From assembly GCA_009392195.1 (NCBI GenBank), contig VFGY01000039.1:1-50024 (forward strand): a DNA stretch of 50,024 nt, given 5' to 3'. The notes beneath the pieces are model-generated. The model ran no database searches. It had not been told where the DNA came from and saw nothing but the letters and a program-made list of their open reading frames with translations. Source of the stretch: SAR202 cluster bacterium (GTDB lineage Bacteria; Chloroflexota; Dehalococcoidia; Lucifugimonadales; OSU-TB39). Shown one piece after another: positions 1 to 50,024 of this stretch (positions are counted from its first letter, which is position 1; each line of letters begins with the position of its first letter). The position numbers were made by a program, and so were the translations under genes.

Positions 1-200
1 CCTTCTGCAGAGGCATCAATAGTGGAAAGAGGTATGTTAAGACCAGATGTTTGTGGGTTGCCGTTCAACAACAGTTGACTACCCATATTGTCGGGTGTAT
101 TGCTGGAAAGAATTTTTGGTATATAAATTCCCAGTAATATTCCTAAAACAAAAATAATGACTGTTGATATAAGAATTTTTGTATTTAATAATTTGTTCAT
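1..200 (-). CDS. N-terminus of a membrane-anchored or secreted protein (partial)
   Basis: Reading leftwards from an ATG at 198-200, the frame is open to the window edge (66 codons). The product begins MNKLLNTKILISTVIIFVLG: a Lys-flanked hydrophobic stretch at about residues 9-27, then a polar Ser/Asn/Thr-rich segment. This is a signal anchor or signal peptide followed by an extracytoplasmic part. The rest lies outside the window, so the family cannot be named. A periplasmic adaptor would be tempting beside a MacB-like transporter, but the gene runs away from that operon and shows no adaptor motif. It starts 37 bases after the small gene 238-405 and probably shares its transcript. Confidence 0.6.
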   Translation of the reverse strand, partial: MNKLLNTKILISTVIIFVLGILLGIYIPKILSSNTPDNMGSQLLLNGNPQTSGLNIPLSTIDASAE

Positions 201-237
201 AATATGTACCAATCAATAAAGATATATCGGCTAGTTT

Positions 238-405
238 TTAATTGCAAAGGTCAATGCCTTCTATTCCTGATTGAATGTAACACCAATCTCCTGACAAATA
301 TCCAGCAACTAATGCTACAGTAGCAATCAAAATAATTACAATGATAAAACCTACCCAACACCCTGTTGGACATCCAGAAGGTCTATGTGAATCTTGGCTA
401 GCCAT
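238..405 (-). CDS. small single-pass membrane protein, 55 aa
   Basis: ATG at 403-405, TAA at 238-240. The protein has a short polar, Cys-containing head (GCPTGCW at residues 11-17), one transmembrane helix at about residues 18-38 (VGFIIVIILIATVALVAGY) and a short tail with two more Cys (WCY and DLCN). I do not recognise a family. The clear helix, the sensible start and stop, and its place just ahead of another membrane-protein gene on the same strand support a real gene. The four Cys around the membrane segment could be membrane-proximal redox or metal ligands, but that is a guess. It diverges from the ABC operon at 494. Confidence 0.55.
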   Translation of the reverse strand: MASQDSHRPSGCPTGCWVGFIIVIILIATVALVAGYLSGDWCYIQSGIEGIDLCN

Positions 406-440
406 CTTGCAAATATTGTCTCACTTCAAAAGCTCTATTT

Positions 441-470
441 TTGATTTTCGTTAAATTATTTTTATATAAT
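441..470 (+). promoter_or_regulatory. sigma-70-type promoter of the ABC exporter operon
   Basis: TTGATT at 441-446 and a perfect TATAAT at 465-470, separated by 18 bases. Transcription would start near 477, leaving a leader of only about 17 bases before the ATG at 494. The site lies in the divergent gap between the small membrane gene and the exporter operon. It was read by eye from the consensus. Confidence 0.5.
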
Positions 471-493
471 CTAGAATATACAAGAAACATTTT

Positions 494-1225
494 ATGTCAG
501 TAACAACAAATACCCCACTTTTTTCAACAAATAATATGCTTTTTGCCTCCGGTATCAAAAAAAGTTTCAAGGTTGGGCGAAATAAACTTGATGTTTTAAA
601 AGATGTTGAAATAAATATAAAAAATGGTGAATTGGTCGCTTTGATGGGTCCCTCAGGAAGCGGTAAATCCACACTTTTAAATATCGTAGGTGGTTTGTTA
701 AAAGCCGATGATGGTTATATCGAATTAAGTGATTATAGGTATGGGATAGATAATCCGATACATCTTAACGAACTTAGGCGTGAACGTATTGGTTGGATTT
801 TCCAAAACTCAAATTTACTTCAGCATTTAAGCATTGAAGACAATATTACGCTTGCTTTGACAATATCAGGATGTTCTTTGAAAGAGGCGCAAAAAAAATC
901 GCTGGTGGCTTTAGAAAGGGTTGGCTTAAGTGAAAGAATAGGTTTTTATCCAGGGCAACTATCAGGTGGTCAAAATCAAAGAGTTGCAATCGCTAGAGCA
1001 ATTTCCGGTAACCGAACTCTATTGCTAGCGGATGAGCCAACTGGAAATTTAGATACGAATACTGGGGAAGAGATTATTAAATTATTTCAAGAATTATGTC
1101 ATGATTCATCTAATAATTTTTCAGTGTTGATGGTAACCCACGACCCAGTTTTAGCTTCTAAGGCAGATAGGATTTTGCTTTTAAAAGATGGCCGGGTAGT
1201 TAAGTCTGAACAGTCGGGGAATTAA
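494..1225 (+). CDS. ABC transporter ATP-binding protein (LolD/MacB type), first ATPase of the exporter
   Basis: 243 residues with all parts of an ABC ATPase: Walker A GPSGSGKST at 52-60, Q-loop Gln near 104, signature LSGGQ at 156-160, Walker B LLLADE at 176-181, D-loop NLD and switch His near 216. The long helical insert and motif spacing match the LolD/MacB/FtsE group, which works with FtsX-fold permeases in mechanotransmission or lipoprotein and peptide export rather than classical import. It lies 4 bases before the permease gene and is cytoplasmic. The ATG at 494 follows a promoter closely and lacks a strong Shine-Dalgarno; an in-frame ATG about 14 codons later is an alternative. The substrate is unknown. 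Confidence 0.9.
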   Translation: MSVTTNTPLFSTNNMLFASGIKKSFKVGRNKLDVLKDVEINIKNGELVALMGPSGSGKSTLLNIVGGLLKADDGYIELSDYRYGIDNPIHLNELRRERIGWIFQNSNLLQHLSIEDNITLALTISGCSLKEAQKKSLVALERVGLSERIGFYPGQLSGGQNQRVAIARAISGNRTLLLADEPTGNLDTNTGEEIIKLFQELCHDSSNNFSVLMVTHDPVLASKADRILLLKDGRVVKSEQSGN

Positions 1226-1229
1226 CCAG

Positions 1230-4200
1230 ATGATATTTAGTACAATAATCGACAACTTTGTTATTGGTATACGCAGTGCTTGGTTGGCAAGAGGAAGGGG
1301 ATTTGCTGTGTTTTCTGGAGTATTGTTGTCTACATTAGTGCTTAGTACTGTACTCGCTTATAGTTCTGGTCTAGGTCAGATAGCAATGCAAGAAAGCATT
1401 AAAGAAGTATTATTTGACGTGACGGTTCAGTTCAAAAATGAACCTGGATATAAACCTGAAACAAGAACGAATGATGTATCGAGGTTTTCTGCGATATGTG
1501 ACACTTTTGTTGAAAAGCCGGAATACGAAGATTGTGGTTTGATGTTTTCCAATACAGGATTTTATCCTGATAAATATAATAATCAATGGGAGGCAACGGA
1601 ATTTTCCAAAGGTATCTCTGTATTTATTAATCAGTCTGAATCTTTTGAAATTGACATACCACTGGAGGTGATGTTCTTAGATGATTCTATTGTTAATGGT
1701 GCAATTGGCAATGACTATTCGAGTAAAGTAGTTGATGGGGAATGGTTTTCAGATAAATTTGAACAAACTTCAAAACAAATAATTTTGTCACGTGAAACTG
1801 CAAGTAAACTTGATTTGGGGGTTGGAAAAACAATAGACCTCACTTTTGCCTATGCAAGTGATATTCAAGAAAAAAATACATTAACAGAATCAGAATGTGT
1901 GCCTATAACCGAAGGAGCCACAGCAAATATCAACTATTTTGCTAATAATTGGTCAGAAGAAAAAGAGTTTGAGGCTTGCTATCAAAACATACCGCTTAAT
2001 GATTTATTGGTAATTGGTATATATGAATTACCTGAAATGGAAGGTATTGACGGAAGAGATAGTAACTTAAGTAGGCGCCATTTACTCACAACCGCATCTA
2101 TAGAATCTGTTCATATTAATGAATTGATGCGTAATGACTATGCCGTCTTGGGTTTGAAAATGGATCGGTCCTTTATTCCGTCAAATAGCATTGACGCTGC
2201 AAAAAAACGGCTTAGGAATATTGAAGATGCTATGCAAGGTACTCCTTCTAGCCCAATCAAATATGGCCAAATAGAAATCAGATATCAAGATAATATAAGA
2301 GGTTTATTGTCTGGATTGACATGGTTTCTTATTGGGATACAGATTTTTGATTATGTTTTAATGATTCCTGTAATACTTCTATCTTTGGCTGTCCTTTTGT
2401 ATGGATTGAATTTAGCTTTGGAACAACGTAGAGGAGAAATAGCAATTCATAGGTTGTATGGAGGAACGTCCAGAGCGTTGCTAGGAGTTATTCTGGCTGA
2501 AGTCTTCATAATCAGTGTAATTGGATGGCTCCTTGGATATATCATAGGTATTTTTTCTGCACGCTACGTATTAGATGCCATAGGTTTTATGGAGTTTGGT
2601 GGTGAAATTAACCAGTTTGATTTGAAGTTGCGAATCTCAATTATTTCAACTGCAGTCATATTTGTAATAACTGTTGGTTTAGCAATGATAGTTGCATGGG
2701 TTAAGACCAAAAGATTTCTTTCTATCGAGATTGAAGAAGGTATAAAGAAGGAAACAAAACCAAAAAGGAACAAGGTCATGTTCCTGATAAATATTCTTAT
2801 CTTTGGAGTAGGAATAGGTGCGATTGTTGTGAGCATTATTAATCCAAAGTTAAATATCACGTACGGTGCGCTTTATATTATTGGTCCATTTTTATTATGG
2901 ATTGGTGGAGCAAATGTTCTTGGTAGGGTAAGTGGATATGGTCCAAGGCTTGCTTCTTTATTGTTCGGCAAAACTCCTTTATTGAAAGATGTCAAGGTAG
3001 GAATTCGGAGCTCAGAATTAAACCGCTCAATGAACCAATTAGGTCTTATAGTTATATTAACTACATCTATTGTGACTATGGCTGTTTTTCAAGGATATAC
3101 CGGCTCTTTAGTAGATCAAAGATCTGCTGAAATGAGTGCAGGTGCAGATATCCAGATAAACCTAGCTAAGCCTATGTATGAATCAGAAGTAAAAGAATTA
3201 TTATCTTCTTCAATTGATAAAATGGGTGTAAAAAACACATTTGCACCTAAAGCACTAGCTTCTTTGCATAAAGATAACGTCGGTATTAAAGACCAGCGTT
3301 ATACTACAGACATCGTAGTAGTATCCAAAAATCACCGTCAGGTTCTTAATTGGCATGAGCAGGCATTTCAACAGGGATTTGAAGGATTGTTTAATCTTTC
3401 TAATTTAGGATTCACCTCAGGTTCAAATGCATCGAGGAAACTCGATTTAGCAGTTCAATCGTCAGGGGAGACTATCAATAATATTTTCTCTGGATTTGAT
3501 GAGTTCGAACGTGCTGATGAGGGAGGTTTTGATTCCATAACTATCATGTATCCTTCTGAAAGCCAAAATCAAAAAAGTGTCACTGTTTCTTACGAAGGTG
3601 GACATAAGTGGATTCCTGGAAGGCCTCAAAGTATATTAGCGGATTCAGTTGTATTGATTGAAGAATCGACGTTTCGCAATCTTAATGGTGATGAGGATTA
3701 TAAAGCAAAAGATTGGTTTGTAGAGTTTTGTGATGAAAAATCAAAAAAATGTGGTGACTATCTTAAGGACCTGACTTCCCAGATTATAATAAATAATGCT
3801 GTAGTTTCTGCTAAAAACTGGCAAGAAGAATATGATGAAGTGAAACGTAATGGTGGTTTGATATTTGGTACCCCTGGTATTTTGAGTCTTCAATATGTAG
3901 TAGCAGTATTTGCAACTCTAGCATCATCAGTGGTTTTTCTATCCTTGATTTTAGGTCATAGACGAAGAGAGCTAGCAATTTTGCAATCGATAGGCGCAAG
4001 CGTGTCGCAATTAAGCAGGTTGGTAATATTCGAAGTCATTTCTGTATTTACCTTTAGTCTTTTACTTGGAGGTACTCTTGGGCTAGGTTTAGCCAAAGTG
4101 TTTACAGGACTATTCAGTATTTTTGGAGGCTTATTTCAATTGGTTCTAGGGTCGGAGGTTATTATAGCGAGAGAATTAGTATGGCCTTGGACACAGTTAC

Positions 4201-4304
4201 TGATTGTAAATGGAGTGATATTTGCTCTAGTGTTCCTAACTCTTTTCGTTACTACATTCAGAGCTATCAGAAGTGATTTGCCAACTGTTCTGAAAGAGGA
4301 ATAA
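1230..4304 (+). CDS. large FtsX/MacB-type ABC transporter permease
   Basis: 1024 residues, about the size of two fused FtsX-type permease halves. One helix lies near 20-45, followed by a large extracytoplasmic domain to about 355. A cluster of helices at about 360-500 includes an FtsX-domain stretch with QRRGEIAIHRLYGG after the first helix. Two more helices lie near 515-565, one near 600-620, and a second extracytoplasmic domain follows. The last FtsX domain, about 885-1015, repeats the coupling motif as HRRRELAILQSIGAS. These two (E/R)-rich 'xxREIAxLxxxGA' loops are where FtsX-fold permeases contact the ATPase. With ATPase genes on both sides, each may pair with one half. An exporter or lipoprotein-release function is likely; the cargo cannot be told. 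Confidence 0.88.
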   Translation: MIFSTIIDNFVIGIRSAWLARGRGFAVFSGVLLSTLVLSTVLAYSSGLGQIAMQESIKEVLFDVTVQFKNEPGYKPETRTNDVSRFSAICDTFVEKPEYEDCGLMFSNTGFYPDKYNNQWEATEFSKGISVFINQSESFEIDIPLEVMFLDDSIVNGAIGNDYSSKVVDGEWFSDKFEQTSKQIILSRETASKLDLGVGKTIDLTFAYASDIQEKNTLTESECVPITEGATANINYFANNWSEEKEFEACYQNIPLNDLLVIGIYELPEMEGIDGRDSNLSRRHLLTTASIESVHINELMRNDYAVLGLKMDRSFIPSNSIDAAKKRLRNIEDAMQGTPSSPIKYGQIEIRYQDNIRGLLSGLTWFLIGIQIFDYVLMIPVILLSLAVLLYGLNLALEQRRGEIAIHRLYGGTSRALLGVILAEVFIISVIGWLLGYIIGIFSARYVLDAIGFMEFGGEINQFDLKLRISIISTAVIFVITVGLAMIVAWVKTKRFLSIEIEEGIKKETKPKRNKVMFLINILIFGVGIGAIVVSIINPKLNITYGALYIIGPFLLWIGGANVLGRVSGYGPRLASLLFGKTPLLKDVKVGIRSSELNRSMNQLGLIVILTTSIVTMAVFQGYTGSLVDQRSAEMSAGADIQINLAKPMYESEVKELLSSSIDKMGVKNTFAPKALASLHKDNVGIKDQRYTTDIVVVSKNHRQVLNWHEQAFQQGFEGLFNLSNLGFTSGSNASRKLDLAVQSSGETINNIFSGFDEFERADEGGFDSITIMYPSESQNQKSVTVSYEGGHKWIPGRPQSILADSVVLIEESTFRNLNGDEDYKAKDWFVEFCDEKSKKCGDYLKDLTSQIIINNAVVSAKNWQEEYDEVKRNGGLIFGTPGILSLQYVVAVFATLASSVVFLSLILGHRRRELAILQSIGASVSQLSRLVIFEVISVFTFSLLLGGTLGLGLAKVFTGLFSIFGGLFQLVLGSEVIIARELVWPWTQLLIVNGVIFALVFLTLFVTTFRAIRSDLPTVLKEE

Positions 4305-4309
4305 ACATT

Positions 4310-5290
4310 ATGACGATTAGCGAAAATCAAATATTAAGAGCTGATGATTTGTATCACGTTTATGATACTGAAGCAGTGGATGGAAATATTGTTGCTTTAC
4401 GTGGTATTTATATAGAGGTGAAGCGGGGAGAAGTGGTTTCAGTAGTAGGACCTTCAGGTTCTGGTAAATCAACTTTGATGAAATGTCTTGGTGGATTGAT
4501 GAAGTCTTCTGCAGGAGACGTTTTTTTTGAAGGAAAGTCAATTTCCAGATTGACCGCTGCTGAACTATTAAACCTTCGTCAACATACTGTTTCGTTTATT
4601 TTTCAGGATTCTAATCTATTGCCCTATATGAATGTGTTAAATAATGTAGCGCTACCTTTGAAATATATGAAGGTAAGTCCAAGACAGGCAAGGCGTGAGG
4701 CTATGGACCTATTGGAACGTTTGGGTATAAAAGGCCAAGCAAAGATGCTTCCCAATCAAATATCTGGTGGAGAAAAACAAAGGACCGCTATAGCAAGAGC
4801 TCTTATAACAAAGCCGAAAATCATTTTGGCTGATGAACCCACTGGTTCCGTAGATCCGGTTACTAGTAGAAGCATATTGAATTTATTCAGAGAAATCATT
4901 GATGAAGTGAGTGTATCTTTTCTTATAGTTACTCATAGTCGTGAAGTTGCAGGATTTGCTGATCGTTCTTTGGAGCTTGTTGATGGTCGTTTTGTTGCTG
5001 AGCATGGTACAGGTATTGATATGTCCAGTTTGGCAGATACTCGCAAGATTATAATCGATGCAACGGGGAACATTACTTTACCTGATGAAGTACTTTCTGT
5101 GATTGGTGGGCCGGGTGTTTTTGAAACTGAAAAAGTCGAAAAAGACAACATTAGTATCACTAGAGTCACTGAAACCATAAACGACTCTAAAACAAAGGAT
5201 GAAGAGGTTGCTTTATTTTGTCCGGCTTGTGGAAATAAATACGAAGACTTCGATGTTGATACGTGTTTAAAATGCGGAGCACTTAGGTGA
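4310..5290 (+). CDS. ABC transporter ATP-binding protein with C-terminal zinc ribbon
   Basis: 326 residues, about 90 longer than a normal LolD/MacB ATPase. The ATPase part is complete: Walker A GPSGSGKST at 47-55, Q-loop Gln near 99, signature ISGGE at 151-155, Walker B IILADE at 171-176, switch His near 209. A linker of about 80 residues follows, then CPACGN...CLKCGALR, a four-Cys zinc ribbon (C304, C307, C319, C322) at the extreme C-terminus. The gene starts 5 bases after the permease stop, so the three genes form one operon. Since the first gene already supplies an ATPase, the pair may form a heterodimer in which only this subunit carries the ribbon. Confidence 0.88.
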   Translation: MTISENQILRADDLYHVYDTEAVDGNIVALRGIYIEVKRGEVVSVVGPSGSGKSTLMKCLGGLMKSSAGDVFFEGKSISRLTAAELLNLRQHTVSFIFQDSNLLPYMNVLNNVALPLKYMKVSPRQARREAMDLLERLGIKGQAKMLPNQISGGEKQRTAIARALITKPKIILADEPTGSVDPVTSRSILNLFREIIDEVSVSFLIVTHSREVAGFADRSLELVDGRFVAEHGTGIDMSSLADTRKIIIDATGNITLPDEVLSVIGGPGVFETEKVEKDNISITRVTETINDSKTKDEEVALFCPACGNKYEDFDVDTCLKCGALR

Positions 5291-5319
5291 GGAAGGTAGT
5301 ATTTTTCATTTAGATTACA

Positions 5320-6036
5320 CTACCGTGTTGCCTTAATAACGATGATTTGGCCATGGCGAGTATTGAAAAATAGGTCTAAAACACGTATTCCGAAGTAGAA
5401 AATTGGAAACAGCGGTAATAATAATCTTGGATGTCTTATAAAGGTTTGTCTAAGGGAACTTCCAATCGGTGTTTTAATAAGGTGTTTTGTAGATTCTGAG
5501 TCAACTTTAAACCCTGTATTTGCCAAAACTGAACATAATTCTGATTCATTGAAATAATGGTTTGCGAAGTGCCTTTTACTGTGCCATCTACGAAAATCAA
5601 GAGAAGAATTTTCTGGAAGTAGGCTGTCGACTGAAACTGCTAATTTACCTCCTGGTTTAAGTACTCTGTACATTTCATTTATTGCGTGTTTAGGATCTTT
5701 AAAATGTTCCAAGCAACTAATGCTTATAATTTTGTCGAATACTTTGTCCGCGAAAGGGATATTTTCTGATGTGCCTAGAAAATAGGATAGGTTATTCTTG
5801 TTATGTAAAGTTATAGCATATTCCATCATTTTATAATCTGGTTCTAGGCCTATTGTTGTATTGCAATTATTTGCAATATTTGCCGACCAATATCCGTCGC
5901 CGCTTCCAATATCTAAAACAATATCTTTGTGAGTGATTGACAACATTTTTGCTAGATATTTGTATTCCTCTCTCCTATTTAAGGATAGAAGACTTTTTGC
6001 AATTCTATTAAGTTTTAGAATGAACACTGAAATCAT
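5320..6036 (-). CDS. class I SAM-dependent methyltransferase
   Basis: 238 residues with a Rossmann-fold methyltransferase core. Motif I is LDIGSGDG at 41-48, an acidic residue of motif II lies in GLEPDY, and the CLEHFKDPKHAINEMYRVLKPGG segment (about 105-130) matches the Methyltransf_11 pattern. The substrate is not evident. Its ATG overlaps the TGA of the PhyH-family gene by 4 bases, so the two are translationally coupled and probably act on the same small molecule or lipid. The C-terminus (about 205-225) is hydrophobic, suggesting membrane association. It converges with the ABC operon. Confidence 0.85.
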   Translation of the reverse strand: MISVFILKLNRIAKSLLSLNRREEYKYLAKMLSITHKDIVLDIGSGDGYWSANIANNCNTTIGLEPDYKMMEYAITLHNKNNLSYFLGTSENIPFADKVFDKIISISCLEHFKDPKHAINEMYRVLKPGGKLAVSVDSLLPENSSLDFRRWHSKRHFANHYFNESELCSVLANTGFKVDSESTKHLIKTPIGSSLRQTFIRHPRLLLPLFPIFYFGIRVLDLFFNTRHGQIIVIKATR

Positions 6037-6818
6037 ACGTCTATACTGTCAAAACCTAGTTCAAGTAATCCTTCAACCATTCTTCTGATTCGAGGGACAC
6101 TACTGTCTATGTTGGATATTGGTGCTCTTAGGGAATAAGTTGATTGTGCATACATTTGTTTTACGTGATTAATCTGTTGTTGGGTTTTGGGTTTCTGAAA
6201 AAAATTGATTGCGTGTTGATGACGGCCTGTTCTTCCGCCAAATGAAGAATGCAATAAAGTTTCAACAAAAACAATCACATCTCCCGGTTCACACTCAACT
6301 GGATAACAGGGTATTTCTGAAGCTGTTACCCCGAAAGGCCTGAAAGTTTCAGGATCTTTAGGATTTTCACGAAGGATTGAATAGTAATCTGGGTCTCCGA
6401 TCAGATGAGAACCAGGTATGAACCTTAAGCAACCGGTGTCTTTTTTTAAAGATTCAGTGTAAAAACCTATTTTTATCCATCTTAAAGGTTCCCATCCACC
6501 AAATGGACCATGCCATTGGGTATCACCTACATGTAGATTTCCTTCAGTTCCATCTAGAACAAAATCGGGACCGCATAATTCTTCTCCAATATCATTTATA
6601 CGGTCATCTCCCAATAAGGAATGTAGAAAAGGACGTCTTTCAAAAAATGGCTGCACAGCCTGTCGTGTTTTACCGTCAAAATCCTTATCCCCTCTAAGTT
6701 CACGCATGATACCTTCAGATTCCTTTGTCATAAGGTCCATTTCATCCGGTTTCATCAGTCCACGTAGGACTATAAATCCAAATGTTTCAAAAAATCTGAT
6801 TTGTTCTTTTGCAAACAT
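6033..6818 (-). CDS. phytanoyl-CoA dioxygenase (PhyH) family protein with altered iron site
   Basis: 261 residues. The family landmarks are present: N-terminal FFETFGFIVLRGLM; WHG at 102-104; the strand DTGCLRFIPGSHLIGD at about 127-142; and the distal His in ETLLHSSFGGRTGRHQ (H190, with R196/R199 as 2-oxoglutarate-binding candidates). Normal members use His-x-Asp plus the distal His to hold Fe(II). Here the proximal motif reads H103-G104-P105, and no Asp stands at the expected place. The codons CAT GGT CCA on the minus strand are clear. The protein may have lost hydroxylase activity, or use a facial diad as the 2-oxoglutarate halogenases do, or be structural. It overlaps the methyltransferase gene by 4 bases. 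Confidence 0.82.
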   Translation of the reverse strand: MFAKEQIRFFETFGFIVLRGLMKPDEMDLMTKESEGIMRELRGDKDFDGKTRQAVQPFFERRPFLHSLLGDDRINDIGEELCGPDFVLDGTEGNLHVGDTQWHGPFGGWEPLRWIKIGFYTESLKKDTGCLRFIPGSHLIGDPDYYSILRENPKDPETFRPFGVTASEIPCYPVECEPGDVIVFVETLLHSSFGGRTGRHQHAINFFQKPKTQQQINHVKQMYAQSTYSLRAPISNIDSSVPRIRRMVEGLLELGFDSIDV

Positions 6819-6861
6819 GTACTATTGTTCCTATTAGATAATCTTGATAGATATTAAACTG

Positions 6862-7611
6862 TTAATAAGTAGCTCTTCCGCCACTGATGTCAAAAGTAGC
6901 TGCGGTAGTGAAAGAGCATTCATCTGACGCTATCCACCATACCAATTCGGCTAGTTCTTCAATTTTAGCGGTTCGACCCATTGGTATTTTATTTACCATA
7001 TAATCAACTTGTTCTTGTGTTATTTGAGAGAGTAATTTGGTTTCTACAACTGCAGGAGTGATGCAGTTAACTGTAATACCTGAGGTAGCGAGTTCTTTTC
7101 CAAGAGATTTAGTTAATCCTATGATTGCAGCCTTAGTAGATGAATATGGTACCATCCCGGGATTTCCTTCTTTACCAGATATAGAGGATATATTGATAAT
7201 TCTTCCATATTTTTCTTCTAGCATATAAGGTATTGCATATTTACAGAATAAAAATGTACTTCTTAAATTTATGTTATAGGCTCTGTCCATTTCTTCAATT
7301 GGTTGTTCCCAGATTTTGCCGGCAATCCCTGCTATTCCTACATTGTTGATTAAGATATCAATTTTGCCCCAAGAATCAATTAATTTAGCGATACTTAATT
7401 TTGAAGTTTTGATTTCTTCAACATCACCTATGTGGACCATAGTTTCCACTCCAAGAGATTCAAGTGAAGATTTAGCTATGTCTGCTTGTTCTTTATTAAT
7501 ATCAACAATCATCACTTTGCACCCTTCTTTTCCAAATTTGGTAGCAAGTCCGAAACCAATCCCATCAGCTCCACCAGTGATTAGTACCGTTTTGTTTTTT
7601 CTGTTATTCAA
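6862..7611 (-). CDS. SDR-family NAD(P)-dependent oxidoreductase
   Basis: 249 residues, the classical short-chain dehydrogenase length. The cofactor loop is TGGADGIG at 12-19, the structural NNVG at 89-92, and the catalytic Ser-Tyr-Lys are S142 (ISSISG), Y156 and K160 (YSSTK). Asp37 in VDINK at the end of strand 2 favours NAD(H) over NADP(H). The C-terminus ends in DISGG, normal for the FabG/glucose-1-dehydrogenase-like group. It lies 43 bases upstream of the PhyH-family gene on the same strand, so it may join the same small pathway of oxidation, hydroxylation and methylation. The substrate cannot be deduced. Confidence 0.88.
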   Translation of the reverse strand: MNNRKNKTVLITGGADGIGFGLATKFGKEGCKVMIVDINKEQADIAKSSLESLGVETMVHIGDVEEIKTSKLSIAKLIDSWGKIDILINNVGIAGIAGKIWEQPIEEMDRAYNINLRSTFLFCKYAIPYMLEEKYGRIINISSISGKEGNPGMVPYSSTKAAIIGLTKSLGKELATSGITVNCITPAVVETKLLSQITQEQVDYMVNKIPMGRTAKIEELAELVWWIASDECSFTTAATFDISGGRATY

Positions 7612-7663
7612 ATCTCCTCCCCGAAACCCAGTGGATATATTGTAGTTTAAATATAGATTGAAT

Positions 7664-7867
7664 TTAATGCAAAGGGCAAATAAATATAGCAGTATCTTGG
7701 TACCACTCGAAATCTTGTGATGCCAAATAGGTTACCTTTGGATTATTTTGGGTTACAGATAAAGCAGCTTCAGAAATTTGATATGAACCAGCAAAAATTA
7801 CAATCAATAAATATATGTTTAACAATAATATGATGAATGTTCTTTTTCTTGGGATATGTATTTGCAA
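7664..7867 (-). CDS. possible small membrane or secreted protein, 67 aa
   Basis: An open frame starting with TTG at 7865-7867. The product begins with a basic head (PRKRT), then a strongly hydrophobic run FIILLLNIYLLIVIFAGSY at about residues 11-29 and a polar tail of about 38 residues ending in CPLH. The positive head plus helix is what a signal anchor looks like, and it fills a gap between two genes on its strand. There is no ATG, no convincing Shine-Dalgarno and no recognised family, so this is a weak call. If it is not a gene, 7612-8054 is a non-coding gap. Confidence 0.35.
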   Translation of the reverse strand: MQIHIPRKRTFIILLLNIYLLIVIFAGSYQISEAALSVTQNNPKVTYLASQDFEWYQDTAIFICPLH

Positions 7868-7965
7868 TTTATTTGTCCAAAAAAATCCGCATTTTAAAAT
7901 AGGGTTCTCTTAGTTTAACCAATAGCTTGAATGATTGGTTCTGTTAGTACAATTGAATCGATTAA

Positions 7966-7991
7966 TTTGATAATATCATGATATCATCAAA
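7966..7991. promoter_or_regulatory. 26-bp near-perfect palindrome upstream of the selenoprotein gene (possible operator)
   Basis: Arms TTTGATaATATCA and TGATATcATCAAA are centred on CATG (centre between 7978 and 7979), with 12 of 13 base pairs complementary. It lies 63 bases upstream of the ATG at 8055. The only other feature in the gap is the weak small frame at 7664-7867, which runs away from it. Such symmetry suits a dimeric repressor or activator. No T-run follows, so a terminator is unlikely. The remaining sequence between 7868 and 8054 is AT-rich, without a clear -35/-10 pair. Confidence 0.4.
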
Positions 7992-8054
7992 TCCGTTTAC
8001 ACTTTGTTATTATTGATTTGAGTGGAACCAAATAATCAAAATATAAGGAAAACA

Positions 8055-8720
8055 ATGAGCGCTGTAAGGACTCTGATACTATCATGGTTATTATTGATGA
8101 TTTTTGTGGTTTCGTGTGTCGATTTAAAATCTGTGGCAGATACGTCAATTAGCAGAGACGATTCAAATCTAGGTAAAGATAATCCCGTTGAATTGAAAAC
8201 CCCTTTACCATCTGAAACAAAAGATGCGAAGCTTGCACTAGTAGGTTTTTCAGAGGGTGATATAGCCCCAAAATTTACGCTAAAGACATCTAAGCAGTCT
8301 TCAGTTACTAGCGGGCAATTATTGAATGAATATGAAGGTTTATTTATTTTATTTTATTCTGATTGGTGAATGACGTGTCACGCCGAGTTGCGGCGCCTGT
8401 CTGAGATTTCGAAAAACAAATCTTCCAAAGTTGGATTTATTATTGTTGCGATTAATCCACTGGAAGATATAGACGAATTTTCTGAAGCTGTAACCCTGAG
8501 AATTAGTAACCAGTCGGGACAGATGTTTACTTACCTAGATACATCAAATGACGATTGGAACATCGCATTGCCATTGGGTCAAATGTTGTCTGATTTTAAG
8601 GTCCGTTCACAATCAACGAAAATTGCTATTGATAAGAATGGTTTGATTGTTTATAGAGATGGTTATGGGAAAGGCGATGAATGGTTGTGGGAGACAGTTT
8701 TTGATAAATTGGACAGTTGA
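8055..8720 (+). CDS. TlpA-like thioredoxin-fold lipoprotein, probable selenoprotein (Sec at in-frame TGA 8367-8369)
   Basis: One frame runs from ATG 8055 to TGA 8718-8720 with a single internal TGA at 8367-8369. Read as one protein it has 221 residues: a lipoprotein signal peptide with lipobox VVSC (C21), a short linker, then a redoxin domain (GDIAPKFTLKTSKQSS... from about 77). Directly before the TGA comes LFILFYSDW and directly after it MTCHAELRRL. TlpA/ResA proteins have FWAxWCxxCxxELPxL here, so the TGA occupies exactly the nucleophilic Cys of the CXXC: U105-M106-T107-C108. Both halves continue the same domain without frameshift, and a SECIS-like hairpin follows. Start: AAGGA at 8045-8049 precedes ATG 8055; an upstream GTG at 8022 is less likely. 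Probably a membrane-attached extracytoplasmic thiol/selenol oxidoreductase. Other genes here use TGA as a normal stop, so a changed genetic code is excluded. Confidence 0.8.
8367..8403 (+). promoter_or_regulatory. putative bacterial SECIS element following the Sec TGA
   Basis: A stem CGCCG (8381-8385) pairs with CGGCG (8391-8395) around the loop AGUUG. The loop begins 17 bases after the TGA and has G as its second base followed by U. Known bacterial SECIS elements have the apical loop roughly 16-37 bases after the UGA and a G in the first two loop positions. GAC (8372-8374) can pair with GTC (8399-8401) to extend the helix across an internal loop. This stretch is strikingly GC-rich in an AT-rich gene, as expected if RNA structure constrains it. 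SelB would bind it; no sel gene lies in this window. Confidence 0.65.
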
Positions 8721-8757
8721 TTTCGGACAAACAAAAATATAGAGGTTGAGATTAACG

Positions 8758-10248
8758 ATGACATCTAAGTTGATTTATTACAATGATGCAAGACATTATT
8801 ATCTGTATGTATTTGAGCCACCGATGAGTATGGAAGAAGCTTGGACACCGGTAGATGAAATTCTTGGTACTTCTGTGACCACTCTTTCGTATGGAGTAGA
8901 AAGAGAAGATGGTATTTTTTATCCATCCAAGAAAACCGTACAATTTGGTGAAGATAGAAGGCCATTTAAAGGGGAAGCTTTGGAGTGGCGTGCTTGGAAA
9001 AACATGAAAAGCCTTGAAGAAAAAGGCCTTGATCCACTTCAAGTTTTAATAGATAGATCACATGATAAAGGGCTTGAATTTATGGCAAGTTTGCGGATGG
9101 CCAACTGGGGTGGATTGGATAACTCTTTGAAAATTGATATGCCTACTGGTAGAGCGGACTATAGTAATAAAGAAGTAAGGCAGCATATATTAGGCGTATT
9201 GACTGAGCTCGCAAATGATTACAACATTGATAGTCTCGAAATGGACTTTGCTTTTGTACCTCACTATTTTCACCCAGATGAAGCAAAAGAAAATGTAGGG
9301 ATAATGACAGAATTAATCGAATCAGTAAGAGAAATGGTAGCTAAGAGTAATAACAAAAACCTTCAATTAGGCGCGAGGATTTTACCTACTGAGCGAACAA
9401 ATATGAATGGAGGTTTAGATCCACGTACATGGATTAAATCAGGATTAGTGGATTTTCTTATGCCTATGTGGTACCAAGTATTTGAACTTGATCCGGATAT
9501 GCCTTTGGATTGGATAATAAAATTGTCGGAACACACTGATGTGGAAATTTATGGGATGTTGATGCCTCATAAGATTCAAGAAGGTAGAAGGTCATTATTT
9601 GGACAGTGGTTAAATGCAAGTCCAGAAATGATGAATGCAGCAGCATCAAATTTTTATGATAAAGGTGTGGATGGTTTGTGCACATGGTTTATGAAATGGC
9701 CATTAGGTGATAAAGAGAGGTCAACTTTATCTAAAATTGGTGATAAAGAGTTGTTAAAACATTCGAATAAACATTATGTGGTACGCCGTAATGAAGATGG
9801 AGGAGATCCCGATCAAAATAAGAACGGATTATCGGCAAGTAACTTGGGTTATACATCGCCGTTACCATTGGAAATAAAATATGATGATTTAGGACTTTCG
9901 AAAGAATTAGAATTTTATTTGAGCGATGATTTTGAATCTTCAACTGAGGTTTTGAATCAAATCACACTGAAATTGCAAATAAGAGATTTAGTTTCTGAAG
10001 ATGAGTTAATAATTAAGTTAAACGGTAAATCTTTAGATGACCAGCCATGTGTAAGAGAGTATGCTAATGTAACATCACCTTATCAGGGTCAATGGGTCAA
10101 CTTTAATTTAATGGAGTATATGCCAGTTAAAGGTCAAAATACATTAGAATTAACCTTGGTTAGTCGCCCTGATCAATTAGAAGCTGACATATTACTTGAG
10201 GATGTTGAGCTAGTTATAAAGTATGGTTCATATCCGTCTAGGTTATAA
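8758..10248 (+). CDS. putative glycoside hydrolase of the GHL10-like (TIM-barrel) group
   Basis: About 496 residues. The first 340 look like a TIM barrel of the 'glycosyl hydrolase-like 10' type. Visible elements include a strand VTTLSYGVERED, LIDRSHDKGLEFMASLRMANWGG, the acidic strand-end IDSLEMDFAFVPHYF, LGARILP, VDFLMPMWYQ and GVDGLCTWFMKWPLGD. The last 130 residues or so are rich in beta strands and may be a carbohydrate-binding or accessory domain. There is no signal peptide, so it probably acts in the cytoplasm. The ATG at 8758 is chosen (AGAGG at 8741-8745); a TTG at 8746 would add four residues. It is followed by a DapA-family aldolase, an SDR and RpiB, so a role in sugar or sugar-acid breakdown is likely. 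The substrate is unknown. Confidence 0.65.
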   Translation: MTSKLIYYNDARHYYLYVFEPPMSMEEAWTPVDEILGTSVTTLSYGVEREDGIFYPSKKTVQFGEDRRPFKGEALEWRAWKNMKSLEEKGLDPLQVLIDRSHDKGLEFMASLRMANWGGLDNSLKIDMPTGRADYSNKEVRQHILGVLTELANDYNIDSLEMDFAFVPHYFHPDEAKENVGIMTELIESVREMVAKSNNKNLQLGARILPTERTNMNGGLDPRTWIKSGLVDFLMPMWYQVFELDPDMPLDWIIKLSEHTDVEIYGMLMPHKIQEGRRSLFGQWLNASPEMMNAAASNFYDKGVDGLCTWFMKWPLGDKERSTLSKIGDKELLKHSNKHYVVRRNEDGGDPDQNKNGLSASNLGYTSPLPLEIKYDDLGLSKELEFYLSDDFESSTEVLNQITLKLQIRDLVSEDELIIKLNGKSLDDQPCVREYANVTSPYQGQWVNFNLMEYMPVKGQNTLELTLVSRPDQLEADILLEDVELVIKYGSYPSRL

Positions 10249-10283
10249 CATAAGAAAATCAAAATTATTGAGTGGAGGAAATA

Positions 10284-11255
10284 ATGTCAAAAGAACGTCA
10301 ATCGAAACTAGTAGGCCCGGTTGTATCATTGCCGACTTTTACTGATGAAGACCATAATTTGTTACTTGATAAGCAACGAAAACACATCAGGTGGTTAATT
10401 GACAATGGATTTAAAAATGGAGAAGGGGTAATTTTGGTTGCAGGTGGTTATGGAGAAGGATATTTTCTTGATGACTATGAATATCATGCATTAATAGATG
10501 TTTTGAAAGATGAGGTTAAAGATGAAGTACCATCAATGATTGGTATATTTGATTTAAGTGCCCGAAAAGCAGCTGAAAGAGCAAAATATGCGGCGGATGC
10601 AGGTGTCGAGTTTATAGAATTGGGTTTGCCCCACTACTCTTGTCCTTCTGAAGAAGATGTTTATTTACACCATAAATATGTTAGTGACCATGCTGATATA
10701 GGAATAATGAGTTATAACAATTTTTGGGTTATGCCATCTCCGGGATTTGAAATATCGGAAAAATTAATGGAGCGTTTAGTAGATGTTGAAAATATGGATG
10801 GCTTCAAATGGAGTTCAGCTACAAAAGAACATTATGTTGGAATGTTAAATAAGTATAGTAATCGATTTAATTTTATTGATAATGGTATGCAATCAGCTTT
10901 AGGTGCAAGGAATGGAATGGCAGGATTTGTAGATTTTTATGGTAATGTAGCGCCTAGATTGTCAAGGAAAACATGGGAGTTATTCAAGAATAAGAAATTT
11001 GATGAATTAGATGATTTGCTTTACAAGATTCATGTAGGTCCATCTGAACTCTTGGCTGACGAAAATCCTGGATTTAGTGGGGTGGCAGATGGAACTTTTG
11101 GAACTTTACGTTGGGAAGTATTGGGTTTGAAATCAGGTCCTGTTTTCCCTTCGCAACAAATGCCATCTGATGCTGTAAGGCAATATACAAATAAGCTTTT
11201 CAAAGAAGGGGGTTTATTTGATTGGGTTGACTGGGATGATTCGGTCGTTGAATGA
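10284..11255 (+). CDS. dihydrodipicolinate synthase/N-acetylneuraminate lyase family aldolase
   Basis: 323 residues of the class I aldolase DapA/NanA family. The Schiff-base Lys is K175 in GFKWSSAT and the catalytic Tyr is Y144 in SYNNF. The family glycine loop, GTTGE in true DapA, reads GGYGE at 54-58. Both Thr are replaced, so it is unlikely to make dihydrodipicolinate; a 2-keto-3-deoxy sugar-acid aldolase or dehydratase is more likely. The ATG at 10284 is preceded by GGAGG at 10274-10278 with ideal spacing, preferred over the GTG at 10272. It lies between the GHL10-like gene and an SDR gene, all co-directional, which fits sugar-acid catabolism. Confidence 0.82.
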   Translation: MSKERQSKLVGPVVSLPTFTDEDHNLLLDKQRKHIRWLIDNGFKNGEGVILVAGGYGEGYFLDDYEYHALIDVLKDEVKDEVPSMIGIFDLSARKAAERAKYAADAGVEFIELGLPHYSCPSEEDVYLHHKYVSDHADIGIMSYNNFWVMPSPGFEISEKLMERLVDVENMDGFKWSSATKEHYVGMLNKYSNRFNFIDNGMQSALGARNGMAGFVDFYGNVAPRLSRKTWELFKNKKFDELDDLLYKIHVGPSELLADENPGFSGVADGTFGTLRWEVLGLKSGPVFPSQQMPSDAVRQYTNKLFKEGGLFDWVDWDDSVVE

Positions 11256-11283
11256 AATTAAGTACGTGTAAGGCTCAAATCAT

Positions 11284-12057
11284 ATGGGAAGGTTAAACGA
11301 TAAAGTAGCGATAATAACTGGAGCAGGGTCTGGTATAGGTAAGGAAACAGCTATTCTTTTTGCCAAAAACAATGCAAAATTGGTTGTTACTGATATCAAT
11401 ACAGATATGCTAAACGAAGTTGTTGCATCTATTGAGGAATTCGCTGGTAAGTCCATATCAATAAAAAGTGATATAACAAAAGAAGATGACGTACAAAAAA
11501 TCGTTGATGTTGCTGTGAAAGAGTATGGAGGTATAGATATCCTTATAAACAGTGCAGGGGTAAGTGCTCGGAATGCTGCGCCTGAAAATGCACCGGAAAC
11601 TGATGTTTGGAATAACGTTTTGGATGTTAATCTGAATGGAACTTATTTAATGTCTAGATTTGCGGTGCCTGTGATGAAACAAGGAGGAGGGTCTATCATT
11701 AATCTATCTTCGATTATTGGTTTAGTTGGATATCCGACTGGTTTGAATGCTGGTGCTTTTAATCCTTATCCTCCGTCGAAAGGTGCAGTAGTTCAGTTAA
11801 CTAAAAATATGGCTGTAGAACTAGCTCCATATAAAATAAGAGTGAATTGCATATGTCCTGGGTTTTTGAAGACTAACCTTACAAAAGCCTATTGGACCGA
11901 TAAAGAAAAATTGAAGTTTTTGGAAGATCGACATCCTATGGGAAGACTAGGAGATCCGATAGAAGTTGCCTTTACTTGTTTATATTTAGCTAGCGATGAA
12001 TCTTCATATGTGACGGGAATTGCGCTGCCCGTAGATGGTGGTTATACTGCCCAGTAA
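11284..12057 (+). CDS. SDR-family NAD(P)-dependent oxidoreductase
   Basis: 257 residues. The cofactor loop is TGAGSGIG at 12-19, Asp37 in VTDIN suggests NAD(H), NSAG is at 89-92, S142/S143 sit in NLSSIIG, and Y162/K166 in YPPSK form the catalytic pair. The end VTGIALPVDGGYTAQ is typical of the FabG-like group. A run of extra residues (GYPTGLNAGAFNPY) before the catalytic Tyr lengthens the substrate loop compared with many relatives. It starts 28 bases after the aldolase gene and is followed 25 bases later by rpiB, so it is probably a sugar or sugar-acid dehydrogenase in the same operon. Confidence 0.88.
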   Translation: MGRLNDKVAIITGAGSGIGKETAILFAKNNAKLVVTDINTDMLNEVVASIEEFAGKSISIKSDITKEDDVQKIVDVAVKEYGGIDILINSAGVSARNAAPENAPETDVWNNVLDVNLNGTYLMSRFAVPVMKQGGGSIINLSSIIGLVGYPTGLNAGAFNPYPPSKGAVVQLTKNMAVELAPYKIRVNCICPGFLKTNLTKAYWTDKEKLKFLEDRHPMGRLGDPIEVAFTCLYLASDESSYVTGIALPVDGGYTAQ

Positions 12058-12082
12058 TTATTAAGAAATATAGGATGTTTTA

Positions 12083-12529
12083 GTGAAAGTAGCTGTTGGC
12101 TTTGATCATGGTGGATACAATTTAAAAGAAATTATTTGTGAAGTGATAAAAGCTTCGGGAAATGAGGTTGTGGATAAAGGTGCGTATCGTCTAGATGCTG
12201 ATGATGATTATCCGGATTTCGCATTGAAAGTTGCCGAAGAGGTATCGTCCTGCAATGTGTCTAAAGGCATAATTGTTTGCGGAAGTGGAGTAGGGGCGTC
12301 TATTGCTGCTAACAAAATAAAAGGTGTTCGTGCTAGTGTTTGCCATGACTTATATTCGGCTCAACAGGGTGTAGAACACGATGATATGAATGTATTATGT
12401 CTTGGAGGAAGAATTATCGATGAACCTAATGCGTCGATGTTAGTAAAGGCATTTTTAAGCGCTCGTTTTTCTGGCGAAGATAGACATTTAAGAAGATTGA
12501 ATAAAATCAATGAGGTTGACCATCAGTGA
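12083..12529 (+). CDS. rpiB: ribose-5-phosphate isomerase B / LacAB-family sugar-phosphate isomerase
   Basis: 148 residues, the usual RpiB length. Visible active-site elements are DHGG at 8-11, the catalytic Cys C66 in IVCGSGVG, H99 in GVEHDDMNVLCLGGR and the C-terminal phosphate-binding Arg cluster RHLRR at 134-138. It interconverts an aldose phosphate and a ketose phosphate, classically ribose-5-P and ribulose-5-P, though RpiB-fold enzymes next to sugar dehydrogenases often act on other sugars. The start is GTG at 12083. As last gene of the aldolase-SDR operon it may be specific to that pathway rather than the housekeeping Rpi. Confidence 0.88.
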   Translation: MKVAVGFDHGGYNLKEIICEVIKASGNEVVDKGAYRLDADDDYPDFALKVAEEVSSCNVSKGIIVCGSGVGASIAANKIKGVRASVCHDLYSAQQGVEHDDMNVLCLGGRIIDEPNASMLVKAFLSARFSGEDRHLRRLNKINEVDHQ

Positions 12530-12538
12530 TTGCTTGAA

Positions 12539-13036
12539 TTAGTTATATTCAGCCCCTATTAAACATACGATTGGTTTTTGTTCTTTAGTTGACTCTTCAA
12601 ATGCAATACTGATGCGATTTAAATCGTCATCACCGTCAATTAGATAGTATTTTAGCCCCCATGCGTTAAGAGTTGGTTCGGTATAAATGGCAGCAGAATC
12701 CTTTGTGATTCCGTGTCTTGTCCAACCTCTGTAACCAACTACTATCACTAAAGGTAAATCTATATCTACAGCTAAACCTCGTATTGAATCACCAGATTCA
12801 AATAAACCAGTATTTTGAATCATCACTACTGGTTTCTTACCTCCGATCCAAAGTCCAGCTGCTAATGGTATACTTTCAGCTTCTCTGCAAATTGGAATTA
12901 TATTGATTTGATTGTTTGTTGAAATTGATTGGTAAAGGAAACTTGTTTCGGTATCAGGTAACCAGACCACGTGTGTTACCTCATTTTTTTCTAGTTCCTT
13001 TATCATTAGGTTTGTTGTTAATTTGCTCTGTTCCAT
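12539..13036 (-). CDS. lone TPP-enzyme pyrimidine-binding (Pyr) domain, sulfopyruvate/phosphonopyruvate decarboxylase alpha-like
   Basis: 165 residues forming just one TPP-enzyme domain. The fold pattern fits ComD (sulfopyruvate decarboxylase alpha): HVVWLPDTET near the start, ICREAESIPLAAGLWIGGKKPVVMIQNTGL at 49-78 and DLPLVIVVGYRGWTR at about 93-107. The Glu of REAES (E52 or E54) should activate the cofactor. A working enzyme also needs a PP domain that binds the diphosphate with a GDG...N motif; no such gene is adjacent here. Either the partner (ComE-like) is elsewhere or this subunit has another role. It converges with rpiB (9 bases apart). Confidence 0.75.
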   Translation of the reverse strand: MEQSKLTTNLMIKELEKNEVTHVVWLPDTETSFLYQSISTNNQINIIPICREAESIPLAAGLWIGGKKPVVMIQNTGLFESGDSIRGLAVDIDLPLVIVVGYRGWTRHGITKDSAAIYTEPTLNAWGLKYYLIDGDDDLNRISIAFEESTKEQKPIVCLIGAEYN

Positions 13037-13105
13037 TTATTATTGAATTCCTTTTGGTATTGAATTTAAATTATATATTAAAACAATAATTTAATTAGGT
13101 ATTTA

Positions 13106-13876
13106 TTATCTATCGCGGTAAACTTCAGAGGACTCTGTCGGCTTATACGATATTTTAGCTGCTGGCTCGGCTAAATCCCAAATTCGCCATTTATTGTTTG
13201 AAACTCCGTAAAACACTTCGTATTTGATATCGGACTTTGCATCAATCGATTTTGATATTAGTTGGATTAAATCACGGTGGGTAAGTAACGTCGCAAATTG
13301 CCTGATATCCATCGGTTTATTAAATTTATTTACGGTCCCTATCCTTAAGCATATTACTGAAATACCGTACTTTTCTGAATAATATTTAGCTGCAGATTCA
13401 CCAAAGGATTTACCGATTCCGTATGGACTGTCGGGTTTGATTTTGGAAGTAGAATTTATATGATTTAATTTAGAGGAATCTACTTTGTGGTAATTTCCTG
13501 TAATTATATCCGAATATGGAGTTTCAAGTTCGTAAAGTCCAGTCACATGATTGGAACTAGCATATATGATACGTTTTACATTGTTTTGTTTTGCTACCTC
13601 GAAGCTGTTATAGGTCACAGGGATATTGTTATGGTATATTTGATTCCAATCTGCGTTTAAATTAGATATGCCTGCTAGGTCAATAACCGTGTCTATATTT
13701 GTATAATAATGGTTGATTTCATTTATGTTTAGTAAGTTTGCTACCGATGTTCTGCTGTCAGATGACGTTTTTAAATCTATACCGGATAGGGTGTATTTTG
13801 ATGGAAGATTTTGTAAGAGGATTTGACCTATAAGTCCAGAACTGCCAGTTATTAGTATATTGTTTTGGTTGTCCAA
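13106..13876 (-). CDS. NAD-dependent epimerase/dehydratase family, uronate dehydrogenase-like
   Basis: 256 residues of an extended SDR. The NAD loop is GSSGLIG at 11-17. ASSNHVTGLY at 106-115 and PDSPYGIGKSFGE at 148-160 give the catalytic Tyr and Lys (Y152, K156). The SSNHVxGxY and PxSxYGxxKxFGE pair is characteristic of uronate dehydrogenases (Udh), which oxidise galacturonate or glucuronate to the aldarolactone. This fits the sugar-acid genes around it. It lies 69 bases upstream of the Pyr-domain gene on the same strand. Another small-sugar dehydrogenase of the same subfamily is possible. Confidence 0.78.
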   Translation of the reverse strand: MDNQNNILITGSSGLIGQILLQNLPSKYTLSGIDLKTSSDSRTSVANLLNINEINHYYTNIDTVIDLAGISNLNADWNQIYHNNIPVTYNSFEVAKQNNVKRIIYASSNHVTGLYELETPYSDIITGNYHKVDSSKLNHINSTSKIKPDSPYGIGKSFGESAAKYYSEKYGISVICLRIGTVNKFNKPMDIRQFATLLTHRDLIQLISKSIDAKSDIKYEVFYGVSNNKWRIWDLAEPAAKISYKPTESSEVYRDR

Positions 13877-13903
13877 TTTACTTATTGTTACCTATATTAA
13901 ATT

Positions 13904-13933
13904 TGAACTATGACAATAATATACTAATATAAT
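13904..13933 (+). promoter_or_regulatory. promoter for the CADD-like gene
   Basis: TTGAAC at 13904-13909 and TATAAT at 13928-13933, 18 bases apart, in the divergent gap between the uronate-dehydrogenase-like gene and the CADD-like gene. Two further TATAAT copies at 13943-13948 and 13956-13961 lie downstream without good -35 boxes and could be alternatives. The gene's AGGAGG is at 13983-13988. Confidence 0.4.
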
Positions 13934-13994
13934 AGGAAAAGTTATAATAATCGGTTATAATATCAGCCTGTATAAATGTACCAGGAGGCTTCTT

Positions 13995-14660
13995 TTGACT
14001 ACCGAATTGATTGAACGTATAGATGAAATAATTAGCAGTAAAAGTCTTTTAAAACATCCTTTCTACCAGTCATGGAGTAAAGGAGAATTGCCAAAAGAAT
14101 CTTTGAAACAATATGCCAAAGAATATTTTCATTTTGAGGCGATGTATCCAACTTTTCTTAGTGCAGTTCACTCTCGTTGTTCCGACCGAAAAGCAAGACA
14201 GCTTATATTAGATAACTTGTGGGATGAGGAACACGGTGATGAAAATCATGTTGAATTATGGCTTAGATTCTGTGATGCATTAGGTCTTGATAGAGAAGAA
14301 GTTGAAAATGGTGAAGCTTCTCAGGCAACTCAAGACTTAATAGATGAGTTTACTCGATTGACTTCTACAAAATCAGTAGCTAGCGGAACCGCTAGCCTAT
14401 ATGCTTTTGAATCTCAGGTTCCAGAAGTCGCTGTATCAAAATTGGAAGGGTTGAGTAAGCATTACAATATGGCAAAATCATCAGAGGTAGCCTTTTTTAA
14501 GGTTCATAGTACTTTGGATGAAGAACATTCAGAGGCTGAGAGAGAAATAATTAATACTATGGCGGTGACTGACGAAATTGAAGAAGAAACTATCGTCGCC
14601 GTTAAGTCAGCTGCTGACAGTTTATGGAACTTCTTGGATAGTGTTTACGAAGTAAAGTAA
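13995..14660 (+). CDS. CADD-like para-aminobenzoate synthase (TenA/PqqC-fold di-metal protein)
   Basis: 221 residues, all-helical TenA/PqqC fold of the CADD (Chlamydia protein associating with death domains) folate group. CADD is a diiron, self-sacrificing enzyme that makes p-aminobenzoate from one of its own Tyr. From memory of the chlamydial protein, its ligands are E81, H88, E142, H174, D178 and H181, with Y27 and K152 important. With a constant shift of three, this protein shows E78, H85, E139, H171, D175 and H178, plus Y24 and K149. The start is TTG at 13995 with AGGAGG six bases upstream. It replaces PabABC in bacteria lacking those genes, so it probably feeds folate synthesis. It ends just before a terminator. 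Confidence 0.8.
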   Translation: MTTELIERIDEIISSKSLLKHPFYQSWSKGELPKESLKQYAKEYFHFEAMYPTFLSAVHSRCSDRKARQLILDNLWDEEHGDENHVELWLRFCDALGLDREEVENGEASQATQDLIDEFTRLTSTKSVASGTASLYAFESQVPEVAVSKLEGLSKHYNMAKSSEVAFFKVHSTLDEEHSEAEREIINTMAVTDEIEEETIVAVKSAADSLWNFLDSVYEVK

Positions 14661-14682
14661 ATTAAATCTAATTAGTCTATCG

Positions 14683-14725
14683 AAAACGACGACTCGGGCA
14701 AATTTTCTGAGTCGTCGTTTTATTT
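14683..14725 (+). terminator. Rho-independent terminator between the CADD-like gene and alaS
   Basis: A 13-bp perfect stem (14683-14695 with 14709-14721; GACGACTC against GAGTCGTC at its core) encloses a 13-base loop and runs into TTTTATTT. It is the strongest terminator in the window. Its end is only 17 bases from the alaS ATG, so the alaS promoter cannot fit after it. The hairpin therefore either sits in the alaS leader as an attenuator or passes partial read-through. Confidence 0.8.
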
Positions 14726-14742
14726 AAGGATAGGATATATCT

Positions 14743-17391
14743 ATGAATAGTGAACAAATACGCGAAGCATTTTTAAGTTATTTTGAAAGCAAATCTCATT
14801 TAAGAGTTCAAAGTGGTTCATTGATACCGGTAGGAGATCCTACTTTGCTTCTTACGACTGCTGGAATGGTGCAGTTCAAGCCATATTTTGTTGGTGAACA
14901 AATCCCCCCTAATAAACGATTAACTTCTTCTCAAAAATCTTTTAGAACTGTTGATATTGAGGAGGTCGGCGATAATACGCATCTAACATTATTTGAAATG
15001 TTGGGTAATTTTAGTATTGGAGATTATTTCAAAAGTGGAGCAGTTGAATTTGCTTTAGGTTGTTTAAATGATGCGTATGGGATAACTAAAGAAAAACTAG
15101 TTGCAACTGTACATCATTCTGATGATGAGGCAAGAAAGCTTTGGAATAAAGCTGGTATCCCTTTTGAACGAATATTTGAGTTCGGAGATGAAGATAATTG
15201 GTGGGGACCTGCTGGAGATGAAGGTCCATGTGGACCTTGTAGTGAACTGCATTATGATTTTGGCGAAAAATATGGTTGCCAAGAAACAGATTGCGGTCCT
15301 AATTGTAGTAATTTTGATGAAAAACAGAAAATGACTTGCACCAGATTTGTGGAATTATGGAATTTGGTGTTTATGCAGTTTTATCATCACCTTGATGGTA
15401 AACGTACAGATTTGCCTGCGCCTAGCGTTGATACAGGAATGGGTTTAGAAAGATTGGCGGTGATATTACAAAAATCGAAGAATATCTACGAAACTGATTT
15501 GTTTGTTCCTATTCTTAATAAAGTTTCTGAATTGACTGGGCTTGTTTATGGTGAAGATGGAAAACAAGCATATGCAATGAGAGTTTTAGCTGAGCATGCT
15601 CGAAGCGCTACTTTTCTTATAGCTGATGGAGTTGTACCAGGAAATGAAGGGAGAGGTTATGTTTTAAGACGTGTTTTGAGAAGGGCAATAAGGTATGGTA
15701 TTAACCTTGGTTTAAAGGGTTCATTTTTGAGTGAAATTGCAAAAGAAGTGGTTGATAAAATGAAACCTGCTTATCCTGAATTGGAAATACATGCAGATTT
15801 TGTATTCAGCGTAATGAAACTGGAAGAGCAAAATTTTCAGCGGACATACCTTACAGGTTATAACATGCTAAATGATTCATTAAAAGATAATGCCACTTTA
15901 TCTGGGGATATAGTATTTAAACTTTGGGATACTTATGGATTTCCAGTTGAAATCACTCAAGAAATAGCTGAAGAACAGAATATTAATGTAGATATTGATG
16001 GGTTTGACAAAAACATGCAAATGCAAAAGGAAAAAGCACGTTCATCTGCTAAATTTGGCGGAGATAGGTTTAAAATCAAAGTGTATGAGAATTTAGGAAT
16101 TAATTCGACCAAGTTCTTGGGATATGAAACATTAAAAACTTCTTCGGTAATTGTAGGGATGATAGCAGATGACGTTGCTGTTGAAGCAGCATCCGAAGGA
16201 ACTTCTGTTGAGGTGTTTTTGCTTGAAACGCCTTTTTACCCAGAAGGAGGTGGACAAGTTGGTGATGCTGGTGAGATAAATTCGAAATCTTGCATTGTGG
16301 AAATAAATGATACTCAAACAGTGATCCCTGGTCTTATTTCCCACTTCGGGATTGTAACTAAAGGAGAAATTACACTTGGGGAAACAGTTGACGCAAATGT
16401 AAACCCAATAAGGCGACAAGATAATGCTAGAAACCATACGGCGACGCATATGTTACATTCTGCTTTAAGAGTAATATTAGGTCCGCATGTAAGACAGGCA
16501 GGGTCGTTGGTTGCTCCGGATAGATTAAGATTTGATTTTTCGCACGTTTCACAAATGACCGATGATGAAATAAATCAGGTCCAAGGATTGGTGAACGAAA
16601 AGATTCGTCAAAATGCGAGAGTTTTGAAAAGCACAGATAAATATACTGATGCAGTAAAAAATGGAGCATTAGCATTTTTTGGTGACAAATATGACGATGA
16701 AGTTAGATTAATAGAAATCGCTAACGGCGATAGGTTTAGCTATGAGGTTTGTGGTGGTACTCATGTATCTAATACTGGGGAAGTTGGTTCTGTTTTTATA
16801 ACCAATGAATCAAGTATAGGTTCTGGTATGCGTAGAATTGAAGCGATTAGCGGTCGTAGAGCTGAACAATTGGTGGCAGAAACATTTAAGCGACAAAAAG
16901 ATCTTGCTAGATTATTGCAAATTTCAGAACAGGATTTACCTGATAAAATAGAATCAGTGCTTCAAGAATTTGAAGATTTAAAAAAATCCCATGGCGAATT
17001 GCAAGGGAAATTGTCAAAGGCGAGTGCCGAGAGTTTACTCGATCAAATTGAAGATATTGATGGGATACCATATATTGGTGGCATATTAGCAGTTACTGAT
17101 TCCGACCAACTTCGTGAAATAGGAGATTGGTTAAGAGATAAAATGGTTAGAGGAATTGTTGCTTTGGGGGCGATTTTAAATGAGCGTCCTAGTTTAGTAG
17201 TGATGGTTAGTTCCGATTTGGTAAAAGAAGGATTTGATGCGGGTTCGATTGCTCGTGCATCTGCAAAATTGATGGACGGTGGTGGTGGCGGTGGTTCAGC
17301 AACAGCACAGGCTGGAGGTAAAAATCCAGACGCCTTAAATTCTGCAATAGATGAAATTCCTAGACTAATTGTTGAAACTAAAAGGAAATAA
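14743..17391 (+). CDS. alaS: alanine-tRNA ligase
   Basis: 882 residues, full length for AlaRS. The N-terminal class II catalytic domain starts SEQIREAFLSYFESKSHLRVQSGSLIP with TTAGMVQFKPYF and RTVDIEEVGDNTHLTLFEMLGNFSIGDYF. The editing domain has the zinc motif HTATHMLH with CGGTHV later, and the C-terminal C-Ala domain contains a Gly run (GGGGGG) ahead of ATAQAGGKN. It charges tRNA-Ala in the cytoplasm and hydrolyses mischarged Ser/Gly. A weak AAGGA lies upstream of ATG 14743. The stop codon directly abuts the ATG of ruvX, so alaS, ruvX, aroE and aroKB form one operon. A terminator-like hairpin lies just ahead. Confidence 0.97.
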   Translation: MNSEQIREAFLSYFESKSHLRVQSGSLIPVGDPTLLLTTAGMVQFKPYFVGEQIPPNKRLTSSQKSFRTVDIEEVGDNTHLTLFEMLGNFSIGDYFKSGAVEFALGCLNDAYGITKEKLVATVHHSDDEARKLWNKAGIPFERIFEFGDEDNWWGPAGDEGPCGPCSELHYDFGEKYGCQETDCGPNCSNFDEKQKMTCTRFVELWNLVFMQFYHHLDGKRTDLPAPSVDTGMGLERLAVILQKSKNIYETDLFVPILNKVSELTGLVYGEDGKQAYAMRVLAEHARSATFLIADGVVPGNEGRGYVLRRVLRRAIRYGINLGLKGSFLSEIAKEVVDKMKPAYPELEIHADFVFSVMKLEEQNFQRTYLTGYNMLNDSLKDNATLSGDIVFKLWDTYGFPVEITQEIAEEQNINVDIDGFDKNMQMQKEKARSSAKFGGDRFKIKVYENLGINSTKFLGYETLKTSSVIVGMIADDVAVEAASEGTSVEVFLLETPFYPEGGGQVGDAGEINSKSCIVEINDTQTVIPGLISHFGIVTKGEITLGETVDANVNPIRRQDNARNHTATHMLHSALRVILGPHVRQAGSLVAPDRLRFDFSHVSQMTDDEINQVQGLVNEKIRQNARVLKSTDKYTDAVKNGALAFFGDKYDDEVRLIEIANGDRFSYEVCGGTHVSNTGEVGSVFITNESSIGSGMRRIEAISGRRAEQLVAETFKRQKDLARLLQISEQDLPDKIESVLQEFEDLKKSHGELQGKLSKASAESLLDQIEDIDGIPYIGGILAVTDSDQLREIGDWLRDKMVRGIVALGAILNERPSLVVMVSSDLVKEGFDAGSIARASAKLMDGGGGGGSATAQAGGKNPDALNSAIDEIPRLIVETKRK

Positions 17392-17805
17392 ATGACCATT
17401 TTAGGTTTAGATGTAGGTGATAAGAAGACAGGTGTTGCATTAAGTGATGAGTCTGGGATTATCGCTTTTCCTTTGGATACTCTAACTTCATCTAGTGACA
17501 ATATTACAGAAATAAGGGATCTTATAGATAAATATAATGTGAGGGAGATAGTTGTAGGTATGCCATATACCTTATCGGGAAACATTGGTGCTCAGGCAAA
17601 CAGAGTTGAGGAGTTTATAAAAAAGCTTAATGAAGCCATAAATTTGCCGGTGATTAAAATAGATGAAAGATTTACGACCCAAGAAGCTAAACGAATTACA
17701 AGTGAGCATAAAATAAAAAGCAAAAAAAAAATGATTGGCAAGTGGACTGATGATGCATTAGCAGCTTCGATAATTTTGCAAAGTTATTTAGATTATTCTA
17801 GATAA
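17392..17805 (+). CDS. ruvX: putative pre-16S rRNA nuclease / Holliday junction resolvase (YqgF/RuvX)
   Basis: 137 residues, the normal YqgF length. The RNase H-like fold begins with ILGLDVGDKKTGVALSDESG (catalytic Asp in LDVG). The second region is EIVVGMPYTLSG; IDERFTTQEA and a final DDALAASIILQSYLD supply the other acidic residues. The protein is linked to 16S rRNA 5' maturation and was first annotated as a resolvase. It begins immediately at the alaS stop codon, a pairing seen in many bacteria. Confidence 0.93.
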   Translation: MTILGLDVGDKKTGVALSDESGIIAFPLDTLTSSSDNITEIRDLIDKYNVREIVVGMPYTLSGNIGAQANRVEEFIKKLNEAINLPVIKIDERFTTQEAKRITSEHKIKSKKKMIGKWTDDALAASIILQSYLDYSR

Positions 17806-17820
17806 GAAATTGGAGGCGAT

Positions 17821-18672
17821 TTGAGATTTGAAATCAAATTACTTGGATACCCATTAGAACATTCTATTTCTCCAATATTTCAAAAAGTTGCCTTAGATTC
17901 TTGTGGTATTGAAGCAGACTATATTGCGTGTCCAGTTTCTGAATCCATGCTTCCAAATGAAGTGCAGAAAATTAGAGAAGATGGATGTTTGGGGGCTAAT
18001 GTGACAATACCATATAAAGAAAAAATTATTCCAATGTTGGATACAATAGATTCAGTAGCATCAAAGTTAGGGGCAGTGAACACAATCGTAAAACAGAACG
18101 ATAAGTTGATAGGGTATAACACCGACATTTTTGGATTCACTAAGGGATTAATTGAACATGGTCGCTTTAAACCAACTGGAAAGAAAGCCATGATTTTTGG
18201 AGCAGGAGGTGCTGCTAGAGCAGCAGCTTTTGCTCTAGCGAATCAAAACGTTGATAGAATGACAATAATTAATCGTAATTATGAAAGGGCGCGATTACTT
18301 TCAAACGAATTAAGAAATAATGGTTTTAGTTGCTATGCTCAAGCACTTGATTACGAAGATTTACAAAGTGTTGTTGAACAGTCTGATTTAATTGTTAATT
18401 CGACTCCAATTGGAATGGGAAAACACCCTGAAGAGAACGTATCGATTTTGACTTCTAATCAATTGAGAAGAGATATTTACGTATATGATTTAGTATATTC
18501 TCCTATTGAAACACCACTTATCCAACAGGCAAAAGCTGCTGGAGCAAAGACACTTGGAGGTTTGCCGATGCTTATTTACCAAGGTGCTTCATCTTTTACA
18601 ATGTGGACAAGTTGTGAAGCTCCTGTAGAATTAATGTTTGAAGCTGCAAATAAAACTTTAAATATTAAATAA
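17821..18672 (+). CDS. aroE: shikimate dehydrogenase
   Basis: 283 residues. It reduces 3-dehydroshikimate to shikimate with NADPH. Visible motifs are the substrate site YPLEHSISP near the N-terminus, NVTIPYKEKI with the catalytic Lys, GAVNTIV, YNTDIFGF with the catalytic Asp, and the dinucleotide loop FGAGGAARAAA followed by INRNYERA, whose Asn-Arg favours NADP. The start is TTG at 17821 with GGAGG at 17812-17816. It is followed 10 bases later by the fused aroKB gene, giving three successive shikimate-pathway steps in one transcript. Confidence 0.95.
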   Translation: MRFEIKLLGYPLEHSISPIFQKVALDSCGIEADYIACPVSESMLPNEVQKIREDGCLGANVTIPYKEKIIPMLDTIDSVASKLGAVNTIVKQNDKLIGYNTDIFGFTKGLIEHGRFKPTGKKAMIFGAGGAARAAAFALANQNVDRMTIINRNYERARLLSNELRNNGFSCYAQALDYEDLQSVVEQSDLIVNSTPIGMGKHPEENVSILTSNQLRRDIYVYDLVYSPIETPLIQQAKAAGAKTLGGLPMLIYQGASSFTMWTSCEAPVELMFEAANKTLNIK

Positions 18673-18682
18673 AGCTTTCAAA

Positions 18683-20329
18683 ATGAAAAAAACAAACATA
18701 TTTCTTACAGGATTTTCAGGTACCGGTAAAAGTACTGTAGGTCGGCATTTAGCTAAAATGCTTGGATGGACTTTTGTCGATACCGATATGTGTATAGAAA
18801 AAGAAAAAGACACAAGTATCAGTAATATTTTTGAAGAATTAGGTGAGAAAGAGTTCAGGAAAATAGAATCCGCAATTATTGAAAAAGTCTGCAGTTCACA
18901 GTATCAAGTAGTGGCTACAGGGGGTGGATTGGTTATATCGGAAAAAAACAGGAAATTGATGGGCCAAAATGGGATTATAGTTTGTTTAGAAGCCCGATTT
19001 AATACACTCTTAACTCGACTAGGTGGTACTTCATTAAATCCCCAAACCAAAGAAGTTAGACCATTGCTTGAAAGTTCTGATTTGGAATCTAAAATAATTG
19101 ATTTGAAATCCAAAAGACAATCGGTGTATTCAATGTCTGACTATACAGTACATACAGATGATTTAGCAATAAATGAAGTTTCGACTATTATTTATAGGAA
19201 TTGGAGACATTTTCAAAAGAAAAATATACTATATTCATCTTGGGATGTTGCAAGTTTAGTTAATACTCCTGAAACTATTTATCCTATATGTGTCGGATGG
19301 GGTATTTTAGATACTATATCCGAAAAAATAAATAGTATGACTAATAACTCAGTTGTTTACTTGGTAACAGACTCAGGTGCTAATAAATATGCTCGGAGAG
19401 TTCAAGCTGAACTTGAATCGGCAAGGATTCGTACTCATTTGTTTGTGATGGAATCAGGGGAGAAACATAAGACCCTTAACACCGTGAGTATGATTTATGA
19501 TTGGCTTGCCGAATTGAAAGCAGAAAGATCCCATATAGTTATGGCTATAGGAGGAGGTGTTGTAGGAGATTTAGCTGGATTCGTCGCTGCGACTTATCTG
19601 CGGGGAGTAAAATTCATACAGGTTCCTACAACTTTACTAGCGATTATGGATTCTTCTATTGGTGGTAAAACTGGAGTTGATTTGGATAGAGGTAAAAATC
19701 TTGTTGGAGCATTTTATCAACCTGAATTTGTATTGTCTGATGTTGAAGCATTAACAACATTACCCCAGAGGCAATTGATTTCTGGATGGGCGGAGGCTTT
19801 AAAACATGGTTTGATCAAAGATGAAGGTTTAATCGATGAATTTGAAAAAAATGTAAAAAATGTATTGAATCTTGATAAAGAAATAACCACTGAACTTATC
19901 AAAAGAAGTTTAAATATTAAAGCTAAGGTAGTATCTTCTGATGAACATGAATTGTTGGGTACTAGGATAATGTTGAATTATGGACATACAATAGGTCATG
20001 CTATAGAAACCGCAGGTAAATACGAAAAACTTTTACATGGAGAAGCAGTTAGTATTGGTATGATGGCAGCCGGATACATAAGTAATGCATTGGGTATTTT
20101 GACATCTTCTCAATTTGAAAGACAAAAAGGTTTACTGGAAATGTATGGGTTACCAATTAAAGTAGAAGGGATTAATTTAACAGATGTGAAAAATGCCATG
20201 TTGTTGGATAAAAAAACTTTGGATGGTTCTATCAGGTGGGTTTTATTGGATAAGATTGGGCATTCAATTGTAAAAAATGACGTACCTGAAAAACTCATAA
20301 GTGAAGCACTTGGTTCTGTTATTATTTAG
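18683..20329 (+). CDS. aroKB: bifunctional shikimate kinase / 3-dehydroquinate synthase (fusion)
   Basis: 548 residues in two enzymes. Residues 1 to about 175 are shikimate kinase: P-loop GFSGTGKST at 10-18, DTD near 35, GGG near 78 and the lid Arg region LTRLGG. Residues from about 190 are 3-dehydroquinate synthase: GGGVVGDLAGFVAATYLRGV, QVPTTLLAIMDSSIGGKTGVD, LISGWAEALKHGLI and YGHTIGHAIE with metal-binding His. AroB makes 3-dehydroquinate and AroK phosphorylates shikimate. These are not consecutive steps, so the fusion probably serves co-expression rather than channelling. aroE, the step between, is directly upstream. No frameshift is seen at the junction. Confidence 0.93.
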   Translation: MKKTNIFLTGFSGTGKSTVGRHLAKMLGWTFVDTDMCIEKEKDTSISNIFEELGEKEFRKIESAIIEKVCSSQYQVVATGGGLVISEKNRKLMGQNGIIVCLEARFNTLLTRLGGTSLNPQTKEVRPLLESSDLESKIIDLKSKRQSVYSMSDYTVHTDDLAINEVSTIIYRNWRHFQKKNILYSSWDVASLVNTPETIYPICVGWGILDTISEKINSMTNNSVVYLVTDSGANKYARRVQAELESARIRTHLFVMESGEKHKTLNTVSMIYDWLAELKAERSHIVMAIGGGVVGDLAGFVAATYLRGVKFIQVPTTLLAIMDSSIGGKTGVDLDRGKNLVGAFYQPEFVLSDVEALTTLPQRQLISGWAEALKHGLIKDEGLIDEFEKNVKNVLNLDKEITTELIKRSLNIKAKVVSSDEHELLGTRIMLNYGHTIGHAIETAGKYEKLLHGEAVSIGMMAAGYISNALGILTSSQFERQKGLLEMYGLPIKVEGINLTDVKNAMLLDKKTLDGSIRWVLLDKIGHSIVKNDVPEKLISEALGSVII

Positions 20330-20378
20330 ATTAATATTGGTTGGGTAAATTGTTTTAAATGTGGTTGATGTTCACAAT

Positions 20379-21533
20379 ATGAGTACACATTTTAAAGTTC
20401 AATCTATTGAAGATAAAGCTCGTGCTGCAAGTTTAAGTACTAGCAGGGGTTGTATACAAACACCGGTATTTATGCCCGTAGCAACGTTAGCTTCTGTTAA
20501 ATCATTAGACCCATTTGATTTAAGTGCAATTGGTACTTCAATAATATTGTCAAATACCTATCATTTATACCTAAGGCCCGGGATTGATGTTATCTATGAG
20601 TATGGCGGATTGCATAAATTCATGTCTTGGGATAAACCTATATTGACTGATAGTGGTGGGTTTCAGGGGTTTAGTTTAGAACGTTTTCGGCAAATAATGA
20701 ATGATGGGATACAGTTTAAATCACACATAGATGGGTCGATCCATTTTTTTTCTCCAGAAAATGTTATAAATCATCAAGAAAGATTAGGCTCTACTATAAT
20801 GATGCCTATAGACGTGTGTGCAGCACCAACAGATAATGAACAGGATGTTCTTGAAGCTCTTGAACTAACTACAAAATGGGCTTCCAGAAGCCTTAAGGCT
20901 AAAACCACAAAAGAAAATATGCTGTTTGGTATAGTGCAAGGTGGTTTATTTGAATCATTAAGAAAACGTTCTGCAAACCAACTAATAGAGATGGGATTTG
21001 ATGGGTATTCGATTGGAGGTTTGAGTGTAGGAGAATCTAAAAGTGACATGTATAATATTGTCAATTTCACCACTGAGATTCTCCCCAATGATTTGCCAAG
21101 ATATTTAATGGGAGTAGGCTCGCCTGAAGACCTTGTTGAATGTGTAGCTAGAGGTATAGATATGTTTGATTGTGTACTTCCTACTAGAGTAGCGAGAAAT
21201 GGAGCTTTATTTGTTGGGTCTGGAAGGATAAATATAACTAATGCAAAATATAGAAAAAGCGAATCGCCCATTGAGCAAAATTGTAAATGTCATACATGTA
21301 CCAATTTTTCTACAGGGTATTTAAATCATTTATTCAAAACTAAGGAATTGTTGGGTTATCGTTTAGCCACCATTCATAATCTCCATTTCTTATTGAAATT
21401 AATGGAAAATATAAGAATAGCCATAATCGATAATGATTTCAAAAAATTCAGGGAAGATTTCATGAAACGTTTTACTCCTCCTGATGAATCAATTAGAAGG
21501 AAGCAAAAGGAACTTTGGCTAAATTCGCATTAA
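20379..21533 (+). CDS. tgt: tRNA-guanine(34) transglycosylase (queuine tRNA-ribosyltransferase)
   Basis: 384 residues. It exchanges G34 of GUN-anticodon tRNAs for the queuosine precursor. Family landmarks are TPVFMPVATLASVKSL near the N-terminus, SNTYHLYLRPG, DSGGFQGFSL, GIVQGGLFESLR, GGLSVGE, the nucleophile region FDCVLPTRVARNG, and the zinc site CKCHTC with a later His in TIHNLHF. The ATG at 20379 (MSTHFKVQS) matches the usual family start; the GTG at 20361 would add six atypical residues. No other queuosine gene is in the window. It follows aroKB by about 50 bases and converges with a TPR lipoprotein gene. Confidence 0.95.
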   Translation: MSTHFKVQSIEDKARAASLSTSRGCIQTPVFMPVATLASVKSLDPFDLSAIGTSIILSNTYHLYLRPGIDVIYEYGGLHKFMSWDKPILTDSGGFQGFSLERFRQIMNDGIQFKSHIDGSIHFFSPENVINHQERLGSTIMMPIDVCAAPTDNEQDVLEALELTTKWASRSLKAKTTKENMLFGIVQGGLFESLRKRSANQLIEMGFDGYSIGGLSVGESKSDMYNIVNFTTEILPNDLPRYLMGVGSPEDLVECVARGIDMFDCVLPTRVARNGALFVGSGRINITNAKYRKSESPIEQNCKCHTCTNFSTGYLNHLFKTKELLGYRLATIHNLHFLLKLMENIRIAIIDNDFKKFREDFMKRFTPPDESIRRKQKELWLNSH

Positions 21534-21538
21534 TTGAA

Positions 21539-22075
21539 TTAATCTGTTGGGTTACCTAAAAGTTTTTCCAATGCTTCTAATTTCTCCTGATTGCCTCTAG
21601 CTTCATATAAATCGATGGCTTTGTTGATATCTGATATACCCTTATTTAGATCTCCTTGATTCAGAAATATTATTCCTCTATTTCTATATGCATCAGCATA
21701 TTCAGGGTCTAATTGGATGGATTTATTTAGGTCTTCCATTGCTAAATCGTGTTGTTCCAAATGATGATAAGCAAGACCTCTGCCATGGTAGGCTAAAGCT
21801 AAATCAGGTTTTAGTCGAAGGACTTTATTATATTGGTTAATTGCATCTTCATATTGGGCAGCGGATAGTAAGTTTACGGCGGACATGTAAGGGAAAAGAG
21901 GGTCTACAGTTGTTTCAGATCCACTAGCTTCAGGTTCTTCTGCTTGGACATCTGAAATATTTGAATTTAACGGTTGATTGTTGGAAATATTATCTTCAGT
22001 AATGTCTGTTTGTGAGCAACTGGTTAATAAAGATGCTATTAAAATTGGTAATATAAGATTTTTTACTGTAAACAT
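21539..22075 (-). CDS. TPR-repeat lipoprotein
   Basis: 178 residues from ATG 22073-22075; a TTG eight codons upstream is possible. The start MFTVKNLILPILIASLLTSC is a lipoprotein signal peptide with lipobox LTSC, followed by an Asn/Ser/Glu-rich linker of about 50 residues. Three tetratricopeptide repeats follow in the C-terminal half (YEDAINQYNKVLRLKPDLALAYHGRG, HDLAMEDLNKSIQLDPEYADAYRNRG and LNKGISDINKAIDLYEARG). It should sit on the outside of the membrane as a protein-binding scaffold. It resembles the larger TPR lipoprotein at 29625-31022. No partner is evident from position. Confidence 0.85.
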   Translation of the reverse strand: MFTVKNLILPILIASLLTSCSQTDITEDNISNNQPLNSNISDVQAEEPEASGSETTVDPLFPYMSAVNLLSAAQYEDAINQYNKVLRLKPDLALAYHGRGLAYHHLEQHDLAMEDLNKSIQLDPEYADAYRNRGIIFLNQGDLNKGISDINKAIDLYEARGNQEKLEALEKLLGNPTD

Positions 22076-22185
22076 TTTTTGCGTAAAATCATTTAGCAAT
22101 GACCGAATTTCTTAATCTTAATAAAGTATACTTAAACTTCAAAGTTAGGTAAATAAAATTAATATAACTAAAAAAGGAGTTGCAG

Positions 22186-22695
22186 TTGATAAAGTCGCTT
22201 GATGGTAAAACTCCAAAGATTCATAAAGATGCTTTTGTGAGTGAATTTGCTTATTTAGTTGGTGATGTTGAAATAGGAGCTTATTCAAGCATATGGCCTG
22301 GTGTGGTCATTAGAGCAGATTCAGGTAAAATAACCATCGGTAAAAACACATGCGTTCAAGATAATAGCGTTATCCATGGTGATGCTGATGTAGAGATATG
22401 CGATTCCGTGGTAATTGGCCATAGGGTTATGTGCCATGCTGCAGTTGTGAAAAATAATGTGTTATTAGGCAACGGTTGTGTTGTTAATGATGGTGTGGTT
22501 ATTGAACGAGAAAGCATTATTGGTTCTGGAGCAATGATTATAGAAAATATGAAGATTCCCTCAAAATCTTTAGTTTTAGGTGTCCCAGGGCGGGTAAAGG
22601 GTGAGATTAAAGAAAAGCATATCGAGTTGATAAAATCTACAGCTGAGCATTATGTTGAAAAAGGTAAGTTGTATAAATCAGAAGGTTTGATGTAA
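22186..22695 (+). CDS. gamma carbonic anhydrase family protein (left-handed beta helix)
   Basis: 169 residues of hexapeptide repeats forming a left-handed beta helix (VGDVEIGAYSSIWPGVVIRADSGKITIGKNTCVQDNSVIHG). The three zinc/iron ligands of the gamma class are visible: His in NSVIHGD and the two His of GHRVMCH. The sequence after them is AAVVKNN instead of the common GCTI. It may be a true carbonic anhydrase (CO2/bicarbonate) or one of the YrdA/PaaY-like relatives of weak activity. The TTG at 22186 is chosen because AAGGAG at 22174-22179 then has six bases of spacing; the TTG at 22180 would overlap it. Confidence 0.85.
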   Translation: MIKSLDGKTPKIHKDAFVSEFAYLVGDVEIGAYSSIWPGVVIRADSGKITIGKNTCVQDNSVIHGDADVEICDSVVIGHRVMCHAAVVKNNVLLGNGCVVNDGVVIERESIIGSGAMIIENMKIPSKSLVLGVPGRVKGEIKEKHIELIKSTAEHYVEKGKLYKSEGLM

Positions 22696-22701
22696 ACCTA
22701 A

Positions 22702-24366
22702 TTACATTTGATCTGGTGCAGACATACCCATAAGTTCAAGACAACGCTTTAGAGTGATTTTGGTCGCATTGACTAACTGAAGTCTCGCTTTGGTTAAATC
22801 TTTTTCTTTCGTATCATTTGATATGACTCTACACTTTTCATAAAATCTGTGAAATATATTTGCTAATTCTAATGTGTAATGAGGCAAATGGTGTGGTTGT
22901 TGATATTTAGCCATAGCATCAATTAATTCAGGTAGCATCAGTATTTTTTTGACAAGTGATATTTCGGACTCAGAATTCAATAAAGTCAAATTATATGTTG
23001 AGTAATCCAAGTTTTGTTTGTCTGCAGTACGCAATATATTTGAAGTTCTAGCATGCGCGTATTGTATGTAGTAAACGGGGTTTTCACTTGATGATTTAGT
23101 TGCTAAATCCATGTCAAATTCCATTTGGCTTTCTGGAGAACGTGATATAAAGAAATATCTACATGCGTCTTTTCCAACTAAATCAATAAGTTCATTCAAG
23201 GTAACCAATTGGTTTTTCCTTGTAGATAATTTAATTAGTTGATTTTGACTCTTAATCGAAACCATTTGAGTTGTAATTATATTCAGTTTGTCCGGGTTTA
23301 TTCCTAAAGCTTGCATCGCACCTTTCATTCTTTTGATATGCCCTTGATGATCTGCACCCCAGATGTCTATTACAAACGCGAATTTTCTTTCTTTGAATTT
23401 GTTGTAGTGATAAGCAATATCAGTTGCAAAGTATGTAGCCGTTCCAGATGACCTTACAACCACATTATCTCTGTTGTCGTCAAATTCAGTTGATGTAAAC
23501 CATTTTGCTCCATCTTTTAAAATCAAATGGCCCTTTTGATCTAAAATGGCCAATATTTTTTTGTATTGGCCATTTTCATAAAGACTTTTCTCACTGAACC
23601 AATTATCAAACTTTATTCCTAACGAATCTAATTCATTTTTAATGGTTTCAATTGTGATTTTAAGTCCTTCGTTTCCTATGATTTCAACTATATTTTCTTT
23701 TGAATGTTGATTATAGCTAATGGATTTAGATATAGTTTTTGCTGTATCTATCAGGTATTCTCCATGATAACCATCTTCTGGTAAGTTTCCTTCTTGGTTA
23801 TTGATTTGTAACCATCGTGCATAAACACTTTCAAAGAATTTTGACATCTGGTTTCCAGCGTCATTTACATAGTATTCTTTTTGAACGTCAAATCCGGCTG
23901 CTTTCATTATGTTTGCTAGAGTACTTCCAAAAACGGCTCCTCTAACATGTCCTACATGTAATGGACCGGTTGGGTTTACACTGACAAATTCAATTTGTAC
24001 TTTCTTGTTTTTCCCGAAGTTGGTTTTTCCATATTGTTCACCGCTATTTATTACGTGGTTTAATTCTTTACATATCCACTCGTAGTTGAAAAATAAGTTG
24101 ATAAATCCAGGTTTTGCAACTTCTATTTTTGAAAGCATTGAAGATTTAGGGATATTCGATGAAATCAATGTGCCGAGTTCCATTGGAGCCATTTTCAATT
24201 GTTTGCAAATTTTTAACGGTAAACTTGTAGCAAAATCACCATGGCTTTGTTCCTGGGTTCTTTCCAAAAAAACATTGTCTGTATAGACAGATTCACTACC
24301 TAAATCATTTAGAGTGGATTGCAAGGCTGTTTTTAATAGGTTCTCTATTTCTGTATGGATGCTCAT
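22702..24366 (-). CDS. argS: arginine-tRNA ligase
   Basis: 554 residues, full length. The N-terminal tRNA-binding domain is followed by FVSVNPTGPLHVGHVRGAVFG, whose HVGH is the class I HIGH motif. The KMSK-equivalent is KLSTRK in NQLIKLSTRKNQLVTLNELID. The C-terminal DALR anticodon-binding domain has YAHARTSNILR and ends with LMGMSAPDQM. It charges tRNA-Arg. Its start overlaps the stop of the upstream flavin oxidoreductase gene by 4 bases, an odd partner for a translational coupling. It converges with the carbonic anhydrase gene, with six bases between stops. Confidence 0.96.
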   Translation of the reverse strand: MSIHTEIENLLKTALQSTLNDLGSESVYTDNVFLERTQEQSHGDFATSLPLKICKQLKMAPMELGTLISSNIPKSSMLSKIEVAKPGFINLFFNYEWICKELNHVINSGEQYGKTNFGKNKKVQIEFVSVNPTGPLHVGHVRGAVFGSTLANIMKAAGFDVQKEYYVNDAGNQMSKFFESVYARWLQINNQEGNLPEDGYHGEYLIDTAKTISKSISYNQHSKENIVEIIGNEGLKITIETIKNELDSLGIKFDNWFSEKSLYENGQYKKILAILDQKGHLILKDGAKWFTSTEFDDNRDNVVVRSSGTATYFATDIAYHYNKFKERKFAFVIDIWGADHQGHIKRMKGAMQALGINPDKLNIITTQMVSIKSQNQLIKLSTRKNQLVTLNELIDLVGKDACRYFFISRSPESQMEFDMDLATKSSSENPVYYIQYAHARTSNILRTADKQNLDYSTYNLTLLNSESEISLVKKILMLPELIDAMAKYQQPHHLPHYTLELANIFHRFYEKCRVISNDTKEKDLTKARLQLVNATKITLKRCLELMGMSAPDQM

Positions 24367-25382
24367 TGGTCATTTAACTCAGCTATTAATCGATAAGAAT
24401 TGACACGATCTTCAAAATAGTAGCAATTTGTTACAATGCCGATATCTTTTGTTTTATATTTTTCGGATACTCTCAGTAATTTTTCTTTTACTTGGTCAGG
24501 ATTGCCGTCTACATACCCTTTGGTAAATTGTTGCATGAAATCCTTTGCTTGGTCTGTTAGAGGAAATTTAGATGCTTGTTCTGGAGGTAATAGTCCTCGA
24601 TTTTCGTATTTCATTACACTAGAGGCTTTATTTATATTCCTACTGCTGCCTATGTACTCACATTGTTTTTCAGTTTGAGCGCAAAGTGCCTGTACTGCGA
24701 CACTGAATTTAGGAGAATCATATTCTTTAGATGGTTTGAAATGTGATTGGTATATCTCTGAAACTAATGGACCATGTTGAAGATCTCCAAAAAAATCTGC
24801 AAAACAAAATGGTAATCCTAAAATAGCCGCGAGTTTAGCACTATAATCACTGGAACCCAACAACCAAATTTTAGGTTGTGTTTTTGAGTTTGTTCCCGAT
24901 TGGACTTTTATGTCTGCAAATGGATGTGTACTATCAGGTGAATCTTCGGACAAATAATTTATGAGGTCTATTATTTGTTGAGGGAAAGTATCGGAATTTG
25001 GTTGTGTTTTAGGGTGGGATAGAGCGGCAGCAGTTTTACGGTCGCTACCTGGTGCTCTCCCAATACCTAAATCAATCCGATTTGGATAAAATGAATTCAG
25101 AACGCTAAATTGTTCTGCGACTTTTAGTGAAGAATAATGTGATAGCATGACTCCCCCACTTCCTACGCGGATTGAGTTTGTTTTAGCTGCTATTTGGCCA
25201 ACCAATATCTCTGGAGAAGTTCCAGAAAATGAGGATGAGTTATGATGCTCAGCAACCCAGTATCTCTCATATCCCAACTTTTCAGTGATTTGAGCTAATT
25301 TGACCGATTCTGATAATGCTTCTGCAGATGTACTTCCAAGTCTCATTGGAGATTGGTCGACAACACTTAATGTAAGATTCAT
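24363..25382 (-). CDS. LLM-class flavin-dependent oxidoreductase (MsnO8-like)
   Basis: 339 residues of the bacterial luciferase-like TIM barrel. The start LTLSVVDQSPMRLGSTSAEALSESVKLAQITEKLGYERYWVAEHHN is diagnostic for the MsnO8-like branch, as are VGSGGVMLSHYSSLKVAEQFSVLNSFYPNRIDLGIGRAPG and IWLLGSSDYSAKLAA. These use FMNH2 (or F420 in other branches) and O2 or an organic acceptor. The substrate is unknown. It is expressed upstream of argS with a 4-base overlap. Confidence 0.9.
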   Translation of the reverse strand: MNLTLSVVDQSPMRLGSTSAEALSESVKLAQITEKLGYERYWVAEHHNSSSFSGTSPEILVGQIAAKTNSIRVGSGGVMLSHYSSLKVAEQFSVLNSFYPNRIDLGIGRAPGSDRKTAAALSHPKTQPNSDTFPQQIIDLINYLSEDSPDSTHPFADIKVQSGTNSKTQPKIWLLGSSDYSAKLAAILGLPFCFADFFGDLQHGPLVSEIYQSHFKPSKEYDSPKFSVAVQALCAQTEKQCEYIGSSRNINKASSVMKYENRGLLPPEQASKFPLTDQAKDFMQQFTKGYVDGNPDQVKEKLLRVSEKYKTKDIGIVTNCYYFEDRVNSYRLIAELNDQ

Positions 25383-25532
25383 GATTGTTAAAAATACTCG
25401 CTAATTGATTGTTAATCGAAAAAAATATTTATATTCAATTTATTTTTAAATTGTTTGGATTCATTTTTGTTCTTAATGGATATATAGAATCAGTGTTCAA
25501 TAATATTAAAATTTGACTAATTAATAATTAGA

Positions 25533-26555
25533 TTAATCTTTTACTACAGGTTTCATAGCCATTATATGCTCTGGACCGGTAGCACAACATCCTCCAATTA
25601 TTTGTGCCCCTGCCTTTTTCCATTTTGCGGCGAATTCAGCTAACGTTGAAGGTGGATAATTCTGTGTTTGCAATATGTCTTTCCCTTCTGATGGTAATTG
25701 ATTTGTCAACATTTTAGTGTTTGCAATAGGGCCGGTAGGGTTATAGCCTATATTGGGATATCCACCAACAGGGCCATTAAACGAGTCGCGGATTAATGGA
25801 AGTCCTGCAGATATCGCTTCCGGATTACTACACATTAAAAGGATAGCATCTACGGGATGTCCTTCCAAGGCTTCTGTAAGTTCTTGTAAAGTTTCTTTAG
25901 CCGGTTTTTTTTGATGTGAATACGGGTATTGCATTTCTCCATTTTTACCTATATGCCTTATTCCTAAAACTACTGGTAATCCGGTTTCAGCACATGCATC
26001 AACTGCTGCGACGCAATCAGATACAAAACCTAAATACTCTGCTAGGATTAGGTCTACCCCTAAATCTGCAAGTAGTTTTGCATGATCATAATACTCTTTT
26101 TGAAATGCTTTTTCTCCCATATATTCTACGTCAGGGACAGGAGTGTCTTTAAGGCTTTGCATTGTTGGGGCGGCAATACCGCCTGCAACATAAGCTTCTG
26201 GATTTTCTTCGTCACGTGCAGAAACTGCGTTTTCCCCTGCGGCTGTAGCATATTCCTTCCATCTGTCACCAAGACCTATGCTATTCATTCTCGATGGTAT
26301 TGTAAAAAAATTATTGCTGGTAATAATATCAGCACCTACTCTTAAATAGTCTTTATGAACTTGACGCACTACTTCAGAAAATTCAATGTTTGCAGTTGCT
26401 GACCATGCTTTTAACCATCCAGCCTTCCATATGTTATCGGTTGTAGCACCTTTGAGTACATTAGCTCCTCTTCTTTGAAGTTCTGAGCCAGTACCTCCGT
26501 CAAGTAATAGAGTTTCTCCTTTAGATAATCTATCGGTTATTTTCATAGTAGGCAT
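25533..26555 (-). CDS. homocysteine S-methyltransferase family protein
   Basis: 340 residues. The zinc-dependent homocysteine-binding barrel is recognisable: LLLDGGTGSELQRRGANV near the start, TSNNFFTIPSRM, LILAEYLGF, then the three zinc Cys in LLMCSNPEAI and GGCCATGPEHI. The methyl donor may be betaine, S-methylmethionine, SAM, dimethylsulfoniopropionate or a related marine methylated compound; the sequence does not settle it. AGGA lies about seven bases upstream of ATG 26555. The leader to its right contains an 8-bp inverted repeat that could be regulatory. The 150 bases after its stop are AT-rich with nothing visible. Confidence 0.88.
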   Translation of the reverse strand: MPTMKITDRLSKGETLLLDGGTGSELQRRGANVLKGATTDNIWKAGWLKAWSATANIEFSEVVRQVHKDYLRVGADIITSNNFFTIPSRMNSIGLGDRWKEYATAAGENAVSARDEENPEAYVAGGIAAPTMQSLKDTPVPDVEYMGEKAFQKEYYDHAKLLADLGVDLILAEYLGFVSDCVAAVDACAETGLPVVLGIRHIGKNGEMQYPYSHQKKPAKETLQELTEALEGHPVDAILLMCSNPEAISAGLPLIRDSFNGPVGGYPNIGYNPTGPIANTKMLTNQLPSEGKDILQTQNYPPSTLAEFAAKWKKAGAQIIGGCCATGPEHIMAMKPVVKD

Positions 26556-26626
26556 AATTTATCCTGTTCGTTATATAAATCAAATTTTAGTGAGTATTCG
26601 TTAAAATTAAAAAATGCATGAGTTAT

Positions 26627-26652
26627 CTGATAGTTTAACCGCCTACTATCAG
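26627..26652. repeat. inverted repeat in the gap between the methyltransferase gene and rsfS
   Basis: CTGATAGT (26627-26634) and ACTATCAG (26645-26652) are perfect complements separated by ten bases. A competing pairing GCCT/AGGC exists inside (26641-26644 with 26651-26654). The element lies about 70-100 bases upstream of the homocysteine methyltransferase ATG and within its probable leader on the minus strand. The rest of the gap 26556-26825 is AT-rich, with no gene, tRNA or other element seen. Confidence 0.35.
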
Positions 26653-26825
26653 GCAACTATTTGGAATAATACAACATTTAAGCCAATAGGAATATTACAA
26701 TATGTTAGAAATCTTATCTATTATATCGAATGGATATCTATGAAATAGTAATCGAATAAGATTACACTTATTTTAAAAAACAGGGCGTACTTGTTAAATC
26801 CAATATTAAATAGTACGGTTGTATC

Positions 26826-27167
26826 ATGAGTGTGGAATACGTACATAAAGCCGTTGATATTGCTGAAGATGGCAGTGCAACCAATATAGTGTCACTTGAT
26901 ATTCGTGGGATTAGTTCCATGGCCGATTATTTTGTGATATTGACTGCAGAATCTAGTAGGCAAATGAAAGCTTTAATGGAACAAATGTCGATGGGGCTTA
27001 AGTCGCTAGGTGTTAGAGTTAATCATAAAGAAGGTCATCCAAATGATGGTTGGATTTTACTAGATTTTGGTGATTTTATTGTCCATATATTTAGTCCTGA
27101 AAAACGAGATTATTATTTACTCGAATCTGCTTGGCCGCAAGCTAAAGAGTTGGTGCGAATATTTTAA
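26826..27167 (+). CDS. rsfS: ribosomal silencing factor RsfS
   Basis: 113 residues, typical of RsfS (Iojap/YbeB). Characteristic stretches are SLDIRGISSMADYFVILTAESSRQMKALMEQM, VNHKEGHPNDGWILLDFGDFIVHIFSPEKRDYYLLESAWPQA. It binds uL14 on the large subunit and blocks subunit joining when nutrients are scarce. It stands alone between divergent and convergent genes. Its usual neighbours (nadD, obg) are absent. Confidence 0.95.
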   Translation: MSVEYVHKAVDIAEDGSATNIVSLDIRGISSMADYFVILTAESSRQMKALMEQMSMGLKSLGVRVNHKEGHPNDGWILLDFGDFIVHIFSPEKRDYYLLESAWPQAKELVRIF

Positions 27168-27227
27168 CCGTATTAAGGATGCTAATTAATTTACTTGGTG
27201 AATCTAAATTGCGTACGAGTTACTTTA

Positions 27228-27674
27228 TTAACTGATCCATTTATCAATTTCCCGTGAATAGTCTGACAATTCGGATTTAGAAAAGAATAGGTTTATTTCT
27301 TTTTCGGCCGCTTCAGTGGAATCGGATCCGTGAATTAAATTCATTCCTACAGTTATAGCAAAATCTCCTCTAACTGTACCCGGTGCAGCTTCTACTGGAT
27401 TTGTTGTTCCCATCATAGATCTCATAATTGTTACTGCATTTGTTCCTTCAACACATATTGCAACTAATGGAGAAGATGTCATAAATCCCTTCAATTCCTC
27501 GAAAAATGGTTTATCCACGTGTGCCGAATAATGTTTTGAAGCCAAGTCATCGTTCATTCGCAACATTTTTAATCCAGTGATTTTCAGACCTTTTTCTTCG
27601 ATTGATGATATTATTTTCCCAATCATTAATCTTTGTACTGCATCCGGCTTAATTAATACTAAACTTTTATTCAA
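27228..27674 (-). CDS. ndk: nucleoside diphosphate kinase
   Basis: 148 residues. It starts NKSLVLIKPDAVQRLMIGKII and contains the phosphohistidine in NLIHGSDSTEAAEKEINLFF. It equalises NTP pools by ping-pong phosphate transfer through that His. The start appears to be TTG at 27672-27674 with GGAGG about ten bases upstream. It follows tsaB by 18 bases in a tsaE-tsaB-ndk operon. Confidence 0.96.
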   Translation of the reverse strand: MNKSLVLIKPDAVQRLMIGKIISSIEEKGLKITGLKMLRMNDDLASKHYSAHVDKPFFEELKGFMTSSPLVAICVEGTNAVTIMRSMMGTTNPVEAAPGTVRGDFAITVGMNLIHGSDSTEAAEKEINLFFSKSELSDYSREIDKWIS

Positions 27675-27692
27675 TGAACAAGTACCTCCGTT

Positions 27693-28376
27693 TCAATTTG
27701 AATTTTTATTTGCATTTGCTATTTGAGAAGATCTCAAATAAATTGGCTCAAGTGTTAATGGGTTATCAACTGAATTGCTGCCTAATTTTTTATTGCCCAG
27801 ATTATATATAGAGATGCATTTGCGGGTTGGGCGAGTTGAAGACAAAAGTTGAATTTGTTTTACCGTTGATGTGGGGTCAGAATAGATGTCAAAAGCTCCT
27901 TCTCCGCATATGGATGTATTATTTGGTATTTCGTCAATTAATTCTTTATGGTTCATTATGTTCATCTCAGGTGCATCATTAATGTCGTAATCAGATTCAG
28001 AAAATATCCCTACGTAATACTTTAGTTTACCTGCTGGTATTATTGCCCAACAATTTTTGTGCTGAGATTTAAACGGTTCAAATTCTACCAGTAAACTGTT
28101 TATCCCAATTAGCGAAATGTTAAGAGTCGACGCTATAGCCTTAGCGACGCTTACTCCTACGCGTGTTGCACTAAATGAACCTGGTCCATTAACAACAAAT
28201 ATGCTATCAAGGTTTGATTGTTTTTCCCTAGATGAATCAAATAATTCTTTTATATTTGGTAAAAGTTCAACAGAATGATTTTTTTGAGAAACCCAGTTGA
28301 TTTCTTTTAAAATATGTTCGTTCTTGACTAATCCTACCGAAGCATTTCTAGTAGATGTGTCTATTAACAAAATCAT
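27693..28376 (-). CDS. tsaB: tRNA threonylcarbamoyladenosine biosynthesis protein TsaB
   Basis: 227 residues of the ASKHA fold without the metal His of TsaD. The start ILLIDTSTRNASVGLV is the phosphate-1 loop, and VVNGPGSFSATRVGVSVAKAIA is the most conserved TsaB stretch (usually GPGSFTGLRIG). TsaB pairs with TsaD and TsaE to make the t6A37 modification. Its ATG overlaps the tsaE stop by 4 bases. TsaD and TsaC are not in the window. Confidence 0.93.
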   Translation of the reverse strand: MILLIDTSTRNASVGLVKNEHILKEINWVSQKNHSVELLPNIKELFDSSREKQSNLDSIFVVNGPGSFSATRVGVSVAKAIASTLNISLIGINSLLVEFEPFKSQHKNCWAIIPAGKLKYYVGIFSESDYDINDAPEMNIMNHKELIDEIPNNTSICGEGAFDIYSDPTSTVKQIQLLSSTRPTRKCISIYNLGNKKLGSNSVDNPLTLEPIYLRSSQIANANKNSN

Positions 28377-28876
28377 TGTTCACACCTACCTTTACATTTT
28401 AAATCTATCTTCTTAAATGAAGATATTGTTTCGTGGTACATTTCAAAATCTGTTGATAGGTTTAATTTACGTGAATTATGTTGTATATGCTTTAAATTTA
28501 TTTGCATGTGTGGGATGTTCTTTAGATAATCTGATTTATCAGCCCATTCAATTATATTTAAACAATCTCCGCTTTCAAGCTGCTCATCCAGCATCAAGTC
28601 ATCAATCTGGTTTTGATTTGGTAGCCTGTATAAGTCAATATGATTAACGTGCAAGTTACATTCGTATTCGGTCATTAAAACAAATGTAGGGCTATGAACA
28701 TAGCCTTGATATCCTAGGCCTTTCAATATGCCTTGAGTTAGACTAGTTTTACCTGTCCCTAGATCGCCAGTCAAAAAATAATTGAAACCCGGTTTAGCAG
28801 AATTTCCGAGAAAAATACCGATGTCTTTAGTATCGTGTAGGCAATTGCTTGTAATCTTAAATTCGTTGTTTTTCAA
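28373..28876 (-). CDS. tsaE: tRNA threonylcarbamoyladenosine biosynthesis ATPase TsaE
   Basis: 167 residues. The P-loop is GDLGTGKTSL at 37-46, followed by QGILKGLGYQGYVHSPTFVLMTEYEC and HIDLYRL, the DxYR signature of TsaE. NIIEWADKSDYL is the conserved IEWPE-like stretch. ATP hydrolysis resets the TsaBD complex. It begins with TTG at 28874-28876, as no ATG or GTG precedes the first conserved residues. It is the first gene of tsaE-tsaB-ndk. Confidence 0.94.
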   Translation of the reverse strand: MKNNEFKITSNCLHDTKDIGIFLGNSAKPGFNYFLTGDLGTGKTSLTQGILKGLGYQGYVHSPTFVLMTEYECNLHVNHIDLYRLPNQNQIDDLMLDEQLESGDCLNIIEWADKSDYLKNIPHMQINLKHIQHNSRKLNLSTDFEMYHETISSFKKIDLKCKGRCEQ

Positions 28877-28951
28877 TGATATATTTGAATTATGTAATTG
28901 ATATAATTGTTTTAGTTATTAATTTAAATTATATAGGTTGGATTAAGAATT

Positions 28952-29635
28952 TTGAATATAAAGGAAAAAATAATAGGTGAATTAAAAACTATTGTTGTTG
29001 AGCCAGACATTATAGTTGAGAATAACGACACAAATTTGATAATCGTATTACATGGATATGGAGCCAATATGAATGATTTGGTTTCTCTATCGGAAAACAT
29101 AGGTGACGGAAAATCTATATTTGTGTTTCCAAACGCTCCATTCGAGTTCCAACTATCTTACCAATTATATGGTTATGCTTGGATATTTCCTCCAACAATG
29201 GACTCGGAAGAAATGCCAGAATCAATGACAGAGTCAATAGATAAATTAATGGTGGCCGTGGATATTCTCATAGAAGATTACAACATAAAATTACCTAATG
29301 TGATTTTGGGTGGATTTTCTCAAGGTGCTATGATGTCAGCATCATTTGGATTAATTAGGCCAGATATTTTTAAAGGTATATTTATGTTAAGTGGCATGTT
29401 GTTAGGAGAGTCCTATTTAGTATCGAATATTCAATCTGATAACGGGCAACGAGTTTTTGTTTCTCACGGTGAATTTGATTCTTTGGTCCCGTTTAGTAAT
29501 TTAAATAAGATTGTGAAGTTTTTGGAGAGTTATGGTTATTCACCAGAATTTCATCAATATCCCATGGGACATGAATTATCACTTCAATCAATAAACGATT
29601 TAGGGAAATGGATAAATAGTTTCAATGATGATTAA
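28952..29635 (+). CDS. alpha/beta-hydrolase, carboxylesterase/phospholipase family
   Basis: 227 residues, the size of small bacterial carboxylesterases (YpfH/EstB-like). The oxyanion loop is LHGYGAN near 34-39, the nucleophile elbow GFSQG puts Ser at 123, and the Asp and His of the triad lie in SHGEFDSLVPF and YPMGHELS. Only the short acyl or aryl ester class can be inferred. The start is TTG at 28952. Its 3' end overlaps the start of the TPR lipoprotein gene by 11 bases, so the two are coupled. Confidence 0.88.
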   Translation: MNIKEKIIGELKTIVVEPDIIVENNDTNLIIVLHGYGANMNDLVSLSENIGDGKSIFVFPNAPFEFQLSYQLYGYAWIFPPTMDSEEMPESMTESIDKLMVAVDILIEDYNIKLPNVILGGFSQGAMMSASFGLIRPDIFKGIFMLSGMLLGESYLVSNIQSDNGQRVFVSHGEFDSLVPFSNLNKIVKFLESYGYSPEFHQYPMGHELSLQSINDLGKWINSFNDD

Positions 29636-31022
29636 TAACCTTTTTTGTAAGTTAATTGATAAACAGCAGGTATCACTTTGGGTGATTGTTTTTTATGGTT
29701 TATTTATTTTTGCGGCTTCAAGTTGCATGGGCGATCCTGAATACAAAAAAGAACATTCGATTGGAACTGAATTCGCAGAAAAAGGGTCATGGCAACAGGC
29801 AATAACCCACTATGATAAAGCTATAAATTTAAATCGAGAATATGCTTCTGCATATGTTGATAGAGGTTTTGCAAATTATAAATTAAATAATATTGAAGAA
29901 GCCTTTAACGATTATTCAGAAGCAATAGAAATAGAACCTGCAAATTTCAAAGCCCTTTCATCTCGTGCTGAAATACATGCATTCAATGGTGATTTCCAGT
30001 TAGCCTTAAAAGACTTAGACCTAGCAATTTCAGAAAAAAATGATGACCCTTCTTATTACATAATGAAAGGGAAAATTCTTGGGTCTTTGGGACAAATGGA
30101 TAATGCCATTAAACAATTTGAACTAGCGTTGGATTTGGACTCTGAACTATCAGATGCATATTACAATATAGGAATTACTTACCTAAGTTTATACGAATAT
30201 AGTAATTCTATTCAGTATTTCGAAAAAGCAATAAAATTTGATGCCAATAATGCCGAAGCATATGCCAATAAAGGAGTAGCTTTTGCTGCAAATGAGGATT
30301 ATATAAGTGCAACATCGGAATTTAGTCGAGCAATTGAAATTGACCCCAAGCAGATCAACTATTATCAAAACAGGGCAAGGGCATTTGAACTTTCTGGCAA
30401 ATATGATTTTGCTGTTAAAGATTATGATTCAATATTGAATTTGAATTCAGAAATGCCTGAAGTATTTTTTCTAAGAGCTAATGCATATGTCCAATTAGGA
30501 CAAATTGATTTAGCGATTGCAGATTATGATGAAGTGTTATTACTCTCCCCATTATTTGAAGATGCATATATGAACAGGGCTGAAATTTATTTTCAAACTC
30601 AACAATACGATCTTGCTATAGCAGATTATCTTAAATTGGAAGAGATAAATCCCGACTCTTCTTCTGTTCAAAATGGGTTGGGTTTGGCACACTATTATTC
30701 AGGAGATATACAGCTTGCTTTAGATAATTTTGCTAAATCAATAGAATTGGATCCAAGTTTGGCAGATACATACAATAATAGAGCTGCCGTTTTTCTCAAT
30801 GTGGGATTGATTGAGCAAGCTATTATTGATTTAAATGAGGCTATAAATTTAGACCCTGAATTCGGATTAGCTTTTGCAAACAGGGCAGTTGCCTATGCAT
30901 TAATTGGTAATATGGATTTGTTGGAAAGGGATTTAGACATGGCTGTAATATTAGGTGTGGACCGTGATCAATTATTGTTGCAGATTAATCAGCTGATGGA
31001 TGCTAATAATCAATCGCAATAA
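29625..31022 (+). CDS. TPR-repeat lipoprotein, about 11 repeats
   Basis: 465 residues. A signal peptide VSLWVIVFYGLFIFAASSC ends in lipobox ASSC (C34), so the protein is membrane-anchored and external. From about residue 44 nearly the whole chain is tetratricopeptide repeats of the 34-residue type (for example WQQAITHYDKAINLNREYASAYVDRG and MDNAIKQFELALDLDSELSDAYYNIG), about eleven in all. It is likely a scaffold for protein assembly on the cell surface. The start at 29625 has a second ATG at once after it. Confidence 0.88.
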   Translation: MMINNLFCKLIDKQQVSLWVIVFYGLFIFAASSCMGDPEYKKEHSIGTEFAEKGSWQQAITHYDKAINLNREYASAYVDRGFANYKLNNIEEAFNDYSEAIEIEPANFKALSSRAEIHAFNGDFQLALKDLDLAISEKNDDPSYYIMKGKILGSLGQMDNAIKQFELALDLDSELSDAYYNIGITYLSLYEYSNSIQYFEKAIKFDANNAEAYANKGVAFAANEDYISATSEFSRAIEIDPKQINYYQNRARAFELSGKYDFAVKDYDSILNLNSEMPEVFFLRANAYVQLGQIDLAIADYDEVLLLSPLFEDAYMNRAEIYFQTQQYDLAIADYLKLEEINPDSSSVQNGLGLAHYYSGDIQLALDNFAKSIELDPSLADTYNNRAAVFLNVGLIEQAIIDLNEAINLDPEFGLAFANRAVAYALIGNMDLLERDLDMAVILGVDRDQLLLQINQLMDANNQSQ

Positions 31023-31033
31023 AGCCCATTAAC

Positions 31034-31053
31034 AAAAGTTTTTTGAAACTTTT
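31034..31053. terminator. weak hairpin between convergent genes
   Basis: AAAAGTTT (31034-31041) and AAACTTTT (31046-31053) form an 8-bp stem with a 4-base TTTG loop between the stops of the TPR gene and the unknown gene after fdhA. The symmetrical A and T ends could serve both strands. Its pairs are mostly A-T, so termination would be inefficient. Confidence 0.35.
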
Positions 31054-31056
31054 CAA

Positions 31057-31728
31057 TCACCCCATTACTATAGGTTCTTCTGGATTATCATCAGGTTGGG
31101 AATCTTGAGCAGGCATCTGCTGCTGTGACATTGTTTTATCTAACCATTTTTTTAAGTCATCAAGTGCGGGCGGTGCGATGAAAAAGATTTGGATGTCTTT
31201 AGGAAATTGTATTTTATGATCTTCTCTTATGAACAATATACCGATTTGATTTTCAGTTAATGTATTGCCTATTTGATCAGATATAAATTGATATCTTAAA
31301 TCTAAGGAGTTTTGATATTCTTCTATTGCTTTATTAAATACTTTTTCACTAATCAAACCCACTGTAAGGCATCTTTGCCAGTCTGAATTCTCCATTACTA
31401 AATTTCTATCTTCTGTTATTTGTAAGGAAGCTGAATTTTCAATTAGTTGCCTTATCAAAAATTCGCCCTTTGGATTGGTTGATTTAATTAAGTTAAACGC
31501 TTGTTCTTCTTTTTCAAAAATACTTTCATGATAAATATTATTTATTTCACCTAATTGTTTTTGTAAGGTGGCTATTTGGGCCGTTGTTTGTGACCAGTAT
31601 TTTTGTATAATTTTTTCTCCTTCTGTTGAAGCATGGTATGGCAGCGGATAAATCGGAACTAGTAATAATTTCCGTCCGTTTTTAAATTTATCAGCTTCTG
31701 GCTTGGGTATTTGCGATATTGTCGTCAT
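31057..31728 (-). CDS. uncharacterised protein at the end of the formate dehydrogenase operon
   Basis: 223 residues with no family that I recognise. It is soluble with no signal peptide. Residues 45-140 are rich in charged helices, with a possible coiled coil near IATLQKQLGEINNIYHESIFEKEEQAFNLI. A mixed strand/helix part (NQIGILFIREDHKIQFPKDIQIFFIAPP) follows, and the tail is polar and Gln/Pro/Asp-rich. There is one Cys only. AAGGA stands before ATG 31728, and the gene follows fdhA by 15 bases, so it is surely co-transcribed. It could be an assembly or accessory factor for the dehydrogenase, but it is not FdhD, which is sulfur-transfer and has Cys motifs. Confidence 0.75.
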   Translation of the reverse strand: MTTISQIPKPEADKFKNGRKLLLVPIYPLPYHASTEGEKIIQKYWSQTTAQIATLQKQLGEINNIYHESIFEKEEQAFNLIKSTNPKGEFLIRQLIENSASLQITEDRNLVMENSDWQRCLTVGLISEKVFNKAIEEYQNSLDLRYQFISDQIGNTLTENQIGILFIREDHKIQFPKDIQIFFIAPPALDDLKKWLDKTMSQQQMPAQDSQPDDNPEEPIVMG

Positions 31729-31743
31729 ATAACAATCCTTATT

Positions 31744-34434
31744 TTAATTGACGTTTTCTATCCTAACGGCACATACTTTATATTCAGGTATTTTAGAGGT
31801 TGGGTCATATGCAGAGTTTGTCAAAAAATTCGCTGCGAATTTGTTTAGCTTTACGAATGGAATGAAAATCTCGCCAGATTTCATTTTATCTGAGAAAACT
31901 ATTTTACCTTCTAATTTGCCTCTTTTGGAAACTATCCTTGCTATCTCTCCATCATTGATGGAATATCTATTCCCATCATTAGGATTAATATTGATCTCCA
32001 ACTCAGGTGCTCTTTTCAATAATTCTTCTGACCTTCTAGTGATGGTGCCTCCATGCCAATGGTATAAAATTCTCCCGGTATTCAAAATTAAAGGGAATCT
32101 TTTGCTGGGCATTTCTTCAGCAGGTGGACCTTGCTTGAAGCCCACAAATTTTGCTCGTTCTCCTCTTGGGAAACTATCAGCATATAAGAATCTTGTTCCA
32201 GGATGATTTGGTTCTGGACAAGGCCATTGTATGCCACCTTCATTCGTTAATCTTTTGTGATTAATCCCTCTCATTATAGGTGTTAAAGCAGACATTTCAT
32301 CCCATATTTCTGAGGTGTTAGTATATTCAAATTGCTTTTCTAAATTCAGGTCCAATTTTCTGGATATGCTTTTTGCTATTTCACAAATTATTTTCCAATC
32401 TGGTTTTGTGTTTCCTACAGGGTCAATGATTTTATTTACCATTTGTACTCTTCTTTCACTATTAGTGAAAGTACCTGTTTTTTCTGCAAAAGTGGTTGCC
32501 GGCAATACTACATCAGCGATTTCAGCTGTTTCATGCAAAAATATATCTTGCACTACTAGGAACTTTAAATTCATAAGGGCTTTGCGTGCTTCTGTGAGGT
32601 TTGGTTCACTCAACAGAGGGTTTTCTCCCGTTATATACATGGCTTTTAATGTACCTTTATGCGCTTCTTCTATCATATCGGTAACTACGAGACCTTTCAC
32701 CATTGGCAAATCAGGTGCTTGCCATGCGTTTTTGAATTTTTCGTTGTTGGAATCGGTAAATGGTTGATAACCAGGGTAAGAGGTTGGAAGACATCCTGCA
32801 TCTCCACATCCTTGTACATTATTTTGGCCTCTAAGAGGTGATATTCCATTTCCAGGTTTTCCTAATTGACCAGATACGAACGCTAAATTTAACAAAGAAT
32901 GTGCATTTGCGGTTCCATTTGTATGCTGCGTGACACCCATTCCCCATATTAAACATGATCCACTGAATGGAGGACGTGCATAGTATCTGGCTGCTTGAGC
33001 AATGTCATCTTCAGGTATTCCTGTGATTTTTGCACCTTTAGACAAACTATATTCATTTATAATTTGCTTCCATTGTTCATAACCTTCTGTTCTTTCTTTG
33101 ATAAATGTTTCGTCCGAAAGTTGTTCGTCTAATATAACTTTTGCCATAGTGTTTAGAAGAGCTACATCAGTACCAGGGTTTGGTCTTAACCAAAGGTCTG
33201 CAAAATCACACATTTCGATTTTTCTTGGGTTAATTATTATTAGTTTTGCACCTTTTTCAACTACCGCTCTACGCATTCGTGCAGCGGCTACTGGATGATT
33301 TGAATTGGTGTCAGAACCAACCACTACTAAGCAACCGGCTTCTTCATAATCGATATAAGAATTACTAGTTGCACCACTACCTAAAGACTCAAGCATAGCT
33401 TCAACTGAAGGCGAGTGGCATAATCTAGTACAGTGATCTATGTTATTTGTTGCCATTACAGCACGAGCAAATTTTTGCTGGATATAACCGTCTTCGTTTG
33501 TTGCTTTAGCAGAACAAAGTGTTGCAAATTCTGAACCTCTATATATGCTCAATTGATTTGTAACATGTTCTATGGCTTCTTCCCATGAGGATTCAGTTAA
33601 TATTCCATTTTTCCTAATTAAAGGTTGCTTTAATCTATCCTTGTGATGAATATATTTGAATCCGAATCTTCCCTTTACACATAGCATTCCTTTACTTGAT
33701 TCGTTCAAAGGATTATCTAACATTGCTATTATTTTTTGGTCAGAGTTGACTTGTGCAGTGATACCACACCCGACGCCACAGTATGGACAGGTTGTTTCTA
33801 TTTCTTTAGTGGTGTCGGTTTCTCCTTCTTTCAGCTCAATCGCTCCTGTTGGACATACAGATAAACACTGACCGCATGTCGTACAAACAGAATCAATTAA
33901 CGGCGAATCCATAAAAGTACCTATCCGACTATTTGTACTTGCACCTAAAAAGTCGATTGCACCAATGAATTGGTGACCTGTTTGGCATGCTTGTGTGCAT
34001 CTTCCACATAATATACAGTCATCCATTGAAATATTGAATACAGGATTGCTTGTGTCTGCTGGTTGTCTTACTCTAGAGTCAAACTCTGGAGTTTTTATTT
34101 GATGAATTTGTTTAGCTGTAGTTAATTCTTTGTATGATTTAGATTTGTTTTTAGGAAGCATCCCCAAGGTTAATTCTAGGACACCTTTCCGTATCTTTTT
34201 AGGTTTTTCTGTGTCAGTCCAAATTTTCATGTCTGGTTGAGCTTTTACTGAACAAGATGCAACTACTCCATTAATCCCATCGATTTCTACCAAGCAGGTA
34301 CGACATGCACCTATAGGTTTCATGTCTGGATCTTTACATAATTGGGGGATATATATTTTTGAATCATTTATTACGTCTAATACTGATTTGCCTTCAGATG
34401 CTTTGATTTTTTTACCGTTTAGTGTTAGTTCCAT
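31744..34434 (-). CDS. fdhA: NAD-linked formate dehydrogenase, catalytic alpha subunit
   Basis: 896 residues. The order of domains is: NuoG-like [2Fe-2S] ferredoxin (C33, C44, C47, C61); an intermediate region; two [4Fe-4S] ferredoxin motifs DDCILCGRCTQACQ and VCTTCGQCLSVCPTGA; then the molybdopterin oxidoreductase with its own [4Fe-4S] motif CPYCGVGCG; and the C-terminal dinucleotide-binding domain. The active-site residue is Cys (C339, codon TGC) followed by His in TRLCHSPSVEAM, so this is a Cys-type, not Sec-type, enzyme. It oxidises formate to CO2 at a Mo or W bis-MGD. GGAG stands ahead of ATG 34434. Genes for the FMN/NAD and [2Fe-2S] subunits lie directly upstream. Confidence 0.95.
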   Translation of the reverse strand: MELTLNGKKIKASEGKSVLDVINDSKIYIPQLCKDPDMKPIGACRTCLVEIDGINGVVASCSVKAQPDMKIWTDTEKPKKIRKGVLELTLGMLPKNKSKSYKELTTAKQIHQIKTPEFDSRVRQPADTSNPVFNISMDDCILCGRCTQACQTGHQFIGAIDFLGASTNSRIGTFMDSPLIDSVCTTCGQCLSVCPTGAIELKEGETDTTKEIETTCPYCGVGCGITAQVNSDQKIIAMLDNPLNESSKGMLCVKGRFGFKYIHHKDRLKQPLIRKNGILTESSWEEAIEHVTNQLSIYRGSEFATLCSAKATNEDGYIQQKFARAVMATNNIDHCTRLCHSPSVEAMLESLGSGATSNSYIDYEEAGCLVVVGSDTNSNHPVAAARMRRAVVEKGAKLIIINPRKIEMCDFADLWLRPNPGTDVALLNTMAKVILDEQLSDETFIKERTEGYEQWKQIINEYSLSKGAKITGIPEDDIAQAARYYARPPFSGSCLIWGMGVTQHTNGTANAHSLLNLAFVSGQLGKPGNGISPLRGQNNVQGCGDAGCLPTSYPGYQPFTDSNNEKFKNAWQAPDLPMVKGLVVTDMIEEAHKGTLKAMYITGENPLLSEPNLTEARKALMNLKFLVVQDIFLHETAEIADVVLPATTFAEKTGTFTNSERRVQMVNKIIDPVGNTKPDWKIICEIAKSISRKLDLNLEKQFEYTNTSEIWDEMSALTPIMRGINHKRLTNEGGIQWPCPEPNHPGTRFLYADSFPRGERAKFVGFKQGPPAEEMPSKRFPLILNTGRILYHWHGGTITRRSEELLKRAPELEININPNDGNRYSINDGEIARIVSKRGKLEGKIVFSDKMKSGEIFIPFVKLNKFAANFLTNSAYDPTSKIPEYKVCAVRIENVN

Positions 34435-34460
34435 TATTATCTCCGACTCAATATTAGAAG

Positions 34461-36017
34461 TTAATCAGGCCAAAAATGTAGAAACGACCTGATTGGAGTT
34501 CCTGCGCCTTGACCAAGTCCACAAAGTGATGCAGAACTAACAACTTCAGCCAAATTGGATAATTCTTCTCTATATTGCGAAGAATTAGTTGATGGCTTGA
34601 GTTTATCAAGCATATTTACTATTCTTGGGGTTCCTTCTCGGCAAGGTGTACATTTACCGCAGGACTCATTGGCATTGTATTTGGCTAGTATCCTGATAAA
34701 TTCCAAAACATTGTTTGTGTTTTTCAGTACTACTATGCCGCCTGCTCCAAGCATAATACCTGTTTGGTGAATTCTGCCAGGTGCTATTTTTGTGTGAAGT
34801 TGGTTGTGAGGTAGTAATCCGCTCGAAGGTCCTCCAATTGAAACAGCAAATTGGGATTTTTCATCTTCACTGCCCCCACCTAATTTTTCGATAACTTCAT
34901 GAATCGATGTGCCCATTTGGATCTCAAATACTCCTGGTCTTTTTACAGATCCACTTAAGCTGATGATTTTTGTGCCATATCCATTTTCAACACCGGTTCT
35001 TTTAAATGAATCAGCACCATTATTCAAAATAAATGGAATATTCGATAATGTTTCGCAGTTATTAACAAGGGTGGGACTATATTTGTAACCAGATTCCGTT
35101 GGGAATGGAGGTTTTATTCGAGGTTCTCTTCTATCGCCTTCCATGGTGTTTAATAACGTCGTTTCCTCTCCACATACGTATCCTCCAGCTCCTTGGACGA
35201 TTGAAGCTTCTATTGAATATTCAGAACCTAAGATATTTTTGCCGAGTAAGTTTAATTTGTAGGATTGTTTAATTGCATTTTTTAGTCTTGTTAACGAAAG
35301 TTTAGCTTTGGCATTTATATAGAATATAATTTGAGGTGAGTTGACTGCATAAGCCGAAATAATAGCACCTTCTATTATCCTGTGGGGAATACCTTCAATA
35401 AGATGTCTGTCTTTGAATACACCTGGCTCACCTTCTTCTGCATTTATTACAACATATTTTGATTTGCCTTTAGCTTTACTCACTGCTTGTAATTTAAGCC
35501 CTGTTGGGAAATAAGCTCCACCTCTTCCTAGCAGTTTGGATTCTTGGATTTCAGAAACTACTTCATCTCTACTCATATCTAGAGCTTTCGCTAATCCCTG
35601 ATACCCACCTTTTGAAATATATGATTTAGCGTCAACAGGATCAATATACCCGCATTGATCCATCGCTATCCTAGTTTGATTATTTAATAAGTCAGTTGCT
35701 ATGTTTTGGGAATTGGTCTTAGGTTCGTTGTAGTTGAGTTTATTTGTAATTAGTTTTATATCTTTTGCTGATACATTATTGAATACTGAGGTTGTTCTAT
35801 CCGGGTATTCAATAATTACTTTTGGAGCTAGAAAGCACAGACCATCGCAACCAGTCTCAATTAAATTCGCCGATTTAGAGGATGCTTTAATCAGTGATAG
35901 AATATTTTCAGCTCCAACAGAATTAGAGCATTGACCAGTTTGCACCATTATAATAGGTGATTGTATCTCTTCAGTTTTAATGGAAGAAATTAGTCGATTT
36001 GTGCAGCTATTGTTCAT
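34461..36017 (-). CDS. formate dehydrogenase NAD/FMN-binding subunit (NuoF-like)
   Basis: 518 residues. An N-terminal thioredoxin-like [2Fe-2S] domain carries Cys in VQTGQCSN and TGCDGLCFL. From about 135 comes the NuoF part: GRGGAYFPTGLKLQAV binds FMN/NAD, YICGEETTLL appears as YVCGEETTLLNTMEG, and ESCGKCTPCREGTPRIV carries the [4Fe-4S] cluster. It passes electrons from FdhA to NAD+. ATG 36017 is chosen; a TTG two codons upstream is equally possible. The start lies inside the end of the NuoE-like gene, so the two are translationally coupled. Confidence 0.92.
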   Translation of the reverse strand: MNNSCTNRLISSIKTEEIQSPIIMVQTGQCSNSVGAENILSLIKASSKSANLIETGCDGLCFLAPKVIIEYPDRTTSVFNNVSAKDIKLITNKLNYNEPKTNSQNIATDLLNNQTRIAMDQCGYIDPVDAKSYISKGGYQGLAKALDMSRDEVVSEIQESKLLGRGGAYFPTGLKLQAVSKAKGKSKYVVINAEEGEPGVFKDRHLIEGIPHRIIEGAIISAYAVNSPQIIFYINAKAKLSLTRLKNAIKQSYKLNLLGKNILGSEYSIEASIVQGAGGYVCGEETTLLNTMEGDRREPRIKPPFPTESGYKYSPTLVNNCETLSNIPFILNNGADSFKRTGVENGYGTKIISLSGSVKRPGVFEIQMGTSIHEVIEKLGGGSEDEKSQFAVSIGGPSSGLLPHNQLHTKIAPGRIHQTGIMLGAGGIVVLKNTNNVLEFIRILAKYNANESCGKCTPCREGTPRIVNMLDKLKPSTNSSQYREELSNLAEVVSSASLCGLGQGAGTPIRSFLHFWPD

Positions 36018-36483
36018 TTTCAAATAATTCGGGAAGCAGTTGTTTTAATCCATTTATTTCTATTCGTCCGTGCATAGTTTGATTTATTTGTATCATAGGA
36101 CTAACCCCACAAATAAAACCGCAATCTAACTCATCTATAGATATATTGTTGATCGAACCGTTTTTAAATAAATTTCCGTTTATAGAATGCCTCGACTTTA
36201 TATTTTCGATGAGTGATTGGTTACCCTGATTTATGCAAGTTATACCCGTGCATATTTTTAATTGTTTGCTTGGAGGATTTTTTATTTTAAATTCACTATA
36301 ACTTGTAACTGTGCCATATATTTCACTAACAGGCATTTTGATGTGATTGCTAATATCTAGCATCGAATCTTTAGAAATATATCCATGTTTGTCTTGTACG
36401 TAATGAAGTATGTTAAGTAATTGTTCTCGCTGTCTGGGGAAATTCACTTTTAATTCTGTAGATAATTGTTTCTTATCGTTCAA
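36007..36483 (-). CDS. formate dehydrogenase [2Fe-2S] subunit (NuoE-like)
   Basis: 158 residues, NuoE length. A helical N-terminal part (REQLLNILHYVQDKHGYISKDSMLDISNHIKMPVSEIYGTVTSYSEF) is followed by a thioredoxin fold with the four [2Fe-2S] ligands in CTGITC and LDCGFICG. It completes the diaphorase part of the soluble NAD-linked formate dehydrogenase together with the NuoF-like subunit. The start is TTG at 36481-36483; it begins 20 bases after the AOR gene. Confidence 0.92.
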   Translation of the reverse strand: MNDKKQLSTELKVNFPRQREQLLNILHYVQDKHGYISKDSMLDISNHIKMPVSEIYGTVTSYSEFKIKNPPSKQLKICTGITCINQGNQSLIENIKSRHSINGNLFKNGSINNISIDELDCGFICGVSPMIQINQTMHGRIEINGLKQLLPELFENEQ

Positions 36484-36503
36484 CTTGGATTGCCTTGGAG
36501 TAA

Positions 36504-38342
36504 TTATTTTTGCAGTACATAATCAAGTGAGAGTGACTGTATTTTTGTTTTGGTTATTGTTCCTTTTTGTGTCCATCCTCTCGCGTTATAATACGATGAT
36601 ATCATTGTATTCAGCTCTTCCCTAGTCAAATTATTAGTTTCACCCGAATCATTTGGATTTGGAGAATTGAAAACCCTTGTTGGTAAAGTGTCATCAGATG
36701 TCCTCCATCCTTCTCTGATATTAAATAATTTTTTCAAGTTGTTTATTCTTTCTCCAGATTCTTCCAATTGTTTTGGTGAACATTCTTTACCTGTTATAGA
36801 TGAATATACCTCGGATGATTCTTCATAAAAATCATCAAATACTTTACGTACAAATTTGCACCAAATCAAAGAGTCCATCACTGCAGAATAATCTTCACTT
36901 TTTTTCGTTATTATACCTTTGTCTAATTTATTGTTTTCGGTGTTAGATAAGATGGAGAAATCTGATTCATATGCTGAAGAACGGTTATGGCATGCACCTT
37001 TAGTACTTACTGCTAATGCAAGCGCCATAGTTTTTAATTTACGTGGGTCATATCCCGGCATTTCTAATCCTTTAACATGCATTGCCCAAGTATCACTTGA
37101 TTTCCCTACTTGCTCTGATGACCTTTTGCTGCCTTCACTTAACAGTCTGCCTATTCCTTTTTGCTCCGCTATCATTTGAATTAGATTTGGTAATATTTTT
37201 TCATTGCCAAAATACAATTCCAATCCGCCAGTGTCTGTTTGCGTCAAGACCCTTTTCTCATATGATTCCATAGCCCAAGCAATAGTTGCTCCTGTACTGA
37301 TTGTATCTAGGCCTAATTGGTCACATAAATTTGACGACTCAATTAGTATGTCGGGATTACTAATTCCTATTAATGGTCCTAATGCATACGCTGTTTCGTA
37401 TTCGAGTCTACTTTTAATTGTTGATCCTGATTCAGTTCTGGAAGTGAATATTTTTTCACATCCAATTGTACAGCTGGCGCAATGGGCCGAACCTAATTTA
37501 TGAGTCAGTTCAGTTGTTTCAGCTGTTATCGGTGCTATATTGGCGAATTTAGTTTGTTGAAAATTGTAACTTGGAAGGACATTGAGTCTGTTGAATACTG
37601 ACAGATTAGATATCGTTCCTAAAGTACGATATTTTTCCGTTGCGGGACCAAGACTTTTTTTATTTAGATTTGCCCGAATTCTATTTATTGAAGATTCGTC
37701 ATAAATACTTGTTTTATTGGTTCCATGTATTGCTATAGCCTTAAGGTTTTTTGAACCCATTACGGCTCCCACACCTGTCCTTCCTGCTTGTCTACCTCCG
37801 TCGTTAGCAATACTAGCGAATCGAACCATGTTTTCTCCCGCTATACCTATGCTACAAACTGAAAATTGGTTCCCAACTAAACTTTTAACTTGGGATTCAG
37901 TTTGGGAGGTTGTTTTAGATGAGAGGTGTTTAGCATCGATGAATTTTACTGAATTATTTTTGATTGTTAGGAGTGTGTTTGACTGTCTTTTACCAGTAAT
38001 TATTATTGCATCATAACCAGTTTTCTTTAACTCTAAAGCCATATAACTTGAAGAAAGAGAATCTCCTATTAATCCTGTTAAAGGAGATTTTGTGGCTATA
38101 GCGAATTTACTAGATGTTGTTAACCGGGTACCTACCAATGGGCTTGAAGCGAAAATTAGAGGATTAGAAGGTTCAAGCGGTTCTGTGCCTTCAGGACAAT
38201 ATTTATGTAGTAGATAAGTTGCTAGGCCGGTCCCTCCTATAATAAGCTCTAGGACTTTATTGTCGATATCAACTTCTTGTGTATGTTCGTTTGATAGATT
38301 TATATGGAGAGCTTTGTTGTGATATCCAAAATTACGCATCAT
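36504..38342 (-). CDS. aor: aldehyde:ferredoxin oxidoreductase (AOR family, tungsten enzyme)
   Basis: 612 residues, AOR length. The family start is GYHNKALHINLSNEHTQEVDID, followed by a pterin-binding region TGLIGDSLSSSYMALELKKTGYDAIIITGK and GRQAGRTGVGAVMGSKNLKAIAI. The [4Fe-4S] ligands are in CASCTIGCEKIF with a fourth Cys near the C-terminus (SLIWCKFV), and MPGYDPRKLKTMALA is also typical. Members oxidise aldehydes to carboxylic acids, or do the reverse, using a tungsten bis-pterin without guanine nucleotide. It overlaps the MoaD-like gene by 4 bases. The electron partner may be ferredoxin, or the NuoEF-like subunits encoded just downstream, as in bacterial NAD-linked AORs. Confidence 0.92.
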   Translation of the reverse strand: MMRNFGYHNKALHINLSNEHTQEVDIDNKVLELIIGGTGLATYLLHKYCPEGTEPLEPSNPLIFASSPLVGTRLTTSSKFAIATKSPLTGLIGDSLSSSYMALELKKTGYDAIIITGKRQSNTLLTIKNNSVKFIDAKHLSSKTTSQTESQVKSLVGNQFSVCSIGIAGENMVRFASIANDGGRQAGRTGVGAVMGSKNLKAIAIHGTNKTSIYDESSINRIRANLNKKSLGPATEKYRTLGTISNLSVFNRLNVLPSYNFQQTKFANIAPITAETTELTHKLGSAHCASCTIGCEKIFTSRTESGSTIKSRLEYETAYALGPLIGISNPDILIESSNLCDQLGLDTISTGATIAWAMESYEKRVLTQTDTGGLELYFGNEKILPNLIQMIAEQKGIGRLLSEGSKRSSEQVGKSSDTWAMHVKGLEMPGYDPRKLKTMALALAVSTKGACHNRSSAYESDFSILSNTENNKLDKGIITKKSEDYSAVMDSLIWCKFVRKVFDDFYEESSEVYSSITGKECSPKQLEESGERINNLKKLFNIREGWRTSDDTLPTRVFNSPNPNDSGETNNLTREELNTMISSYYNARGWTQKGTITKTKIQSLSLDYVLQK

Positions 38343-38644
38343 CCACCTGCTTGGCTTGAGAAGATTAATATATGGTCTCCATCTTGAAGTTCAAAAGAAT
38401 TTTCTGATAGGAATGATACACCGTTTAAGTTTGCAATATAGCTTGATTGTAGTTCGGCACCACTTTGTTTAATGACTGGTCCAACTAAGTCGGAGTATGT
38501 ATCAGCCAAAGGTTTTGCTATATCATTGACATTTGCAATTCTTGGTATTTTTAATTTTATTTCTTTTTGATTCGTAATAAGTTGGGCCTGTCCAAATAAT
38601 TCTATTGTAATTTCTACCAATTCTTTTGGATTAGTGTTCGTCAT
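38339..38644 (-). CDS. MoaD/ThiS-family sulfur carrier protein
   Basis: 101 residues of the ubiquitin-like beta-grasp fold, ending in AGG, the di-Gly tail that carries thiocarboxylate sulfur. It is longer than normal MoaD (about 80), as the AOR-linked MoaD paralogues often are. It overlaps the AOR gene by 4 bases, so it probably serves molybdopterin or tungstopterin synthesis for that enzyme. MoaE, MoeB and MoaA are not in the window. Confidence 0.88.
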   Translation of the reverse strand: MTNTNPKELVEITIELFGQAQLITNQKEIKLKIPRIANVNDIAKPLADTYSDLVGPVIKQSGAELQSSYIANLNGVSFLSENSFELQDGDHILIFSSQAGG

Positions 38645-38673
38645 AAATATTGATTTCTTTATATATTCAATTC

Positions 38674-39321
38674 TTAATTATTTGATTTGAGGTTTAAGAT
38701 TTGTTTCGCAATGGCTAGATCTTTTTCATTATTTATATTGAAAAAGCTCAATAAATCAGGGTCATGTTTTTTTATTATTTGATTGTTTAATTTTTTTATA
38801 TTAACCTCTTTAAAGAAATTAGATATCTTCAATTGATTTTTATCAAGATACTTCTTTATATGAGGTAAGCATTTTTTAGAATATAGTGCATGAGTTGGTT
38901 CTGGGAAATCATCTAGATATGGTACTACGGCATCATGGCCTGTCCGTAACTCTATCATTTTTTCGATTAATTTAGTATTTATGAAAGGCATATCACATGC
39001 TACGACTAGACTCCAATTTTGTTGGGCATGGTTAAGTCCGGTAAATATACCACCGAGTGACCCACAATTGGGATATTGATCTAGAACTATTTTTATATTG
39101 CAGATGGGTATTTTTCTTGCTTTTTCTTCGGTGTTGACTACAACGGTAATATCATTCGTGATTTGTAATAATTTTTTGTGAATTCGCGATAGCAAAGTTT
39201 GATTTTCAATTGGTTCAATTGACTTGTCTCTTCCTAATCGTTTACTTAATCCGCCAGCTAGGATAATACCTGAAATATGGTTTTCAGATGTATGTTGTCT
39301 CTCCTGTGTCTTTTGTGTCAT
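38674..39321 (-). CDS. mobA: molybdenum cofactor guanylyltransferase
   Basis: 215 residues. Signature IILAGGLSKRLGRDKSIEPI (LAGGxSxRxGxDK) with LGGIFTGLNHAQ and VVACDMPFI matches MobA. It adds GMP to Mo-molybdopterin to form MGD, which the formate dehydrogenase needs but AOR does not. Its first ATG lies 38 bases inside the end of the moeA fusion gene. A later start would remove a leader of about 15 residues, which is not seen in most relatives. Confidence 0.88.
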   Translation of the reverse strand: MTQKTQERQHTSENHISGIILAGGLSKRLGRDKSIEPIENQTLLSRIHKKLLQITNDITVVVNTEEKARKIPICNIKIVLDQYPNCGSLGGIFTGLNHAQQNWSLVVACDMPFINTKLIEKMIELRTGHDAVVPYLDDFPEPTHALYSKKCLPHIKKYLDKNQLKISNFFKEVNIKKLNNQIIKKHDPDLLSFFNINNEKDLAIAKQILNLKSNN

Positions 39322-41215
39322 ATCCTCCCAAGCCTATTATATCTTGCTTATACTCATCACTTTTAATCAAATTAATTAATGGTTCCAAAAATACGGATCC
39401 GTAGTAATCTTCAGGGATTACTAAATCGAATTTCTCCTGAGTTACTGGTATGAAATCTAAGTCAAATGCTTTTGATGCTGATAGAAGTCCCAACCCTACA
39501 TCTGCTAATCCCGATTCTACAGTAGCTGCTACTCCTAAGTGCGTAATCTCTTGTCGCTGGTATCCTTTAATACTTTTACTATTGATTCCTTTAGATTTTA
39601 ATTCATAGTCAAATAATATTCTCGTTCCTGAACCAAGTTGTCTGTTCACAAATTCCACATTAGGTTTGGAAATATCTGAAATAGATTTGATGTGTTTGGG
39701 GTTTCCTTTTTTTACTATTAAACCTTGGCTTCTGTACGCGAGGTTTATCAAAATAAATTTTTGCCCAGGCAAAAACCTATTAATATGAGGGATATTGTAT
39801 CCACCTGTTTTTTCATCGAGTAAATGAGAACCAGCAATGTGGCTTTCTTTTCTCTTTAATGCCATTAGTCCGCCAATGCTGCCTATATTTGAAGATATTA
39901 GTCTTATGCCGTGATTTGCGTAAAGTTTGCTGATTATTAAATCAATGCTGGGGTCGTGACTGCCGGCTAAGAATATACTTTTGGTTATATCATTATCATT
40001 ATTAAACAAAATCACGTTGACAGTTGTCCCAGATTCTATTCCTTCAGTCAGCCTAGGTATTTTGAGAAAACCGTCAGATTTTACCAACGACATTAAAACT
40101 CCTGCGCCCTGCTGAGTGGGGCAAACTATAAATTTGCCATCGATTTTGCCTACATTAACTCTTATAAATTCATCTTCGCCAATAGACGAGGCTATCTTTT
40201 TAGTTGTAGTAGCTGTGATGATTTTTTCTTGAGATTCTATTAAACCAAGCTTTTTATTTATGATTGGTTTAACTATTAATTGTGTAGTTAATGCTGCGGA
40301 TACTGGGTACCCAGGAATACCAATAACAGGCTTTTCATTAATTATCCCAAGAACTACTGGGTGACCTGGTTTTATTGCAATCCCATGTACGATCACCTCT
40401 CCTAAGTTGTCTATGATGCTAGAAGTATAATCGTCTCTTCCAGCTGATGAGCCAGCGTTTATTAAAATAATGTCAAAGCCTCTGATATTTTCCTTTATTG
40501 TTGATTTTAATTTTTTTTCATCGTCAGGTATGGGGGGGTGAAGAGTAGGGGATGCTCCAAATTCTGTCATCATTGAACCTAACATTATTGAGTTAGTATC
40601 TACTATTTGTTCTTTGCGTATTCGCTTTGCTCCAATAGGAATAATTTCATCACCAGTTGGTATAATTAAAACTTTCGGTGGTATATGAACGCTAATATTC
40701 GTGATTCCTGCTGCTGCACAAGCTGCGATATCTTGTGGCCTTATTTTATGGTTTTGAGGTAATACAAGTTCAGTTGCTACTATATCCTCACCTATTTTCC
40801 TGATGTGGTTATAAGGTGGTACTGGTTGTCTTATTTCAATTTCATCATTAATGGTTTTACTAGTATGTTCAATCATAATTACCGCATCGAATCCGATAGG
40901 TACAGGATCTCCAGTGTCAACTTGGATAGCCTGAGTTCCAATGTTTAAATATATGGGATTCGTTTCAGTAGCTGAAACAGTTTCTTTTGCTTTGACCGCA
41001 AATCCATCCATAGCAGATGAGTCATAGTTTGGAGAAGAATTAACGGCCCACACAGCTTCAGCCGTGATCTTCGCCAGAGATTCATTTATTCTAATGAGTT
41101 TCTTTTTTTGCGAAAGCGATTTTTTTTTAGATAAAGTCTTGAAATAAGACTCAATAGCATCTTCTAAAGGAATATCGTTAAGGTAATAATCTTGATTTCT
41201 TTTTCTTGGTTTCAT
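39284..41215 (-). CDS. moeA: MoeA molybdopterin molybdenumtransferase fused to a periplasmic-binding-protein-like domain
   Basis: 643 residues. Residues 1 to about 405 are MoeA: DSSAMDGFAVKA, VDTGDPVPIGFDAVIMIE, IRPQDIAACAAAGI, IPTGDEII, INAGSSAGRDD, KPGHPVVLG and IPGYPVSA. From about 415 the chain becomes a type 2 periplasmic-binding-protein or LysR-substrate-like domain (FLAGSHDPSIDLI, IGGLMALKRKESHIAGSHLLDE, VEFVNRQLGSGTRILFD, DVGLGLLSASKAFDLDFIPV) without signal peptide. This extra domain is known in archaeal and some bacterial MoeA and may sense or bind molybdate or tungstate. MoeA inserts the metal into adenylated pterin. Confidence 0.9.
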   Translation of the reverse strand: MKPRKRNQDYYLNDIPLEDAIESYFKTLSKKKSLSQKKKLIRINESLAKITAEAVWAVNSSPNYDSSAMDGFAVKAKETVSATETNPIYLNIGTQAIQVDTGDPVPIGFDAVIMIEHTSKTINDEIEIRQPVPPYNHIRKIGEDIVATELVLPQNHKIRPQDIAACAAAGITNISVHIPPKVLIIPTGDEIIPIGAKRIRKEQIVDTNSIMLGSMMTEFGASPTLHPPIPDDEKKLKSTIKENIRGFDIILINAGSSAGRDDYTSSIIDNLGEVIVHGIAIKPGHPVVLGIINEKPVIGIPGYPVSAALTTQLIVKPIINKKLGLIESQEKIITATTTKKIASSIGEDEFIRVNVGKIDGKFIVCPTQQGAGVLMSLVKSDGFLKIPRLTEGIESGTTVNVILFNNDNDITKSIFLAGSHDPSIDLIISKLYANHGIRLISSNIGSIGGLMALKRKESHIAGSHLLDEKTGGYNIPHINRFLPGQKFILINLAYRSQGLIVKKGNPKHIKSISDISKPNVEFVNRQLGSGTRILFDYELKSKGINSKSIKGYQRQEITHLGVAATVESGLADVGLGLLSASKAFDLDFIPVTQEKFDLVIPEDYYGSVFLEPLINLIKSDEYKQDIIGLGGYDTKDTGETTYI

Positions 41216-41220
41216 GTTTT

Positions 41221-42453
41221 TTAATTAATAAATACATCAACTAAATCTCCTGAGTAAACCCCGGATTTGTTGATGGGTACTACGACTATTCCATCCGACC
41301 TTATTAAAGTGTAAATTAAGTTTGATTTTCCAAATACTGGCTGTGCCATCAATGTACCTGACTGTGAATTGAATAGTTTTACCGGTACATGTTCTTCCCG
41401 TCCATTGATTGATGGGATATCTGTAGTAAGAATCGCTTTACTTGGATTAATTATTTCTTGAGTACGACGTAGGATATTATTGATTGCTTTTTTTACCAAC
41501 AATTGGAAAATTATCATTGCCGAAACTGGATTTCCGGGTAGCCCAAAAATAAGTTTGTCTCTCGCCGACCCTATAATTGAAGGTTTACCTGGTTTGTGTG
41601 CAAGTCCATGCATTAGGATTCCTGGCTTTCCAAGATTCGATATGACTTTAGAGGTTAAATCTCGGCTACTAGTTGAACTTCCGGCAGATATTACTACTAT
41701 AGAACATTTTGATAATGCTTTTTTTGCTGTTTCAAATTGAATTTCAAATTCATCTTTGTTTATCCCAAAGATTATTGGTTCGCCTCCATGTTTTTGTATT
41801 AGAGATGAAATTGTATATGAGTTAATATCTCTGACCTGCCCTTTTATGGGTTCTGTTTTTGGGTCTATTAATTCATCACCGGTAGAAATAACTCCAATTT
41901 TTGGAGGTTGAAATACTGGTATTTGTGTTATGCCGAGAGCTAGTAATCCTCCAATATCTTGAGGTCTAATCTTATGTCCAACCTCAAATATAATATCGTT
42001 TTCTTTTATGTCTTCCCCAATTTTGATGATATTTTCGCCGGGTGCAACAGGCTTGATGATTTCTATTAAAGACTGGTCTATCAACTCCGTGTATTCTACC
42101 ATTACTACTGCATCTGCTGATTCAGGTATCATCCCGCCAGTGAAAATCCTCGATGCTTCACCAGTATTTAGGCGGGTATTGGGTGTAGAACCCATCTTTA
42201 TTTCTGAAACCACATGTAAATATGAAGGTTGACTTTGAGATGCACCGTAGGTGTCAGACGCTCTGACTGCATATCCATCCATAGTGGACCTTTCAAAATT
42301 TGGTAGATTGGATGATGATTTTATGGGCTTGGATATAGTTCTTGAAATAGAGTCAACAGTATTTACATTTACCGTCGGAGGTAAAGCCGAGGGATGCTCG
42401 TCAATGATTTTTAATGCTTTTTCAATTGGTGTTACTTTCAGAAAATCACTCAT
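41221..42453 (-). CDS. moeA: MoeA molybdopterin molybdenumtransferase (second copy)
   Basis: About 410 residues, normal single-domain-set MoeA. Family stretches are NFERSTMDGYAVRASD, TGEASRIFTGGMIPESADAVVMVE, KIGEDIKENDII, ISTGDEL, ISAGSSTSSRDLTS, KPGKPSIIG, FGLPGNPVSA and the C-terminal beta barrel. ATG 42453 is taken; a TTG three codons upstream is possible. It lies five bases before the fused copy. Pairs of MoeA proteins are common where an organism uses both Mo and W enzymes, so one could load Mo (formate dehydrogenase) and one W (AOR). Confidence 0.92.
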   Translation of the reverse strand: MSDFLKVTPIEKALKIIDEHPSALPPTVNVNTVDSISRTISKPIKSSSNLPNFERSTMDGYAVRASDTYGASQSQPSYLHVVSEIKMGSTPNTRLNTGEASRIFTGGMIPESADAVVMVEYTELIDQSLIEIIKPVAPGENIIKIGEDIKENDIIFEVGHKIRPQDIGGLLALGITQIPVFQPPKIGVISTGDELIDPKTEPIKGQVRDINSYTISSLIQKHGGEPIIFGINKDEFEIQFETAKKALSKCSIVVISAGSSTSSRDLTSKVISNLGKPGILMHGLAHKPGKPSIIGSARDKLIFGLPGNPVSAMIIFQLLVKKAINNILRRTQEIINPSKAILTTDIPSINGREEHVPVKLFNSQSGTLMAQPVFGKSNLIYTLIRSDGIVVVPINKSGVYSGDLVDVFIN

Positions 42454-42492
42454 TGTTTCCAAAATTAATATCTTTTGAAATTCAAACTTAGT

Positions 42493-44118
42493 TTAAACGA
42501 AACCTAGTAAATTCCCCTCAGAATCTACGTCAAGTTGCCTAGGTTCTTTTGGTAATCCAGGCATCGTCATTATACTTCCAGCAGTAGGATAAATGAAACC
42601 TGCACCAAGAGAAGCTCGAAGGTCAGAGATTTGAAAAGCGTAGTCTTTCGGAGCTCCTTTTCTCATAGCCTTATCTGAAATTGATAAATGAGTTTTGGCC
42701 ATACATATGGGCATTTTATCCCAACCTAATTTGGTAAATTGTTCTCTTTTGCGACTTGCTGTACGCGTCCAGTTTACCGATGAAGCCCCATAAACTGATT
42801 TTGCTATTGAGGATACTTTATCTTCTATCGAATCTTCCAATGAGTACATATAATTACATTTTGGTGATATTTCTTTTGAGGCTTCTACCACACTGTTTGC
42901 AAGTTCAATTCCACCAGAACCGCCATCAGCATAAACCGAGCTTTCAACTGCTGTAACTATGGGTGCATTTTTGAGAATTGATTTTACTTGCGAAACTTCT
43001 TCAATAGTGTCTGAAGGATGTTTATTAATTGCTATAACAACCGGTAAATTAAATGAATTTATCACTGAAGCTAGATGGGTTACATTAGAAATTCCTTTAT
43101 CTATAGCTTCATGATTTGGTTTTTCTAAATCATCCAACTTAATCCCACCGTGATATTTTATTGCTCTAAGTGTCACAACAAGTACTACAGAAGATGGTGT
43201 TATACTACTTGATCGAGTTTTAATGTGCATGAATTTTTCGAAACCTAAATCGGCTCCAAATCCGGCTTCGGTAATGACATAGTCAGAATATCCCAAAGCT
43301 AGTTTGTCAGCTATTATTGAACTGCATCCGTGGGCTATGTTTCCAAAGGGTCCTGTATGCACGAATGATGGTTGTCCTTCAAATGTCTGGACCAAATTTG
43401 GGTGAATTGCTTGTCTCAATATAGACATGAGTGGGCCTGTAGCTTTTATATCTTCAGCTGTTATTGGGGTGCCGCTATCAGAATAGCCAACTACGGTTCT
43501 AGACAATCTCAATCTCAGGTCATCTAAATCTTTGCTTAATGCCATTATTGCCATAATCTCAGATGCAGCTATTATGTCAAAACCAGTCTCTCTTAAAGGT
43601 CCATTTGAAGATGATCCTGTACCTGTTACTATATTTCGAAGTGCTCTATCTTGCATGTCGGTAACTCTTCGCCACGTTATGTTATAAGGTTCAAATCCTG
43701 TGGAGGATTTTTGATATACATAATTATCAGTAATTGCTGCTAGTAAATTATGGGCGGATGCAATCGCATGAGCATCGCCAGTAAAATGAATATTTATTTC
43801 GTCTTCAGGTTTGAGTGTTGCTTTACCACCGCCACTGCCTCCTCCTTTAATTCCAAAAATCGGTCCTAACGATGGTTCTCTTAAATTTGCAACTGCATTG
43901 AATCCTATTTTGGATAAAGCTTGCGTTAAACCAATTGAAGTGGTTGTTTTTCCTTCTCCTGCAGGTGTAGGAGTCATTCCTGTTACTAAAATCAGCTTAC
44001 CAGATTTTCCACCTTCTCCGATCGCGTCAGTGTGAATTTTTGCTTTGTATTTTCCATAAGGCATTACATGTTTAGGGGCTATGTTTAATTCAGATGCGAT
44101 TTTAGTTATTTCTTTCAC
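42493..44118 (-). CDS. fhs: formate-tetrahydrofolate ligase
   Basis: 541 residues, slightly short of the usual 555 but complete. The ATP site TPTPAGEGKTTTSIGL, then REPSLGPIFGIKGGGSGGGKA, INIHFTGDAHAI and FGADLGFEKF are hallmarks. It makes 10-formyl-THF from formate and ATP. The start is GTG at 44116-44118 with AGGTG upstream. Placed directly ahead of the moeA-mobA-aor-fdh genes in the same direction, it lets the cell either assimilate formate or, in reverse, release it for oxidation. FolD and MetF are not in the window. Confidence 0.95.
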   Translation of the reverse strand: MKEITKIASELNIAPKHVMPYGKYKAKIHTDAIGEGGKSGKLILVTGMTPTPAGEGKTTTSIGLTQALSKIGFNAVANLREPSLGPIFGIKGGGSGGGKATLKPEDEINIHFTGDAHAIASAHNLLAAITDNYVYQKSSTGFEPYNITWRRVTDMQDRALRNIVTGTGSSSNGPLRETGFDIIAASEIMAIMALSKDLDDLRLRLSRTVVGYSDSGTPITAEDIKATGPLMSILRQAIHPNLVQTFEGQPSFVHTGPFGNIAHGCSSIIADKLALGYSDYVITEAGFGADLGFEKFMHIKTRSSSITPSSVVLVVTLRAIKYHGGIKLDDLEKPNHEAIDKGISNVTHLASVINSFNLPVVIAINKHPSDTIEEVSQVKSILKNAPIVTAVESSVYADGGSGGIELANSVVEASKEISPKCNYMYSLEDSIEDKVSSIAKSVYGASSVNWTRTASRKREQFTKLGWDKMPICMAKTHLSISDKAMRKGAPKDYAFQISDLRASLGAGFIYPTAGSIMTMPGLPKEPRQLDVDSEGNLLGFV

Positions 44119-44187
44119 TTGGATTTCACCTTTGGTAATTAATAAATATCTTTTTTATTTGTCGAGTTAAACATAAGTTTAATTAAC

Positions 44188-45372
44188 CTAATTTATATTC
44201 CGCAATCGCTTTTGGGTTGCGAATATAATGAAAGCAAATGTTAACATACATATTCCCATTATATTTGTAGTTATTTGACCTCCATATTGGTCCATCAACA
44301 AGCCTAGAGGTATTACTGCAAATGGGGTTATGCCTATAGTCATCGTAAATAAGCTTGTTACTCTCCCATGGTATATGGGGTCAATATTATCAACAAGTAA
44401 TGCTTGGTCCAAAACTCTTCTGCCGGTTTCTCCAAATCCAAGTATTAAACAAAATAGTATTCCTAATAAATAAATTGGCACGTTTGATATTAATAATAAA
44501 GCTGTTCCACAAAGGAAACATGTTGATATCAACATCAATCCTCTTTTGGTTCGACCTAATGCCGCAAAGCTAACTGAGCCGATAAATGAACCGACTCCAA
44601 TCATTCCGGACATTATTCCTAGCTCTACAGGCCCTTTTTCATATACCAAATCTATATAAGCAGGTAAGAGCATACGGAATGGGAAGGAAAATGCTACAAA
44701 AGATCCTCCAATTAATATCAACAAAAGAACTAGTTTGTTCGAATATGCGTATCTTACTCCTTCCGCTAGATCAGGCCAGAATTTTTTAACTGGCCTGGTG
44801 GCTTGTAGGGTGATTTTGTCAATGTTAATCAGCCGAGTACAAATAAGCGAAATCAAACATAATCCGACTACTGCGCAATAAGACCCTAGAGGACCTATAT
44901 ACTCATATAATATTCCTCCAATAATTGGCCCAACTAAAATAGTGATACTGAATCCGGCGCCATTCAGAGATATTGCGTTACTTAAAAGCCTTTTACCTAC
45001 TAATTCAGGTAGCATTGATTGTCGAGCGGGAACGATAAATGCCCAAGCCGCTCCCTGTATTATTGATGCAACAAATAGATGTTGCCATAAAAGTTGGTCC
45101 AAATAAAGCAATGAAGTTACGGTTGCGGGTACTAGGGTAGCGATAATCTGTCCAAACGTCATGACTTTCTGCTTAGAAATCCTGTCCGCGAAAGTACCTC
45201 CAATTAAGCTGAGACTCAGCATAGAAAAAGTACCAGCACCACCTACCAAACCTACTTTGAAAGCCGAAGAAGTTAGTTCCCATACTAGGAAACCTCTAGC
45301 AACAGTTTGTATTTGCATGGCGCTCATTATTAAGATTAAACCAATCCATAACTTAAGGAAATTCGGATTCAA
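44188..45372 (-). CDS. MFS transporter (MFS_3, enterobactin-exporter-like)
   Basis: 394 residues with about twelve hydrophobic helices. The N-terminal loop motif is GGTFADRISKQKVM between helices 2 and 3, and NGAGFSITILVGPIIGGILYEYIG follows helix 5 region. It resembles EntS/MFS_3 drug or metabolite exporters. The apparent start is TTG at 45370-45372. However the open frame continues upstream for about 28 codons (to a stop near 45450), and that extension encodes FADIFASFLNPNF, typical of the true N-terminus in this family. The real start may be an ATT at 45433-45435. No substrate can be proposed. It follows no operon partner, and fhs lies 69 bases downstream. Confidence 0.85.
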   Translation of the reverse strand: MNPNFLKLWIGLILIMSAMQIQTVARGFLVWELTSSAFKVGLVGGAGTFSMLSLSLIGGTFADRISKQKVMTFGQIIATLVPATVTSLLYLDQLLWQHLFVASIIQGAAWAFIVPARQSMLPELVGKRLLSNAISLNGAGFSITILVGPIIGGILYEYIGPLGSYCAVVGLCLISLICTRLINIDKITLQATRPVKKFWPDLAEGVRYAYSNKLVLLLILIGGSFVAFSFPFRMLLPAYIDLVYEKGPVELGIMSGMIGVGSFIGSVSFAALGRTKRGLMLISTCFLCGTALLLISNVPIYLLGILFCLILGFGETGRRVLDQALLVDNIDPIYHGRVTSLFTMTIGITPFAVIPLGLLMDQYGGQITTNIMGICMLTFAFIIFATQKRLRNIN

Positions 45373-45463
45373 AAATGATGCAAATATATCAGCAAAATTA
45401 ATTTTATATTTTTTCGTTGGGAAATTATCTTTAATTAGAGTATGGCCTTATTGAAAATCGATT

Positions 45464-45493
45464 TTGACAACGGTGTTGAATTTAAGAGATTAT
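45464..45493 (+). promoter_or_regulatory. putative promoter of aroC
   Basis: A perfect TTGACA at 45464-45469 and GATTAT at 45488-45493, 18 bases apart. Initiation would fall near 45500, the very base where the nested hairpin begins. The leader to the aroC ATG would be about 135 bases. The divergent MFS gene starts about 90 bases or less away on the other side. Confidence 0.45.
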
Positions 45494-45497
45494 TAAG

Positions 45498-45563
45498 GGG
45501 CCCAGACTGTTAATTGCACTCATCTTTTGCAAGAAGGCATTAACAGGTGTTCAATCTGGACCC
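45498..45563 (+). ncRNA. structured RNA element (nested hairpin) in the putative aroC leader
   Basis: Three stacked helices can be read directly. Helix 1 pairs GGGCCCAGA (45498-45506) with TCTGGACCC (45555-45563), 8 of 9 pairs. Helix 2 pairs CTGTTAAT (45507-45514) with ATTAACAG (45539-45546), perfectly. Helix 3 pairs TGCA (45515-45518) with TGCA (45528-45531). The 5' side is continuous, while the 3' side has an 8-base bulge (45547-45554) and a 7-base bulge (45532-45538). A bulge pattern like this is more like a riboswitch or protein-binding leader than a terminator; no T-run follows on the plus strand. It matches no class that I can identify. On the minus strand it lies outside the MFS gene. 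Confidence 0.5.
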
Positions 45564-45634
45564 GGTATTTCTGCAAATTATCGTCCATAGGGTTGATTTC
45601 AACTTTGTTTACTACATGGTAGCATATATGCCAA

Positions 45635-46744
45635 ATGGGTAATACTTTTGGAAAAATGTTTGCAGTTACAACATGGGGTGAATCTCATGGCGATGCGGTA
45701 GGCGTTGTTATTGATGGATGTCCCCCAAAAATAAAATTAGACGAATCTGATATACAGTCGGAACTTGATAGAAGAAGACCTGCACAAAGTAAAATAACCA
45801 CTCAGCGAAAAGAACAAGATAAGGTTCAGATAATTTCAGGAGTATTTGAAGGAAGAACATTAGGTACTCCTATAATGATTGTTGTTTGGAACCAAGATGC
45901 GAGGTCAAAAGACTACAATCACATGAAAGATATATTTAGGCCTTCGCATGCGGATTATACTTATCAGATGAAATATGGTGTTAGGAATTGGAAAGGAGGT
46001 GGGAGGTCTAGCGCAAGAGAGACTGTTGGGAGAGTAGCTTCCGGAGCAATCGCCAAATTGATATTGAGACAGCAATATTCAGTTGAAATCATAGGTTATG
46101 TTAAGCAGATAGCTGATATGGTTTCTGAATTAGAACCTGAGGAAGTTGAAAGGTCTAACATTGAAAGCAATATAGTACGTTGTCCAGACCAAAAACTAGC
46201 CGACGAAATGATAAGTAAAATCGAAGAAGCTAGAAAGAATGGTGATTCGTTAGGTGGGGTCGTTGAGACTATCGTTAAAGGAATGCCTGTGGGTATAGGA
46301 GAGCCTGTTTTTGATAAATTAGACGCTGATTTGGCTAAAGGTATTTTGTCAATTCCTGCTTGCAGAGGATTTGAAATTGGCTCTGGATTTTCTTCAGTCA
46401 CCATGACTGGTTCTTCGCATAATGATGAATTTCACATAAAAAATTCGGTAGTGCGAACTAAGACTAATTTTTCAGGTGGTGTACAAGGTGGGATATCTAA
46501 TGGAGAGAATATTATTTTGAGAGCAGCTTTTAAACCAACGGGCACTATAGTTAAAGAACAGCAAACCGTGGATATTTATGGTAATGAAGTTGCTTTTAGT
46601 GCAAGAGGTAGACATGATCCATGTGTTTTGCCCCGAGCTGTGCCAATAGTAGAATCAATGACGGCATTGGTTATACTTGATCATATCTTGAGACAACGTG
46701 GTCAAGTCGGTTCGGTCATGAAAAATAATAATTCTAAAGCCTGA
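45635..46744 (+). CDS. aroC: chorismate synthase
   Basis: 369 residues. Start [31 protein letters not shown] carries the first family signature; [60 protein letters not shown] and [30 protein letters not shown] complete it. It makes chorismate from EPSP using reduced FMN. No Shine-Dalgarno is visible before ATG 45635. Other shikimate genes (aroE, aroKB) lie at 17821-20329. Its 5' leader holds the nested hairpin at 45498-45563. Confidence 0.96.
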
Positions 46745-46767
46745 TTTCCTTGTTTTAGTGCTATTAA

Positions 46768-47922
46768 TTATCTGAATCTAAGATTATGACGTCCTAATTC
46801 ATTGATAGAAGTACATCCCATCAATTTCATTCCCCGTTCTATTTCTTCCTGCATTAATCCCATAGCTCTTTCTACTCCTGCTTCTCCTGCGGCTGCCAAA
46901 GCATAAAGGTACATTCTACCGCCGGAGCATGCTTTAGCACCAACTGAGAGAGCTTTTAGAACATGTGTCCCTCTTCTAATTCCTCCATCACATATTACAT
47001 CTATTTTATCGCCTACAGCATCCACTATTTCGGCCAACTGGTCAAATGGAGCACGCGAACCGTCAAGTTGCCTTCCTCCATGGTTGGATACCATTATTGT
47101 TGACGCGCCAACATCTATTGCTTTTTTTGCATCTTCAACTGACATTATCCCTTTTAAGCATAAATGTTTTCCCCATTTTTTATTTATATCTTCAATGGTC
47201 TTCCAGTTCATGTTTTGATCCAGCATTGAAGTGAAGTAATCTCCTACAGAAACTGTTACATTAGTTCCTTCTTTAATATGGCTTTGTAGCTGTGGCAGTT
47301 GGAATTTTTCTCTCAATAGGTAATTTAGACCCCAACTAGGGTGCGTAGCAAAACTTATCATACTACCCAAAGTTAATTTAGGTGGAGAAGTAAATCCAGT
47401 GTAAAAGTCTCTTTCCCGATTACCTCCAACTATTGTATCTACTGTTACAGCAATTGCGTCAAAATTATTCTCTATACATTTTTCAATCATACTATTATTA
47501 AGACCTTTGTCTTTATGAACATATAATTGAAACATTTTCGGCGAATTATAATTTTTTGCTATTTCTTCAATACTCACCGTCGCTAAAGATGAGATTCCAA
47601 AAAACGTTCCATATTTCTCCGCTGCTTTAGCAACTGCTCTTTCCCCTTGATGGTGAAATAATCTTTGTAGTGCAGTAGGTGAGAAGAAAAGAGGTAAATT
47701 GATTTTTTTCCCCATTACCGAAACACTAGTATCAATTTCTTCCACACTTTTTAAAATGTTAGGAACGAGGTCGCAATTTTCAAAAGATTTAGTATTTTGA
47801 AGTAAAGTAATCTCGTCATCAGCTCCTCCGTCAATGTAATTGAAAATCGGAGAAGGCAATCTTTGCTTTGCAAGGGATCTGAAGTCTTTTGAATTATGGC
47901 AATTCTTTAATCTTCTAAACAT
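46768..47922 (-). CDS. FMN-dependent alpha-hydroxy-acid dehydrogenase/oxidase (LldD/glycolate oxidase family)
   Basis: 384 residues, one FMN barrel. The family start FNYIDGGADDEITLLQNTKSFENCDLVP is followed by FSPTALQRLFHHQGERAVAKAAEKYGT, FQLYVHKD and AVTVDTIVGGNRERDFYTGF. The active site VSNHGGRQLDGSRAP holds the catalytic His and substrate Arg, and DGGIRRGTHVLKALSVGAKACSGGRMYLYALAAAGEAGV binds phosphate. It oxidises L-lactate, glycolate or another 2-hydroxy acid. It lacks the heme domain of flavocytochrome b2 and has no obvious partner genes. GGAG lies seven bases before ATG 47922. Confidence 0.92.
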   Translation of the reverse strand: MFRRLKNCHNSKDFRSLAKQRLPSPIFNYIDGGADDEITLLQNTKSFENCDLVPNILKSVEEIDTSVSVMGKKINLPLFFSPTALQRLFHHQGERAVAKAAEKYGTFFGISSLATVSIEEIAKNYNSPKMFQLYVHKDKGLNNSMIEKCIENNFDAIAVTVDTIVGGNRERDFYTGFTSPPKLTLGSMISFATHPSWGLNYLLREKFQLPQLQSHIKEGTNVTVSVGDYFTSMLDQNMNWKTIEDINKKWGKHLCLKGIMSVEDAKKAIDVGASTIMVSNHGGRQLDGSRAPFDQLAEIVDAVGDKIDVICDGGIRRGTHVLKALSVGAKACSGGRMYLYALAAAGEAGVERAMGLMQEEIERGMKLMGCTSINELGRHNLRFR

Positions 47923-48072
47923 TGTTTACTCCAGTTCCATATTTTGTGGTTATTTGCCGATTACTGTAATTAATTTCGTAGATGATATACTGCATTACTG
48001 GTTTTTAATATTAATACAGTATTTGCCAAACTTAAACCGCTAGGAAGGTATCCGACAATCATATTTGGAATT

Positions 48073-49779
48073 TCACTTGGTAGGATTTCTTAAGAAGTCG
48101 AAATCACATCCTTCATCTGCCTGAAGGACGTGTTTTTTATAAAGTTGAGTATATCCAGATTCTTTTTTTGGATTATCGTTAGTATGGTTCTTTAATCTGT
48201 TTTTAATTTCTGATGGCTCTACTAATAATTCAAGTTTTCGTTTATTCACGTCCAGTTTAACAGTATCCCCTGTTTTTACCGCTGCCATAGCACTATTTTC
48301 CAATGCAGATTCCGGTGAAACATGTACAACAACTGTCCCGAATGCAGTTCCACTCATCCTTGCGTCGCTTATTCTAACCATGTCACGAGTTCCTTTTTTG
48401 AGTAGTTTATTAGGAATTGGAAGAAATCCCCATTCTGGCATGCCTGGTGCACCTTTAGGTCCTGAATTTTTTAGGACCAATATGTCTTCATCTTTTATAT
48501 CCAGATTCTCCGAGTTAATGTTATCTGTTATTTGGTCATGGCTGTCGAAGACAATAACTCGTCCTGTATGATTAAGTAATTTAGCAGAAGCGGCAGAATG
48601 CTTGATTACGGCACCTTTTGGTGCTAATGAACCCCTTAATACCGCTAATCCTCCTTCAGGGTAAATGGGGTCATCTAACGACTTAATCACAGCTTTATTG
48701 TCGTTGCGGGCAAATGTTGCGAGTTCAGATATTTTTAATCCAGACACACTTTTTTCTTCAGGACTTAATAAAGGACTGATTTCTTTTATCACTGCTTGCA
48801 TTCCGCCAGCGTAATGAAAGTCTTCCATTAAAAATTGTCCTGATGGTTTTAAATTGGTAATAACTGGTGTGTTTCTAGAAAATTGATCGAATAAATCTAA
48901 GGGTAAATCTATTGATAATCTACCTGCTATAGCAGTTAGATGAATTATTGCATTTGTGGATCCACCAAGTGCGTGCAGACCAATTATTGAATTCTCGAAC
49001 GCTTTATTTGTCATGATTTGTGAAGGTGTTATGTTTTCTGAGACCATTTTAACAATTTGAAATCCGGATTGTTCGGCTAGTTGATGTCTTCTGGAATCTA
49101 CTGCTGGTATTGTTCCGTTTCCAGGTAATGCCATACCTAAAATTTCCGATAGACAAGCCATCGTTGACGCTGTACCCATAACCATGCAATGCCCTGGGCT
49201 CCTCAATATTGAGTTTTGAATTTCTTTCCACTCTTGTTCATTTATTTTTCCTGCTTTAAATTCTGTTTCATATCTTCGGCAGTCGGTGCATGCTCCTAGT
49301 GGTTCGGTTCTCCATCTACCGCTTAGTTGTGGTCCACTGGTGACTAATATAGATGGTATGTTCGCACTGGCAGCACCCATTAGCATTGCTGGAGTGGTTT
49401 TATCACATCCGGATAATAATACAACGCCATCTATAGGATTAGCCCGTATTGATTCTTCAACATCGATACTCATTAAGTTTCTATATAACATAGAAGTAGG
49501 TTTCATGTGGTATTCACCAAGTGATATGACAGGAAATTCTAATGGAAACCCACCCGCTTGCCAGATTCCACGTTTTACTGATTCAGCTAATTGTCTCAAG
49601 TTTTGGTTGCAGTGAGTTAGTTCACTCCAAGAATTGCATATGCCAATAATTGGTTTGTTTTCATAGGATCGAGGATTAAAACCTTGGGAATTGAAAGCAG
49701 CTTTCCTTAGCCAGCTATATAGTTCAGGCGTATCTAGCCAATTGCTACTGCGATTAATGTTTTGTTTTTTGGAACCCAA
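48073..49779 (-). CDS. IlvD/Edd-family dehydratase, L-arabinonate dehydratase-like
   Basis: 568 residues. The iron-sulfur Cys are C57 (ELTHCNQNLR), C125 (LSGCDKTTPAM) and C198 (GHCMVMGTAST). In Rhizobium arabinonate dehydratase they are C59, C127 and C200, so the offset is a constant two. K127 corresponds to its carbamylated Lys. The stretch RWRTEPLGACTDCRRYETEFKAGKINEQEW favours the sugar-acid subgroup over the branched-chain IlvD. It dehydrates an aldonate to a 2-keto-3-deoxy acid, which would suit the aldolase at 10284. The start is TTG at 49777-49779, without a visible ribosome site. It may instead be the biosynthetic IlvD. Confidence 0.87.
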   Translation of the reverse strand: MGSKKQNINRSSNWLDTPELYSWLRKAAFNSQGFNPRSYENKPIIGICNSWSELTHCNQNLRQLAESVKRGIWQAGGFPLEFPVISLGEYHMKPTSMLYRNLMSIDVEESIRANPIDGVVLLSGCDKTTPAMLMGAASANIPSILVTSGPQLSGRWRTEPLGACTDCRRYETEFKAGKINEQEWKEIQNSILRSPGHCMVMGTASTMACLSEILGMALPGNGTIPAVDSRRHQLAEQSGFQIVKMVSENITPSQIMTNKAFENSIIGLHALGGSTNAIIHLTAIAGRLSIDLPLDLFDQFSRNTPVITNLKPSGQFLMEDFHYAGGMQAVIKEISPLLSPEEKSVSGLKISELATFARNDNKAVIKSLDDPIYPEGGLAVLRGSLAPKGAVIKHSAASAKLLNHTGRVIVFDSHDQITDNINSENLDIKDEDILVLKNSGPKGAPGMPEWGFLPIPNKLLKKGTRDMVRISDARMSGTAFGTVVVHVSPESALENSAMAAVKTGDTVKLDVNKRKLELLVEPSEIKNRLKNHTNDNPKKESGYTQLYKKHVLQADEGCDFDFLRNPTK

Positions 49780-49905
49780 TTAATGTATTGAATCAACTAA
49801 GTTAAAAATTAATATAAAGCTATACATCCAACTAACGTACGAAAATAAATATACCAAGAATCATTTTTAGCATAATAGTATTTAGAGGGCGCATAAATAC
49901 GATTT

Positions 49906-50024
49906 ATGGAGAAAAGTAAATTCAAATTAATTGGGTTATTCCAAATTGGCAACGTTGGAAAGGGCAAAGTTATTTTACATATAGCAGTTTTGATACTAAT
50001 TCCAATTTTTTTGATATCATTTAA
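49906..50024 (+). CDS. N-terminus of a membrane protein (partial)
   Basis: From ATG 49906 the frame is open to the window edge (39 codons). The product begins MEKSKFKLIGLFQIGNVGKG, then a hydrophobic run VILHIAVLILIPIFLISF that would be a first membrane helix. A GAGGG is 17 bases upstream, which is far for a Shine-Dalgarno. The family cannot be told. It diverges from the dehydratase gene across about 125 AT-rich bases. Confidence 0.5.
   Translation, partial: MEKSKFKLIGLFQIGNVGKGKVILHIAVLILIPIFLISF

Follow-up and report, generated by a model that had tools for sequence, protein, structure and literature searches.

Does the in-frame TGA in a thioredoxin-like gene of a SAR202 bacterium mark a broken gene, or is it read as selenocysteine (Sec), and, if so, what kind of redox protein would this yield? 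The deep ocean holds SAR202 bacteria in abundance, and the gene in question lies in a stretch of 50,024 nucleotides from a SAR202 cluster genome (assembly GCA_009392195.1, contig VFGY01000039.1), hereafter called the window. The coding sequence runs from 8055 to 8720 on the forward strand, including a terminal TGA at 8718-8720, and would encode a Sec-redoxin lipoprotein of 221 residues if the TGA at 8367-8369 is read as Sec 105, the first position of a UxxC motif. An earlier note on this DNA had claimed that a lone TGA interrupts an otherwise continuous frame at the first Cys of a thioredoxin CxxC motif, and both points were borne out: the codon is the sole internal stop of the frame, and the translation around it reads FYSDWUMTCHAELRRL (in longer context, LFILFYSDWUMTCHAELRRL), with Cys 108, the motif's other active-site residue, at 8376-8378. 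The ATG at 8055 is preceded by AAGGAAAAC, and the Sec-read protein begins with MSAVRTLILSWLLLMIFVVSC. As the note had also foreseen, a standard caller cuts the gene in two, since translation table 11 gives one ORF at 8022-8369 (115 aa) and another at 8370-8720 (116 aa). Because gene callers split it in this manner, the family is easily overlooked.

The identity of the codon in relatives bears directly on this question. Our comparison set comprised 64 distinct members, defined as deduplicated domains of at least 90 bits (a chosen cut; the next score was 70) among the matches listed from the genome set, the named loci and the search of the order, together with 20 added stretches. A match had to cover 90 or more profile positions, which leaves out L019 and L113, and L120 and L121 also lie outside the set. 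Of the 20 stretches, L111, L112 and L113 were chosen for having no listed TGA, a choice that raises the non-Sec share of the set. At the TGA codon, 57 members have TGA, six have Cys and one has Trp. The second Cys, which we propose to be the resolving residue, is present in all 64, a Trp close to the C-terminus in 62, and a Glu three residues past the second Cys in 60. Cys-containing homologues, which the earlier note had sought as a check, thus exist, and the relatives are not decayed past the codon, the condition that it had named as refuting, as judged by their second Cys and C-terminal-region Trp.

One alternative is that an ordinary TlpA-like gene with Cys at this place has been broken by a nonsense mutation or misread in sequencing. 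Apart from the one TGA the frame is that of a normal gene, and the codon does change in isolated cases, the relative L112 having TGG. An accident of this kind is nonetheless very improbable and close to refuted, for the codon is TGA in so many distinct members from many genomes, and a covarying hairpin and a full set of Sec machinery, both described below, accompany it. Still harder to credit is the idea that two real genes meet here, the upstream one ending at the TGA and the downstream one starting at the ATG at 8370. That ATG does lie directly 3' of the TGA in the window, but the domain match crosses the TGA codon, the relatives shown mostly have a Pro or Gly codon at the place of this ATG rather than a start, and a split would separate the two active-site residues of the redoxin.

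Reading UGA as Sec calls for dedicated machinery, and the earlier note had proposed looking for selA, selB, selC and selD in the same genome. All four are present in the assembly. The selA, selB and selD matches (529.6, 329.5 and 364.8 bits, respectively) are above curated cut-offs, and selC scores 69 bits, with anticodon TCA according to ARAGORN. RF01852 is also above its cut-off in five of 14 control genomes, so the selC call rests on the 69 bits together with ARAGORN. These sel genes sit on contigs other than that of the window, in an assembly with a contamination estimate of 9.2%. The assembly's selD has an in-frame TGA of its own, across which SelD reads NCAGUAAK. Among 40 genomes, the window's own alongside 39 relatives, matches were found in 21: 17 with TGA, two with Cys (G030 and G022), one with a fragment at a contig end (G036) and one with other redoxins only (G016). 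All 17 Sec-form genomes pass the cut-offs for both selB and selC. Of the two Cys-form genomes, G030 has neither gene above cut-off and G022 retains both, so the link between Sec form and machinery is not strict.

A SECIS-type hairpin, CGCCG-AGUUG-CGGCG, lies at 8381-8395 on the forward strand, with its loop at 8386-8390. It starts 11 nt past the TGA, overlapping codons at the start of the first active-site helix, and the distance from TGA to loop is 16 nt. A recent review sets limits for the bacterial SECIS at a loop of 3-9 nt, a stem of 4-16 bp, a G in the first two loop positions, a UGA-to-loop distance of 16-37 nt and a minimum free energy of at most -7.5 kcal/mol (PMC13188914). The window hairpin falls within these limits, with a 5 bp stem, the loop AGUUG and the 16 nt spacing; a sixth stem pair, frequent in relatives, is A-C in the window, which forms five. 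Its folding energy is -10.8 kcal/mol in 51 nt, as part of a larger fold, -8.2 in 29 nt and -7.1 for the bare 15 nt. The energy of the 51 nt past the TGA is no better than that of shuffled sequences (z 0.09; 94 of 200 shuffles as good); the case for the hairpin is made by covariation in relatives rather than by energy.

Among 19 Sec members, 92.1% of cells were paired and 12 were changed on both sides (score 0.391, against 0.159 when shuffled); among all 57, the corresponding figures were 87.7% and 49 (0.419 against 0.165), with none of 500 shuffles as high and slid partners reaching at most 0.142. Double-sided changes occur at all six stem pairs of the family. In fixed register, 36 of the 57 form six pairs, eight form five, five form four and eight form three; the 13 members with only three or four of the six pairs mostly have, by eye, one extra base in the 3' arm. 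For the Cys members, four belonging to family f23 form one to three of the six pairs, and L071 and L111 form four. A covariance model built from the 56 other Sec members gave a sole match in the window, at 8367-8408 (32.7 bits, E 2.6e-6), and a search of the whole genome up to E 1 again gave this place alone (1.1e-4). As a chance test, the published bSECIS constraints were coded and applied to every in-frame TGA of the window flanked on each side by 40 or more open codons, 18 in all: the TGA at 8367 had the top-scoring hairpin and the sole all-GC stem, and weaker hairpins followed five of the remaining 17. No Rfam family reached its gathering score in the window, and ARAGORN found no tRNA there.

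Machinery, conservation of the TGA, the covarying hairpin and the existence of Cys forms agree, and it is on this agreement that we base the Sec reading, in support of the earlier note's claim of a selenoprotein with Sec in place of the CxxC nucleophile. The internal stop is thus very probably read as Sec, with SelB and the Sec tRNA presumably acting on the UGA at 8367-8369 because of the SECIS hairpin. We are highly confident, on the evidence of sequence comparison, that the window gene would encode a Sec-containing redoxin lipoprotein, a confidence that does not extend to the direction of its chemistry.

Nature thus offers the family in Sec, Cys and Trp versions, some of which have the hairpin and some of which lack it, and its spread can be followed at several levels. 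Fifteen loci in named genomes, titled SAR202 cluster, Dehalococcoidia or Chloroflexi, comprise 11 with Sec and four with Cys, a count that is not independent of the others because 11 of the 15 are contigs already in the genome set. Within the order, the profile at 1e-10 finds matches in 232 of 250 genomes, canonical TlpA-type proteins being counted as well. In a sample of 400 genomes from the phylum, seven match at 1e-22, the window's own among them; two of these, L120 and L121, from genomes outside the class, have TGA at the codon and Ala at the cis-Pro position discussed below, and the remaining four have no internal stop. On a tree of 74 rows, with a midpoint root for drawing only, the Sec label needs five changes and the Cys label three; our own reading of this tree, which is drawn without an outgroup, is that Sec is ancestral in the family and has been lost several times. 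Two family copies lie close together on one contig in G005, G010 and several other genomes. The Trp version, L112, has TGG in place of TGA with the hairpin letters retained, and a TGA copy is found on the same contig (G249:C282).

What kind of protein, then, surrounds the Sec? The window protein passes the gathering scores of both Redoxin PF08534 (33.7 bits against 26.6) and AhpC-TSA PF00578 (32.2 against 26), and both matched stretches cover the TGA. With a profile of 21 relatives, the best PDB sequence matches were 2ls5 (2e-20) and 2m72 (1.1e-19), both titled uncharacterized, followed by the ResA chains 4nmu (1.6e-19), 3c71 (5.5e-18) and 1st9 (5.4e-17). The AlphaFold2 model, built from 16 sequences, has a mean pLDDT of 83.8, and Foldseek ranked the ResA structures 4nmu and 1st9 at the top. 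Profile matches, model and structure search thus all identify a thioredoxin fold of the TlpA/ResA type. Compared with its relatives, the window protein has some 14 extra residues at 8514-8549, the sole stretch of the model (residues 107-118) with pLDDT below 50. Seven NCBIfam families were listed for the window domain and none reached its own cut-off, the ResA model scoring 26.4 against 170 bits and the DsbE model 26.2 against 123.15. At the N-terminus, a hydrophobic stretch terminates in the lipobox-like FVVSC; the predicted lipoprotein signal spans 8055-8117 on the forward strand, with Cys 21 (8115-8117) as the acceptor. A comparable pattern occurs in 41 of the 63 members tested, 58 of which have a closed frame, and from this lipobox pattern we infer that the protein carries a lipid anchor. 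Taken together, these features suggest a TlpA/ResA-fold redoxin that bears a Sec-x-x-Cys site and is held by a lipid on the outer face of the cytoplasmic membrane.

The active site departs from its closest structural relatives at a second place. According to PMC2757866, the cis-Pro is conserved more strongly than CxxC across thioredoxin-fold groups, being present in thioredoxins and cytochrome maturation proteins, and peroxiredoxins have Arg instead. Alignment to ResA and among members places a QSTK stretch (8610-8621, forward strand) here, with Gln followed by Ser at the cis-Pro place, and in the profile alignment to ResA the window's Ser stands opposite Pro. The 64 members have Ser in 53 cases, Ala in eight, Pro in two and Asp in one, and Gln directly precedes this position in 55; ten lower-scoring redoxins of the same loci all have Pro. 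The QSTK stretch may be GPx-like. The active site would thus pair Sec with the loss of the most conserved proline of the thioredoxin fold. The earlier description of the protein as a TlpA-like lipoprotein therefore needs amending: fold and lipobox stand, and the cis-Pro of canonical TlpA/ResA proteins is absent. Two other redoxins with in-frame TGAs, L025 and L027 (G039 and G018), have a UPFC motif, and L025 retains the Pro, so there appear to be Sec redoxins of another kind in the same genomes.

The start of the active-site helix is also distinctive. In many Sec members the residues past the second Cys are RxELRR or RxELRS; the canonical L028 has RAEMPA here, and the f23 Cys members, which have no good hairpin, read TKELAEL, TRELAEL or TRELHEL. 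Because the Arg codons form the stem, it may be the RNA rather than the protein that sets the residues of RxELRR/RxELRS. We could not match this active site, with Ser or Ala for cis-Pro and a helix start overlapping the hairpin, among known kinds, compared by description.

Among known systems, the family shares with TlpA, ResA and CcmG (ResA 1st9 and 4nmu) the thioredoxin fold, an N-terminal redoxin part, a predicted membrane anchor, a CxxC-type motif (UxxC here, CxxC in the Cys forms) and the Glu past it; unlike them, it has Sec for the first Cys and Ser or Ala for cis-Pro, and the window domain falls below every listed NCBIfam cut-off. With peroxiredoxins and glutathione peroxidases it shares the superfamily and the AhpC-TSA gathering score, and with peroxiredoxins the replacement of the cis-Pro, theirs being Arg (PMC2757866). 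It differs from both in having UxxC rather than TxxC or TxxU, and Ser or Ala rather than Arg.

Sec redoxins as a kind are not new. The review, from 2026, counts 119 families or subfamilies of prokaryotic selenoproteins, with entries for a TlpA-like (cd02966) UxxC 'thiol-disulfide isomerase-like protein', a PF08534 UxxC 'redoxin family protein', a PF00578 UxxC 'Prx-like thiol:disulfide oxidoreductase' and a UGC TlpA form (PMC13188914). In addition, UxxC Prx-like and Trx-like families appear in papers on the Sargasso Sea and GOS (PMC1088965, PMC2398784). The window protein resembles these in carrying UxxC within a PF08534/PF00578 domain at passing scores, and its family, compared with the catalogued ones by description only, may already sit under a broad catalogued label. 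The earlier suggestion that no described family matches needs correcting to this extent: UxxC TlpA-like and redoxin kinds are catalogued. No description of the window's own family was found in the accessible literature on these kinds or on selenocysteine, cis-proline and thioredoxin. Likewise, the accessible literature combining SAR202 with selenoprotein, selenocysteine or selenium gave no account of SAR202 selenoproteins; one paper dealing with bins of sponge symbionts and their SelA and SelB was found.

As for function, the likely role is that of an extracytoplasmic thiol oxidoreductase. Sec would act as the attacking nucleophile, and the Cys three residues on would resolve it as a selenenylsulfide. 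PF02683 (DsbD/CcdA) had no match in the window's genome (10 of 14 controls positive), nor did VKOR (three of 14 controls positive); the searches cover these two families, and other electron donors are compatible with both negatives. Across the 40 genomes, PF02683 is above cut-off in 11, namely two of the 17 Sec-form genomes versus nine of the 23 others (Fisher p 0.079), and weaker matches occur in nine more; that the conduit is rarer in Sec-form genomes is suggestive at most. At G035:C81:8192-8734, a DsbD_TM (PF02683) match above cut-off contains an in-frame TGA and is possibly another selenoprotein.

The protein could be a plain disulfide reductase of TlpA/ResA type with Sec in its active site, served by an unrecognised membrane donor, in which the lost cis-Pro only tunes substrate choice; we would put this somewhat below an even chance. 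Its closest solved structures are of ResA type, the Glu past the second Cys recalls E80 of ResA after C77 (as named in PDB titles), and a canonical TlpA divergently adjoins the redoxin in six related loci. Such a reductase fits less well with the replacement of cis-Pro in 62 of 64 members, with a genome that has no PF02683 match and with the uneven distribution just described. We give a CcdA-independent, perhaps peroxidase-like role about the same weight as the plain reductase role and would infer at most a slight lean towards it, since the cis-Pro is missing, the Gln is conserved and no PF02683 conduit was found. More tentatively, and with a probability that we consider low, the family might form a separate class of extracytoplasmic UxxC redoxins, mostly Sec-based across one Chloroflexota order and present in two genomes outside the class, with neither cis-Pro nor a DsbD/CcdA conduit; its members would be lipid-anchored selenoperoxidases, or redox proteins recycled by an unknown donor, with a helix start (RxELRR) dictated by the SECIS element. 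An improbable further option is that, with the cis-Pro lost, selenolate and thiolate together bind a metal or Fe-S cluster, making the protein a carrier and no redox enzyme. PMC2757866 does allow that cis-Pro may prevent metal binding to CxxC; against this, none of the seven immediate-neighbourhood proteins scanned is metal-related, and redox chemistry is equally compatible with an exchange of Sec and Cys.

Using ORFs of at least 90 aa, the neighbourhood was compared between the window, over its first 18 kb, and the 15 named loci. No neighbour is common to all. A short-chain dehydrogenase (SDR) lies upstream at 6862-7611 on the reverse strand and shares 52-56% identity with the SDR that has the same relative place and orientation at five of the 15 loci (L055, L056, L057, L059 and L060); we regard it as shared neighbourhood and propose no role for it. 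The divergent canonical TlpA, with CxxC and Pro, adjoins the redoxin in the same five loci and in L063 (six of 15), and is not found at this place in the window; another TlpA-like gene with Pro is present elsewhere in the window's genome, on contig C64 (L024). Two further same-frame ORF pairs of the window, 27693-28376 with 27228-27674 (reverse strand) and 14743-17391 with 17392-17805, proved to be ordinary neighbours, matching TsaD and NDK, and alaS and RuvX, respectively. The window also carries, at 31744-34434 on the reverse strand, a formate dehydrogenase alpha subunit (TIGR01591, 748.7 against 666.25 bits). Near it, at 36504-44118 on the same strand, matches to a molybdopterin biosynthesis protein and formate-tetrahydrofolate ligase are above cut-off and one to aldehyde ferredoxin oxidoreductase is far below. 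Despite the Sec machinery, this FdhA has Cys 339, in TRLCHSP, where Sec-containing FdhA has U (UHxP).
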